From assembly GCA_000827205.1 (NCBI GenBank), contig KN832558.1, positions 330,792 through 394,791 on the forward strand: a stretch of DNA of 64,000 bases, read 5' to 3'. This DNA is from Plicaturopsis crispa FD-325 SS-3. Taxonomy: Eukaryota; Basidiomycota; Agaricomycetes; Amylocorticiales; Amylocorticiaceae. A program made the position numbers and the translations under genes. The notes below the pieces were generated by a model. The model did not search any database. It was not told the DNA's origin and saw only the letters and a program-made list of their open reading frames with translations. Numbering within the stretch: position 1 is the stretch's first letter; every line of letters starts with the position of its first letter. This document shows positions 1-64,000 of the stretch, in pieces.

Positions 1-417
1 CTCGGTGACCTGCCTCGAGCTCAATGTAGCACTTCCAGAGTCATTAGAGCATTCAAATACCTGTGTCATCTGTAGTCGTTTTGTAGGACAAAGCACGAGT
101 GAGATTGTTTTGGGGCGCAACACGCAAGGAAGAGCCATGACTAGAGTTTTGCCAGAGCCTGTGCCTGCAACGACGAAGCTGTCCGTGTTGCTGAGAGGTC
201 CGAACGCAGCGCGGTGTTGAAATTCGCGAGGCGTTGCTAGCCCGTTCGTCATAGTATAGACCAGCAATGTAGCCCGGAGAACGTCATCCTGCTGCTGCGC
301 GGAAATCGCGTTCAGGAAGTCGAGAGATGGCCGCATATCGAGCGGTATTGTTTGTCCCACGGTAGCAAACATTTCATCGAATTCCATGAGCCGGATAGCG
401 CTTATTGAGTCGTCCAT
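1..417 (-). CDS. RecQ-like DEAD-box helicase, N-terminal part (cut by window edge)
   Basis: The reverse strand reads from ATG at 417 through a short leader, then the Q-motif-like TPREFQ, the Walker A box GTGSGKT (about residue 88) and the motif Ia-like CPTKRLQMTQ. A 51-nt intron (60..10, GTATTT..CAG, branch-like CTAAT) is needed to join TQ to VTE. The rest of the gene lies outside the window. This layout matches the RecQ-like ATP-dependent DNA helicases that are expanded in mushroom genomes. Helicase superfamily membership is seen directly. The RecQ-like assignment is inferred from the wording around Walker A, and DNA repair or element-linked roles are both possible. Confidence 0.75.
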   Translation of the reverse strand, partial: MDDSISAIRLMEFDEMFATVGQTIPLDMRPSLDFLNAISAQQQDDVLRATLLVYTMTNGLATPREFQHRAAFGPLSNTDSFVVAGTGSGKTLVMALPCVLRPKTISLVLCPTKRLQMTQVFECSNDSGSATLSSRQVTE

Positions 418-699
418 GGCGCGCAGGAAGAGACCTAGAAGACAGCATAGATACGCAGCAAGAGACGGCAGACGGGGAGGACAGTGTACGACGACTGCTA
501 TGAGCGTCCGCATGCGGCGAAATTACTGACTATCCGTCCCAAAGCGGATTTTCGGAGAATCCCGATGCACAACCATCTAATTTAAACCCAGATCGAACAG
601 TCTGTCTATCGACAAGCTTGCCTTTCTCATAGACAGATGGATTACAGTCTAACCGTCGACAGCCGTGTCCGAGGGATGCCGGGGCTGCGCGTAAGAGCC
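418..699. other. Upstream region of the helicase gene
   Basis: No supported gene. It holds the 5' region of the minus-strand helicase gene. Short open frames here have no recognisable motif. Confidence 0.4.
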
Positions 700-1043
700 T
701 CACTCAGGGGTCAATTCACCTTTTTGAAAGTTGTGGCGTCTCAGCGAAAAATTTGCACCTCGCCTAAACGCGCTGAGACATGGCTTGCTCAAACAGACGC
801 AAGCGCTGGAGAACAGGATAGCGTAGACAGAATCCAGTTACAGAGCCACGATAATGCAACAGAACTTGTAAGATACTCAGCGGTCGCCTTTGCTTAGCGA
901 TCAATGTCGGAGTTCTGGACGCGATATCATCTCATCTTTCCATCCTTTCATCAATCGGGTATGGTGTAACGGCTAACATTGCCGCCTCTCATACGCATCT
1001 GCGCAGATCGCGGCAGCTCGGGGTTCGATTCCCCGTACCCGAA
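700..1043 (+). repeat. Duplicated tRNA-Glu segment, copy 1
   Basis: About 250 bp before the tRNA (containing CTCAGGGGTCAATTCACC, TTGTGGCGTCT and CGCGCTGAGACATGG) recurs with differences at about 61,645-61,895, followed in both places by the same tRNA in the same direction. The tRNA parts are identical by eye while the flank has drifted, so an ancient segmental duplication with selection on the tRNA fits best. Confidence 0.7.
955..1043 (+). tRNA. tRNA-Glu (anticodon CTC) with a 17-nt intron
   Basis: The acceptor stem TCGGGTA (955-961) pairs with TACCCGA (1036-1042), followed by discriminator A at 1043. The anticodon stem GCCGC (981-985) pairs with GCGGC (1010-1014), and the loop reads C-T-CTC-A with the anticodon CTC at 988-990. 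The 17-nt intron at 992-1008 sits one base after the anticodon, the canonical eukaryotic position. The T-arm is CGGGG-TTCGATT-CCCCG. The A box and B box (GGTTCGATTCC) act as the internal RNA polymerase III promoter. A second identical copy lies at 61896-61984. Confidence 0.95.
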
Positions 1044-1430
1044 TACCTTTTTGTCCCTGTAGACACTGACAACTTGTTGGAACTTTCATTCATCGCACAG
1101 GAAGTCGGTCACCTCTCATGGCCGTATGAGGTGCGCGATGTTATTGATTTTCTCTGAGGCTTGGAGCTGAGTAGGAGCTGTAGATGTCCCTTGACGTCTA
1201 ATTTGTGTTGGTGCAAGTAGCGTCGGTGCCTACAAGACAGACAGTCACCTGCCCACTCGCGCCGCGCGGTAGTTTACAAGGTCAAGCAACAGCCATAAAG
1301 CAAGATATACCACTCAGTACTCATTATTGACTGCTATGATTCAACATGCATGCCATGCGATTCAAGGGCATGCAGTACGGTCGTATGATAGTCATTGTAA
1401 GCGCGAGAAAGAATATAAGGTACAGAGCTC
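1044..1430. other. Intergenic, 387 bp
   Basis: No supported gene. It lies between the tRNA and the 3' end of the minus-strand gene that ends at 1431. Confidence 0.4.
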
Positions 1431-2345
1431 TCAATCTCTGGCTCCGAGACCGATCTCCTCTCCAGCGGCGTCCTTCCTGGCCCGGACAGCCCAGAATGCC
1501 CACTTACCATTCTGCCCGCTACCCTCACCCGCACGCTTGTACATGCTGGTATACCGTATGTTGAACGAGAGGTGTCCTTCGAACAGTTCCGCCGCATCGC
1601 CGTCCGGGGAAGTCCCCGTCCAAACGCGCCTGACTTTAAGCACCGCAGAGGACGAGGCGATCCCGCAATTGTCCTCCAGGGCGGCTTCAACAACCACACC
1701 CGACGAAGGCCCGGCGACGAGGCCGGGCGCGTGAAAGTTGGCGAGCTCGGCAGAGGTGAATACGAGCTTGTCGCGACATTCGATCGTAGTGATGTCGAAC
1801 GTGAACGGCGATTCCTCCATGGGGTCAAGTATAGAGCCACTTTCGAAGCGACACGACTCTGGCGAAGACGGATCGAGGAAAAAGCACCCTGAAGAGTCAG
1901 GCTTCGCTTGCCATTTCAGAATCTCGCGATAGAGGGCCTCGTACTGCGGCGTCGAAGTGCCAGCTGGGAGGTAGACCTTGTTAAGGAAAGGCAGCGGCAT
2001 GGCGTAGATGTCGAAGTTCCCAGCATAAGATGGGGTAGAAGAGACAACCGGGGCTGGCGCCTCGGCGGAGGACTACTCATAGTAGAACGTCAGACCGCCT
2101 CTAGTTATTGACCCAAGGTATACACTGACCTGTGCGGGCACTATAGGAACTACGTCTGCTGCCGCAACCCTGCTTGTAGTCTTCCGCTTCGTCGTTGTTG
2201 TTTTAGATGTAGCTCTCGGAGCCTTCGCTTTGGGGGCTGCCTTCTGCGTTTTCGCCTTCTTAGCCGGAGGCGCGACACTTGGCACCGTCTCTTCCAGAGA
2301 ATCCGGCGAAGCCGCACGTTTTCGTGACTTCGTGGAGGGTGCCAT
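1431..2345 (-). CDS. Unknown basic protein, about 285 aa
   Basis: Two exons fit: 2345..2130 (72 codons) and 2072..1431, joined by a 57-nt intron (GTCAGT..GAGTAG) that keeps the frame. The N-terminal 70 residues are rich in Lys, Ala and Pro with nuclear-signal-like runs (KSRKR, KKAKTQK). The rest is a compact, acidic to neutral domain beginning near AMPLPFLNKVYLP and containing SPFTFDITTIECRDK and GHLSFNIRYTS. I do not recognise the family, and the function is unknown. The basic tail suggests nuclear location or DNA binding (inference). The last 40 codons could instead be altered by another intron, since GTGAGG and GTAAGT occur there. Confidence 0.6.
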
Positions 2346-2815
2346 TGACCGTAGTGCTGACCGGTGTAGAGTATACTGTATAAACACGACGCGTTAAAAA
2401 CGAGCAAACTACGCCTGGAAAAAAGTGGGAAAAATTACCACCTATGTTAATGCTGTTGAGGGCTTTGCTAGCTGATGCTGAGTGGCACAGTTGGTGGTTG
2501 CTTTTGAAGAGAAGAGTCGAAGCTGAGACCTTTTTATTATGCCGCTACTCGGGCGCTTTGGGGCGCTTTGGCCGCTCAGTACGTACACACGCGATCGAGA
2601 ATTCGAAGTCGCGTCGCGTCGCCGTCTGCATATAAGAATCTTCGCCGCCGCGTGGGTATAGTTTGACAGCAGGGGAATGTCAATGAGATATTAGATTAAA
2701 GGAGTTGGGAGGTTATGATGTGATACATTGGTGTTGTCTAATGAGAGGGCGAGACATAAGTAGATTGGGAAGTACGGACAAATGACGGAAATGCACAGAT
2801 GACTTACGACGACGG
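2346..2815. other. Intergenic, 470 bp
   Basis: 5' region of the unknown basic protein and 3' end of the adrenodoxin reductase gene, both on the minus strand. A direct GGGCGCTTTG repeat and a CGTCGCGTCGC run sit near 2550-2620. No gene is supported. Confidence 0.4.
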
Positions 2816-4338
2816 TCATGCTCTCGATCGAAGGAACGTTCTGGCATTCTCCCAGCCCATACGCTCGCGCTCCTTGGACAGTGTTTCCCCCCTCCTCACC
2901 TCCTCCGCGTCCACAGCCTTCCAATCACCATATTCTGTCACCACGCCGTCAGCTATCCCCGCCGTTATCTCTGAATTCACGTCCTCCAGATCAGGATTGG
3001 AATTCATGATCTCTTCCGCCTCAGATGTGGGTGAGACAGAAGCGGACGGCGAAGAAGTGGGTACGACAGGTGTGGTATTCGCTTCATCCCCTTTCGGGAG
3101 CCAGTCCGAAAGGATCTGGTCTGCGACCGCGTACGCATTGATCATCGTCGATGCAAGCACGCCTTTGGCACCCGTGGCTGCCCATCCGGACGCGTACACG
3201 TTTTTAAGTATGCGACTGGGGTCGGTAGGCGACACCACGCGTCCGGATAGAGTGCGTACGGTTGGCGTGGCGAACAAAGAGGTAGGCTCCGGATGAAAAC
3301 CGAGAGACGTAACCACGAGATCGGTAGAGAGCGTGGTCGAGACGTCGGTAGGAGCCGCTCGCTGGCTCTCTGGGTCCAGCGTCGTGTGTGTGAGCGTCAA
3401 TTGGGCAGGCGACAATGGCGTAGGGGAGGTAAGGCCAGCCGGCGCGCGGAAAAACTCCAAAGACCATGTTTTCGAGGTCGAACCCGGCGCATTTTGCGAG
3501 CCCTTCTGCAGAAGCTGCATGGTGCGCGATTGCTGCCTAGAGAGTTTTAGGTTCGGGGGCGTAGCGAGAATGGCCGGGTCGATTGGCACCATGGATGCTT
3601 CAGAGAGATTCATCATTTCCCGTAGCTCCTTGGTCGTGAACGCGGCCTCGAGTGGACCACGCCTGCCGACGATGGAGACGTGCTTCACAGCGGAGCGCGA
3701 AAGGACATCAAGGACGTGTTCAGGGATATCATACTTTGCGAGTTCGGAGGGAGCGGAGAGAAGGATGCGGGCAATGTCGAGCGAAACGTTGCCTTGTCCA
3801 ATCAGTGTCACATGTGAGATGTTCTCCAATGGGGGTGGGGGTGGGCGCGAGGGGTGATGTGTATACCAATGTACGAGGGATAAAGCGGGAATACAATACG
3901 GCGATACGGGGAGCATAGGGTGCAGGGTAGGAAGCGCGCAACCAGACGCCAGTAGAAGGTGCGAATAATTCGACAGCAGCGACGACGTGGGCAGCGCGAT
4001 CGCGTCTGGTGCAGCAGGTGATGGAACGTCTCCGACATTGACGTTTCCAAAGAATCGCAGTCGGGGATCGCGTGCCGCTTCCTCGAATTTATGGATACAA
4101 TTCTACACGATGTCAATATCCAGACTTTTGAACGGCCCTACAAACGTACCTTGACCTCCGGATGATCTGGGGCAACACCATACCTGACTAGACCGTGCGG
4201 TGCCCATAGTCTGTCAAACATATGTATCCTGAGCAACTGAGATTGTGGGTTCGTGGCTGGGAGCAGACTCAGAATGCGGGACGCGACGTAGAACGCAGAT
4301 GGTCCAGCGCCTACGATCGCTAGTTTGAGGGGCCCCAT
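2816..4338 (-). CDS. ARH1: NADPH:adrenodoxin oxidoreductase, mitochondrial, about 491 aa
   Basis: Two exons, 4338..4150 and 4102..2816, with a 47-nt phase-0 intron (GTACGT..GTAG). The FAD-binding glycine motif AIVGAGPSAFY starts at residue 6, followed by APHGLVRYGVAPDHPEVK, a hallmark of ferredoxin/adrenodoxin reductases. The second dinucleotide (NADPH) site VTLIGQGNVSLDIAR is in the middle and the late motif SGWAATGAKGVLASTM near the end. Length fits the family. The enzyme passes electrons from NADPH to mitochondrial ferredoxin for Fe-S cluster, heme A and related synthesis. The chosen ATG leaves little targeting sequence. An upstream in-frame stretch to about 4515 could supply one, possibly through a further exon. 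It shares a divergent upstream region with the WDR48 gene. Confidence 0.92.
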
Positions 4339-4875
4339 GTCGATTATCTGCAGGTAGTAGTGTTCGAAGTGCCAATCCTCGCTTCCGTGCGTACTATGGG
4401 GCGTTTCTGGAAGTGTCCGTAGTCTATCCCAGCTCCAACCCAGCTCTTTGCTTGGGAAGGGGATTGAGATGATGCGTCGAGTCGGCAGTCTCGGGCCCTC
4501 GGAGTCAGAGCACAAGTACGACTACGACTTCAGTTTACTGCGATAGAATGATCCGATGAGTGCGTCAAAGAGTGTTGTGACTGAAACTGGCGACAAAGAC
4601 ATCTTACAAGCACAGGCGTAGGAGCTCGTAGGAGACGCTACCAAATTCATGAAGAAAGACAAGAAAAGGTACAGAAAAAAGGTACGCAGAGAATTCAGCT
4701 CCGGGATCCGCGTGGCGGGGCCTGCCGATAATATTGATAGCTTGCCATTGAAGAGTATCACGAATCTCGCTCGACGCTGTCGACGACGACGAGCTCAGTG
4801 GCAGCTTGGTTTCGTTCTCGACGACTGATGCATAGAATTGCTATCGCATAATTGCACGTCTTGACTCTGATAGCT
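4339..4875. promoter_or_regulatory. Divergent upstream region, ARH1 / WDR48 homologue
   Basis: About 540 bp separate the two start codons, so both promoters must lie here. Part of it (4339-4515) is open in the ARH1 frame and may be coding leader. No clear TATA box was found on either side. Confidence 0.45.
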
Positions 4876-7800
4876 ATGGCCTCACCTCGGCGCAGGGTGT
4901 CCTATGTTATCCCGCCGCCGACCGAGTCTTTGCCCCTCCTGGAGCTCCCTCCACACGGTCTATACCGCCATGGATCCACGTCACCGTCCTTGGTTCGGTC
5001 CCGCGCATCGCCTTCCAAAAATGTTGAAGAGACGCCAAAGTGGGCTCGACATCCCAGGCATCGACTCGGTGTCGCCTCGTTGGCTATCGACGCGTCTACG
5101 CAGCTCGCAGGCCGAGGCACACCCGAGGGTATCTTGTACACTGGAGGAAGAGACGGTTTGGTAATGTCGTGGGACCTCGAGGTGCCCATGAAGAAGCGCG
5201 CTGTGGAGAAGCAGGGCAGCTCAAGCGATGCATTGCGTAGGACCGTGGGCCGTTGGGAACTTATGACGGGCTGGGCCGACAACGTGATTGACGAGGAGGC
5301 GGAGGATGCAGATGCATTCGTGAGTGACGGTGATATTCTGGGAGACGTCAGCAGCCCGCGCAGACGAAAGCGACCATCCTTGGCAGCGGACGCGCTTCCA
5401 CTCGAACAACAGTGGGAAGCCAACGCAGAAGCGTTCAAGCCAGGACAAGTTTGTCCCAACCACTACTTTGCTCTATGTATCTACTCTGCTAATATTTCTG
5501 CTCTCACTGTAGGCGTCCCAGTTCCGTCAGTGCGCGCAGATGCATATGGACTGGGTGAACGACCTACTCTTGTGTAATTACAATCAGACTGGTACGTAGC
5601 TAACCCCTCTCCCGAAAGATTCCTCTGACGAAGCGCAGTTGTTTCTGCATCCTCCGACGGAACCATCAAGACGTGGAACCCACACTCGAATTCCCCCTCG
5701 GACCCGTCCGTCATCGGCACGCACACCGACTACGTCCGCTGTTTGACCAAATGGTGTGCAACTGATGTGTTCATCCGTACTCTGGCTACAAAATTAACAA
5801 TATTGGCAGTCGCGAGCAGAATTGGATAGCGTCGGGGTCGTTTGACCGCACAATCAAACTTTGGGACTTGAGTCGCGCAGGCGCCGAGGCTCCGGATCCG
5901 CTCATTACGCTGAATCCCCCTGATGCTACCGCGCCCAAATCCTCTGTGTATGCCATTGCTGCAGATCCGTTCGGTAGCACGATAGCCTCAGGCTCTCCAG
6001 AGCGGGTCGTGCGACTGTGGGACCCGCGGTCAGGAAAGCGCACCGGAAAGTTGGTTGGGCATACAGATAACATTCGCTCGATTCTGCTCTCAGAAGACGC
6101 GAAATATGTGAGTGCTACTTCTTTGAACTGGCGTTGCTTAACTTATAGCGGCGTAGCTTCTCACAGGCTCTGCGGATGGTGCGTACGCTTTCCTATATCA
6201 CAACACCGTAATTAACGTACCATCACGTTTAGCCACCGTCAAGCTCTGGTCCCTTGCCACTCAACGGTGCTTGCATACTTTCACGCACCACACAGACTCG
6301 GTGTGGTCGCTTTTTTCGACGCACCCGTCCCTCGAAGTCTTTTACTCTGGAGATAAATCAGGTCTCGTGTGCAAGGTGGACGTTGAAGACTGTTCAGATA
6401 TCGGTGAAGGCGAGTGTATCGTGCTTTGCCAAGACACCGGGGAGCGCAGCATGGCCTCGTCGGAAGGCATCAACAAGATTGTGGCAATGGATGACGCCCT
6501 TCTATGGACTGCGTCCGGGAGCTCTAGTGTAAAGCGATGGCGTGTTCCGCCACGACGTGCCACGCGAGCGTCCGCCTTCGTCGCTGACATGGATGTCGAG
6601 CGCGAACGCGAACGCAATGAGCAGCTGGACTCGCTCAGCGTGTCCAAATCCCGTCGGCGCCAATCGAACAGTGCTGACACTACCCGCACTTTGCCACACT
6701 CATCCTCACCACCTCGAAACGGGGTAGTCCACGATAACTGGAAACCTCATCGCGATCGTGAGGATACCTCTACGCTGTACGGGATCCCATTCGAGAGTCT
6801 TGTCCGCCTTCCATCGCCAAACGACACTTTCATGCCGTTTTCGTCACGGGGCCGAGACCCCGAAGTCGCCACGCTGTATTCGGCTGCATCTGTCATGTCA
6901 ATTCCGAGAGCACCAGTGCGCTCGCCTGTGCAGGCCATTTTCCAACAGTCAGTTCGGATGCCGAGCGGCAGCCCTAAGCGTGGCGATGGCCCATCTCGTG
7001 CAGGCGGTGAAGAGACTGTTGCACCCGTAAACGCCGCGCGCGCCGACTACGAGGACCGAGAGCTGGCATCGGAGGCAATCCCGTTGTACGATTCGCCAGA
7101 CGAAACTATCCATGGCGAACACGGATTAGTGCGGTCAATCATACTCAACGACCGCATTCATGCGCTGACAGTCAATACTGCTGGTGAGGTAGCGGTGTGG
7201 GATATTGTGCGTGGTATCTGCCTAGGCACATTTCCTCGTGAAGACGTTGCGTCTGCCAGTCATCACGGAAGCTCAGGAAGCGGCGGTGGCGAACGCGAAC
7301 GCAGCCCTCGAGAAGCCCTCGAAGCGGTGCGGGAGCGCATTGAGGGCGAGGCCGTCGTCGTTCCTTGGTCCTCTGTGGACACGAAGACTGGCGTGTTGAC
7401 GGTCCATGTGAGCGAGAAATGCTTCGAGGCCGAAATCTACGCGGACGAAGCGGGGTATGTTGGGCATGACCGACGTATGGGCGAGGAAGCCAGATGTACG
7501 TCTGTGTCACTCAGTGCCTAACGGACCAATACTAACATGTACGGCTCTCTAGTAAATATTGGAAAGTGGGTCTTGCGAAATCTTTTCCTTGGCTTTATTC
7601 GTGAACTGCAGCGCACGCGCCGGCGACGCGAGAGCTTCAACCGTGATGATGGCCGCTTTCATCCTGGGAACAACTCAAGCCATATCGAAAGAAATGGCAG
7701 CACTCGTCATAAGCGATCGTCGTCGAACTCTTCTCAGAAGACGGACCATTCTCCCCCGGCCAGTACTGCCATCGTTTCTTCTCCGAAGATGATACCTGCA

Positions 7801-9149
7801 GTGTCGCCGATTGTAACTTCCTTGCCACGGACATCGCCATTGCTAACACCCATGATTCCTCTTCTTTCAACGATGACGGACACCGCACTTCCTCTACCAT
7901 CGATACCTCAGTCTCCCTTGTCGATCGTAAACACTAACGATGCAACTCCGATGCCTCGGCGCTCCGCTACCATAGATGAAGGTCGCGCATCTGCTACTCC
8001 TATATCCCGCAAGGCATCTAAGGAGGCGGACTACTTCTCTATGCCCACTCGTCGGCCGTCTACTAGCACTATTCCAAGCACTCCTGACGATTTTTCGGGA
8101 TGGGGTGGGCCAGGGAGGTCGGCCGGTGACTCCACGGCTTCCAGTACACCAAGTACGAGCGGATTGATGGGTCGTCTCAAGAATTTTGGAAAGACATCTA
8201 AAAAGACACCTGGCGAGACCACTACTCACACTGTGGCATCCCCCAGTGCTCCGGGCAGTCCAGTGGAACATGAGGCATGTTTGATTTGATTGCCACGCGA
8301 TTCGCAACTAAACATTGGTGACTGATTCAAAGGCTCAACCTGGAACTACTACGACACGAACGCCGCTGCAAATGCTGCTCTCGGGACCGATATCGCCGCC
8401 AACATCCGCTGAAGCACCGACACTATCCCTACTTCCTAACATATCCATACTCATCTCGGAGGAGGCGTCTCCTGGGTGGAAGACTCTATACAGAGGAACT
8501 GTTGCCAGCACCCATGCAGATCTCAGCGCACTCGAAAAGTCGATGCCAGTGTGGTTGCTTGAGTATCTCTTCTTGAATAAAGTTCAGCCAGTTCCGGTGT
8601 CAAAACTGAGCTTCGTCTTACTACCGTGGAATAAGGATCCTGGTGAAGAAACGCTCCCAGAACTTCTGAATACGTGCGCGCTAGTCCTTCCTTGTCCAAT
8701 TGTTCATATTGCTTACATGATTCCCACCTTAGTGCCCAGTCGAAGCTTACGGCAAGTCGTTTCCTGAGAGTCCGCAAACTCACAGTGCATGTATGTGTCG
8801 TCTCCTTCCCTATTCCCCCCCTTTTTCCGCTCATTTGGGTTTCCAGGTCCAGGATAAATTGGATAAGATAATGCGGGGTAACCCGAAAGTGGACTCGCCT
8901 CGCTCTTCCGTCGATATCAAGCCTTCGTCGTCGTCCACATCGATATCCTCAAGCCGAAGCTCACGACCCAGAGCTGACGATCTATATGAGATCCTATGCA
9001 ATGACGTAGTATTGCCGCTCGACATGACTCTGGCGGCTGTGCGTCAGTTCATATGGAGACAGGCCTCGGAGCTCACGATGCATTACCGGTTGAAGGGGTC
9101 CACGTCGCCGCGGTATCAGGAGGTGCCGCCCATACCAAGTGTACCCTAA
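4876..9149 (+). CDS. WDR48/UAF1-type WD40 protein, about 1257 aa
   Basis: Ten exons: 4876-5448, 5513-5591, 5639-5753, 5810-6107, 6157-6178, 6233-7495, 7553-8274, 8333-8673, 8733-8790 and 8847-9149, all in phase. WD repeats are visible ([68 protein letters not shown]). After them come [14 protein letters not shown] and [23 protein letters not shown], the DUF3337 region that defines WDR48 homologues (Bun107 in fission yeast, Duf1 in budding yeast). Family members activate USP1/USP12/USP46-type deubiquitinases and act in DNA repair and endocytosis. Ser-rich inserts between repeats and before the tail make it longer than animal WDR48. Intron 7 (8275-8332) has a GC donor (GAG|GCATGT), and no GT donor there keeps the frame. 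Confidence 0.9.
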
Positions 9150-9333
9150 TGCGCGCAATATCTCATACGAGTATAATGTAACTTGATAGACGTAGCTATC
9201 GATCATAGACCGTGTATGTTCCCGCTGGTTGATTTTATTATTATTTGTTTCTGAGGTTCACAATTTGTGTAATGGGGTGCAACGCGTCGTGAATTTGCGC
9301 CCAAACTACATAACCGCATTGCTTATGTACAGT

Positions 9334-12300
9334 TTACTTCCATGTATCGTCTAGGGTCTGCGTTGCACCCGCCGCTGGGGTTGTATCGCTTCTGTTGGGA
9401 TCGTCTTCCCACTCGACCTATGTAGGGTGCAGCGAAGCCTGTGAGCTACCGGATAGACTTCGTCTAATACTCGTGGAAGGCTTACCGTGCCGTCCGATTC
9501 GAGGCGGAAATATTTGTACTCAAACGCCGTCCCCGCAGGCAAACTGACGGTCGTTTTCCATGTAGGATAATCACTCGAGGAGAGAAGAATCTAGGTCCAG
9601 ATTGAAAGGTGACGCGTCAGGATAAATAGAGGATATGTTACCAAAGCACTCACCCCGCTGCTGGTGTCCCAGTTGCCGAGCTGAGACAGGCTACCTGTTA
9701 AATATATATTCTGTTTGAATGTCAGCACAAATACCATGTTCACTGCGATCAATCACAAGGGGCGAATTCGAAGATATTCGCCAAAGGTGATGGTGGGAAG
9801 GAAAGGCGTGTCAAACGGATTCCGGGCGGTGTTACGAGTACGCTATAATGGTGACAGGATACATAAGGTAGGACACGCACTTCTCCGAAGGTTGTCGTAG
9901 CATCGACTTCGAAGGTAATAGTAGCACTATCCATAAGTTGAAAATAAAAATCAAGATCGTCTCTGTGAGAATGTATAAATGAATGTTTACGCAGAGCTTG
10001 ATCCAGTCGCTCCGGTGTGGATGGCAATGGCGGAGCGCGAGGGCACAGTCGCGGTGAATGTTCCATCTGATCCAACGGTAATACTGAGTACCGAATGAAT
10101 CAGCTCATTATCGAAACGGGAGAGTTGTCAGTAGAACGCACGCTGTACCAGAACAGCTTCCCGAAGACGCAGTCCCGGAGATAACGTCGCAATACGATCC
10201 AGCAGCGAGAGATGTGCTAAAGGTATTCGACCAGTCCGAGTCCTCGTTGTTGATAGCGACGAACCCAGTGGACCCTTTCGGAAGGGCGGCGTCAGCAAAA
10301 CAGCGAGATAGCGATGGTCAACTTGACGCGGTAGCTACCTCTTCCAAATGCAATTTGCTGACTGCTCGGCGAAACCCAATCGGTTAGATCTTCTGAGCCA
10401 GCGTTGTTGCGGAAGCCAACCATCCCAGAGATGGCAATCCAACGATGCTGGCAAAGCCTGCAGGAAATCATCAGGTCGACTAGCACTGCTAACAAGCTTA
10501 ACAATAGCATACCAGCCGTCTGTCCCACCGTTTCCGCTGCATGCACCGGCGTCTACAGTCAGATGGGCACTAAGCTCGTGTATTCCGGTCTGCTGAAGGA
10601 ACTGGCTTACTTGACTCTGGTGCACCGTCGTCATAGCCTGAGAATTCGTAACTAGACAGAACGGTGGGCGTCCCATACGGATGAGCCCTGCATTCAAGCG
10701 CAGTCAGTTTCCGTATCTTAGCTAAAGTGATGAGAGCATTAAACGCACAGGGAAAAGATATGGGCGGTTGTATATGTGTTATCCGATGACGAATATGTTA
10801 GAGATGCGCCGCTCTAAATGAAAATTTCATCAGTATAGCGGACTACTAGAGACATGGCGCTTCCTTACACGTTCCGTGTCGTGATCAGCGACAAAGACGT
10901 TAGCGACGTCCCCCGCAATCCAGCCTGCAAACATTTGCATTAGAGTCTGATAATAGTCGAGTACACATATCGGTATCACCTTGATCATCCAAGTTCTGAA
11001 GGTTGGAGATCCCAGAGTTGGTGAACGCAGTTTGCAATGCAGTGGTGTACCGGAATCTGCATCCCAATGATGATAAAGCTGAGAAGATGACTCGGATTCG
11101 CGCTACTCACTCCATCACATCGCCTGATAGATGAGCCGACAATAAGTAAACTATGATTGCAAACCAAACGAGAGAGCACGCACCGTTATCGACATACATC
11201 GAGGGATCGACTGCTTCGTTAGCACCCCATATGACCTGCCCGACAGAGTAAGCACCAATTCCTATGCCGAAAACCAAGATGCGAACTTACCTCTTGTGTG
11301 ATGTAGACCTTGGAGGAGAACCGGCTAGAAATATTAGCAATGTCTGCTGGGTTAATACCTGTTCCGAACGTCCATCAGTCACGGCTCGACTATCACCGCA
11401 TGCGAGTTGGATACTTTTTGCGGCGTCAAGTCTCAAACCGGCGACACCAAGCGATATCATGTCGTTCACGTAGCCGGCTTCCTTAGAGCGGACGTTCTCC
11501 GAAGTATCCGTGGCGAGGCTATATGAAAGTATTGGAGTCATGCAGATGAACTCCGCACGGACGTGAGGCGTACTCGGAAAGCCCACCGAGCTGGCAGTCC
11601 CACACATCGGTTGAGTTGTCCCAATTCTGGGTGTTGTCGTCGTTGCCGTTGTTACAGTGGTGGAAATCCTGGGGTTGGTTTTATGAGACGACATGGGAAT
11701 CAGGACATCACTAAAGAGACAGGGAAATTTACCCCATTGTCTGTGTACGGAACGGTCGGGTAGTTGAAGGAGGTATATGCTGATTGTCGCCGTCGTTTAG
11801 CCTACGCGCGTGTGGAATGAGCAGAATGTACCTGACTTACAATCGCCTGCGGTTCCGGTCCCTAGATATGGGGATGAAGTCTTTAGCATGCGATTTTCGA
11901 GACAGTTATGGGTTCTCCGACGTACCAGATCCGCTACGTAGTATGCCGTTGTAAGGTCTCCACGTAGCATCACAAATACGACAAAGAAGTTGGCACTTAC
12001 GGTGCAGACATGTGGTTTAGTACCTTCGGAACGGGATGAGTAGATAAATGGGGGACAGAGGAGAACTCGTTCTCGTACCGTGTCTATCGTACAAGGTGGA
12101 TTTAGCGAACAAGAATCATGACATACGCATCTCGAGCTCACCAGCGATAACCTGTACGCCAGCGCTATTGCATGTCTTGATCATGCTAGAGAACTGATCG
12201 CGGTCTCCGTACTTCGAAGTGAGCGTGTATGAGACGGGCTGATAATCGGTCCACCACGAACTGCCTATACTCGACTGGATAAACAGGTGAACAGAGAACA

Positions 12301-12768
12301 GACGACGCGTGCGTACCAGTAATGGCTTCCTGAGGGGGGCTCACTGCAAACTATCGTTATACAGGCAGCAGATTCTGAGAAGTACACATTTACCTTGCAC
12401 GAACCCATACCCTACCCTCCGTGTCAGTCGATCAAAAATGGTTCAAATCCTGCTGTGACTGACCTGCGGGACCTATGAAATTGGTGCACTCGGCAGCGAC
12501 ACTATCCTATATATTCAAACTATGAGAGGAATACTACGAAGACAGTCTGCGTTTTGTTTACCCAATTCCACTGGAACATTTGTATGATGACGGCTTCCAC
12601 GACCAGAATTGTCAGCGTAATGGCACAAAACTTCGCTAGACTGGTAAGCTTACTTTTCTTTTCAGTCGGCGCGCGAGCAGTATTTGTAGTGCCCCTCAGC
12701 GTCAGAGGGCTGGCTCCGGTAACACCTGCGCCGCAAAGGAGGGCGCATAATACTGAGGACACCTTCAT
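9334..12768 (-). CDS. Secreted alpha-amylase, GH13 with C-terminal CBM20, about 581 aa, 28 exons
   Basis: Reading the minus strand gives 28 in-phase exons (1746 nt). A signal peptide (MKVSSVLCALLCGAGVTGA) is followed by VIIQMFQWNW, region I ADTVLNHM, region II GLRLDAAK (nucleophile Asp), the acid/base Glu in VYITQE and the third Asp in FVADHDTER. The GH13 C-terminal barrel follows, then a starch-binding CBM20 from about residue 485 (ITFEVDATTTFGENIYL, LGNWDTSSG, FEYKYFRLESDGT, VEWEDDPNRSD) to the stop at 9334. It hydrolyses alpha-1,4 links in starch outside the cell. Two exons are tiny but required by frame: 12083..12079 (5 nt, supplying part of A-D-T) and 11933..11926 (8 nt, within APGSGTG); a 13-nt exon is 11123..11111. 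A TATA-like GATAAAAGG lies about 65 bp upstream. Confidence 0.93.
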
Positions 12769-13319
12769 ATTTTGCAAGGAAGGACGGAACGTGGAGTCGC
12801 CAATCCATAGCAGAACATGGAATAGAGCCTTTTATCCATATCCCATCTCGTTCCCTCCAAAATGCTACGTGCATAGACGTGCATGTGGTTTGCTCCGCTC
12901 AGCGGTCCCGAGCTGGTCAGCTGTATACGACACACATGCTTGCACGTACCAATGCGACGGCCGCGGAAGCAAGAATCTTAGGCAGCCAGCAAGCAGCCAG
13001 TGTAACAGTATTTTTGCACAGAAGATGACACGGACTCATCTTCTCTGCTGACGATCACTTGACAACGATTTGTATGTGGCACCGAGACAATTGACACGCC
13101 ATTGAGTTTAAAGTGCCGGAGGTGTGTTATTCGTAGTCACGAACATCTGAACAGAACCCAGACCTTGAGAAAGTATCCATCTCTCGCATTAGAGTTGGGA
13201 GCCATCGATATACTAGGTGCTGCCCGTTTGCGCGCAGTCCACTCATCGATGAACGTTCAAAATCGAGCCACGCGAGCACGCACGTGGGAAAATTGGCAGT
13301 TGGCACCCTTTCAGTTTCG
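12769..13319. other. Amylase upstream region and spacer
   Basis: 5' region of the amylase gene, with a TATA-like GATAAAAGG (minus strand, near 12829-12838). The remainder shows no supported gene. Confidence 0.4.
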
Positions 13320-14385
13320 CAGCTGCCAGGGGGGGCCCGGAAAGAAAATCGCGACACCATGCCCTGCTAAGCGAAGCGCGGACCCCGGAGCACACGACAC
13401 ATAGGGATAAGATAAGATTACAACCAGATATGTGCATCTCAGCTTGCGCTCGCCTGAGAAATAGTACTGTACTTGCTCGAATACACAATATGGGGGGTGG
13501 AAATGTAGTTACCGGGTGGTGTAATGAATCAGGAGCGGTACATACATCGTTTTTTTTTTTTGAAATTTTCAGTAACATAGGGTAGATTAGGGTGCGTACA
13601 TGGCGCAGTGTCGTCTTCACGTCGTCGTCGTACTCACCATGCCCCTGCGCCTTCAGTTCAGCAGTCTCCATCGCTTCCTCGAGCAGGCGCATGATCACTG
13701 CGCGTCCCCGGCGCCCGCGACCTTGCCATCTTCTCGCACGGCTCCTACACCCTCGCTGCTGTCGAATTTGCACCCTTCGCAGCTCCTTGCGCGCACACGG
13801 CTTCGGCTAGTTGCGCGCATGTTTGCGCAGATGTGCGACGCCCTCGCCGCCTGCAATGACCGGGGTGTGTTCCACCGTGACATCAAACCTGAAAACTTCA
13901 TCGTTACGGATGCGTGGGATGGCGCGGGCGAGCGTCGGGTAGTTGTTAAGCTGACGGACTTTGGATTTTGCCAGCGAGGCCGTCTGTATCTGGAAGGAAA
14001 GAGTTAGTACACGTTTGGGGCACGGTATTCGGACGTGTACGCACCACCAGCCACCATGCCGGGTACCAAATGTCCTCGGCACTCGAAGATCTAGGCTATG
14101 GGGCTCAACGCGCCCGCTCCCTGGCAGTGACTCACGCGGGATGTGAGCTTGAGGGTCACTCCAGGCGCAGACTCACCGCAGCACTTGCGCCTGTGGGTGG
14201 ACGCGACGCGACTTGCCAGTGCAAGTTCGCGGCGGCATCGGACGCAAATGGTAAGTTGCCGAAATGCCGCTGGCCCGCTCGCGTGGTTTTCTAACACTAG
14301 GACCCCGAACACGGGGTGCTTCGATTTGACAGTAGGGGGGGGGCATGGTGTCGCGATTTTCGTTCCGGGCCCCCCCTGGCAGCTG
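13320..14385. repeat. 45-bp inverted repeats enclosing about 1 kb
   Basis: The 45 bases from 13320 to 13364 (starting CAGCTGCCAGG, then seven G, ending GACACCATGCCC) recur inverted at 14341-14385 with one difference (AAAG against AACG). Between them lies a degraded kinase fragment and non-coding sequence. Beyond the repeats I see no similarity and no target-site duplication. A non-autonomous terminal-inverted-repeat element that carries a host gene piece is one reading, and a simple inverted duplication is another. Confidence 0.6.
13600..14007 (+). pseudogene. Serine/threonine kinase fragment (catalytic-loop part only)
   Basis: In one frame the text runs SLHRFLEQAHDHC, then TPSLLSNLHPSQLLARTRL, MFAQMCDALAACNDRGVF, the catalytic loop HRDIKPENFIVTD and KLTDFG, before losing similarity at GFCQRG and stopping at 14007. 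This resembles the middle of fungal Ran1/KSP1-like protein kinases. The ATP-binding lobe with its glycine loop and lysine, the activation segment with APE, and the rest of the C-lobe are absent nearby, so it is a relic rather than a working kinase. HRD and DFG residues are intact, which suggests recent loss or a captured fragment. It lies wholly inside the 13320/14385 inverted repeat. Confidence 0.75.
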
Positions 14386-15378
14386 CTGCCGCGCTGCCGG
14401 CGTATATTTCTCTTGACCGTGAGCGTCAATGCGACCTTTGGCACCCATCGCACGCAAGTAAGTCATGCTAGAACACCAAGGCAGATCTCGTAGTAACTTG
14501 TGAGTCTCAACTTCGAATCCCATTCTCAGCAAATTTACTGGCCTGCCAGGTTTCGTGCTATTTTCACGCGTCGGCGTTCCACCCTGGTATATAAATGCCA
14601 GTATCGCGTGTGCCTTGACTCAAAGAAAGCAGGTAACGCGGGTGCTCGAGCTGCCGGTATGTATCGTCCAAAAATATGAGCCCACAGCACGTCAACACTG
14701 CCACCAATCGCCACCGCCATCGATAAACGCCTGTCCATAATATATCAGCTAGCCCTGTTCTCGAGTCTCTTGTCCCCAGAACTCCCGCTACTGTCCACAA
14801 TGCTCTGAGAAAGCGGACGAATTTCAAATTCCTCGATCCGTGCCATCAACACTCACCAGCTGCCTGTCTCGACCAGGTATTTGTCTTCATCTCGGTCTCT
14901 ATGGACTGCTTCAGCCAGTGTCAATCTCCGCAATTGGTCACTGCACAACTCCCTCGGATAGTCCGCGATCCTTTCTAACAGTCTCCGTCCGACTGCGGGC
15001 ACGTTGATGCTGCACGCAGGCTTGGCGAGCACGACCCGTCCCTAGGTCCGAAATCCCGCTTATGCCACTATGTGGCACTCGTCACCTGTCGTCTTAGGGC
15101 TCCGTCGTCAATCGGGACAAGTCGAAGAACTTTTGGAGACGGTATGTGCTATATCATATTAGGCCGAGAAATATTAAATGTTAACACTGGGTCGGATACT
15201 AGGCAGTATCGTACAGAATGAAATACTGAGAACGTAAACTCCTGCATGTAAGCAAAAATAAATCCACGCATAGCGCAATAACGAAGGAGACGCTAACACA
15301 AGACAGTGCACTGTAGGTCTTCGAGTCCTCCATGCAAACGTCAACAATCGTACATCATCTGTTGATCAATGAGCTTCG
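14386..15378. other. Intergenic, about 1 kb
   Basis: No supported gene on either strand. Small open frames lack motifs. It leads into the 3' end of the first pseudokinase gene. Confidence 0.4.
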
Positions 15379-16548
15379 TCAAATTCCAATCACTTCGAGT
15401 CGTTGTCGGACAGTACGGGTGCTTGGTCGGTCTGCAGGATCAGCAGCCCAGCACCCCTCCAACGCATCAATGACACCGGGTGGAATGCCACTCGTGCGGT
15501 CCGCATCCGTCAGCTGGCCCTTCCACATTTTGAACACGAGGACATGGGGGCTCTTTATCTTGGGGAAAGGCCGCTTGAGGGTGAATATCTATCAAGCTGT
15601 TCAGTCGCAAGTTTCATTTTGATATGGGGTCTATGCTCGCGCTGACCTCCTTTGCAGTGCAACCGAGTGCGTACATATCGGCGGCTATGGTAGCCTGCGG
15701 GGCCCCGTCGTCCTCTCGGCTGAGAATCTCAGGTGCTTGCCAGAAGCACACCCTCGACATGGGGGTCGAGACCTGGGCTGCATAAACTACGGAATTCATG
15801 CCAGCATCGCACAACACGGCATTCCCGCTGTCGTCGATGAGGATATTGCTCTGGATGTAACGGTGAGTGGTATTCCGAAACAGGCCTAGTCAAGTGCTTA
15901 CCCCATGAATTTGACCGTGGATTATCCCTTCGGAATGGAGATACTCTAGCCCCCTAGTAGCATCTTTCATCTGAAATTTGCAGGTATGGGACTCGGCGAG
16001 TAGCGACATAGAAAATAGATGCTTACTAGAGTAACTCTTCCCTCCACAGGCATGTTGACGTTACGGATATACTGCAGGATGTTGCCGTTTTGATAAAACC
16101 GCTCGATAATTATTGGAGCGGGTCCCTGGAAGCGTAACTCATCGAGAAACCCAATATTTGGATGACCGAGGATGCCTTGTAGCTCTTGGCGTTCAAGTAA
16201 TCGCTGAGTTTGTCAGGTGAGCGTCCGTGTGATGTGAGGTGACCGCCTCAAATTTACCCACCTGCTGTAGGCCGCCATCCCCGGGAGTGCGGAAGACCTT
16301 TGCAACGATCTGTGTGCCCAAGGTCAGCATCATATGCCTGCATGATGCTTAGTGCTCAAAGAGAGCTTACCTGCTGTACAGTTCCGGCGTGGGTGACTCT
16401 ATGGCCTCTGCAGACAAACCAGGTCGGGGTTGAGGCCAGATCTCGCTACGGTGTGTCAAGCAAAGTGTCTATCGTATGTGGCCAGAAAGATACTTACTTC
16501 ATGACCGTAGATACGAAGGCCGTTTAGCCCATTTGGCTGCAGTGTCAT
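15379..16548 (-). CDS. Kinase-like protein lacking the catalytic Asp (pseudokinase A), about 277 aa
   Basis: Seven exons keep frame: 16548..16498, 16445..16371, 16309..16262, 16203..16027, 15970..15902, 15850..15647, 15588..15379. The fold is a protein kinase: beta-3 lysine in QQIVAKVF, helix C region with LGHPNIGFLDE, GLEYLHSEGIIHGQIHGSN in place of the catalytic loop, VLCDAG in place of DFG, FWQAPE for APE, AADMYALGC for DVYSFGC, and GCWAADPADRPSTRTV at the end. The HRD aspartate is a glutamine (H-G-Q) and the glycine-rich loop is not recognisable, so phosphotransfer is doubtful. The relatives I know in agaricomycetes read HGD there. Probably cytosolic, role unknown. A paralogue lies 2.7 kb away in the same orientation. 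Confidence 0.82.
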
Positions 16549-19263
16549 GCTGAAAGGAGAAGGAAAGAAAGGGTCAGTCTTGCGATTGTAATGTTCGCAG
16601 GCTTATATATTCTTCCTAGTACGATTAGTTGCGTCTCTCGAGGCAGTTCACTAGATAGGAGACAATCAGGAAAGAGGCATGTGTTGCATCTTCGTGGCCT
16701 TATCCGAAGTTTGTGTTCGTCGAAAGACGAAAGACACACCGGTGTGTTGTCCTTTTTGGCAATCGTCGCGATAATCGTGCAATGTACACCCTCGAGACAG
16801 AACCTTTCCGTTTCTATCGACTCGCTTATGGGGGCACCGCTATGCTGCGGACACGGGCCAGGGATGAATGTTGACAGAGCCTTTGTCTCCGTAGAATCGG
16901 TTTCATGGCCGGTGCGTGCTACACGCATGTGTTGAATATATCCGTTCAAGTTCGTGCCCTGATATCGTCATATACTGCAAGGTTAATCGATTCGAACACC
17001 CGAACGTGTTTGCATGGTGTGCTGCTCCACAGGGACCTGTTCAATGGAATATGTGGCGATCTTTCAAGTTCATGAACTGCGGCCCCATTAAACCCGTAAG
17101 TCTTGCCGCGTAGAGTGGCGGCTGCTACTGAACATTTTCCGCGGCTAGGTCTCGAAGCTTTGGATACTTTCTTGTCGCGTGGTCAATCCATCGTGGCGCG
17201 ATCAGGATGTTTCGCAGCATTCCTAGTCAAGACTGCTTCAAAGCTTGGTATGAGGGGGAAATTCGATATGTGCCTATGCATGGACTCACATCGTGCGCCT
17301 CTCCAATCGCATTTGCAGATCGATGGCTTTCTGACAAATCCAGTAAATTTATCACAGCAAACGAAACGCCAGTCGCCACATGCACAGCTTACGCAGTGCA
17401 TTCAACAGGGTGTTCAATACTAGTGTAAGCGTCACTGATTAACCTCGGTCCGTGTTATCTATTGAAGACGAGTGTTCTTTCACACCAGCCTGTGAAGCAC
17501 CGCCTGTGGTCAGTGACTCTGTGCGGATGCGAGTACGTAATACTCACGGTACATGCTAAGCAGCTCCCGTGCCACGAAACCACTCCGTGAACTTCTGGGG
17601 ACTCGTGAACTCAGTCAGAGCGGGCGCATTGGGGGGCAATAATACCTGCTTTCTCGTTGCTTGTCATGGGCTCAAGTAACACTCAGATGTCTTCCCTTTT
17701 TGATGTAGACACAACATGTGCCAGTGTTACCGGAGGTGAGTTCTCCTCAGCCCGCCTTCGTTCCACATTTACCCCGCCGGCTAATTGTCCACAAATCTTG
17801 TAGAGCTGTACTTCGCCGCTAATCTCCGTATCAGAGTCTTACCCTTAGTAATGCCCTATCTGTCCCGCAATCCGCTCTCTATCTTCGACTGGAGTGTGTG
17901 ACTCGTGCTCTTGTGCGTGCAGTGCTCCTTCTCGAATGCATGCTCAGGATGTTTATACGAACATAGCCCAGGTTCTCCGGGCTATGCGTGAACACCATAC
18001 TATGCACAGCTACTTCGCGGTTTTGCTTAGAAGTTGCCAATTTCGAGCTAATCGCCTCATGTCTGATGCACTCCCGCTCCGGGAGTAAAACTATGGTCTC
18101 TCGCTACTTGCTATCTTCTATCGCACACCGTGCAAATTGTGCGGAGGATGGTGCTATCATCTGCACTGGTTTGCATTTCAGCTCCATCCTCGACTCAGGA
18201 TGAGTCATCCCGCCCTGAACTTGGCGCTCGTGTGACGTGCCTGTTCACTGTGCAGTGTGCACGGTCATGACGGGGTTTCCTGACCACATCGTCACGCAAA
18301 TGACAGGGGACTGCAATCGGTGTGTTTCTTCTCATGTATTTGTGTATGTCTCGCGATTTCGGTCTCAGATACTCAAATTTGTGTTTGCAAAAAATGAAGG
18401 CCTCGTGAGAACTCCTACCATGAAAAGCGTTATCTCTTGAAACAGTTTGCGGTATCTGCCACGCGCGACGCGGTCGAGATTTTGATTGATCAAGACCAAT
18501 GTCCAAATGAGGGCAGGGCGTTCAAAAGAGAACCACGTGGCCACCATGTCCGAGTCGTTTACCGTTTCTTCAGACCAACGCTGCTCTACCCATCTTTATC
18601 TTACATGCGAGGTGACGAAAAGAAGACCACCAGCTTCAAGTACCCTCCGTGCTCGACGGCGCGCTGAGGGTGAGCAAGAAGGCGTGCTTAGCGCGCGCCT
18701 ATGTATCCCCACAAGTAAGTTTCGAGGCACTTAAACATCGACAACACGCACACTGGAGCTTTTCAAGTTGGCACGGTGAATAGTCCTACCGCTTTTGTCG
18801 GGTGTGTGGCTAATGTCAACTTTTCTGGCACTTTTCCTCTCAATTGCATGTACGCATTGACGCATACTGACGTGTTGACGCCCTTCGGCGGCTCTTGTTA
18901 GGTTTAATTGCGGACGGCGCTAACTTCAGCGCCCGGGGCTCCTATATGATACCCCGCGTCCATTCGCACACCCCCCATACGAGTGTTACTACCATTACCA
19001 CCACCCATCGACAGAGCATACGCGCTTTCCACCTCCGCATCTCTCTGTTTAATCCATTTCTCTTCGTCTCGGATTTGGCGGTGAGCGATCATGCTCGATG
19101 TCCGTCACTTGGCACCGTGAAAACTCGTGAGTGTCTTAAAAAATCCGCCTAATTAATAAAACTGATAGATAGTACAACCTCTCCCGAGAGGCAAACAGAA
19201 TTATTTTTACAGTAGCACTTCAAACTATGTCAGAGATCAAGACCGTTCACTCCTCTAAATTAT
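16549..19263. other. Gene-poor region, 2.7 kb
   Basis: Upstream of pseudokinase A and downstream of pseudokinase B. I found no exon chain with recognisable domains on either strand. A possible small coding start with good context (CCACCATG at about 18541-18548) leads to a Ser/Arg-rich open frame that I cannot support as a gene. Confidence 0.4.
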
Positions 19264-20398
19264 TCAAGTCTGGATCTCGTCAAGACGTCGGAAGACCGTG
19301 GCGGCGCTGGGGCGCGTAGCGGGATCGGTATCCCAACATCCCCTCAATGCGTTGACGACCGCTGGCGGTATCCCCCCAAATCTTTCTTCGTCCATGATCT
19401 GTCCTGCCGATAATTGTACGAGGAACAGTTGGGGGTTCCTCACGCCGCAGAACGGTCGCCGAGATGTGAATATCTACCCGGAGGTGTCCAGTAAGTCACA
19501 GCAGACTGATAAGATGCCTTTTGCTCACCTCTTTGGCAGTGCAGGCAAGCGCGTACACGTCCGCTGCCATGCTCGTCTGTGGCGCGTTGTCGTTGTCTGC
19601 TTCTACGGTCTCTGGAGCCTGCCAAAAAACCCGGTCCCAGTCATAGGTGACATGAGGAACGGCAGCACGAACACCCGCGTCGGAGAGCATGGCGCCCCCG
19701 CTGTCGTTGATGAGCACGTTGTCCTGATCTCAGCGGTAAGCTATGATTCAAGACACCTCGAATGGGACACTCACTCCCCAAACTTGACCGTGGACGACTC
19801 CGCGAGAATGAAGGTACTCCAAGCCCCGAGCAATATCTGTGAGCTAGAGTGCAACCGTAAGGTGAGCGAGAATATGATGCACGAGCGCTTGGTACTGACG
19901 ATCTTGATCTTTTCTCCCACTGTAGGCGCACCGCCTTGTCGAATGTACTGGACCACACTGCCAGCAGAATGGTACAGTCCGATCAACATGGAAAGCCCTT
20001 CCCGAAAGGTCAGTGTGTCGAGTGCGACGTTCGGGTGGCTGAGCGCCTGCTGTTGGTTCTGGCGCGCGGTCAAGCGCTGGGAATAATAGGTAAGCGGGTA
20101 GTATCCCGGCGCAGCGGTGTAGGCCGACCACTCACGTCTACTAGCGCTGGATCTCCAGGAACGCGGAGGACTTTTGCGATGATCTATGCGCCCGCGAACA
20201 ATCAGAGAATCAGAACATGTCCGACATGACAGCAGAAGCATCAGACCTGCTCGGGATCAGCGGCGAAGGGGATAATCCTGTGCCCTCGGTATACATTCCA
20301 TCTTTTTCCTACGGCGAAATGCTGGTTACATTAGCTGAGACTCTAAGAACGTCCTGCTGAACGGCACTCACGTCAGACGCGATGTGGATTTGGGCCAT
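19264..20398 (-). CDS. Kinase-like protein lacking the catalytic Asp (pseudokinase B), about 262 aa
   Basis: Best in-phase model: 20398..20368, 20308..20247, 20183..20136, 20076..19896, 19836..19775, 19723..19529, 19473..19264. It aligns along its length with pseudokinase A: WNVYRGHRIIPFA, IIAKVLRVPGD, GLEYLHSRGVVHGQVWGDN, MLSDAG, VFWQAPE, AADVYALACTAKE, and GCWDTDPATRPSAATV. Exon sizes 48, 62-69, 195-204 and 210 nt are the same or nearly the same as in A, so the pair arose by duplication. HRD is again H-G-Q and DFG is D-A-G. Introns 1 and 4 need weaker donors (GTGCCG, GTACCA) to keep the frame, so the first exon is less certain. A TATAAAG lies about 42 bp before the start codon. Confidence 0.75.
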
Positions 20399-20438
20399 GG
20401 CGGGAATTTTGTGACTTGGCCTCTAGGTCTCAGGGATG

Positions 20439-20446
20439 CTTTATAC
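20439..20446 (-). promoter_or_regulatory. TATA box of pseudokinase B
   Basis: TATAAAGC on the minus strand, about 42 bp upstream of the ATG at 20398, a normal distance for a fungal TATA-driven gene. Confidence 0.55.
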
Positions 20447-21682
20447 TGCCAGGAGCTCGGGCAACGTTGCTTACTCGTGCGTATGGTGCGTATGGAGATG
20501 GGGACGCAGGTGAGTCGCGTTCTGCGTTTCGTTATTGGCACATCGGATAGAACGACTTCCACACAGGTAGCACAGCCATGCATGAAACCAAGCTTGTACA
20601 TCTGCTAGCTAAGTTCGTACTCTCGGATCTTCCTCTGCCCCCGGCTCAGGGCCCTGTGCCTAAATTGGACATGTCTCAGGTGCACGCACGACGTGTTCGA
20701 CGCGATGTGATGCATGCGTCTGTGAGCGATAGACCTTTCCTCTGCCCACATTGTCTCCTCGCGTTTACTTTGATGATGGCTGACCCAACGTCGCAACAGA
20801 CAGATCCTGTGCATGGGTGCGCGCCCAGTACGTTGAATGCATAACGCAGACGTCTCGATCGCCCTCGTACGGTGGTACGATGACCCTCTCATCCTCAGCC
20901 GACGCACTCTACTGTCGGCCGCGAAATTAATGCGAGAGGGCAAAACTGACATTTGCGGCTTTGAAGATCTGTCGGGAAGTCCCTGGAAACGATGATCAAC
21001 GCGAGGGTGAAGGTCAGTTACCCCATTTCCATGTCTCGGATTGTGTGACCTACATGCAGCATACATGCACAGTCTTTGTTCAACGCCCACTCGCGGCATA
21101 TGGACACAGAGGAACTACGTCGTTCTGGACGAAATTTCCAGGGAGCACGTCCAGCCTCAGACTTGAGTGTCGACACGGCCGAAAGCTTAATCTCTCGCGT
21201 TTTGTTTCAAGACAAATGACTTCAAGTCTTGATAGACCGATCTGTGCATACTCCGACCCTAGGTGCACGTCTATTGTGTGCGGACGTCCCGGTTGCGGTG
21301 CCATGTCGATCATCTTTTTCTCATTCGACATATTCAATCGTATTGTTCCACGGGACACACTGTACGAGAAAAGAAAGTGCAGATCTGTCGGGAACGTCTG
21401 CGGGAATGTCGTGTTTCATCGTATTCTATGGCCTACATGCTTGCGGAGCATGGTCTTTGTGCACCACCCGCTCACAGCATATTTACAGAGAAGAACAGCA
21501 TCGTTCTGGACGAACTTTCCAGACACAGCGGTAAGTTGTAGTACGCCGTTCCTACTTGACGGTGTCGCGGAGTTTGAACTTTAACCCACCCGCGACGTCA
21601 TTCATTGCTTCATCCCGCCCACACGCGTTTCTCTCTTTTTCTCTTCAAAACCACGACTGCTTTTGCAACAGAAAAACAAAAA
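20447..21682. other. Intergenic with a degraded direct duplication
   Basis: Two related blocks, about 20967-21147 and 21379-21526, share GATCTGTCGGGAA, CCTACATGC, CATGGTCTTTGT-like and CGTTCTGGACGAA..TTTCCAG stretches with many differences between. They look like old tandem copies of a coding-like piece (the second reads SIVLDELSRHS). Neither copy has a continuous reading frame and the family is unknown. Confidence 0.45.
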
Positions 21683-22393
21683 ATGTCGACGAGAAAGCGT
21701 ACAAAAGCGCCCAGCACCAGCCCCAAGGCGGGCAGCCAAAGTCCGCCCATCGCCGCCGCCGACTCGCCCTCGAACCCCGCCAACAGGCCCCCACCGCGTC
21801 AAAAGCCGCCCATGCCCAAAGTCTCGCCCCCGCTGTCCTCCATGCGCCTCTCCAGGCTCATATACATCCTCGCCATCACCACGCTGCTCCTCGGCGGGTA
21901 CTACTCCTGGCGCATCGCGCAGTGGAAGACGGAGGTCGGCGGGTGGTGGAACCTCGCCCTCGGGAAGCGCCCACCCCAGCCGTACGCGTCGCAGCCGTAC
22001 CAGACACAGGTAGAGCACGGCAGGAAGGGCTGGTCGGGGAAGTCCGCGTGGTCCGCGTCGAAGGGGAGGGACAACGGCCGCAGGGGGAGAACAGAGGACT
22101 CCGTCGAGAACCGCATCAATGCGCTCGCGGACGCGCTGGGCATGCCCTCGAGCGACCTCGCGGCGGCGATAGCGGGCGCGGTGCGCGAGTACGTGCCGCC
22201 TGCCACGCTGTCGTCGCTTGCGGCGCATGAGACGGAGACGGGGAGTGGGGTCGTGGACGCGCTCGTGAATGAAAAGCAAGAGGATCATGAAGTAAAGCGC
22301 GACGCGAATGCGGGAAGCGGTGGTGGAATTGCGAGCAGCGTGGTTAATGGGATTGAAAACATGGTCGGCATGGACGAACCTCCCGTTGGGTAA
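21683..22393 (+). CDS. Single-span membrane protein, unknown function, 236 aa
   Basis: One uninterrupted frame starting at an ATG preceded by an A-run (AAAAAATG). The first 54 residues are rich in Pro, Ser, Lys and Arg and have no signal peptide. One hydrophobic span follows (about 55-80, LIYILAITTLLLGGYYSWRI), flanked by Arg residues. The remaining 155 residues are polar, with an acidic to neutral region (ENRINALADALGMPSSDLAAAI) and Gly-rich end. This suggests a type II or tail-exposed protein of an internal membrane. It is intronless, unlike most neighbours. I do not recognise the family. Confidence 0.65.
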   Translation: MSTRKRTKAPSTSPKAGSQSPPIAAADSPSNPANRPPPRQKPPMPKVSPPLSSMRLSRLIYILAITTLLLGGYYSWRIAQWKTEVGGWWNLALGKRPPQPYASQPYQTQVEHGRKGWSGKSAWSASKGRDNGRRGRTEDSVENRINALADALGMPSSDLAAAIAGAVREYVPPATLSSLAAHETETGSGVVDALVNEKQEDHEVKRDANAGSGGGIASSVVNGIENMVGMDEPPVG

Positions 22394-23356
22394 AGCATAG
22401 AGACATGTAACACTTTGTGTCAACTGGCAGCGAAAAGACGTTGCAATTTTCTGCGAAAGTATGAAACCAACGTGAAAAGTTTCCATACTCTCAAGCGCTC
22501 AAGCAAGGCATCATGGTAGCGGGATGCTCAGCGGATCAGTGCGTCTTCAAATAGATGGCCTATCACTGCGGTGCGAGTTTTTAGCACAACACGCACCTAG
22601 AGTTCTTTGATAGTTCACGTACCAGCCACTTATCACTTTTTTGGATGCGTTGTTCCCATGGCACGCCCATCCCTCCGTGGCAGTAAGTAAGGCTCAAGGA
22701 CATAGAGCTTTGGTTACGAGACCACTGATATATAGCCCATCCCACAACCATCCCATGTCGCTAACATGTCGTGAATTACTTAAGTAATGCCGCTACTTAT
22801 ATGAGTTCTTGGTAGTCAGGGTCTATCGTAAATTCAGCGAAATATACACGAGGCTCTCGCTGGCGTTGCACTGGCAAAACGACCGATGCCAAGCAGACTT
22901 GGCAGGTTCGCGACACACACGTTAAACGCAAAATACTTAGTACTTTCCCGCCAACACTGATACCACCACCGTCTTTTGCTCTCTGAGTCACTTGCTGCTT
23001 TCTTGACTTTGAATATGAGCGCTGCCCGCCGGAAGAATGAAAGTAGCGCCCACAGCCCCTTAAGGCAGCCGGCCGGCCTTGGCTAAAAATAAGGGGTAAA
23101 AATAGTCTTACTTTGGGGTTTTTTTGGTCTCGGCACGGTTTCGGCGTGTGCCTTCAAAAATGCGCCCTGTTTGCACGCACAAGGGCCATCCGTCTCTCTT
23201 CCTCCTTCCCCCACCTTCATCTTTCTTACAGCAGGCTCTGCCTTGCCCTCTCGACGCACCGACAGTCGAAAGGATTAACCCTAGCCTACCCCATATCTTG
23301 GTCGGGACCCGCGTACCAGCACCCCAGTTATCGCCCAAACCATCTAATTGCACGCC
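22394..23356. other. Intergenic, about 1 kb
   Basis: Holds the upstream region of the chitin deacetylase gene. A GGCCGGCCGGCC-like GC palindrome (AGCCGGCCGGCCTTGGC, near 23069) and a pyrimidine-rich run (23180-23260) precede the start. No gene is supported. Confidence 0.4.
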
Positions 23357-25584
23357 ATGCGCATCTCGTCACTCTTTACTCCTTCCACTGCGCTCTTGCT
23401 CGCCGCCGTCTCTGTCAACGCACAGGACCGTTCGTCGGAGAGCGGTGAGGCCGCGATCACTGGTGAGTGTGGCGGCCTTCTTTCTTTGTCTGCTTGGCGG
23501 GTGGTTCGGGCACATTGGCGGGGCGCCGTTGTGCTGCGCAGCGCAGCGGACATGGTCCCGTTTCAATGTCCTGCGTCGATCCTGGCTAGCTGTCCTGCAG
23601 TTGCGTGCTCTCGTCCGGAGGGGCTAGGTCTCGGCCAGTGTTGTTGAGGCTCTGGTCACAAGGCGTGGGGAGTAGCACAGAACAAGGACGTAAAATTCTT
23701 GCGGAGCTGCTGCGGGGATGCGCCTCATACGCACTCCTCCTAAATGCCGCACGAGTGTGCTCCCGGCGCTGCTGATGCCCTCGACGCCAATTTGATGCAC
23801 CTCGCGAAGCTGTATTTTTAGAGCATACGTGCAATGCTTCCGTCCGAGGAAGTATCCACGTCTAACCGTATCGCCGCTCTTCCTTTTCTCACATCCCGCC
23901 ATACTTCGACCTATGCTAACGAAAAACTCTTGCAGACCCGAACTCGGAATGCACGCCGTACTACTACGCGCCTTCCGCGACTAAGCTCGCCTCCTTCCCT
24001 CCTATCTGGCAGCCCGCAACCATCCTCGCCAACGACACCACCGCGCAGGCCAAGTGGAACAGCATCTCCGGCTCGATCCCGACGAACATCTCTGTCAAAG
24101 GCACCACCGCCGGTGACTTCTCGAACTTCACGCCGACGTACAACCCCGTGGACACCGACTGTTGGTGGACGTACCACAACTGCGTGACCCCGAAGTTGGC
24201 TGGGCTGCCGATGGATATCGCTGATGTTCCCGAGGTGAGTGCTGGACGGCACGGCGGACCGTGGACAGTCAAAATTATACAAATACTTACGCGACGCTAC
24301 AGCCTAATACTCTCGGCTACGGGTTCGACGATGGCCCAAACTGCTCGCACAACGCGTTCTACGACTACCTCACCGAGAAGAAGCAGAAAGCCAGTGCGTT
24401 CGCCCATCTACATGTGCACCATTCGATCAGCTGACGTGGGCATGAAGCTATGTTCTACATCGGTAGCAACGTGATGGACTGGCCCCTCGAAGCCCAGCGT
24501 GGACTCGCTGATGGCCATGAAATCTGTGTCCGTGAGTACAACCGTGGCAAAAATATACCGATAAAGTGCTTTGCTCATTTTATCTATGAATAGACACCTG
24601 GTCCCACCGATACAGTACGTATTCTGGAACGTATCCCCCAAGGGAGGCGCAGAACTAACGGTGGTATAATTGCAGTGACGGCTTTCTCTAGCCCAGACGC
24701 GTTTGCGGAGCTTTACTACAGTACGTCGTGCAGCCTACTTTCGTGATGAATGTAGTAACTGATGCATCGTTTTCTCAGCTGTATGCTGCTAGATATCTTT
24801 GTTAGTTGATGAAGACATACTCACCAAACACCTGTAGATGGAGGCTATCAAACTCGTCACCGGTGTGACCCCTACCTGCTGGAGGGTGCGTTTTCCCCTA
24901 CGCTTCCCCTCGGTGCATTTTAGTTGACCGTCGTTCCCATATTTATAGCCCCCCTTCGGCGACGTTGACGACCGCATTCGGTCGATCGCCAACGCGCTCG
25001 GCCTCCGTACGATCATCTGGAAATACGACTCGAACGACTGGAAAGCCGGCACCGGGAACATCACCGCGGCGGACGTGGACCAGAACTACGCCGACCTCAT
25101 CTCGAACGCGAAGAACGGCACATTTAGCACGGCGGGCGCGATCATGCTGACGCACGAGCTGAATAACTTCACGATGAGTGAGGCGGTGAAGTTCTACGAT
25201 CAGTTGGCGGCTGCGTTCAGTGTAAGTTATTCAGTGAAGATATCATCATTTGTGTGAGACTAATTTGTGGGTGTAGTATATTGTGCCGGTTGGCGTTGCC
25301 TGGAACAAGACCCAGCCATACGTGGAGTCCAACTACACCCAAGCGACCTTTGCGGATTGTCAGTATCTTTCCTCCTTCCCCCTCTTCGCGCGCCAGGCTC
25401 ATTCATGACTGTGCCAGATATCAAAAACTCGAGCTCCAAGGGCAGTGGCAGCAGCAACTCCTCGTCAGGGACATCAGGCAGCCAGAGCGCGAACGCCGCG
25501 CCGCGCCGGTTCGGAGGCGACATCCTCGGCGCATGCGGGCTCGCAGCGATGCTCGTCCTCGGTGCACTTGCTGCCACAGCCTAA
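23357..25584 (+). CDS. Chitin deacetylase (CE4), secreted and probably GPI-anchored, about 405 aa
   Basis: A signal peptide (LFTPSTALLLAAVSVNAQ) leads into a polysaccharide deacetylase (NodB) domain. Motif 1 GYGFDDGP carries the metal/catalytic Asp pair, motif 2 is HTWSHRYM (metal-binding His), then CWRPPFGDVDDR and IIWKYDSNDW, and MLTHELN late. A Ser/Gly linker and a hydrophobic tail (GGDILGACGLAAMLVLGALA) suggest a GPI anchor. It removes acetyl groups from chitin to make chitosan in the cell wall. Exons: 23357-23462, 23936-24234, 24303-24393, 24448-24531, 24594-24614, 24676-24720, 24779-24780, 24838-24885, 24949-25221, 25277-25358, 25418-25584. The frame between YY and MEAIKL requires a 2-nt exon (CT, 24779-24780) between introns of 58 and 57 nt. 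Intron 1 is unusually long (473 nt). Confidence 0.93.
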
Positions 25585-26632
25585 TCCGTTACCTACATAT
25601 CTATCTCACGACCTCCACCTGTGCACGTTTATGTTCCACCGCCCGTTCCGTGATGTAGCAACGCTCTGTGATGGGGACGTCCTCTCTCTATTAGACAATG
25701 AACAGACACAGACAATGGGACGGACACGGTAGTGTAGCGCCCCCGCGCAAGTATGCGGGTATTATACTTGGCACGGACTACATATTCCCTTTCTTTGGAC
25801 CAATACATCTTTTGCTTTACCTTTGACGATGATACCCTTCTGTGGATGTACCGCTTTGTGGACGAATACACCCTCGCCAGATGACGAAAGCTTCCGCGGA
25901 ATGACGGTTATGCGCTTAGACTTTTGAGTATGTAAAGTAAGTCAGACAAATGAGCCGAAGTAGCTTCGAATGTCAACTTGCTACACGCATGCAAGTTATC
26001 CTGCACCCTCGACATCTGTCCTTTTTATGCACCTGCGCGCTCGTATGAAGTTCGTCGCACATCAAGAAATATCTCGCTTGGCAGCTGGGCCAGGCTGGGC
26101 CATGTGCAACGGGCCTCAGGCCTCAGGGCCTTGAAGCTGTATTTCAGTCAAGGTGGCATGGATAGGGTGAGCTTTGAGATGGGTACGTATGCCATGCTAC
26201 TGCATCTGACGTCCTCCCTATCCTTCAAGTTCAGCGCTTCAGCCTCAGGCGTCTAGGGCAACACGCGAGCAAGTCTGCATCGCTGCAGGCAAGTCCAAAA
26301 TAACTGCTTACATAACCACGACCACGTTCCTGGCATATAATATCTATCCATCAAACATATGTATCCCACCCGGGCAGTGTGGGGGCCGCACTAACGTCCA
26401 AGGCAGAACATGCCCGCGCGCAGCTTTCTTTTTCACATAACATCCCTGACTTTTCTGTGAACACCGCGGGGGACCCTCGAACGGCAGCGCCACCTCCGTC
26501 GTACGCGCTCGACCCTTCATACGACCCGCCGCCCTGCGTGTGGAACGCGTGTCCGAAATTCGAATCCTCTGGCTCTAATTTGAGCGACACCTCTCTCTTG
26601 TTCGGTCGACTACCTTCCAACGACGCGCCGTT
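25585..26632. other. Intergenic, about 1 kb
   Basis: 3' region of the chitin deacetylase gene and 5' region of the six-hairpin glycosidase gene. A few short direct repeats (GGCCTCAGG, near 26108) are present. No gene is supported. Confidence 0.4.
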
Positions 26633-28449
26633 ATGTTGATCTTCACTCTCCTCGCTGCGGCCGCGCTCACGTCGCGCGGCGCGATCGCTCAGAACCTATC
26701 CGATGACCAGGTAGCCGTGGTTGTAGCCCGCCTTGCGGATGGCGCCAAGGAACCGTGAGTTTTTCAATTTTTCAGCTCTCAATCTGCGGGGGAGGATGTC
26801 CGCGTGATGGGGTGGTCATGGCGAGGCCTCTAGGACAGCTGCGTCGTCGCAGAATTTGTCGGTTGCGCGACGTAGTCCTGCATAATTTCCACAACGCCCT
26901 GCTGGAGGGGGGGGGGGGGCAAAAATCCCTCGCCTACAACCAAGGGGGGCTAGACGGATACAAAAATAGCACAGTCCCATCTGCGACCCTGCCCGGTGGT
27001 CTTCTAGTACGTGCCTCGCGCTAAACTTGCATCTCCAGGTGGGAACTAGGGACACGCGCGCAAGCCCTCCTCGAGTGGTCCGCCACACAATATTCCGTTA
27101 TGTCCTCCACTTCTCTCCCCCCACCGGCGTCGGTCCCCTCCTACGAGGTGTCCCCCATCTCTCTGGTCTTCGATATCGCAAAGTCCGTCGTTTCCGGTCG
27201 CGCGAAGTCCAACGGAAACGTGACGGGTCCGCAGCCCCTCGTGCAGGACGGCAGTGCGGCGGACCCCGCGAGTATCGGCCCTGCTGTATTGCTCGCCAAT
27301 TGGACTGGGATGGGCAGTGCGGACGGGCTTGACTATGCGGGCGCTGCAAAAGACCAGCTAGATTTCTTGTTCCAAAATGTTCCAAAAACTAGCGACGGGG
27401 CTATATCGCATCGAACAGAATATGTACAACTATGGTGAGCCGCCGCCTAAATTTCGACTGCGACTGCTGCTTACCGTTGGCTCAGGAGTGACTTTGTCTA
27501 CATGGTCCCCCCGTTCCTCGCGTACTATGGCGTATTATCGGAGAATCGGACACTCCTTCTCGAGGGGTACAACCAGATCAGTCTATACCGCAACTATCTG
27601 CGAGACTCGTCGGCGGGGGGCATGTGGAAACACGTCCTTTTAGGGCCGTCTGGAAACGACGACGGCCACTGGTCGACGGGCAACGGCTGGGCTGCGGCTG
27701 GCATGCTGCGCGTCCTCGCGACGATACAGAACTCGCAATACGCAAACACGCTGAAAAGCCAGCAGAAGGACCTCGCGAACTGGGTGCAGGAGATTCACGA
27801 CGGTATTTACCCGCACCTCGACTCGACGGACCTGTTCAAAAACTACCCCGATCGCGACCTGTCGACAGACGCCTCGACTCTGAATTTCTACGACGCGTCG
27901 TCTACTGCGCTGCTCGCATCAACTGTGTACAGACTATCTGCACAGTGGGGCGTGCACAAGCACCTGCCCTTCGCAGAACGCTCGCGCATGGCGCTGAGCG
28001 CGCCTGCTAATTCGACAAATACCATGCGGAAGCGCCAGACGGAGAGCTCAACCTCTACCGCCGCCACCAGCGCATCGGAGTCGAGATCTGAGTCGAGCGC
28101 CTCGTCGTCCGCGCATTCCGACACCAGTTCAGCCTCAGGTTCCGCCACCGCTTCTGCTTCTGCTTCCTCTTCTACGTCGTCGGCTCCGACCGCATCGTCG
28201 ACCGCTGTCGCTGGCCTCGCGCACATCACTGCCGAGGGATGGCTGACGCCCGTCGTGAACCCCCATTCCTACGGCTCGGAAGGCTCGATGAGCCCGGAAG
28301 GGCAGGCATTCGTCGTCGAGATGCAGGCCGCATGGCGGGATTGGGTGGCTGCCGGCTCCCCTGGGGCCAATAGCGCTATCGCTAGCGCCCCGGCCTTGTT
28401 GGTATCTCTGTTGACTGCCGTGTTCACGGCCGTCTCGTTGATGTGGTAG
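26633..28449 (+). CDS. Six-hairpin glycosidase (GH105/GH88-like), secreted, probable GPI anchor, about 493 aa
   Basis: Three exons: 26633-26754, 27039-27434 and 27486-28449, in phase. A signal peptide (MLIFTLLAAAALTSRGAIAQ) is followed by WELGTRAQALLEW, FVYMVPPFLAYYGVL, GMWKHVLLG and GHWSTGNGWAAAGMLRVLA, the wording typical of unsaturated-glycuronyl/rhamnogalacturonyl hydrolase-like proteins with an alpha6/alpha6 barrel. After about residue 345 a long Ser/Thr/Ala-rich stretch and a hydrophobic C-terminus (LLVSLLTAVFTAVSLMW) indicate a cell-surface anchor. The substrate is unknown; pectin or wall glycan breakdown is inferred. Intron 1 (284 nt) is long and contains a run of eleven or so G. It sits in tandem behind the chitin deacetylase gene. 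Confidence 0.72.
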
Positions 28450-28927
28450 ATGCTCGAGTTGGACTAGAGACACTGTTGTTGGAGGACTATTTTTCTTATC
28501 TGGAACTGATTTCACTACATAGGGTTTGTTGCACTACTACTGCCATGGTGGCCGTTTATACACTACACCGATTATACCTCGCCGACCGGTATTGCCTTCG
28601 TTTGCTGGATGTTGTGTACGTCGTGTTACAACACTTTCTTTATAGTATTCTATGGTGTTGTCGAATTACGCTGCTTGATTGTTTCTCAATAATCATACAC
28701 ATACAGTCGAGATTGTAGGAAGTGATTATACTTAGAGTTGGAAGAATAAACAAATGAATTATAGAAGATAGAAGTGGTAGGAGGGGCACAATGGTACAAG
28801 GAGACATCACTGTTCATAAATCTTTAAAATGTTCGCGAGAGACCTAAATCAAGACGAGACGGTTAGTTGAGAAGCGGGATCTTTGAGGAACATACCAGGG
28901 ACGGATGCCATTATAGGGTTCCATGGT
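28450..28927. other. Convergent 3' region
   Basis: AT-rich sequence between the 3' ends of the glycosidase gene (plus) and the DUF262 gene (minus), where both transcripts should end. No gene seen. Confidence 0.45.
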
Positions 28928-31900
28928 TCATCCCATGCGTCCTCTGGAGTCCCTTGAATTCGGATATGGATTATAGTAAGGTTTTCGCCTTCCGTCGCTA
29001 TAATGGTGTTCTCTATTCTCCGGTCTAACACCGTCTCTCAATGGCACCACCCGCGTATCAGAAACGTCTGACCTTCGGTGGTCACGGTTTTCGTCTTGCC
29101 ACGGCCTGCTCGAGTAAGAGGGTGGGGAAGGCGGTCGAGGTGGGTAAGGCGCATCGAAACGAGACGGACGGGCCCTTGCCGTTGACGGTGGTTCAGTACC
29201 ATTAGCGAGTTGGTGCGGCGACTGGCCTATCGGTCTGCTGGGTAAAGAAGCGGATGGAGCGGGTGGGGGGATGTTTCCGTTGAGACCTGCGGTGGGCTGC
29301 ATGTAATTGGGCGGATATGCCCCTGCATTCTGGTGTATCCCAGCTGGGAGCTGGACAGGTGCCACAGGACTCTGACCGCTCATACTGATGCCCCGTTGAG
29401 CGGCAAGAGCTACCGCATTGGTCAAGATTTGCTCGATCCTCACAGCGTCAGTTTGGAAAGGAGCAGGCGGCGCCATGGGCTCATGGGCACTGGCCGGGCG
29501 TGACTCGGGGGTGGGCTGCGCTGATAAAGGCCTGGTTCGTGGATCGCGGACTGTACCGGCGACAGACGAAGGAACAAATGCCTGACTCACGGGGCTTTGC
29601 GATGGGGTATTCATGCTCGATCCGGCAGCGACTTTGGCCTGACGGATAGCAGCAAGTCTGTCGGGGACTGACGATGCAGGGGCAGACGAAGGCCCTGCTA
29701 TGGCCTGCGATGAGGATTCTTGATTGACATTTGTGTTAAGCGTGAGAGGCGCTGCCGGTGCAGCTGCCGGCGTCTCCGAACGAGGTGTCAATGGCGGTTG
29801 CGGGGGAGATGGACCCCTAGATGGCGGACGCGGCTGTTTAGGCATAGAAGTGGAGGTAGAGGCATTGAGAGGGGCTGATGCAGCTGATGTTCGTGGGACA
29901 GTAGAAGTCAGTACAGCGGGAGGGTGTGTCGGTCCCGGGGTGGGAGGTGGCGTGGGTACTCTCGACAGCCTGGTTGAGGACGAATTCCTCGGTATCCGTC
30001 CAATCCCATTCACCGAGCTCTTGGAAGTCAGGGTTGTTGTTGTGACGGTTTTTGCGCCAGTGTGTGATGATAACTTGTTGACAGCGGACGGCTTAGATAC
30101 TAGCGGCTTGGCGGCCGTCTTGGAGGACGCTTTTGCAGGAGCCTTGGGTGTGTCCTTCGCCGCAGTCTTGCTGGATCCAGCTTTAGCAGAACGCTGTGTC
30201 GGCAGCTTCTGTTTGCTTGAGCTAGCTACGGCTGACGCAGAGGACTTTCCGGCCGTTGTCCTGCTCTTCGCCACCTTCGCGGGTGGAGCCTCGTCCTCGT
30301 CGTCGCTAGAAGCGGGAGCCTGCCTCTTCCGCGTATTGACTTTTCGTTGGAGGACAACAACGGCCGGCGTGTCACCTTTGCCGTCGCTCTTCAACTTCGC
30401 TGTCTTCATCTTCTGAATCACGAAATCGAACATGCATTTCGTGACCTTGCCGTTGAGTCGGATGTCGTCATGCTTCTTACGCACATCCTCGCGCATCAGT
30501 TCTATGGCGCTGCTGAGCTGGGTCAAGCTCATCGCCTTGCGGTTGCGGTAGATGAGAACGCCGGCCATGCAGAACTCCACAGGGCTCACGCGCACATTCC
30601 GCAGTGGACCGCTGTGCTTCTCTGAGCCGGCGAGCATCAGGAACACGTCGATGGTCTCGCGCACCTCTGCGCGAAACGACGCGGTCGGGACAGTCTCCTC
30701 GAGCCATTTTACCAGTGTAGCCGGCGTAGTGGGGAAACTGCGACGAGGATGTTTGGAAATGATATATGCAATAGACGTGATGCATTGGAAGTCGCGTCCG
30801 CGTGCGTTGCCCCAGTCGATGTAGTCCTTGAAGCCGTTCGATCCGATCACATCTTTCAATATCTCTCGCATGAATTGTGCGCATTCACTGGAGACGGCCT
30901 GCATGCGCTCTGCGGGCGTGAGAGCAACACCGAGTTGGACTCGCTGAGATGGGTTCGTTTAGTGTAAGCATCACCAGGACACAATACGGTATTACATACT
31001 TGAAACATTTCGCGCTCGTCGTTGTGTTCCAATTCGTCATATTCAACGCATGCAATCTGCTTGTTTGCGAATGCATTGATGTATTGCTTAGGAAGAATGG
31101 TTCGCCGAGGTGCCTTCGGATCACGCGACTCTTTGTACCACAGTCTTTGACCAGTGATACTACATACCGGGCACGGAAAACAAGGTCAATTAGTAAGACA
31201 TCGAGGAGTGAAAATAATGGGACGTACGAGTCCCGGACTTGAGGGCGAATGGTAAAGGCTGATTAGTTCTTGCTCGTCAGATGTATCAGAGTACTAGAAC
31301 ATACAAGGGATCTAGATGGAAATGTTTGGTTAGCTACGCTCTTGAAGAAGGGTATTGAGAAATACGCACCAATCCGTCCATGAATCTACGGAAGGTCGTA
31401 ACTCAAATCAATCAAACGTGCAATAATATTTTTTGACGAGCATACCGATGGATTGAGGTCATTCTTTGTTTTCCGTCGATGCATGTTCGAGTCTCGTTCC
31501 CGTCCTTATCATACGTTACGGCTACAAGCAACGGAAAGGGTCAACCCTTCACGAAACGCGAGACAGAACATAGTAGTTACATACCAAATATTATCGGAGG
31601 CATGTAGAAATTTCGGAATATTGAGTCGATGAGGGCCATCATCTTGTCGTCCTTCCAAACCACGTCTAGGCCTCGTGTTACTGTGTGTACAGTTGCGTGA
31701 ATTGATGCTGCGACTTACCTCGTTGATATTCAGGATCCAGGTCAATCGTATTTTGAACGATCATGTCTGTATTCATGCAATCAGTTTATGCTAAGTGCGG
31801 CATGAAAGGGGAAACGCACGGTATATGCTTAGAGCAGAGTACTGGGTGATGCGCGGGGGCTTGAGGGGCTTCTTTAGCACATATTCCGCCTTCTGCTTTC

Positions 31901-32012
31901 CTTTTCCCTTCGTTTGTTTAGTCGCTGGAGTGGCGAGGGGGGTATAATCGTCTTCGTCCGAGGACTCCAGTTCAGTGAGCTCGGAGTCAAATCCATCGCT
32001 CCAGGTAGACAT
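28928..32012 (-). CDS. DUF262-domain protein 1, about 868 aa
   Basis: Nine exons: 32012..31820, 31766..31719, 31665..31585, 31521..31446, 31385..31370, 31311..31305, 31237..31228, 31159..31000 and 30943..28928. The N-terminal half carries the DUF262 signatures: IDLDPEYQRDVVW, SIFRNFYMPPIIF, CIDGKQRMTSIHRFMDG, RLWYKE, ANKQIACVEY and FQRVQLGVALTPAERMQAV. DUF262 is the ParB-like NTPase/nuclease-linked domain also found in bacterial GmrSD-type restriction enzymes. The fungal role is unknown. An acidic leader (SELTELESSDEDD) precedes it, and a 350-residue Ser/Pro/Ala-rich tail ends in Arg/Asp-rich sequence, suggesting nuclear, chromatin- or RNA-linked function (inference). Exons of 7 and 10 nt are needed for FMDGLIPFRDSITG. 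Confidence 0.85.
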
Positions 32013-32433
32013 GGGGATAAATCTCGAGTCCTATGAACCACGACGCGTAGATTTTGAAGACACAGAGACTTGTACGTAGCGGGAGAAAAGAAAGACGCAG
32101 TTGCAAGCGACTTGAGAGGATAAAGGTGCTACAAAGGAACCCAAAGGGCTTCACAATTACATACGGGGTCCTGCTCGTGCATAATCCCCGTTCTGCCGCA
32201 GAGTCGGACTCGTTCAAATTTCTTCATTAAAATTGGGAGAAAAGTGGGCTTGCACATTCTGGTGAGTGAAGTGTCTACAACAAAGTTGACTGTATTTCAT
32301 AGGGGGCGGGTAGCGACTCAAACATGTAGCCTTGTCGTCTGCGTCTCATGGGGTCCTCATAACGCGTTTCAATCTCCGCTTGCACGGTTGAACGCGTCGA
32401 CCACGCGTCTTGTTCTGAACCACATATACCGCG
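32013..32433. promoter_or_regulatory. Divergent promoter region, DUF262-1 / SMC2, with ACGCGT boxes
   Basis: 421 bp separate the two start codons. ACGCGT, the MluI cell-cycle box bound by MBF in ascomycete yeasts, occurs at 32043-32048, 32362-32367, 32392-32397 and 32403-32408. The last three lie 26-72 bp before the SMC2 ATG. This suggests G1/S-linked transcription of SMC2 and perhaps of DUF262-1 (inference, since the site is also frequent in GC-rich DNA). Confidence 0.55.
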
Positions 32434-35400
32434 ATGAGGATCGAGGAACTGGTGCTCGAAGGTGCGCTTTTCTCAATACACAAGGGCGTCATTCTGACAT
32501 TTTATCTCAAGGCTTCAAAAGCTATCCAGTACGAACACAAATTACAGGATGGGATTCGTCGTTCAACGCGATCACGGGCCTCAACGGCTCGGGCAAATCT
32601 AACATCCTCGACGCGATCTGCTTCGTACTAGGTATCACAAACATGCAGCAGGTGCGTTTAGATATCTTATTTGTCTTCACCGCGACTGACGCGTCATAGA
32701 TGCGAGCGGCGAACCAACAAGACCTCATTTACAAGCGCGGCCAGGCTGGCATTACGAAGGCGAGCGTCACGATTGTGTTCGACAACTCGGACCGTGACAA
32801 GAGCCCTGTGGGGCTGGAGAACTGTAAGCAGATTACAGTCACTCGGCAGGTGTGTACTTCCCACCGCTATCGACCCATGCTGCACTGACGGCACCTTAGA
32901 TCGCGCTGCCAAACATATCAAAGTATCTGTTAAATGGACACAAATCTCAGCAGGCGACGATACAGACACTGTTTCAGAGCGTGCAGCTCAACATCAACAA
33001 CCCAAATTTCCTCATTATGCAAGGCCGGATCACGAAGGTACTACGCAGTCATTCACGCTCCAGCTGCTACTGAAGGCGCTGCCTAGGTTTTGAATATGCG
33101 CCCTCCAGAGATCCTCTCGCTTGTCGAAGAAGCTGCAGGAACCCGGATGTTCGAGGACAGGAAGTCTAAGGCTATCAAGACCATGGCAAAGAAGGAGAAG
33201 CGAGTGGCTGAAATCACCTCGCTGCTCAAGGAGGAAATCACACCTAAGCTCGACGCGCTCCGGGCAGAGAAGAAGAGCTTCCTGCAGTACCAGAAAGCAA
33301 GTACAGAGCTCGAGCGTATTGGGCGAGTGCTGCGCGCGTGGGAGTGGACTGAGGGCCAGGAGCGTGTGGTGCGGAAGACGCGCGAGGCGGCAGCACGGGA
33401 AAAGGAGGGTGAACGGACACGAAAGGAGAAGGAACGGTGTTTGAAGGAAATCGAGGCGGCAGAACGGGATTGCGAGGATGTCGTACGGCGGCGCGAAGAG
33501 GAGATGCGGAAGGGCGGGAAGTTCAAAAAGCGACAGGAAGAGGTCGCTGAACTCGACAAGGTGCTCGTGAAGCTCCGCACCCAGGTGGAGATCAAGAATG
33601 GATCCATTGTTGACGAGGAGTCGCGCGTGAGCGGCCTGGAAGAGACCCTGCAGGAAGTGCGTATACCTGTCTATCTCGTCACCTCTGTTGCTAACGTGCC
33701 CAAAGCTCGAGAACTCGCTGACTGAAAAGCGTGCACAAGTCGATGCGCTGGTGGCCGCCTATGCCACCGTAAAGGACAAGCACGCCGCAACTCAAGCAAC
33801 ATTGACTACGTCCGAAGAGCTTCTCCAAACGCTACTTACAGGTCTATCCTCTAGCGGTACGGGTAACTCAGGTGGAGGCGGGTACATGGGACAGCTCGCA
33901 GATGCGCGCGCGCGACTTGCGCAGGCAACGGCGGAGGAGGAGCAATCACGCGTGAAACTCGGGATGAGCGAGAAGGAGTTGAAGCCGCTGGAATCGAAGT
34001 GGAAAGCTGTAGAGAAGGAAGCGGGAGATGGCCAGAAAAAGGTGGAGAGGATGGCGGCGGAGGTGGAAGCGCTGCGAGCAAAGGTGGAGAAACTAGGTTG
34101 GAGCGATGAAAAGGAGAAAGAGGGTGAAGATGCAGCCAAGCGGATCCGTGAGGAAGTCAGGCAGTTGACGGAAGCCCGAGATGCGGTCAAGCAGCGCCTC
34201 TCAGCACTCTCCTTCGACTATGCGTCCCCCTCCCCCTCCTTCGACCGCTCCCAGGTCAAGGGTCTCGTCGCCTCGCTCATATCGCTATCACCGACAGACT
34301 TTGACAAATCGACTGCGCTGGAAATTACTGCAGGCGCAAAGCTGTACAATGTCGTCGTACAGGACGAGAAAGTCGGCAAGGACCTCCTGCAGCACGGTCG
34401 CTTGAAGAAGCGTGTAACGATCATCCCATTGAACAAGATTAGCTCAGGGCGGATGAACCAGCAGGTGAGTCCATTCCATATCATCGCAAGGAATGCATTT
34501 TGAAGGTCGAATATGCGCCCAGAAATTGCAAGCGGCTACCAAACTCGCCCCAGGGAAGATCAATCTGGCATTATCTCTTGTGGGCTATCCTGAGGAAGTC
34601 GCGCCTGCTATGTCCTACGTCTTCGGTGACACGCTTATCGCGGCCGACGCCGACGCAGCTAAGGCTGTGACGTTCTCTGCGGGTGCACGGTCTGTTACGC
34701 TCGCGGGCGATGTTTATGATCCGTCTGGCACATTGTCTGGTGGCTCTGCACCTAGTGGGAGCGGCGTCCTGGTGCGCGTGCAAGAACTCCTCCAAGCCGA
34801 GGAGAAGCTACGGATAGCGCAAGAGAAAATGGATACTCTACGCGTTAAGGACGAGAAAGAACGCAAAGGCCGCGACGCGTGGAAACAGGGGAAGAGGGAG
34901 CTGGATATCAAGATGCACGAACTTCGTTTGATGGAGGAACAAGTTGGCGGCAGCAATGCTGCTCGGGTACGTCTCTACACACATACCATGCTTGTATACG
35001 CACACTCATCATTATATACAAGTAGATTGGCGCTGAGGTGGAGGCGCTGAAGAAGCGGATAGACGACCTGAAAGCAGCCGTGAAAGCCGCCAAGGAAAAG
35101 CAGGCCGAGGCGCGCGAAGAGTGCAAAAAGCTGGAGAAAGACATGGACGAGTTCAAGAACAACAAGGAAGGCAAAATTGACGAGCTCAAGGTTGGTAAAT
35201 CTATCTCCTCGCACTAAATGGTTTCTTGATGAATTTGCACCTCAGGCCAACATATCCAAGCAAAAGGCATCGCTGCAAAAGCATGCAGTTGTAGTCAAGA
35301 CCCAGCAGAAAGAAGTGCAAACAGCGACGCTGGAACTTGGTGCGCCGTTATCTTAAGCGTAACGGTGGGCGATCGTCTGACCCGCAATGATAGAGCAAAA

Positions 35401-36754
35401 CGAAAAGGATATCGAGAGCGCGAAAGAAACCCTTTCAGAGGGCCGCCATGGCGTCGAGAAGCTCCGTAAAGAGTTGGAGAAGTTGAACAAGGAGTTATCT
35501 GCCAATGAAGTTCGTGCCTCTGGTCGTATAGCGCCGTCCCTTCCAATAGCTCATTGGTTGTGTCTAGGCATCGCATGCCAAAGCGTCTGCAAAGCTAGCA
35601 GAGGAACTCGCCACGCTGACGCGGTTCGACACCGAGCTTGCGGACCTGCAAGCTACGATACGCGAGAAGAAGCAGAGCGTATCCGATGCGGACCTCGCCC
35701 TCAAGAAGCTCGAGCACGACCTCGGAGTCCTCGCCAAGGAGCGCACCAGCGCTGAAAACTTTGTCGCCAACCTCGAGCGCCAGTACGAGTGGATACTTGA
35801 GGAGCATGAGCAGTTCGGCAAGAATGGTGGTCCCTTCGACTTCGCCAAGATGGACATGCCGCGGCTGAAAGAGAAGGCCGTCGAACTCGAAGAGCTTCAA
35901 AAGGGGATGAAGAAGAAAGTCAATCCCAAGGTCGTCAATATGATTGATAGGTGTGTCGAAATTTGCTTTGACGTTTGTCCCACCGCTAACGGCTGGACGA
36001 CGCAGCGTGGAGAAGAAAGAGACTGCGCTGACAAAAATGTTGTCGACTGTACTGAAAGACAAGGAGAAGATCGAAGACACCATCGAGGAACTCGATCGCT
36101 ACAAACGGGATGCCCTGCAGACGACCTGGGAGAAAGTGAACGGGTCAGTAAAAGACGTTCGCGTGCTGTTCCATGTACTGACAATGGTGATGTAGTGATT
36201 TCGGTGGAATCTTTGCAGAGCTCCTGCCGGGCAACTTCGCGAAGTTGCAGCCTCCCGAAGGCCAGGACCTTGTTCAAGGCCTGGAGGTCAAGGTCCAACT
36301 CGGCAGCGTGTGGAAGCAGAGTCTCACAGAACTCAGCGGTGGACAAAGGTCCTTGATCGCGCTGTCGCTCATCATGGCCCTTCTGCAGTTCAAACCTGCA
36401 CCAATGTACATCTTGGACGAGATCGACGCCGCGCTCGACTTGTCGCACACCCAGCACATTGGGCACCTGTTCCGCACGCGCTTTCGAGGATCCCAATTCA
36501 TTGTCGTCTCACTCAAGGATGGACTGTTCACGAACGCAAATGTGCTCTTCAGGACACGGTTCCGGGACGGCACGAGTGTCGTCGAGCGTACGGCGCAGCG
36601 TAGCGGGTATGCCGTTCATTCTCTGATATTGGATTGGCCATGTTCTGACTTCCATTGTAGAAGCAATCTATATAACCCTAGCGGCTCTACGGCGGACAAG
36701 GAACCGGAAGAAGGGGGCGTTGTTCGACGAGCGCGGCGTGTCGCAGTCGCCTAG
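32434..36754 (+). CDS. SMC2: Condensin subunit SMC2, about 1209 aa
   Basis: Fourteen in-phase exons, e.g. 32434-32461, 32512-32651, 32700-32849, 32900-33037, 33087-33656, 33706-34464, 34523-34966, ending 36661-36754. The start [15 protein letters not shown] is the classic SMC2 N-terminus. Walker A is GLNGSGKSN (about residues 32-40). Two long coiled coils flank a hinge (about 500-680) with the glycine-rich GSAPSGSG near its end. The C-terminal head has the signature [10 protein letters not shown] and Walker [12 protein letters not shown]. It pairs with SMC4 in condensin for mitotic chromosome compaction. The residues after the head ([11 protein letters not shown] to the end) are low in conservation. 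The upstream region carries three ACGCGT boxes. Confidence 0.96.
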
Positions 36755-36937
36755 AATGTGGAACGGTCATGTTGGTTTGAGGGCTCCTACGCATAGCGTT
36801 GTTGTATCATTAATGTTGTCTCTGCGACTGTCTGCGATTTCGTCTAGCTACAGTAACATATAAATTATTAGTTGCATCGTTTGAACGTTCTCGAAAAAAT
36901 GTAAGATATCAGTAACGGCGGGGACGAGTCTCGTTTA

Positions 36938-38771
36938 TCAACGAGCGATCCCATGAATAACAGGTATATTCAGCTCCTTTAGGGCCTTCTCTCCTTGCTC
37001 TACCCAGTACGCCACAGTCGCCTCGTTCTCGAACCACATAAGATTGGGAGCGGGAGTAGGTTCGGGCGAAATCGATTTCTCGACCACATTCTTAGACTTC
37101 GGGCTAGATGAAGAAAGCGGCTCCGCGACGGGAGACGCAGGCTCGCCCTGATCGTTGCCGGTGTTGACGGTAGCCTCAGGCTCTACTGGTGCATCTGCGC
37201 GTACATCTTCATCAGCAACTCTGTCTTCAAGTTTCCTCCGCTTCGGCTGGTCCTTACGTCCTGGATCATCCTCGTCCACGGGAGACGTGCTCCTAGAGCT
37301 GGGCGCACCGCCAGGACCCCACAGCCCCCCATCCCGGATCCACCCCGCGACATTGCTTTGCAGCTTGATAGTGTCGAGGATGCCGATGACAGCGAGGAGC
37401 GTCGGGTCGAATTGCTTATGTGGATCAAGTAATTTTCGTAGAGGGGACAGTTGAGGCGGAATGATCTTCTTCCCCCGCTTTCGCTTCTTGTTTGAGGCCT
37501 CCTTGACGTGGACCTCATATAACGAACGACGGGTTTTCTCTTTTGAGTCCTCTTCCTCGATCCACACCCCCTCTTCGTGCACCCAAAGGTCATTCTTCCG
37601 CAGCGCGGTATCGTATTCCTTGATACAGATGTGATTATAGGGCTGCAGGAACGCTTTGAGTGGGGTGTCGTCGAGCAAAAGCGTCGTGAGAGCAGAATGT
37701 GCCTGCGAACTCGATCCGCCCTCTGTAGAGAGTGGCAATTTCGTCCACGGTGTGGTCAAGTCTTTTGTAGTCTGGATTTTACGGTCTGTATCAAGCGTAG
37801 AAGCCGCGGCACATCCGTTAGTCAAATCTACGCAGAGGGTGGGGACAATTCGTACTGTAGTCGTGTTCCGACAAGCCGAGCGTGTCGCGTCCCCACACCG
37901 CTAGGAGCTGCTCCTTGAGCGCGCCGAAACTCTTCTCAACCATGTCCGACACGTTGCGCGGCTGTGCAGAGGACCAGACCATGGCGTCCAACCATTCCCT
38001 TGTCTGCGGCGCAAATATGTACCGCCTGAAGGATGGCATGTAGGCGCGCGGTTTGGCGACGCGTTTTCCGTTGGATGTCAATCGTATCACTAGGGTACCA
38101 TTCAGGTCCATGATAAGGAGCTTTCGAAGATCCGTAGGGGAGGAGAGCGGTGTTGATTTTTGGAGAGACGTAGCAAGGTAGGTGGGTGACGGTGAACGCG
38201 GAGGGGGAGGCGGCGGTGTAGGCGAGGGGGCTGCGTGCGACTTCGACGGGAGTAGGTTAAGTCCAGGGGGTGTCGGTGATGCCGACTCGGCCCTCGAGTG
38301 GTATTGCCTTGCATGCGTGGGTTGACCTCCGTCACCTCCGTGTTCCCGTAGATATGCTTGTCGATTGCGATTGTACGAATCATACGACTCCAGTTCTCGA
38401 TAATCTCCCTGTTGATCAGAGACATGGTAGCCATTCGAGCCGTAGGAGTACCCCTCTTGGTAGTCTCTGCGCGGCTGGGGAGAGTTACGTTGAACAGGAC
38501 CATATGAGCTCTGCGCGCCGTAGGGATCCGTCCTGTAACTGCTCTCCGGCTCGTACCATTGCGAGGGTCCTTGTGCATCCCCCTGATAATCAGCGTATGG
38601 CGCCCCGGAGTTATAAGCGTCCTCATAGCCGTAATTGTTTCTTGCGCGCTGATATGGCGGCTCGTGAGGCGAGTAGTGGTATACAGGGTAGTCACTGTAC
38701 CCGTCGCGCCCGCTCCCGGCGTAGTAGGGATCGTCATACGAATGGCGCGCGGGGCCAGGATATCGAGACAT
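36938..38771 (-). CDS. FCP1-homology (NIF/HAD) domain protein, about 587 aa
   Basis: Two exons, 38771..37856 and 37785..36938, with a 70-nt intron. Residues 1-190 are rich in Tyr, Gly, Ser, Asp and Arg with many YG/SY/DY pairs, then a Pro-rich stretch. From about residue 217 KLLIMDLNGTLVIR opens an FCP1/NIF-type HAD domain, followed by RPYMPSF-like AYMPSFRRYIF, DAMVWSSAQP and LLDDTPLKAFLQPYNHICI. The C-terminal part is charged with KKRKRGKK. Family members dephosphorylate the RNA polymerase II CTD or related targets. The second Asp of the DxD(E/G)T signature is Asn here (D-L-N-G-T), so activity may be weak or lost. The Tyr-rich N-terminus resembles prion-like low-complexity domains (inference). 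Convergent with SMC2, only 183 bp apart. Confidence 0.78.
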
Positions 38772-39189
38772 TCTTGGCTGTCTCTGCCAGCGGCAAGTTC
38801 GTAGGGTGCGTAGGGCAAACAGTTTGGATAAAAGGTCGAGGGGCGATTTCCAGGAGACGCTGCAAAAACAGCAGGCTCGCAAGTGCACCGTCTTGGAGGT
38901 GAGCCCCTGAGTCGGCTAACCCATGCTCATGCTAGATTCATTTCTGCAATATTTCTGCACCGTCTTGCCTTGTCTTGCTCGTCTTCTACAAGATACACCG
39001 TATAGCTCACGAAAAGGGCATTCCGATGGACACACGCCGCCAAACAGACACATGAGCTTCCAGGGAAGGCAGACATAGATTTTGGAAGAAAATGCAGGCC
39101 GTCCGCGCCCACAACCATTAGTGTCCTACTTTTAAGCAGTCGTTGTCCGTAAATACGCAGGTGGTAGATCACCAAATAACAGCCATCCC
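38772..39189. other. Spacer between cyclophilin 3' end and FCP1-like start
   Basis: 418 bp on the minus strand between two co-directional genes. It must hold the FCP1-like promoter and the cyclophilin terminator. An upstream in-frame extension of the FCP1-like ORF exists but lacks conserved features. Confidence 0.4.
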
Positions 39190-40030
39190 TCATAGAATAC
39201 CCGCGGCGGTGATGGCGACCTTCACCTTCGGGTTCCCGCTGTCGGTGCCGACGGCCTCAATCTGCCTCACAATGTCCATGCCCTCCTTGACCTCACCAAA
39301 CACGACGTGCTTGCCGTCAAGCCACGACGTGATCGCAGTCGTGATGAAGAACTGTGCAATGCGGTCAGGCTAACGTCCAGAAGAGTGAATAGACGCGGTG
39401 CGCACCTGGGAGCCGTTGGTGTTGGGTCCGGCGTTGGCCATAGAGAGCAGCCCGGCCTTTGAGTGCTTAATTTTGAAGTTTTCGTCTATTTGAAAGTGGC
39501 ACTGCATCAGAACGACGGACACGATGTGGTACAGAGAACCACGCACCGCTGAATTTCTCTCCGTAGATCGACTTCCCGCCGGTGCCATTATGGCGCGTGA
39601 AGTCTCCGCCCTGCAACATGAACTGCACGCCAAGCCACATGTGAGATATTGTATTTCATGTGCATTGCGTGCAACTGGTACTCACGTTGGGAATAATCCT
39701 GTGGAATGTGCTCCCGGCATAGCCAAAGCCGTGCTGGCCGGTGGCGAGCTCGCGGAAGTTTTTCGTGGTCCTGGGCACTACGTTGTCGTAGAGCTCGAAC
39801 ACTATGCGCCCTGCAGGCTTGTTGTTGATAGCCACGTCGAACTACGCGTTTTATAAGCACTAGCTTCCCAAAATGAGAGACGCAACTCACGAATACGTTC
39901 GCCCTGTTATCCAGGCAAGAAGCACAACGATCATAATTAGCACACGCTGTAGAGAAGAGGTGAAAGATACTTGCATTGGTGTCGATGAAGCTGAAGCTGA
40001 GGTCGTGAATTTGCGGAGGAAAGAGGTCAT
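39190..40030 (-). CDS. Cyclophilin-type peptidyl-prolyl isomerase, about 180 aa with presequence
   Basis: Exons 40030..39975, 39903..39891 (13 nt), 39841..39686, 39622..39547, 39485..39406 and 39351..39190. The domain reads [50 protein letters not shown] and [12 protein letters not shown], with the catalytic Arg and Trp of cyclophilin A. It catalyses proline cis-trans isomerisation and binds cyclosporin in the family. The first exon ([16 protein letters not shown]) looks like a mitochondrial presequence. Intron 1 has a GC donor with perfect consensus (AT|GCAAGT) and joins AT to G, creating an internal Met that begins M-A-N-V-F, the usual cytosolic start. Dual targeting from one gene is therefore possible. 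Confidence 0.92.
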
Positions 40031-41594
40031 GGTGGTCAGGATGAGAGGGAGGATTCGTGACGGTGCAACGAAAAATATTGGACGCGTTCTCACCAGAGGT
40101 TTACGTAAATCTCTCGGCGCGTCGCGGACGCGTCGCCTGATACTCGGAAAATGCGAACAGGTGCTAAAAACACCACCAAATCTTGCGAGTCCAAGGGTAA
40201 CGGACTAAGTGGCGCGTGTGCGAAGTGTGTGTACGAGGGGGGGAAGAGGGGGATTTAATTGTCGATAGACAAGTATGCGAGACAGTATTTATACGCCGCC
40301 GAGCAACATGTGTGGGTCCTTGATTACACGGTGGCCATTCGAAATACTTCTCGTGAATGGAGATAGACATTCCCCTGTATCCAGGCCTCTCATACAAGCC
40401 TTCCAAGCCACCCTCGGAATGATTTCGAAATGAATGTGGAGGGCATGGAGAATTAGGGTGACTTCCCTCGAGGCACGGCCAATCAGACGCGCCAAAAGCA
40501 CTGTCTAGAATCAATTTCGGTCAGCATTCGGGGATTTAAGCACTATCACAATAGCGCTCGTCGACTCATGGAAAAATCATATTTTCTCCGTTTCCCGGGG
40601 TACGCATATGCGCCAGTCAATTGGATAGCGTCCGGGGGGTAAACGAGATCTGTAGTGCGCACTGCGCCCCGAGTAGACAGCGGCCGCGCAGTGGGACCTG
40701 GCTAGAACGCGGTATTAGTTGACCACATACCGGTCTAGCACATGTGCATATACAGGATTGTGGCGGCCCCGAGGCATTTGGAGAGGCGTTGTGGAGCGCC
40801 AGGAAGTCAGATGAGAAGCCTGCCGCCACCATTCGATCAGGGGAGACCAGCAATGATTGGAGGATGAATGCGCAATCTCAATCCAGGTCAGAGGGATGTA
40901 GGTGGCCACGAGGAGATCCCTGCATGTGTTGATCAGGAATCAGGACTGAGTACAAATTTGTGGACCAATAAACGTACCAGTAGAACAGCATTGCCTCGTA
41001 TTGCATCCACATACACGCTCGAAAGCGTTGAAAACGTCCGTGCAGCACAAACGGTATTCCAAATATTGCCCAAGCGATTGAACAGTGCGGGCCGTATAGT
41101 TTCGGGGCAGTTCGCAGGTATGTCTAAAGCCACAGAAATGAATCCAGCCAGAAAGATCCCGAGTCAGCATGTCAGCCAGATTCCATTCCAATGTGCTGTG
41201 TGTACAGAAACGGACGGACGGACGCACTCGCCAGTGCTCTGAGTATGCGAATAGATCGGTCAACCGTGAACCACATTGGGGTGTCTTGCGCGTTCTGCTG
41301 GGAGAGAGCTGATGAACGCCATGAGTTCGTTTCGAGGGTCTCCGTGCTTGCTTTATGCAGAGCTTCTTGTCGCAGTCACGAAACGAGAGAAAGAGAGTCG
41401 TGAAACGGATTGGAGGCGCGTTCTCCTGTCAACGGCGTTTAAACATATAGGGAAATACTCCGGACCTCTCCGGGACCGTGCCGTTGCCGTTGCCATTTTC
41501 CAGCATCGTCCTGGTCGACATCCTTGGAAAAACATACCCTTTTCGCTACCAACTCACCAGTACAGACCGCCCCAACCATACTTGCCTGTAAAAA
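40031..41594. other. Intergenic, 1.56 kb
   Basis: Cyclophilin promoter side contains two ACGCGT sites (40082-40087, 40128-40133). No exon chain or RNA gene was recognised in the rest, up to the start of zinc-ribbon gene A. Confidence 0.4.
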
Positions 41595-42530
41595 ATGACA
41601 TCTCTCGCCGCGCGCCCCCGCCCAGCCATCCCCTTCAAGCCCATCCACGACATTCCGAACACGAGCTCCAGCAGCACGCAGCGATGGTGCTCGACGTGCA
41701 ATAAACCGATACCACTCGCGCAGGTATTGAAAACGTGCGCTATGTGCAGAGAGAAGGACAAGAAGAAGCGGGAGAAAATAGCGAAGAGGAAGGCGGATGG
41801 CGTCGACGCGCACGCGATCAAACGCGTCAAACTCGAACCAAAAGACGCGTCAAACGCGAACACCCTGCATGATGGGGTGGTGAAAATGCAGCAGGAAGCT
41901 CACGCAGAAGAAATTACGCGCTTTGACGCGTCCAAAGTAAGTTTACCCATCGCCATAAGCTGCACGACCCCCGACGCTCACTTCGCCGGCTACCCAGAAC
42001 GAATACGCCGCTCCCGCCCCATACCAAAACGCCTCCCGCCTCCTAGACGAGCTGCGCCTACGCGCCAACACGTGTGCGGTGGTGTTCAGCGGGACGTACT
42101 CGCTCGTCGCGAACCCGAAGATCGACAACGCGCGGCGCATCGAGCTCGTCGCGCGCGAAGTGCGCAAGATCGCTAAATATACCTACGAGTGCGTCGCCTC
42201 CTGTCCACCGTCTACGCTAGCCCTGAAACTGACGCTATGACACTCAGTCACAAGGCGCCTCTCGCTCTGGACAAGACCGACGGTGATAGCTGCGCGACGC
42301 AGTGTTTCCGCTGCACGTGCAGCAGCGGTGGCCCAAGCGTGAAATTGACCTCAGTGCTCACGACAAAGGGGCCGAGCGACCTGTCGCGCTGGTTCGCGAA
42401 ACCCGTGCCTATCCCGACGGCACACGGGCACTGCGGCGGCACGGTGCGCATACGGGCGGAGGACGACGCGTCGCATCCGCTGGGCATCAAAGGGCAGAAA
42501 GTCACGGTGTGGATTCAGCATCCTGAGTGA
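41595..42530 (+). CDS. Zinc-ribbon / SHP-GQ domain family member A, about 271 aa
   Basis: Exons 41595-41936, 41998-42188 and 42248-42530. One ribbon CSTC-x12-CAMCRE (about residue 33) is followed by Lys/Arg-rich sequence (KKKREKIAKRK), suggesting a nuclear protein. The C-terminal half is the domain shared by all four family genes here: FSGTYSLVANPKIDNARRIE, a Cys cluster FRCTC, then CGGTVRIRAEDDASHPLG and GQKVTVWI at the end. The last intron falls inside the codon after TYE (GA|T), as in members C and D. I do not recognise this family. The name is descriptive, function is unknown, and zinc binding is inferred from Cys spacing. Confidence 0.8.
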
Positions 42531-42742
42531 GCCGCGGGCGGCATACTTATGCGTTTCTGGTGGGGCTGTAGTTTTTTTGCCGGAGGGAAGGGGTGCTGGA
42601 TAAGATTTTCTTGACAATTGTAATGTACATCTTCTATACATATTGCATCACTATATACTACTACACATCATTCAACACCACGACGCCGCACAAGAAAGCA
42701 AGCTCCGTCATCCCCCGAAGGACACAACAGCAGCAAACCCGC

Positions 42743-45007
42743 TCACCGCCCATGATGCTCCACCCAAACACTAATCTTCTGCCCCGCGAGCCCCAGCGGA
42801 TGTGTACCGTCGTCCTCGACGCGTATACGCACCGTCCCGCCGCACGCCGACCGATAATAATGCGCAGAGGCGGCCTCCGCGCACCGGCACGCGTAGGTGT
42901 GTGTCCGTGCGTTCGGTGCGGTCGACTCAGCGTTTGGCAACGGTTGAAGGCTATCCATCTATGATTCAGCAAAATGACAGACATACGTGGGGGAAAGACG
43001 TACTCGTGCGGAAGCTTCTCGCGCAGGGCGCCGGAGACGCGGCCGATGCGCTGCTCGTGGTCTATGTGCGGCTCCGCGATGATGGAGTACGTCCCGCTCA
43101 GCTGCACGCGTCCTTTCAGTCCCGCCGCCGCAAGCGAGGCGAGGAGGTTAGAGAGGTACTGATACTGCACAGGTGGGCCCGTATCAGTACTTATGGCGCG
43201 TGTTAGAGCGAAAGGATAGTACATACATCTGTAGTCGGGGCCTGGTCGGGGAGTTTAGCGCGTTTCGACGGCGGGGGCGCGGTTGTGGGCGATTTCCTTT
43301 TTACAGCAGCAGTAGTAGCAGTCTCAACATTGGTCACACCAGGATTTTCTGCGGTATTGACGTCTGCCACGGCCACAACAGAACCCTTCTCCTGAGCCGG
43401 GATCGCATCCAGCTGCTGCTTCTCCCGCTGTTTCTCCCGATACTTCTTGACCCTGTCCCTACACGATTGACACATCTTGTAGCCCGGAACGCCGTGCACG
43501 GGGCGTCTGCACACGGTGCATGGGCGGGATGGTTCTGGGCCTGGTGCGGCGGAATCTGGGGCTGGTGATGCGGAAGGCGAGGTTGATGGGGAGGTTTTGG
43601 GTATGGACGGTGCACTGAGCTGGGCAGATGTAGATGCTATAGATGCGTCCACGCTCACGTCGGGTGCATCGACGCGTTCGTGGGATATATCTACGCGTCT
43701 CCCGGACCCACTCGCGTCCCCGTCGTGCGCAGGTAGATCCGCCATTTCCCGCTCCACCCCGTCCGCGCCTGCGCGCATCGCAGACGCCCGCCGCCGACTG
43801 CGCTCCCTGCTATACTCCCTGCACCGCGCGCACGTCCTGAACGGCAGCTTATCGACGGGGCTTTTGCAGACGGTACATAAGCGTGGTGTCTCCGTCGTCT
43901 GAACGGGTTCTGATGGTGAGGATGGTGGGTTCGGTGTGGATAGCGGCGGGGCTTTTGATGTTGGGGGATCCATTCGCTGACTATCGATTGCAGGGTTTTG
44001 CGCGGGCTGGGCAGCGGCGCCCGCCTTCCGCTCGGCGGCGGCACCCGCCTTTCGGTCAGCAGCGGCACCGACCTTCCACTTCGCGGCAGCACTGGCCTTC
44101 CGCTCGACGGCCACCCGAGCATCCTCCACAGCAGCCAAAACGGCAGCATGCCGCTCCTCCTTCTCCTGCTGCTTCTTCGGGTCTGTCACTTTGACACGTT
44201 TGGGCACATCGACGCGTTTCGGCGTTTTGTGCGCTACGCCTGAGCCTGACGCGGACGCCCCGTGCGAGGCAGAGGCGGATGTCCTGTGCGAGCCTGACGC
44301 GGACACTACGGCTGAGGTCGACGCGGACGCCCCTTGCGAGCCTGATGAAGACGCTACGGCCGAGGTTGACACCGCAGAGCGCCGCCTTCTACTGCGCTCT
44401 CTGCTGCTCTCCCTACACCGCGCACACGTCCTCAACTCGGGATCATCAACGAGGCGCTGGCAACGTGTGCATGTATTAGCCACGGAGTCCGTCTGTACAG
44501 GCGACGGCGTGGGTGTTGGGGCGTCGGCTGGCGAGTGGGCTTGCAAAGACCCTGCTGCGCCCGTACGCGACGCGCTTTCTTCTTTCGCGAGGGCCTCCGC
44601 TGCCCATCCTGCGCGCCCCTCGAGAGTGAATTTGAAGGCCGGCGGTGCGTAGCCCTTGTATACGTAGTTTTTGTGTGGTATGGGTGCGGCTGAGGGCTCC
44701 AATTGAACAGTGTTCGTGCTCGCCTGCGACAGATTTGACGCGTGTTTCTCAGGCAAGGCAGTTGCGCTGGACGACGATTCTGCCATGTCTGTGCTTTCCG
44801 AGACTTGTTTTTGTTTTGCGATCATTGTGACGGCCGCAAACCGTGTGAGAATCCTCTTCCTGCGTTGCTCAGAGGCCTTGACGTGGTCCCTGCACCCCTC
44901 GCAACGTTTATAGCCAGAAGACAGAGGAACGAGCCGCGTGTTGTATCTCGAGCATGGACGTACGTGCACGAATGTGATCCATTGCAAGCTGTAATTTGGT
45001 AGCACAT
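42743..45007 (-). CDS. Zinc-ribbon / SHP-GQ domain family member B, about 695 aa (5' end uncertain)
   Basis: Preferred exons: 45007..44964, 44889..43227, 43164..43000 and 42958..42743. Three full ribbons are present: CTRC-x11-CARCRE, CTVC-x11-CARCRE and CTVC-x12-CQSCRD, separated by Ala/Ser/Pro-rich linkers, one with repeated AAAERKAG-like units. The C-terminal domain follows (LSGTYSIIAEPHIDHEQRI, YACRC, CGGTVRIRVEDDGTHPLG, GQKISVWVEH). A TATAAAA 39 bp before the ATG at 45007 and a strong donor GTACGT support this start. Without that splice the frame runs through a ribbon-like stretch (RPCSRY..KRCEGCRDH) that has no in-frame ATG, the first one being at 44825. Convergent with A and divergent from C. 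Function unknown. Confidence 0.72.
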
Positions 45008-45184
45008 ATTTTGTCGCAGTGTCTTCACGGCGCGTCGAACGGGGGTTTTATACTCGCATTGCTTTCGATTTCAAAGTTCGAAAACCAAAAGGCTGTTTTG
45101 CAACTGCTCCTTGTTCTCTACAACCATCTGGTCAACCCTGGGTCAACCAAAACCACCCCTCCAACGCGAAAAAGACGCGTCGAA
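45008..45184. promoter_or_regulatory. Compact divergent promoter of members B and C
   Basis: Only 177 bp lie between the start codons of B (45007) and C (45185). TATAAAA on the minus strand at 45046-45052 serves B. GGTCAACC occurs twice (45130-45150) and ACGCGT lies at 45175-45180, just before the C start. Shared control of the pair is likely (inference). Confidence 0.6.
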
Positions 45185-46514
45185 ATGTCGTCTACCCCAG
45201 AGCCAGCAGCCCGGTCGACATCCAGTACCACCCGCGTGCCACCGGGCTTTCGAACGACCCAGCTCATGCCCGTATCCACTAAAGGGGACGTCCCAATCAT
45301 GAAAGAAATGGAGGTGCGCCCGTGCACGCAGTGCAAGCGGCGCCCCGTCATCGTCGCGTCCCCGTGGAAGCGCTGCGACCGGTGCAGAGAAAACGGCAGG
45401 CGCGCCGAGCAGCGGAAGCAGGCGAAACGGAAGTCGTTGGCGGCGATGATTGATGGCATAGAAGATGACCCATCCGCGACGGCTAGCTCGGACGCTCAGA
45501 GCGCAGCACCCGTCCCCGAGAAACGCGCCGACGACGCGAGGCCGTCCGGACGCGCGTGCTCGATATGCAAACACGCCATTCCTTTGGAACAGGCGTGGAA
45601 AACGTGTACGCGGTGCCGGGAGCGCGGCAGGGAGCAGAACCGACGAAGTAGACAGCGAAAGCGAGCGTCCGACGCCGCCTCCAGCGAGGCGGATGCCACA
45701 ATGGCGCTGGACTCCGACGACGCGGAGGGCGGGCCTACGCTGAGCTCGATGAAAGAGGCGCTCGACGTCGCGAAGCGGAAGGCGCGCGACTCCCCCGCGG
45801 GCAAGCCCCCAGCCGCAAAGCGCCCCAAACTGGCCGACTACGGGAGCTCATCCAAGTCCAAGCAGCCCGAGAGCGAGTGGTACAAGGTACGCACACCCCC
45901 ACCCCGCACGATATGAATTATAAGCAGCCCCATCTCACGAGCCGCGGTCGCACCAGGGAATCGCACCTACCACGTACCAAAACGTGTTCGACTTCCTCGA
46001 GCGTGTGGCGACGCTCGTGGAGACGAAGAAGAAGACGGCGCGCGTGCAGTTCGGGGGGACGTACTCCATCGTCGCGATGCCCGGCATCGACCACGCGCGC
46101 CGCATCGAGCGCGTCGCCGCAGACGTGCGCGACACCGCGAAGCTCCCGTACGAGTGCGTATATACATATCTGCTCTCTCCCCCACTCTCCCGTGATATCA
46201 ACTGTGCGCTGACGGTGAGACTGCACAGCGACCGGCCGCTGGGGACGTCCCATGAGGGCAAAGTCGGGACGCGGTACAAAGTCTGGACGAGCACGTACGT
46301 CTGTAAATGCTGTTGCCCCACCGGAGCCGCCCCGCAGAAGTCGCCGCGCCCTGCTGCGTCGGCGTCCGCCTCCCCGTACACCAGCCTCCCGCTCGGTCCG
46401 CCGCAGCGGTCCGTGTGCGGCGGGACGGTGCACATCCGCGTCGAGGACGACGACTCGCACCCGCTCAAGTTCGTGGGCCAGAAGATCAGCCTCTGGGTCG
46501 AGCATTCCGTATAG
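45185..46514 (+). CDS. Zinc-ribbon / SHP-GQ domain family member C, about 394 aa
   Basis: Exons 45185-45886, 45957-46153 and 46229-46514. Two ribbons: CTQC-x13-CDRCRE (about residue 45) and CSIC-x12-CTRCRE (about 125), each followed by Arg-rich helices (RRAEQRKQAKRK, REQNRRSRQRKR) that look like nuclear signals or nucleic-acid contacts. The shared C-terminal domain reads FGGTYSIVAMPGIDHARRIE, YVCKCCC, CGGTVHIRVEDDDSHPLK and GQKISLWVEH. The last intron again splits the codon GA|C after PYE. Function unknown, with a DNA- or RNA-binding role plausible but unproven. Confidence 0.82.
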
Positions 46515-46890
46515 CCGCGGGCTGCTTTCCTCTCGCATTCCTGTTTTCCTCTAGCATTCCCTATTATCCAAGTTATATCTTAGAATCCCGATCCCGACAG
46601 TTTACTCGTACCGATTTTTTACACATGATGATACTTAAGTACCTATATAGTATTACTGTACTGACTGTAGTTTGTGCCATAATCGGAGCCGCATATATGC
46701 ATGGTGGTCGTGGTCGTGCAACAGGTATCTTTGAATAATGTGGCGCAATATGCGAGAGTCTGATAATATAAATTTATCGAAAACAACGACAACACTGTAC
46801 GCCCAAGTCAGCACGCACGAGACAATGACGGGGGAGCTCAGACACGCACATTAATGCGGGAAAAGACAACAGACAACGGACGTGCCCCCG
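46515..46890. other. Convergent 3' region
   Basis: AT-rich spacer between member C (plus) and DUF262-2 (minus). Expected to hold both polyadenylation regions. No gene seen. Confidence 0.45.
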
Positions 46891-48939
46891 TCACCTTCGC
46901 CGCTCACCCCACCCAGAATCGCTAGGCGGCAGCGGCGCGTGGTAATATCCATTCGGCTCCGGCTCGTGCCCGCGGTACCCATGCGACTGCGACTGTGGAT
47001 ACGCGTACCGCGACGTCGAGTCGGACATCGCCGTGTCGCCGTTCGAGTCCCTGTACATCGGCGATATGGGCGTCGTCGCGGAGGCCGGGGACCGCAGGGC
47101 CCGCGGGGCGGAAGGGACGGCACGCACGGCACGCAGCGACGCGAGGCGGTCGGGCGGCGCGCGCGACGAGGACGCCGTACGCGACGAGAACGACGACGCT
47201 GTCGGGACTGGCGCGGACACGACAGGGCTCGGCGGCGGCTCCCGCTTCACCCTACGTGTGCGCTCCTCCGTCTCCGCCTCCCGCGGCTCGGGGCTGCGTC
47301 TCCTCTTCTCCGCGGTGCCGCCGAACTTGAGGTGCTTGATGTAGTCCATCAAGGTCGACCCGACGCGCGTGTTCAGACTGATATCGCGGTGCTCCTCGCG
47401 CACGTTCGCGCGCATCTCGCCGATCGCCTTCGCGAGCTGCTTGTCGTCCGCCTTGTCCTTCCACACCGCGATGAGCACTACGATCAGGATGAACTCGATC
47501 GGCGCGACGCGCGCCGGCGTGCGGAACACGTTGTTCAGCTTGTTGTTGCGCACGAGGCGCACGAAGACTTTGAAGGTATCGTTCACACGCGCGGTGAATT
47601 CGGGCGTTGGGGCCTCCGGGCGTGAAAGCCATTTATCTACCTGTGCGATGGCGCCGCCGTTTTTGCTATCGGGGTATATGTCGATATTGTATAACGCCTG
47701 AGCAAGACATCGGAAGTCTGCCCCTCGGCCCATTTCAACGCTAAGTGCATCGCCCGTCAGCGCGTCGTCGTTTAAGAAGTCGTTCTGTAATTTGCGGACT
47801 AGGGCTGCCCGTGGCCCTTTAGTGGCTTGTAGTTTTTCTATAGAAATCGAAGATCGTAGGTTGCATCAATGCGAATTATACAGTGCTGCGTACCTGCAGG
47901 CGTTAATGCCATGCCTAATTGCACCCTCTACAACGGAAATGGATATCAGTTGGGCATTGAGCAATTGCGATATCGGACCAACCTGGAAAACTTCGCGTTC
48001 GTCGGCATCCGTGATATCTTGGTATTCCACACACACGATCTGCTTGTTGGCGAAGAGACGCTGGTATTTGGTGGACAAAGTCTTTTTCTTCGTCGACATG
48101 TTTCCCAAGTCCTTGTACCAGTATTTGTCGTTTGTATGTCTGAGTCCATCGTCAATATCACGATCTCAGTGTATCTCTTGGTGTCTACGTACGGATCTTT
48201 GACTGGAAAGTTTTCAGGGTCAGCCCGATAGCATACGACAATCTTCAGAATTTTGAATGCACTCACTTGATATCTAACAGAGGTAGGTTAAAAACCGTGA
48301 GTAAGGGGGATAGGGGGCACGGAATAAATTTCTGACCAAACCGTCCATAAATCTGGACGTCAAATGCAAGATAAGTGGTCAACGAACTGGTATCGGCATC
48401 GAACATCGAAACTAACCTTTGTATCGATGTCAATCGTTGTTTGCCATCGATACATGTTCTCGTCTCAGAGCCCTCCTCGTCCACACTCACGGCTGGACGG
48501 CGATACGCTCAACGAATAGCCAGTGCCACAGGAGGACATGGGACGTACTGAAAATGACAGGGGGCACGTAGAAATTTCGAAAGATAGAGTCTATGAGACC
48601 GGACTGCTTTGCTTCTGGCCATACCACATCTGTACGTTCATTCCGGTCAATACATGGCAGAAAATGCGGTAAAAAGCGCCACACACCGCGTTGATACTCA
48701 GGCTCCAAGTTAATATCGGCACTATGAATCTGATCTACGCAAGCGGTATTAATCCTCCGGCGCAGGTCACCCGTACGAATGGCATACGGACCGTAGAGTG
48801 CCTGTGTGGTATACGTTGTGGCGCGGGGGGCTTTCAGAGCGTGCCGCACTCTGTAGCCTGTGGTTTGCGACGCCTTCTTCTTGCTTGTAGGATCGAACTC
48901 GTCATCGAGGTCGGTAAGATCGGATTCGTCGTCGAGCAT
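46891..48939 (-). CDS. DUF262-domain protein 2, about 507 aa
   Basis: Ten exons: 48939..48792, 48734..48687, 48629..48549, 48492..48417, 48352..48337, 48273..48267, 48202..48193, 48139..47983, 47927..47894 and 47837..46891. Signatures match DUF262-1: INLEPEYQRDVVW, SIFRNFYVPPVIF, CIDGKQRLTSIQRFMDG, KYWYKD, ANKQIVCVEY, RVQLGMALTPAEKLQA. Exons 2 to 7 have exactly the same lengths as in DUF262-1 (48, 81, 76, 16, 7, 10 nt), so the two genes share a direct ancestor. An acidic leader (DDESDLTDLDDEFD) precedes the domain. The tail is shorter (about 180 residues), Ser/Arg/Pro-rich, and ends GWGERRR. Molecular role unknown. Confidence 0.86.
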
Positions 48940-49171
48940 ATCTCTAGGAAAAACAATGCGATCCGTACAAGCACGTTCAAAAAACGAGGTGAGGAGGTTC
49001 CGGACGAAAGCAGGCCACTGCTCAAACGGAAGCAGAGCGAAATGTTGTCGGGAATCGGGACCTGTTCTTTCACCTCCTCCCGGCTGGCAGTGGCATTTGT
49101 ATACAGGAGTATACAGGTCGTATACCTGTTCTGTTGACCGGTCTGCCCAAGGTCAATACGTAGGGTGCGCA
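48940..49171. promoter_or_regulatory. Divergent promoter region, DUF262-2 / MAD1
   Basis: 232 bp between the start codons. It contains a tandem GTATACAGG (near 49100-49118) but no ACGCGT. Both genes must be driven from here. Confidence 0.5.
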
Positions 49172-51645
49172 ATGGACAGGGATAGCTTCTCAACGCCCCC
49201 AAACCAAATCCGCTCCAATGCACGCCCATCCAGGTCAACGGCAGCGAAACGCGACTCGCTTCAGGCAGAACTCGACAGAGGTACGTGATGCCATGATGTC
49301 GTTCTCTTTGTGTTACCTGATGCACAGGCATTCTACTAGATCCCCAACTCTCGACTGCGAAGCGGCAGCAGCGTTCACAGACGCTTACTTCGCATATGGC
49401 ACACGCGTCACTCGAGCGCCAGCTTTTGACCGTTCAAACGATGAAAACAGAGCTCGAGTCCAAGTTACGGGAGAAGGACGTGCTCATTGAACGGTTGGAG
49501 CGTGATAGGCGGTGGCTCGCTGAGCGGGAGACGAAGGAACGCGAAGAAAAGGAACGAGAACGGGCAGAAGCACAGGAGGACAAAGTGCGTCTCGTTCCAC
49601 ACGGAGCCTTTCGCGCGTTCTACTGACGGTGACGTGAACAGCGGAAAGCTGACGAGGCCCTGCGTAGCGCGCGTGATGCTCTCGCAAGCCTACAGCAAGA
49701 ACACGAAGATCTAGACGACGCGCACTCGTCGCTATCACGCAGCACCCACCAAATCATTGCGTCACAGAAATCCCAGATATATACACTCACGCGTCAGGTA
49801 TCCGCTCTCGAAGCCGAATTAGTCGAAGTTAAGCTGCTTGCCGATGAACGCGGACAGTCAATACGCGCGATGCAAGAAAAACTGGACGATCTCAGCACGG
49901 CGCAAGACATCACAAGCCGCAAGAGCTTGGAAGAGGACACCTGGGCCGTCGTACGCACCGAACTTCACAAACAGGCCGAATACCATCGCCAACTCGAGTC
50001 GGTGAACGCGAAGCAAAATGCAGAGCTGGCGGTACTACGTGAGCGACATGCAAGCGTCGAAGTTCTGCGGGAGGAGAAGCGTGCACTGGAGCGCAAAGTA
50101 AGCACAATGGAGGCACTGCGAAACAAAGTCGCGCAGCTCGAGGCAGAGGTGGAAGCCGGACGGCGCGAGCGACAAGAGTGGTCAGTCAAATTCAGTATCA
50201 TGTTGTCCGACGATACATTTACATTGTGCAGGGCGACGAAAACTGTTGAAGCGTCCTCGGCCTCCAAAACGCCGGTTTCAGTCACACGAAATCTGTCTGC
50301 TTTGCGCCTTACGCATGCACGACTGCTCGAGGACCACGGTGCAAACGTTGCACTCTTGCGTACACGCGAAGCCGAACTCGCGGACGCCGAACGGCGCGAG
50401 GCAGAATCGCGAACGGAGATCAATGAGCTGCAGGTAGCGCTGCGCTCGCTGAAGGAGAAACTCCAACGACGGGAGCACAGGACCGTGCTAGCCGAACGTG
50501 AAGTCGGATTCCTGCAAGCACTAGTCGTGAGTGTAATCCGTATTCGCGTAGCGTTAACTAATTGTTGTCGAAGTCGAGCTTCTCGGCGGAGGAAGAAGCA
50601 GCGGGAACAGAGAGTGCGGATGTCGCAAAGGCTAAAGTGCAACGATTGCAGGAGCTGGAGACGCTGCTGGAGGAATATAAGGCGACGAACAAAGCGTTAG
50701 AAAAGGAGATCGACGCGTTCGGTGGCGATGCAGGGACTTTGGGCACAGGAAAGTCGCGCAAAGAACTCAGTCAGGAGGTGGAGGAAGCGCGCGTCGCAAA
50801 AGCTGAGGCGCAGTCAGGTACGCGCACTCGTCGTTTCACCTCGAGATCCACTTCCTGCTCACCTAGTTGTCATTAGCTCTCAAAGAAGCGGAGCAGGTCA
50901 GCGAGCAGCAGCTTGAGCGGATCGATGAGCTTGAGCAAACGCTATTCGACCTTCAAGGTGACATCGCTTCGGGAAACCATGTGCCCCCCGGTAGGCGTAT
51001 CTTGTGTCTCCAAGATAACCCCGCCCAGCAATGGGAAGACCTCAGCCGTGCAGCCATGACACAGCTCAGAGGGGAAAACGAGGCGCTTATGAATCGTCTT
51101 AAAGAACTGGAGCAAAGTGGGTACAAGGGTGGTAGCGGTGAAGCCAGCGGTGGTGAACTTGTGCCCAGAGAAAGCTGGGACATTGTGAACAAGGAGAAAG
51201 GTGAGCTCGAAGAGGTGGTAAAGCAGAAGGAAAAGCGTCTGTTGCGACTCCAGCAGGTGAGTCTCGTTCGACTACGGCCCAATGTCCCTAACGCGAGGAA
51301 ATTTTGAAGGTATTTAAAGCAAAGAGTGCGGAATTCCGAGAAGCTATCGCCACCATCCTTGGAGTGAAGCTTGCATTTTATCCGAACGGGCAAGTGCGGT
51401 GCACCTCGATCTACGACCTCAATGCGTCGTTCATCTTCCAGCCGCAGTCCGGTGCTGCAGCTACCGGGGAGGGCATGAAGATGCAGCTCGTCGCGCAAAG
51501 CGAGGGCGGCCCGGAGGAGCTCCCGCAGATCATGCGCAACTGGGTCGAAGAGGAGCAGTGTATCCCCTGTTTCCTTGCCAGTGTCACGCTCGAATGCTAT
51601 GACAAGATGAAACGGGAGGAGGCAGAACAAGCTTTGGCCCAATAG
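49172..51645 (+). CDS. MAD1: Spindle assembly checkpoint protein MAD1, about 715 aa
   Basis: Seven exons: 49172-49280, 49340-49584, 49642-50180, 50232-50526, 50574-50817, 50877-51256 and 51310-51645. Most of the protein is coiled coil (long Glu/Arg/Lys/Leu heptads). The C-terminal 110 residues form the Mad1 CTD: RLLRLQQVFKAKSAEFREAI, then LGVKLAFYPNGQVRCTSIYD, with the RLK-type motif that docks Bub1 in the family. The middle region before it would hold the Mad2-binding segment, which I cannot pinpoint. MAD1 recruits MAD2 to unattached kinetochores. Length is close to fungal MAD1. Transcribed away from DUF262-2. Confidence 0.9.
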
Positions 51646-52028
51646 CCTTAATGACGGACCATGGTGCAAAGGGACCCACTTTCTCAATTGTGTTGCTCCT
51701 CCTGTATATGATCTGTGCGTATGTGTACATCCTGTATCCCAGTTATATCTTGACTTCCTTGTTTGTCCTCGAGCACTGTAAACCGTGGCATAGCGCACAT
51801 GTGCGCTCCAAAGCTTCCTGTAGTGGGGCCTTGGAACTCTACCACAAGAACGAATGCTCGCCCAGAAATTGCTCGCCTTTTCCTAAGAAGGCATCGATAG
51901 GCACATCGACGTGGATATACTGGCACGGGAGGGCGCCACTTTCGATGGGGACATCGGAGCCCACTGGGCATATATAGGCGTGCAGTTACAAGCATATATA
52001 CCGCATCCTGATATCATCTTCCCTGAGA
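51646..52028. promoter_or_regulatory. MAD1 3' end and ABM-protein promoter
   Basis: TATATAGG at 51971-51978 and a second TATATA near 51995 lie 58 and 33 bp before the ATG at 52029. No other gene is supported. Confidence 0.5.
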
Positions 52029-52781
52029 ATGTCTGGTACGTTGGGTCATTTTTCGACAAGCCGTCCACGTTACGAGTAGCAGGCAAATCTATAGCAGCTT
52101 ACGGTCTCCTCGTACCTCTGAGCGCCAAGGAAGGCGAAGAGGACGCTCTCGCCGACTTTCTTCTCGGCGGATACGACCTCGTCCAGGCGGAACCCGACAC
52201 CGCACAGTGGTTCGCCGTCAAGTACCCAGACGTCCCAAACACATTTGCAATATTCGATACTTTCGTAGCGCAGAGCGGGCGCCAGGCGCACCTGTCGGGG
52301 AAACTCGCAGAGGCTTTGATGGCCAAGGCGCCGTCATTGCTGAGTCCGGCACCACAGATTGACGAAGTAGCGGTATTGGCTAGCAAAGTAAAGAGTGTGG
52401 TGTCGAAGGAGAAGAATGCAGGCCTGCGGGTTGGTTTGACGGTTCTTCTCACTGCAAAGCCGAAGCAGGTGGAGGCCGTGAAGGACTTGTTGACGGTGCG
52501 TACTGCTACCGTTAACATCGTAACGTCTGAGTTGAACAAAACCCCAGAGCGCGCTTCCCCTCGTAGAGGCGGAACCGGACACCCCGGTATGGTACGCCGT
52601 CGAATTTCCTGGGACTGATATATTCGCCGTCATCGATTTCTTCCCCGACGAACTCGGAAGGAATGCACACCTCGGGGGAAAAGTCGCGGAGGCCTTGTTT
52701 GCGAATTCGGATACATTCTTCGTCGCCACTCCGATAGTTCAGAAATTCACCGTCGTGGCCGCAAAAGTGTCGAGATTATGA
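52029..52781 (+). CDS. Protein with two tandem ABM-like (antibiotic biosynthesis monooxygenase fold) domains, 217 aa
   Basis: Exons 52029-52035 (ATGTCTG, 7 nt), 52083-52495 and 52548-52781. The first intron gives M-S-G-K-S-I, and reading without it finds no in-frame ATG. Two repeats of the dimeric alpha-beta barrel pattern follow: AYGLLVPLSAKEGEEDALADFL .. EPDTAQWFAVKYP .. FAIFDTFVAQSGRQAHLSGK, then GLTVLLTAKPKQVEAVKDLL .. EPDTPVWYAVEFPG .. FAVIDFFPDELGRNAHLGGK. Such proteins are heme-degrading, quinol-oxidising or of unknown function, and bacterial ones usually form dimers of single domains. Here the fused pair could fold as an internal dimer (inference). Substrate unknown. Probably cytosolic. 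Confidence 0.8.
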
Positions 52782-52944
52782 TCGTATGATCGATAGAAAG
52801 TGTGTCTGAGGGGGCTCTAACCATAACGAATGACAATATCCACGCATGTCAAGGTTTTAGGATCCGGCGAGAGTCAGTCGATGTTTCGAAAAGTACAGAG
52901 CCAAACGGACACCTTTCTGTTATGTTTTCTGAACATCGATATGA

Positions 52945-54225
52945 TTACTGATCGAACCCAGCATTTGTGTTGCTTTCGTCCACCAATCGCTTTACTTCTT
53001 CTGCAATTCGGACAGCATCCTGTCATATTCCCTGCACGTTAGATACCTTTGGTGTTAAATATGGCGTGACTCACAGGTGTGTCTGAATGACAGCAAATGG
53101 AGACGGCATCGACGCCCTCTCCTATTGGGAGGCGCCCGTTGTTATTGGTTGTCACCTCGTGCATCGACAACAGAGTCTTTACCTAGCGAGCAAGGAAGTG
53201 AGTAGAGTCCATGGAAGGGACAAATGCGTCACACCCTCTGCCGAACTTCATCCGACGATACCGGAGTATGCTGCCTATTCGCGATAGCGGAGTAAGCGTA
53301 CGCAAAACGAACAGAAACGAGCTTGCCTTACTTCGTGATGAGTAATTTTCCCTCGGGGCTGTAATCGAGGTCCGCGAACCACTCTGAACGCGCATCGCCA
53401 TTCAGTTCCGATAAACAAACTGAACGATGAATGGTATGCTTACCGGCTATGAAAGGTACGCCGGCCTCTGCAGCAGCTGTCTGGTGTGCCGTGCCCGCCA
53501 GGCCTACGAATGCTACGTCGTATATTTTGGCGACGTTTACTGCGGCACGAGCGAGCGGAAGCGAGCGCGCCGACTGCCCATAAACTGCACCGTGTGGTTT
53601 GACCTATCAACCGCATCTAGTGAAAGAGAACAATACGGCGAGAAACGAGGCGTACATGGTTCAAGGGCAGCCCGTGGCGTTTGAGGAACCCTGACAAAGC
53701 GCCGACCTGGTATATGAAGCATGCTTCTAGCTCATCCTTAAATTCTATGTTAGAGCTGACCACAGTGACTAAGATAAGCGCAATGTGATTTATTCACCGG
53801 CTCGATTGCCATCTCTCGTCGGCCAAATCCCTGAAGATCAGGAAGTGACGGGTGTGCACCAACAAGAACGTTGTTCTCCTTTGCAAGGGCAACAGTCTTG
53901 TTCATGATGGCGAAGTCCCTTCGACCGTGTCCAACGTTGTAAGGCAAGAGATCAGGTACTCGGGATAGAGAGTACACACTCACGAAGCATGAAAACCGCA
54001 AGCGATATTGGCGAGATGAATTCTCTTCATGAGCGACTCGTCGTCTCCCTGCCAAGCTGTTCACTTTCACGCATTGTTTTTTCAGACCTATAGCAGATAC
54101 CATTCTGTACAGCGAAAAGCCCTTAAATGCGAAAGACTTTCATTAAGTTACCTCTTCAAATTCGTGTGGGTACACACCTCTCCCATATCACAATTTACTG
54201 TGGCGCGAAGTGGTCTTAGGGCCAT
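52945..54225 (-). CDS. pxpA: 5-oxoprolinase subunit A, LamB/YcsF family, about 256 aa
   Basis: Ten exons: 54225..54178, 54121..54101 (21 nt), 54048..53984, 53918..53798, 53736..53656, 53603..53444, 53383..53332, 53274..53235, 53182..53075 and 53019..52945. Family motifs appear in order: [92 protein letters not shown] and SICCHSDTP. In bacteria PxpA works with PxpB/PxpC to hydrolyse 5-oxoproline to glutamate using ATP. A carboxylase of the urea-carboxylase type, a group in which PxpB/C-like (KipI/KipA) modules are often fused, starts 8.6 kb away. It is likely cytosolic. Length equals that of bacterial homologues. Confidence 0.93.
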
Positions 54226-54996
54226 GATGGGTGGGACTGCAAGAGATCAAGGGCTACTGTTCGGTACGACGACTCGGACGTCACTTCAGAGCTGCTGCGG
54301 CGCGTCCCACGATATTGCTTCGTTTCGTGCGAAACAGAACCCATATAAGCAAGCGCTTGACCAGGACATCGAACTCACGAAGGAGAATTGTCTGAGTTCT
54401 ACCATTGAACATTCCCACCAGCTTAGTTTGCACGAAGGTCGTGACATAGAGCCCTTGTCGAAATTAAGTACGATTGCTGTCGCGCCGCACTCGCCTTCAT
54501 TGCAACAAGTTCGCACCGATATGCCCCTCAAGCGCGTTGTAGAGATCCTAGTAGTCATTTGGAGAAACACCGTTGTAGACAAGCCTCGACGAGTTCGTTA
54601 CTGCGCACGAAATCGAGCAGAAGATGGTACGGACGCCGGACGGTAAGTAAAGCAGCTGGACGTCGGGCAAAAGCCCCTGACGAATGCAAAGTCTTCCCCA
54701 GATGCGATTTTGATTGGTTCCCGGCGGCGCTATCTTAGATCTCGGTCAATATTTCGGCGACGCCAAAAAAAATTACAAATTTTATGTCGACGAAGCAAAG
54801 GCAACAGCTCGATGGCGACGGCGTTCGTTTCCCTCATGCCCTACTCTCTTTCCTTCCACAGGTCGCACACGATCTCTTATACCCAGGTCTAACAGTTTTT
54901 ACGGTGAGCGCATCGATTTTCTATCACCAATGACATACATTTACCCCGCATTTTGTTATCTAGTGAATATACCATTCTTAGAGTGTCGCCTGCAGG
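54226..54996. other. Divergent region, pxpA / zinc-ribbon member D
   Basis: 771 bp between start codons. Long open frames here on the plus strand overlap the pxpA 5' exons and have no motifs. Upstream exons of member D cannot be excluded. Confidence 0.4.
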
Positions 54997-57900
54997 ATGC
55001 AGGCGAGTTCGTCACCTGGGTCGCAACAACGCGACCTAGCAACTTTGTTTCGGCAATGTCCGTCATGCGATGGCTTTCTGGTCGAACTGAGCGTGAACAA
55101 GGGCGTGTGTACTAAATGTCATAAGTACACTGGTGGACGTCCCAAGTCTAATGATGCGGACGACGGCACACACCCTCCAACTACAGCTCAAACATCGCAA
55201 CCAACCGTTGCTACGGCCTCAGCCGAAGCTTTGTTCATTATGCCTGACGCGAAGGTGTACGAGAACAATGTGAGTACGCGTCATATCTACAACCCGGGCT
55301 CCCACCTTTGCAATTTAGAGGCGACGCGATTTTTTCCTTGATTTCCCCTAGTTTTCTGCTCATTTCCGTTTTTTAACGGAATTTTGACTTGTATACCTCT
55401 GTACATTACCGCCGTGCAACGCTGACATAGAATCCAAAATTCTAGAGCACGAACCGATGGGCTCCGATGGTGCGATGCTTCCAATGTTGGGCACTGCTAG
55501 AGAACCCTCCCAAAGGACCTGATGAGCTCGCTATGTGCACATCTTGTCGACGCACGAGCGCAACGACGCGGCAGCGACCGCGTATCTCGAGTGCTCCCGC
55601 GCAGACTGCTGTCTTACATACAGCTCCATCGCAGACACCTCAATATGCAGGCAGCGCCGTGCCACCCCCACATGCGACTCCCCGAAGTTTTGAGCCAGCC
55701 GGTGTCTATTTCAACGCCAAGGGGGAGCTTGTAGCGCCAACCCGTCCACCCGTACGTTCTATGTCCGTCCATATCGAAGCGGTGATGCTCACGAGGATTT
55801 CGCGTTTTCGTCCTCAGGCACCGCAAACGGCCTCCGCACCCAGGTTTTCGCAGACGCATACGGCCCCGTTACCTTCTCGGGCGCAGCCTCTTCCCCATCG
55901 CGATTCTGCCGCGCATGTTCGTATGTGCATGCGATACGGCTGCGGTACCGCTCTTCCCCGCCATATCGTTGGGATGGTATGCGATCGCTGCCTGTCGTCC
56001 GGGTATGGCAGTGGATTAGGTGCCAAGAATTTGTCGCTCTTGCAGCCACGCGGCCTGGAAAACCTACCGCAGCCGATGGCTCCAGCGACGCCGCCAACGA
56101 AGGTGCGTAGCCTCATTTCGTTAATTGCAGACTTGCTAAAGTCAACTGTGTAGCCGAAGATGACGAAAGCGGGCTGTGCGTTAGCTCCTCACCCTGGGCC
56201 TGCATCTCAGCCCCACCCTCCTCTGATTCCTATAGCCTCGAGCTCCACTCAAGCGGGGAAGCAACAAATCGCGAAGCGTCCTTCAGTGCAGTCTCAGCGC
56301 CACGTTAGTGCACCATCGGCGCCTTCTATACGTCCACCCGCAGTGCCGCCGATACCGCGACCGGAAACAGTGCCGACGACGGTCAACCCTGCAGATATAA
56401 CGGTACCGCTGCAGCCGTCATGGGCCCTTCAGTTTACGAACACTACACGCAGAGCGTCTACGTCGAGTACATCAGCGTCGCCACCGCCACCCGTAAAACT
56501 TCCGTCTTTGCTCGAATGGCCATCCTCCCTTCAAGTACCTGGTGTCGAGCCCGGCACTGTCACGGATGAACCTATCGTAAGCTGGCGCAGCGCTACTATG
56601 GCGACGTATTTATCTAACTCTTTCATGTTTAGATACAGCGTGTGTGTGAAACCGAAGGATGTGGGGGCGTTGTACCTGATAGTGCGCTGTGGATGCGATG
56701 CCCTGCATGTAGCTGGAAGCGGTGGAAAGCCAGGAGGAACCCCAAAGCTCTGGAACCGGAAGCGAGCCCCGCTGCAGAACATACGTCTCAGGACTCCAAA
56801 CCTCGTCCGCCCCAGCCGCTTAGCCTTGGAGGTGCAGGGCAGGGTGGTCAGGGCCACGGAGCGCACCCCGCCGTAGTCGTTGATGCTCAGGCCGCAGTCG
56901 ATTCGCCTGTAACTCTTGAGGCAGCTCCTGCCGTTCAGATCGAAGTAACTGGGAAATCGTCTTCTCAGCCCCCAATAGGGGACACACCTTCTCAGCACGC
57001 AGTCCCACCGCACACAGTCCCTAGTGCGTCGGCAATGGGCCCGCCTTCTAATCCATCACCAATGATTGGGTCTGCTATTGAGCCCATGACTGTGGATCCT
57101 CTCTCTGGTACGGAGGAAAGACCGCAAGTAGGAGGCGACTCCAGCAAATCAGGCCCAGAGGCACATACCGTTGTTCCTGCTGCTGACGATCCAATGGGCA
57201 CGGCCGCCGACGAGGCACTAGATCCCTCAATCTTGGTCGACGATTTGGTGCTGGCTTGGCCCGAAGCGCCTACAGAAGATGGAGCTGCCGGTTCCGTCCA
57301 AGAGACATCGACGATCCCCGCCGTTAACGATGATGCCGTCGCCGGTGAAGAGCACGCCCACATCAGTGGATGGGACAGTGAGCTCACCGACATTAGCTCC
57401 TCCGATGACTCTGAGGGAGAGTCAGAGATCGACTCCGCTAGCTCTTCAGAGAATCAACCTGTAAGGGTCTGTGATTATTGTATCATTCGGACTCTCATTT
57501 TTTACCCAGCCGCGCAAGTTGTCCGGTATCAAAATCCGCATACCTCCGCTCGCCTCTCTTTCATCCGGCATTGCACCCGCTGAAGCTACTCGCATATGCG
57601 CTATACGGACTTGTGAGACGCCTCTCCCACATGATTACCGGTGGAAATTGTGTCCTCCGTGTCGCACCCGTAATCGGGAATATCAACGTGTCCGTCTCAA
57701 CGTGGCCAATCCTCGTCTGGGACCTTCATTGCATTCGTCGAACGCAGCAACTTCCGGCTGGGCTGATTCCATGAACGGCGATCTAGCAGTCGTGAGTGAT
57801 CGTTCGATGCAAAATGACTGTACATCTATCTAACATCTCACGATGTGTAGCCCTCGACGCCGACAAAGGTTCGCATGATACCCCTACCGCCAGGCTATCG

Positions 57901-59015
57901 TGTCTGCACGCTCCGTAGCTGCACAACTGTCATCCCTCCCGTTGAAGAGTATCGTTGGAAAATGTGCGGGCCTTGTCGGGATCGCACCCGCGTGAGTGCA
58001 CAGCTGCGACAGGACAAGGCGACCACAGGCTTGGACCCGTTGACCCAGGCCGATGATAGTGACAGTGACGAAGTGCCTCTTGCTGCCAACAGCGCGTACT
58101 ACCGCAAACGCAAGCGTCATGCCGACACTCCCGCTGGTCATTCGAACGTAGCTGTAAGTGCTGCGCTGCTCGTCCATTTGATCTGTTACTTATCCTTCGT
58201 AAAATTTAGCCACATCAAGCAGGGAAGACTCGAAGACGACTGATCGACGGGCGCCATTCAACGTGTGCCAATACGTTTTGCGGTGCTCTAGTCGACCCCT
58301 CGTCCAATCGTAAAGAATGCGCAGACTGCTGTGCGAAGGGGTTCATTACAGTTAGTCGGTCACACAAGAAGGGCAAAGGTCGTGCGAATGTCAAGAATCA
58401 GGTACTTCCTGCAATGTTCGTGCTCAATTTTGGAGCTGATGAGACGCCATTCAGAAGCCGAAGAGCCAGCCTTTCCATCAGTATCCCGTCTTCCAGCACC
58501 TTGGAAAGCTTATGGAGGCCTTGAAAACCCGGCTCGAGAACTTCATTGAGGCGCAGAAATGCTACTTGCAATTCAAGCACCGGCAGGAAGGCTTTGAGCA
58601 GACTAGCGCCGCGTTTGCCTTTGATGGAGAATACGCGATCGTTGCAGACCCCCAGGCCAAGCCAGCAGATACTCAGCATCGCGTGAACTCCATCCAGAAA
58701 GATATTGGGACCACGTTTGGTATCAACTTCGAGTCAGTACTCCTTTCTATCCTTCGATGTCATCACCGGAAACTTATCTCTGCACGCAGTCCGAACGGGG
58801 CGTTCAGTCTACGGGATGGGGGCGTGCTCCTTCGATTTTCGTGCTGTCCTGAATTTGTCATGCTCTTACCGAAACCCACCGCTGAAAAGCCCGACGACAC
58901 CATCGTCCTCGCCAAACATATGACAGGCGAGCTGGAGGTTGCAGTCCTTCCCGACGACTCCCATCCATTCTGGACGGGACAGCGGATTACAGTACGTTTT
59001 CGACTTGTCGGTTAA
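54997..59015 (+). CDS. Zinc-ribbon / SHP-GQ domain family member D (giant), about 1131 aa
   Basis: Ten exons: 54997-55269, 55446-55751, 55818-56102, 56154-56576, 56633-57460, 57510-57791, 57851-58153, 58210-58401, 58455-58732 and 58790-59015. The first eight are all multiples of three with phase-0 borders, and seven of them carry exactly one ribbon: CPSC..CTKC, CFQC..CTSC, CMRYGC..CDRC, CETEGC..CPAC, CAIRTC..CPPCR, CTLRSC..CGPCR, CANTFC..CADC. Ribbons 3-7 use C-x4-C rather than C-x2-C. Between them are Pro/Ser/Thr-rich and acidic linkers. The C-terminal domain (FDGEYAIVADPQAKPADTQH, then TGELEVAVLPDDSHPF and GQRITVRF) is the most diverged of the four. The last intron splits GA|T as in A and C. 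Function unknown. Confidence 0.78.
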
Positions 59016-59419
59016 TACATCTAAATACATCATGTATGTTCCATCCTTTATCTTACTGCATCTTACATACCTTACCCTGCTGCATCTGCATGTGCTTTTC
59101 ATCTTTTGTACTGTTACTCTTAGCTAGTCCTACGTTGTCGACTATTCTTATTTTGCAAATTTCGATGTTTGTTTACGAGTTCGAGTGCATATGTAAGTAG
59201 CCTTCTGCTGTACCAGCATCTTGAGCGAGAGCACTTCGAGCATGCCAACCATTGTATGCAATGTCACGCAGTTGGTGTCGGATTCAGGTTGAAAAAGCGA
59301 TAAATTCACGAAAACAATGAGCCGAGTTCCTCATAATTATCAGGGAGAGCAAAAAACCTGACACTCCAATCTCTACGCATACGCGAGGTCGTCCCGGACC
59401 CAGGACGCACCTACTGCGG
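59016..59419. other. Convergent 3' region
   Basis: 404 bp between member D (plus) and the F-box gene (minus). AT-rich, no gene seen. Confidence 0.45.
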
Positions 59420-61434
59420 TTACGCGACTTTCCATGCCCAAAAAGGACCTATAGCCCAGTCAGCAACTCATCTTATCTGGCAGATGCGCCAAGGACTCAC
59501 CAAGGGGGTCCGTACGCTCGTGTTCCGCACCGGTCCAAAGTCCCAGCACACCCAGCGCCGACCCAACGTTGCCAACCTGTACGCCTTCCGTCGCCCACTC
59601 GGGCGCAGCGCTGTCTGCATAGCTGGATGTCTGCACCACACACATATACGTAAGTACTATACGTAGGGCGATGCTATAAAATGTTGCGCACCAGGCTCCA
59701 GCGGACAGTAGAGTCGCCTATGGCGCTTACTGAGCCCTTGATGTGTCTGATGCTCACGCCCTGACCCTCAGGGGGGCCCTCGCTCTCGCCCTCAACGAAA
59801 ATAGTGGGTAGCCGTGCGTGAGGGGATCGGGAGTAGCCGGATACACGGAGGCTCATGGGGACGATACGGAGAACCTCTTCGACGTCACCTCGAAAGCGGG
59901 TCGGCGTGGAATGCAGCTGCAAAGGAGAAATGCAGAGTCCCACGGGAGGCACATTAAGCGGCTTATTCTGGACGGTAAACCACAAAATGCAGAACTTACG
60001 TTGTGGACTGCGGAACATCATCATCAGCAAAGACAAGTAATTCCAAGCGTATTTGCACAGACAAAGCTCACCAAGTAGATCCCGGTAGTCAAGCCAGCAA
60101 ACGCACCGTCTAATCAACGTAAGCAACGCACGAACACTGCCAGGCATTTGTATAGTGCACACTCACCTCCACTCGCCTTCGACGCCGGCCCAATCCCATC
60201 CGTCGGCCCCTTCTTCGTTCGAGTTCGCCGCCTCGTAAGCATCCCAGAAACCAGGTGCGCTCCCCATCCGCAAGCCCTCCAGGCGCCTGATGGCGTCTCC
60301 CAGAAATTCCTCGAGCCGATGGTCAGGCTCATCCTGCTCTTCCGATTGTCGCAACATGTCCATCAAGTTCGCTTCAACTACTATCCGTGCACAGGCAAGG
60401 AAATGGTAGTCAGGATAGAATATAGCGTCGTCGTCATCGTCCGGCGGGGCGCTTGGCCTGTCCGCCTCGTCATTACCAAGGAGGAGAGGCATAAGGCCAT
60501 CAAAATCGACGGCGTCGCCCTCGAAGTGGGGTCGGCTGTGGTCCGGAAGAAACGGTCCCCAATGACGGGCGCCCCATAGGTAGCGAAGGTCGTATACCGT
60601 TATACGCGCAAAACGACGCGCGAGTTTGTGCTGCAAATCAAGAGGGGGCACGACATTGCTATCATTGTCGTACTCTGAGTCGGTTTCGGGGGCGGGAATG
60701 GGGATGAATCCCGTGCAGCAAATGAGCTTGTAGAACAATTTCGCGTTTTCGAACTCGTGCCAGCCATCTGCATCGTCGTTCTCCAAGTACTTGATGGGTA
60801 CAATGGCGCCACCTGCGAGAATCCTACGGGTAAGATACGGCGGGTAGCCTTTACGCTTGAAAAGTTCTTCAAGCCAGTATATATTGAGCGAGTCCTGCGG
60901 TGGTGGTACCAAGGCAAGCCTTCCCGTGGCCATGAGGAGAACAAGAGGCGGAAAGGCAGGGTAATTCGGGAAAATGGACGGCAACGGACTGCTGCGCGAA
61001 GGCAATGCACTATTGCGCGGGAGTACAGGGAAGGAGAGGTTTTGCACCAAGGGAAAGGGGAGCGCAGTCGAAACTACGGAACATAGGCTTCTTAGTGTTG
61101 CCAGCGTCAGAGATGGATCATCAGGTGAATCTGCGTCCGAGTTGTGAATATATCGCGCTGCAACGTATCGCCGCTGGAAGGAGAGTTTCCAGCTGAAGTT
61201 GCCTCCGAGTCCATCCAATTGCCCGTCTTTGAAGGAAGCTTTAACGCGCCGGGGGTCGTCGAACGTTGTCAGAAATACTTCCCGCCACAGATGGTTGTCT
61301 TGAATAGTGTAGACAAGCTTATGGAAAGCCTTGCAAGTCTGCGAGAACGCGCTGATGGAACAGGGTGCGCCAGCCTCTGCGCAAAATACGAGGATGTGTT
61401 CGATGACTTCATCTGGCAAGACAGAAATCGACAT
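59420..61434 (-). CDS. F-box protein, about 582 aa
   Basis: Exons 61434..60167, 60109..60072, 60007..60000, 59967..59692, 59630..59501 and 59448..59420. The N-terminus is an F-box (SVLPDEVIEHILVFCAEAG .. CKAFHKLVY .. LWREVF), which binds Skp1 in SCF ubiquitin ligases. The middle has LPFPLVQNLSFPVLP, IYWLEELFKRKGYPP and an acidic stretch (PPDDDDDAIFYPDYHFL). The C-terminal part (CVCWLDYRDLL, LRIVPMSLRVSGY, LPTIFVEGES, SVSAIGDSTVRWSL, EGVQVGNVGSALGVLGLWTGAEH, PFWAWKV) matches a mushroom-type F-box architecture with a likely substrate-recognition domain. Substrate unknown. The model needs an 8-nt exon and a 32-nt intron (59999..59968), the shortest seen here. Confidence 0.83.
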
Positions 61435-61644
61435 GACTCCGTGCCACTGTGTCTAGAAAAGTCATCGAAAAATCAGAGAGACCTCCAACGCAAGTTTGGC
61501 TTTAGATTGGAAATCCTTACAACTATGCTGGTCGCTACTTGACTGTAAGTAGAAGAGCGTATTGGTGTAAATGAGTAGTGCAAGTTATCGCGGGGAAAGC
61601 AGCGCTGAGTAAGCCTATGGCGGCTGGCCGGCACCGCAGGCGCA

Positions 61645-61984
61645 GCAACGCTCAGGGGTCAATTCACCTTATCTAGAATTGTGGCGTCTCCGTTGAAATT
61701 TTCACCTCGCTACCATGCACATAGCTTGAAACGCGCTGGGACATGGTTTGCTCGAACGAACGTGAATTCTGGGCAATGGATAACGCAGATAGAAAGAGTA
61801 CGGATAGATCGAGGTACGAAATGAATGTGGTAAGCTGCCGGATGTCAATGTCGGCGTGGACGGTATCTGTTCTCATCTTCTCTAACCTTCATCAATCGGG
61901 TATGGTGTAACGGCTAACATTGCCGCCTCTCATACGCATCTGCGCAGATCGCGGCAGCTCGGGGTTCGATTCCCCGTACCCGAA
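61645..61984 (+). repeat. Duplicated tRNA-Glu segment, copy 2
   Basis: Partner of 700-1043: CTCAGGGGTCAATTCACC, TTGTGGCGTCTC, CGCGCTGGGACATGG and the tRNA follow in the same order and spacing, with differences only in the flank. Confidence 0.7.
61896..61984 (+). tRNA. tRNA-Glu (anticodon CTC) with a 17-nt intron, second copy
   Basis: All 89 bases, including the intron, match the tRNA at 955-1043. Anticodon CTC lies at 61929-61931 and the intron at 61933-61949. Confidence 0.95.
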
Positions 61985-62865
61985 GTTGTTTTGCAGGGCA
62001 ATGCCTTGAGCCCGGGACTCGAAGGAAACCTCATCCATCAAAGCTTCCAGTTTCCTCGTTTCGACGTTCGACGTTCAACAGTTCTTCAGGTCTGTGCACC
62101 ACTGAGCAGGGTGACGGAACTGCGCCTTTGACGCGACGAGCATACTTTTGAAGTTGTGAAGGAGTACGACCCGCCCGGTATAACACCTACGCACTGTGAT
62201 ATGATTTTGGTGAGTTCCACGCGTTTGCCCCTCCTTGAACTTGAACTTGAACTTGACCGCCAAATGCTACTTACAATTAAACTCCTAATCATCCAAACCC
62301 TCCGACTCGTTGCGGGCAAGGGTGATATATAGCAGCAGACGTCTCTCCCGCGCGGAACCGTATCGTAGAATCAATACTTGCCCAATGCCCTTTGCCCCAT
62401 TTCAGAAACGCAAAGGCGCGGCCGTTTCCCATGCTCCAAAAGTGCTAGTGATATCTATTCCGTCGTCAAATACCACAAAACGCCTTTGTTTGGACGTGAA
62501 CTCAGCAAGAAGGTGAGTACTGCATCTTTTTCATTAAGCAGGTGTGCGACTCACTCTGAACGGATGCGATCTTTACCAGACATCTTGAAGTTCTGCATTC
62601 GTCACAGAAGTCAAATCCCCGTTACATTAACTCAGTTCGGCGTACGTCTGACGGCCTCTCAAAACTTCGAGAACGCTGAGCGCGTCAATTCTATTATAGT
62701 TATGTGCTATTCCAGTGGCATTCACACGGAACTGTTTTTCTGCGGCGTGACTTCAGTTGCCCCACATTACGCCGTTAAGGGCAAAATCTTCCCGGGCGCA
62801 GCACCTTATCGATCTCGTCAGTATCCAGTCTCTTCCATGCTCGTATACCTTTGCATCTGACGGCG
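61985..62865. other. Upstream region of the carboxylase gene
   Basis: A tandem TTGAACTTGAACTTGAACTTGA run (62237-62258; 6-bp unit) and a TATATAG at about 62324-62330 are present. An ATG at 62384 opens a short basic frame that I cannot support as a gene, so the TATA may drive a 5' leader of the carboxylase transcript. Confidence 0.4.
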
Positions 62866-64000
62866 ATGGATAGGGCACACAAACTACTCATCGCCAACCG
62901 CGGCGAGATTGCCGTGCGCATCATCCGCACGGCGCATAGGCTCGGCATTCGTACGGTAGCCGTATATGCACCGTCCGATGCCCTTTCGCCTCACGTATCC
63001 CTTGCGAATGAAGCATTTGCACTCGCAGCCACCGATATTTCGGAAGCTCAATCATACCTCAACCAGGAAGTGCTGCTCGCACTCTGCAGGCAGCATAATG
63101 TGACACTTCTTCACCCCGGGTACGGTTTCCTCTCCGAGAATGCCGATTTTGCAGCCCGCGTTATCGACGCCGGTGTTGCATGGGTAGGACCTCGTCCCGA
63201 AATAATACGCTGCATGGGGTTGAAGCACGAAGCCCGCATGATTGCTGTTGGCGCAGGCTTGAGTGTCGTTCCAGGCTCAGAGGGGCTGGTGGATGAAATG
63301 GAGGACGCGGCTCGAGTCGCGCATACCATTGGATATCCGGTGATGATCAAGGCTACCGCTGGGGGCGGTGGAATGGGTCTGGTTGTATGCCGGAACGAAG
63401 AGGAACTCGGAAGAATGTTTCCGTCGACGAGAGACCGTGCCCGTGTGAGTGCATGTTCATTCTGATTTATGTTCTTCTCCTCATTCTGTGCCTTAGATGC
63501 TCTTTGGGCATGCCGGTCTTTTCATTGAGCGGTATCTACCTGCTGCTCGACATATTGAAGTCCAAGTACGCTCAAAGATATACTCAAGATAAGAAATGAA
63601 GACGCTGACCATGTAGTTTCAAATGTCAGGTTTTCGGAGACGGGTATGGGAATTCTATTCACATGGGTGAACGCGAGTGCAGTGTACAACGGCGGCACCA
63701 AAAGGTGATTGAGGAAGCCCCGAGTGTGTTTCTGCGTGATCATCCCGGTGAGTTGCTGGTATACTCTTACTGGGAGCTCTGTGATTGAACGATTAAGCAG
63801 ATGTCAAAGAAACAATGTGCGCTGCTGCGGTCCGCCTTTGCAAGTCCCTGAAATATGGGTCTGCCGGTTCGTCACATTCGAGTCAGTCCAATACGGTATG
63901 CCTGATGACGCGAATAGGTACGGTCGAATTCATTGTCGACGAGGAAACCGCCGAATTCTTCTTCCTCGAAATGAATACTCGCATTCAAGTAAGAATCTCA
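62866..64000 (+). CDS. Urea-carboxylase-like enzyme, biotin carboxylase domain (3' end outside window)
   Basis: Exons 62866-63444, 63497-63565, 63630-63747, 63801-63866 and 63918-63988, continuing past the window. The start [20 protein letters not shown] and [16 protein letters not shown], the ATP loop [51 protein letters not shown] and FLEMNTRIQ define an ATP-grasp biotin carboxylase, closest in wording to the urea carboxylase/urea amidolyase branch (Y-L/Y-P-A-x-x-HIEVQVFG). The ATG at 62866 directly precedes the conserved sequence. Whole proteins of this branch usually continue with KipI/KipA-like (PxpB/C) and biotinyl domains, which would fit the nearby pxpA gene. That continuation is not visible here. 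Confidence 0.9.

Follow-up and report, generated by a model that had tools for sequence, protein, structure and literature searches.

Background

The treble-clef fold is built from a zinc knuckle, a beta-hairpin and an alpha-helix that bears the second pair of ligands. Among Cys4 fingers, the GATA type joins a C-x2-C pair by a loop to a second C-x2-C at the start of a helix, with a basic tail, an arrangement that the fingers described below resemble. At the level of a whole domain, the account of the fold of yeast Yer067w/Rgi1 (PMC2887356) gives a two-layer alpha/beta structure with a seven-stranded sheet, in which the order of strands and helices is similar to that in our low-confidence model of a second domain described below. 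We analysed a stretch of 64,000 nucleotides from the basidiomycete Plicaturopsis crispa (the window), in which four neighbouring genes of one family, A to D, each combine one or more Cys4 fingers with a common C-terminal domain (CTD) that matches no catalogued protein family searched (Pfam, NCBIfam).

Results

Four neighbouring genes

The models of genes A to D (Table 1) are predictions spliced by hand, the joins between finger exons and CTD exons being read from the sequence. All 14 proposed introns, which measure 49 to 176 nt, are of the GT-AG type. In the second intron of gene B a simple pattern detects no branch-point-like sequence, and its acceptor was picked to preserve the reading frame. 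The upper coordinate of gene B is the limit of the open frame and not a placed start codon, and 607 codons of this frame were used ahead of the CTD.

Table 1. Predicted genes and exons of the family (positions in the window)
Feature	Position	Strand	Content
Gene A	41595-42530	+	hand-spliced, 271 aa, 1 finger + CTD; first position = ATG
Gene A exon 1	41595..41936	+	one finger (C-x2-C-x12-C-x2-C-RE) + KRVKL motif
Gene A exon 2	41998..42188	+	CTD, first part
Gene A exon 3	42248..42530	+	CTD, second part, then stop
Gene B	about 45047-42743	-	hand-spliced; 3 complete fingers + one degenerate + CTD
Gene B first coding region	43227..45047	-	degenerate finger + 3 complete, KRAKL motif, in-frame 24-nt repeats
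Gene B exon, CTD first part	43004..43164	-	
Gene B last exon	42743..42950	-	CTD, second part, then stop
Gene C	45185-46514	+	hand-spliced, 394 aa, 2 fingers + CTD
Gene C exon 1	45185..45886	+	two fingers + KRPKL motif
Gene C exon 2	45957..46153	+	CTD, first part
Gene C exon 3	46229..46514	+	CTD, second part, then stop
Gene D	54997-59015	+	hand-spliced, 1153 aa, 7 fingers + CTD
Gene D exon 1	54997..55269	+	finger D1 (C-x2-C, zero net tail charge)
Gene D exon 2	55446..56102	+	fingers D2 + D3
Gene D exon 3	56154..56576	+	linker, no finger
Gene D exon 4	56633..57460	+	finger D4 + long linker
Gene D exon 5	57510..57791	+	finger D5
Gene D exon 6	57851..58153	+	finger D6
Gene D exon 7	58210..58401	+	finger D7
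Gene D exon 8	58455..58732	+	CTD, first part
Gene D exon 9	58790..59015	+	CTD, second part, then stop

Genes A and B are convergent, with their ends 213 bp apart, and genes B and C divergent, with 138 bp from the end of the open frame of B to the ATG of C; gene D starts 8.5 kb past C, with a MAD-like and a LamB/YcsF-like gene in between. When ten neighbouring frames were scanned against Pfam, four were matched (MAD, F-box-like, biotin carboxylase, LamB/YcsF), none of them to a transposase, and six had no match.

The window holds some further features. The coding frame of gene B contains 24-nt tandem repeats at 44006-44111 and 44242-44370, which might differ in length from strain to strain. Two frames on the minus strand, 28931-30958 and 46894-47865, the latter lying between genes C and D, are alike over 167 residues (32%, E 6e-23), and neither has a Pfam match. 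ARAGORN reports two 89-nt tRNA genes without a type, at 955-1043 and 61896-61984, identical in 89 of 89 bases, the sequence of which resembles an intron-bearing tRNA-Glu.

The fingers

An earlier note on this DNA had listed four genes at these places, with one, three, two and seven fingers, and both points are borne out by the 13 complete Cys4 fingers of the window (A 1, B 3, C 2, D 7), to which must be added a degenerate finger, B1 (44823-44966, minus strand), that opens gene B and has Tyr in place of its second Cys. A strict pattern (four Cys followed by R or K and by a tail with at least six basic residues) matches the window seven times, always inside A to D (7 of the 13 complete fingers), as against no match in each of 20 Markov-shuffled windows. 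The spacing proposed earlier, C-x(2,4)-C-x(11-16)-C-x-x-C, holds in 13 of 13 complete fingers, except that its x3 variant never occurs: fingers D3 to D7 have C-x4-C as their first pair, whereas D1, D2 and those of A, B and C have C-x2-C. That the last Cys is usually followed by R-[DE] and a basic helix is true of the basic character, the net charge of the tail being +3 or more in 11 of the 13 (D1, at 0, and D3, at +1, lack a clearly basic tail), but it is too general for R-[DE], present in 7 of 13 (8 of 14 with B1) and in just one of the seven fingers of D. Three Cys are invariant in the alignment; the fourth is missing in B1 alone.

The AlphaFold2 model of the finger, made from the 14 window sequences, is a confident one (pLDDT 91.8), with strands at residues 2-4 and 11-13 and a helix at 22-43, and Cys 21 and 24, the second pair, stand at the start of this helix; the model contains no metal, and the ion bound would presumably be zinc. 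Since a hairpin and a helix are predicted with confidence and the second Cys pair stands at the helix start, we think that "treble-clef-like", by the definition of the fold given above, should replace the term "ribbon" that the fingers had first been given. None of the zinc-ribbon families of Pfam (Zn_ribbon_3, Zn_ribbon_15, DZR, DZR_2) exceeded its curated cut-off, the best score being 17.7 bits against 27.

No other Pfam family passed its cut-off with a finger either. The sequence profile of the fingers reached E 0.089 at best against the PDB, and against PHROGs there were weak matches alone (24 families within E 1, the lowest value being 0.0066). Foldseek returned 22 matches of the finger model to solved structures, the best at E 3.9; none is significant, so that no solved treble clef is found among significant matches.

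The C-terminal domain

Genes A, B and C are clearly homologous in the CTD: with the CTD of gene C as a BLAST-like query, both CTD exons were recovered in A (E 9.6e-8 and 9.2e-9) and in B (E 4.6e-5 and 6.5e-10), and stretches of 91-99 nt in the CTD exons are 73-79% alike at the nucleotide level in the pairs B-C and A-B. Gene D is more distant. It was not matched by C or B in the BLAST-like search, and as a query it returned itself alone; it is tied to the family by an hhalign comparison with the profile of A, B and C (probability 92.6%, E 4.4e-7, for a single comparison) and by two intron positions common to all four genes, one of phase 0 ahead of the CTD and one of phase 2 that interrupts it at a shared Asp codon. 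On these grounds the claim of one common domain can be upheld. Identity to C is 43% for A, 52% for B and 29% for D, and the residues invariant in all four (numbered as in C) are Q5, G31, Y33, A37, P39, D42, R46, D63, C88, C90, G128, D137, H140, P141, G146 and Q147. A third Cys is present in A, B and C and missing from D. A profile of the four members recovers these by construction, and found no other place in the rest of the window below E 0.89.

The earlier note could name no domain for the pattern, and for the CTD this agrees with searches of both Pfam (no family over its cut-off, best AreA_N at E 0.15, 13.2 bits against 21.5) and NCBIfam (none over its cut-off, best ribosomal L31 at E 0.11), as it does for the fingers in Pfam. 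With a limit of E 10, the CTD profile drew a single match from the PDB (E 1.7). Structure prediction, which the earlier note had proposed for both parts and which succeeded for the finger, was poor for the CTD (pLDDT 44), with a low-confidence order of beta-alpha-beta-alpha-beta-beta-beta; from this model, 0 of 208 Foldseek matches in the PDB reached E 0.001 or better. The C-x-C ... C ... H pattern of the domain had also raised the zinc folds of WRKY/GCM1 and FLYWCH as candidates. We dropped them because gene D is without the third Cys and the CTD model is too poor.

Distribution

BLAST-like searches of the 33.2-Mb genome of the same fungus (49 contigs) place the CTD at the A-D locus only, with otherwise one match at E 1.96. 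For the fingers they give two loci, the A-D cluster and a fifth gene, E, which lies on the minus strand of contig C17 (416568-419542) and was reached with finger D6 (E 2.5e-4). Gene E has five fingers with a first pair C-x4-C, of which four are complete and the remaining one has C-x2-H for a last pair, and no CTD match was found around it in the 9 kb read. The idea of a family confined to a four-gene cluster thus stands for the CTD, at the sensitivity of BLAST, and not for the fingers. As these searches would not detect copies that have diverged as far as D has from C, the counts are lower bounds, that is, at least four CTD genes and at least five finger genes in this genome. There were other weak matches on C11 (E 0.050), C10 (E 0.18), C7 (E 0.049) and at a second place on C17 (E 1.96); the loci of weak matches (L031, L032, L026, L028, L049, L056) gave no match to the finger profile at E 0.5 and none to the CTD at E 5. 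In the 10-kb flanks of the window no CTD was matched, and finger matches did not go below E 0.27.

Scans of viral contigs (46 pattern matches, 0 confirmed) and of prokaryote genomes (40 pattern matches, 0 confirmed) yielded no relative. Nor did a search of open-licence papers turn up such a family, which does not prove its absence from print, and sequence databases may well list its members as hypothetical proteins already.

Discussion

The genes are tightly clustered, as the earlier note had observed, but its suggestion of a recent local expansion is not supported, given about one substitution per synonymous site among A, B and C (dS/dN of 1.00/0.55 for A-B, 0.98/0.67 for A-C and 1.07/0.42 for B-C). 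For C-D the values are 2.16/1.06, and dS is saturated for A-D and B-D. Within gene B, fingers B2 and B3 are alike in 77 of 126 bases. In gene D all seven exons ahead of the CTD are multiples of three, so that finger exons could come or go without a shift of frame.

Our preferred explanation, to which we give even weight for and against, is that A to D form a small family of fungal nuclear nucleic-acid-binding regulators, made of treble-clef-like fingers and a shared CTD. Between fingers and CTD lies a KR-x-KL motif in A (KRVKL), B (KRAKL) and C (KRPKL), of a form that resembles the classical import signal and that of c-Myc; gene D is without it and has RKRKR instead, ahead of finger D7. Judged by these motifs, the nuclear location proposed earlier is likely, and the motifs together with the basic helices favour nuclear nucleic-acid binding. 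Each finger would present the basic helix that starts from its second Cys pair as the probable contact with nucleic acid, DNA being a likelier target than RNA; the import-like motif and a linker would connect the fingers to the CTD, which may be of an alpha/beta type and would most likely serve in dimerisation or in binding a partner or a small ligand. Extra fingers would then give a protein more contacts or wider ones. Against this explanation count the want of a significant match of the fingers among solved structures, the tails of D1 and D3, the departures of gene D (no KR-x-KL, no third Cys in the CTD) and the low confidence of the CTD model.

The basic tails of 11 of the 13 complete window fingers bear in different ways on two other readings. 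They speak against the view, which we hold to be unlikely, that the fingers bind protein or ubiquitin, as do some small treble-clef, UBZ or RING-like fingers, and that the proteins are nuclear scaffolds; this view can draw on weak Foldseek matches to chains of the TAX1BP1 UBZ and of HOIP (E 3.9-9.4) and on the Pfam family zf_UBZ, to which 3 of 19 fingers are weakly matched (E 0.059 at best), yet the UBZ and HOIP scores are all insignificant. The same basic tails would suit proteins that bind RNA, with fingers of the kind found in ribosomal proteins and a role in RNA processing, for instance. We consider this about as unlikely: some of the weak finger matches are indeed chains of ribosome structures, but their scores are insignificant as well, and no RNA-binding family was matched at its Pfam cut-off. 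It seems highly improbable, finally, that A to D go back to a mobile element, either as its remains or as parts that were domesticated. Adjoining copies, a variable number of fingers and the lack of a named family could be so explained, but introns are conserved and frames open, at BLAST sensitivity there is one locus with the CTD and there are two with fingers, and the neighbouring frames matched in Pfam include no transposase.

If we return to the family of nuclear regulators, a further step may be tentatively entertained, namely that the CTD represents a new fungal domain, with a fold or a ligand of its own, which acts as the common output or dimerisation part, and that the range of targets is set by the gain, loss and decay of treble-clef fingers (in D on frame-neutral exons); we regard this as possible, though doubtful. 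Should A to D be nuclear regulators, they would represent a class of fungal proteins, binding DNA or RNA, that is absent from the domain libraries searched and, for this reason, probably from the lists of fungal transcription factors too. Profiles of the finger and of the CTD would enable annotators to find the family, and paralogues with one to seven fingers make the relation between finger count and target choice testable.

Comparison with known systems

For the CTD, the best Foldseek match is yeast Yer067w/Rgi1 (3bcy; E 0.021, probability 0.97, from the model of pLDDT 44), with an rmsd of 8.2, and 3bcy is absent from the matches of the CTD sequence profile up to E 10. We do not adopt membership of the Rgi1 family; with a model of such low confidence, the similarity is a lead only.

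For the fingers, several described families come into view, all at weak scores. The double zinc ribbon DZR_2 (PF18912) has the top Pfam score of any finger (E 0.0032, finger B4), at 17.7 bits against its cut-off of 27, and matches 2 of 19 fingers; the DksA-like zinc finger of phages (phrog_54) has an insignificant match to finger A1 (E 0.0071), in 1 of 19. The GATA-type finger shares the general plan, but the loop of the window fingers is of 11-16 residues and no finger matches the GATA zinc finger of Pfam at E 1 or better. DUF2116, a probable treble clef (PF09889), is matched weakly in 3 of 19 fingers, and although its best score (E 0.024, 15.0 bits against a cut-off of 26.8) sets it apart from them, its two Cys pairs and its name suit the predicted fold.
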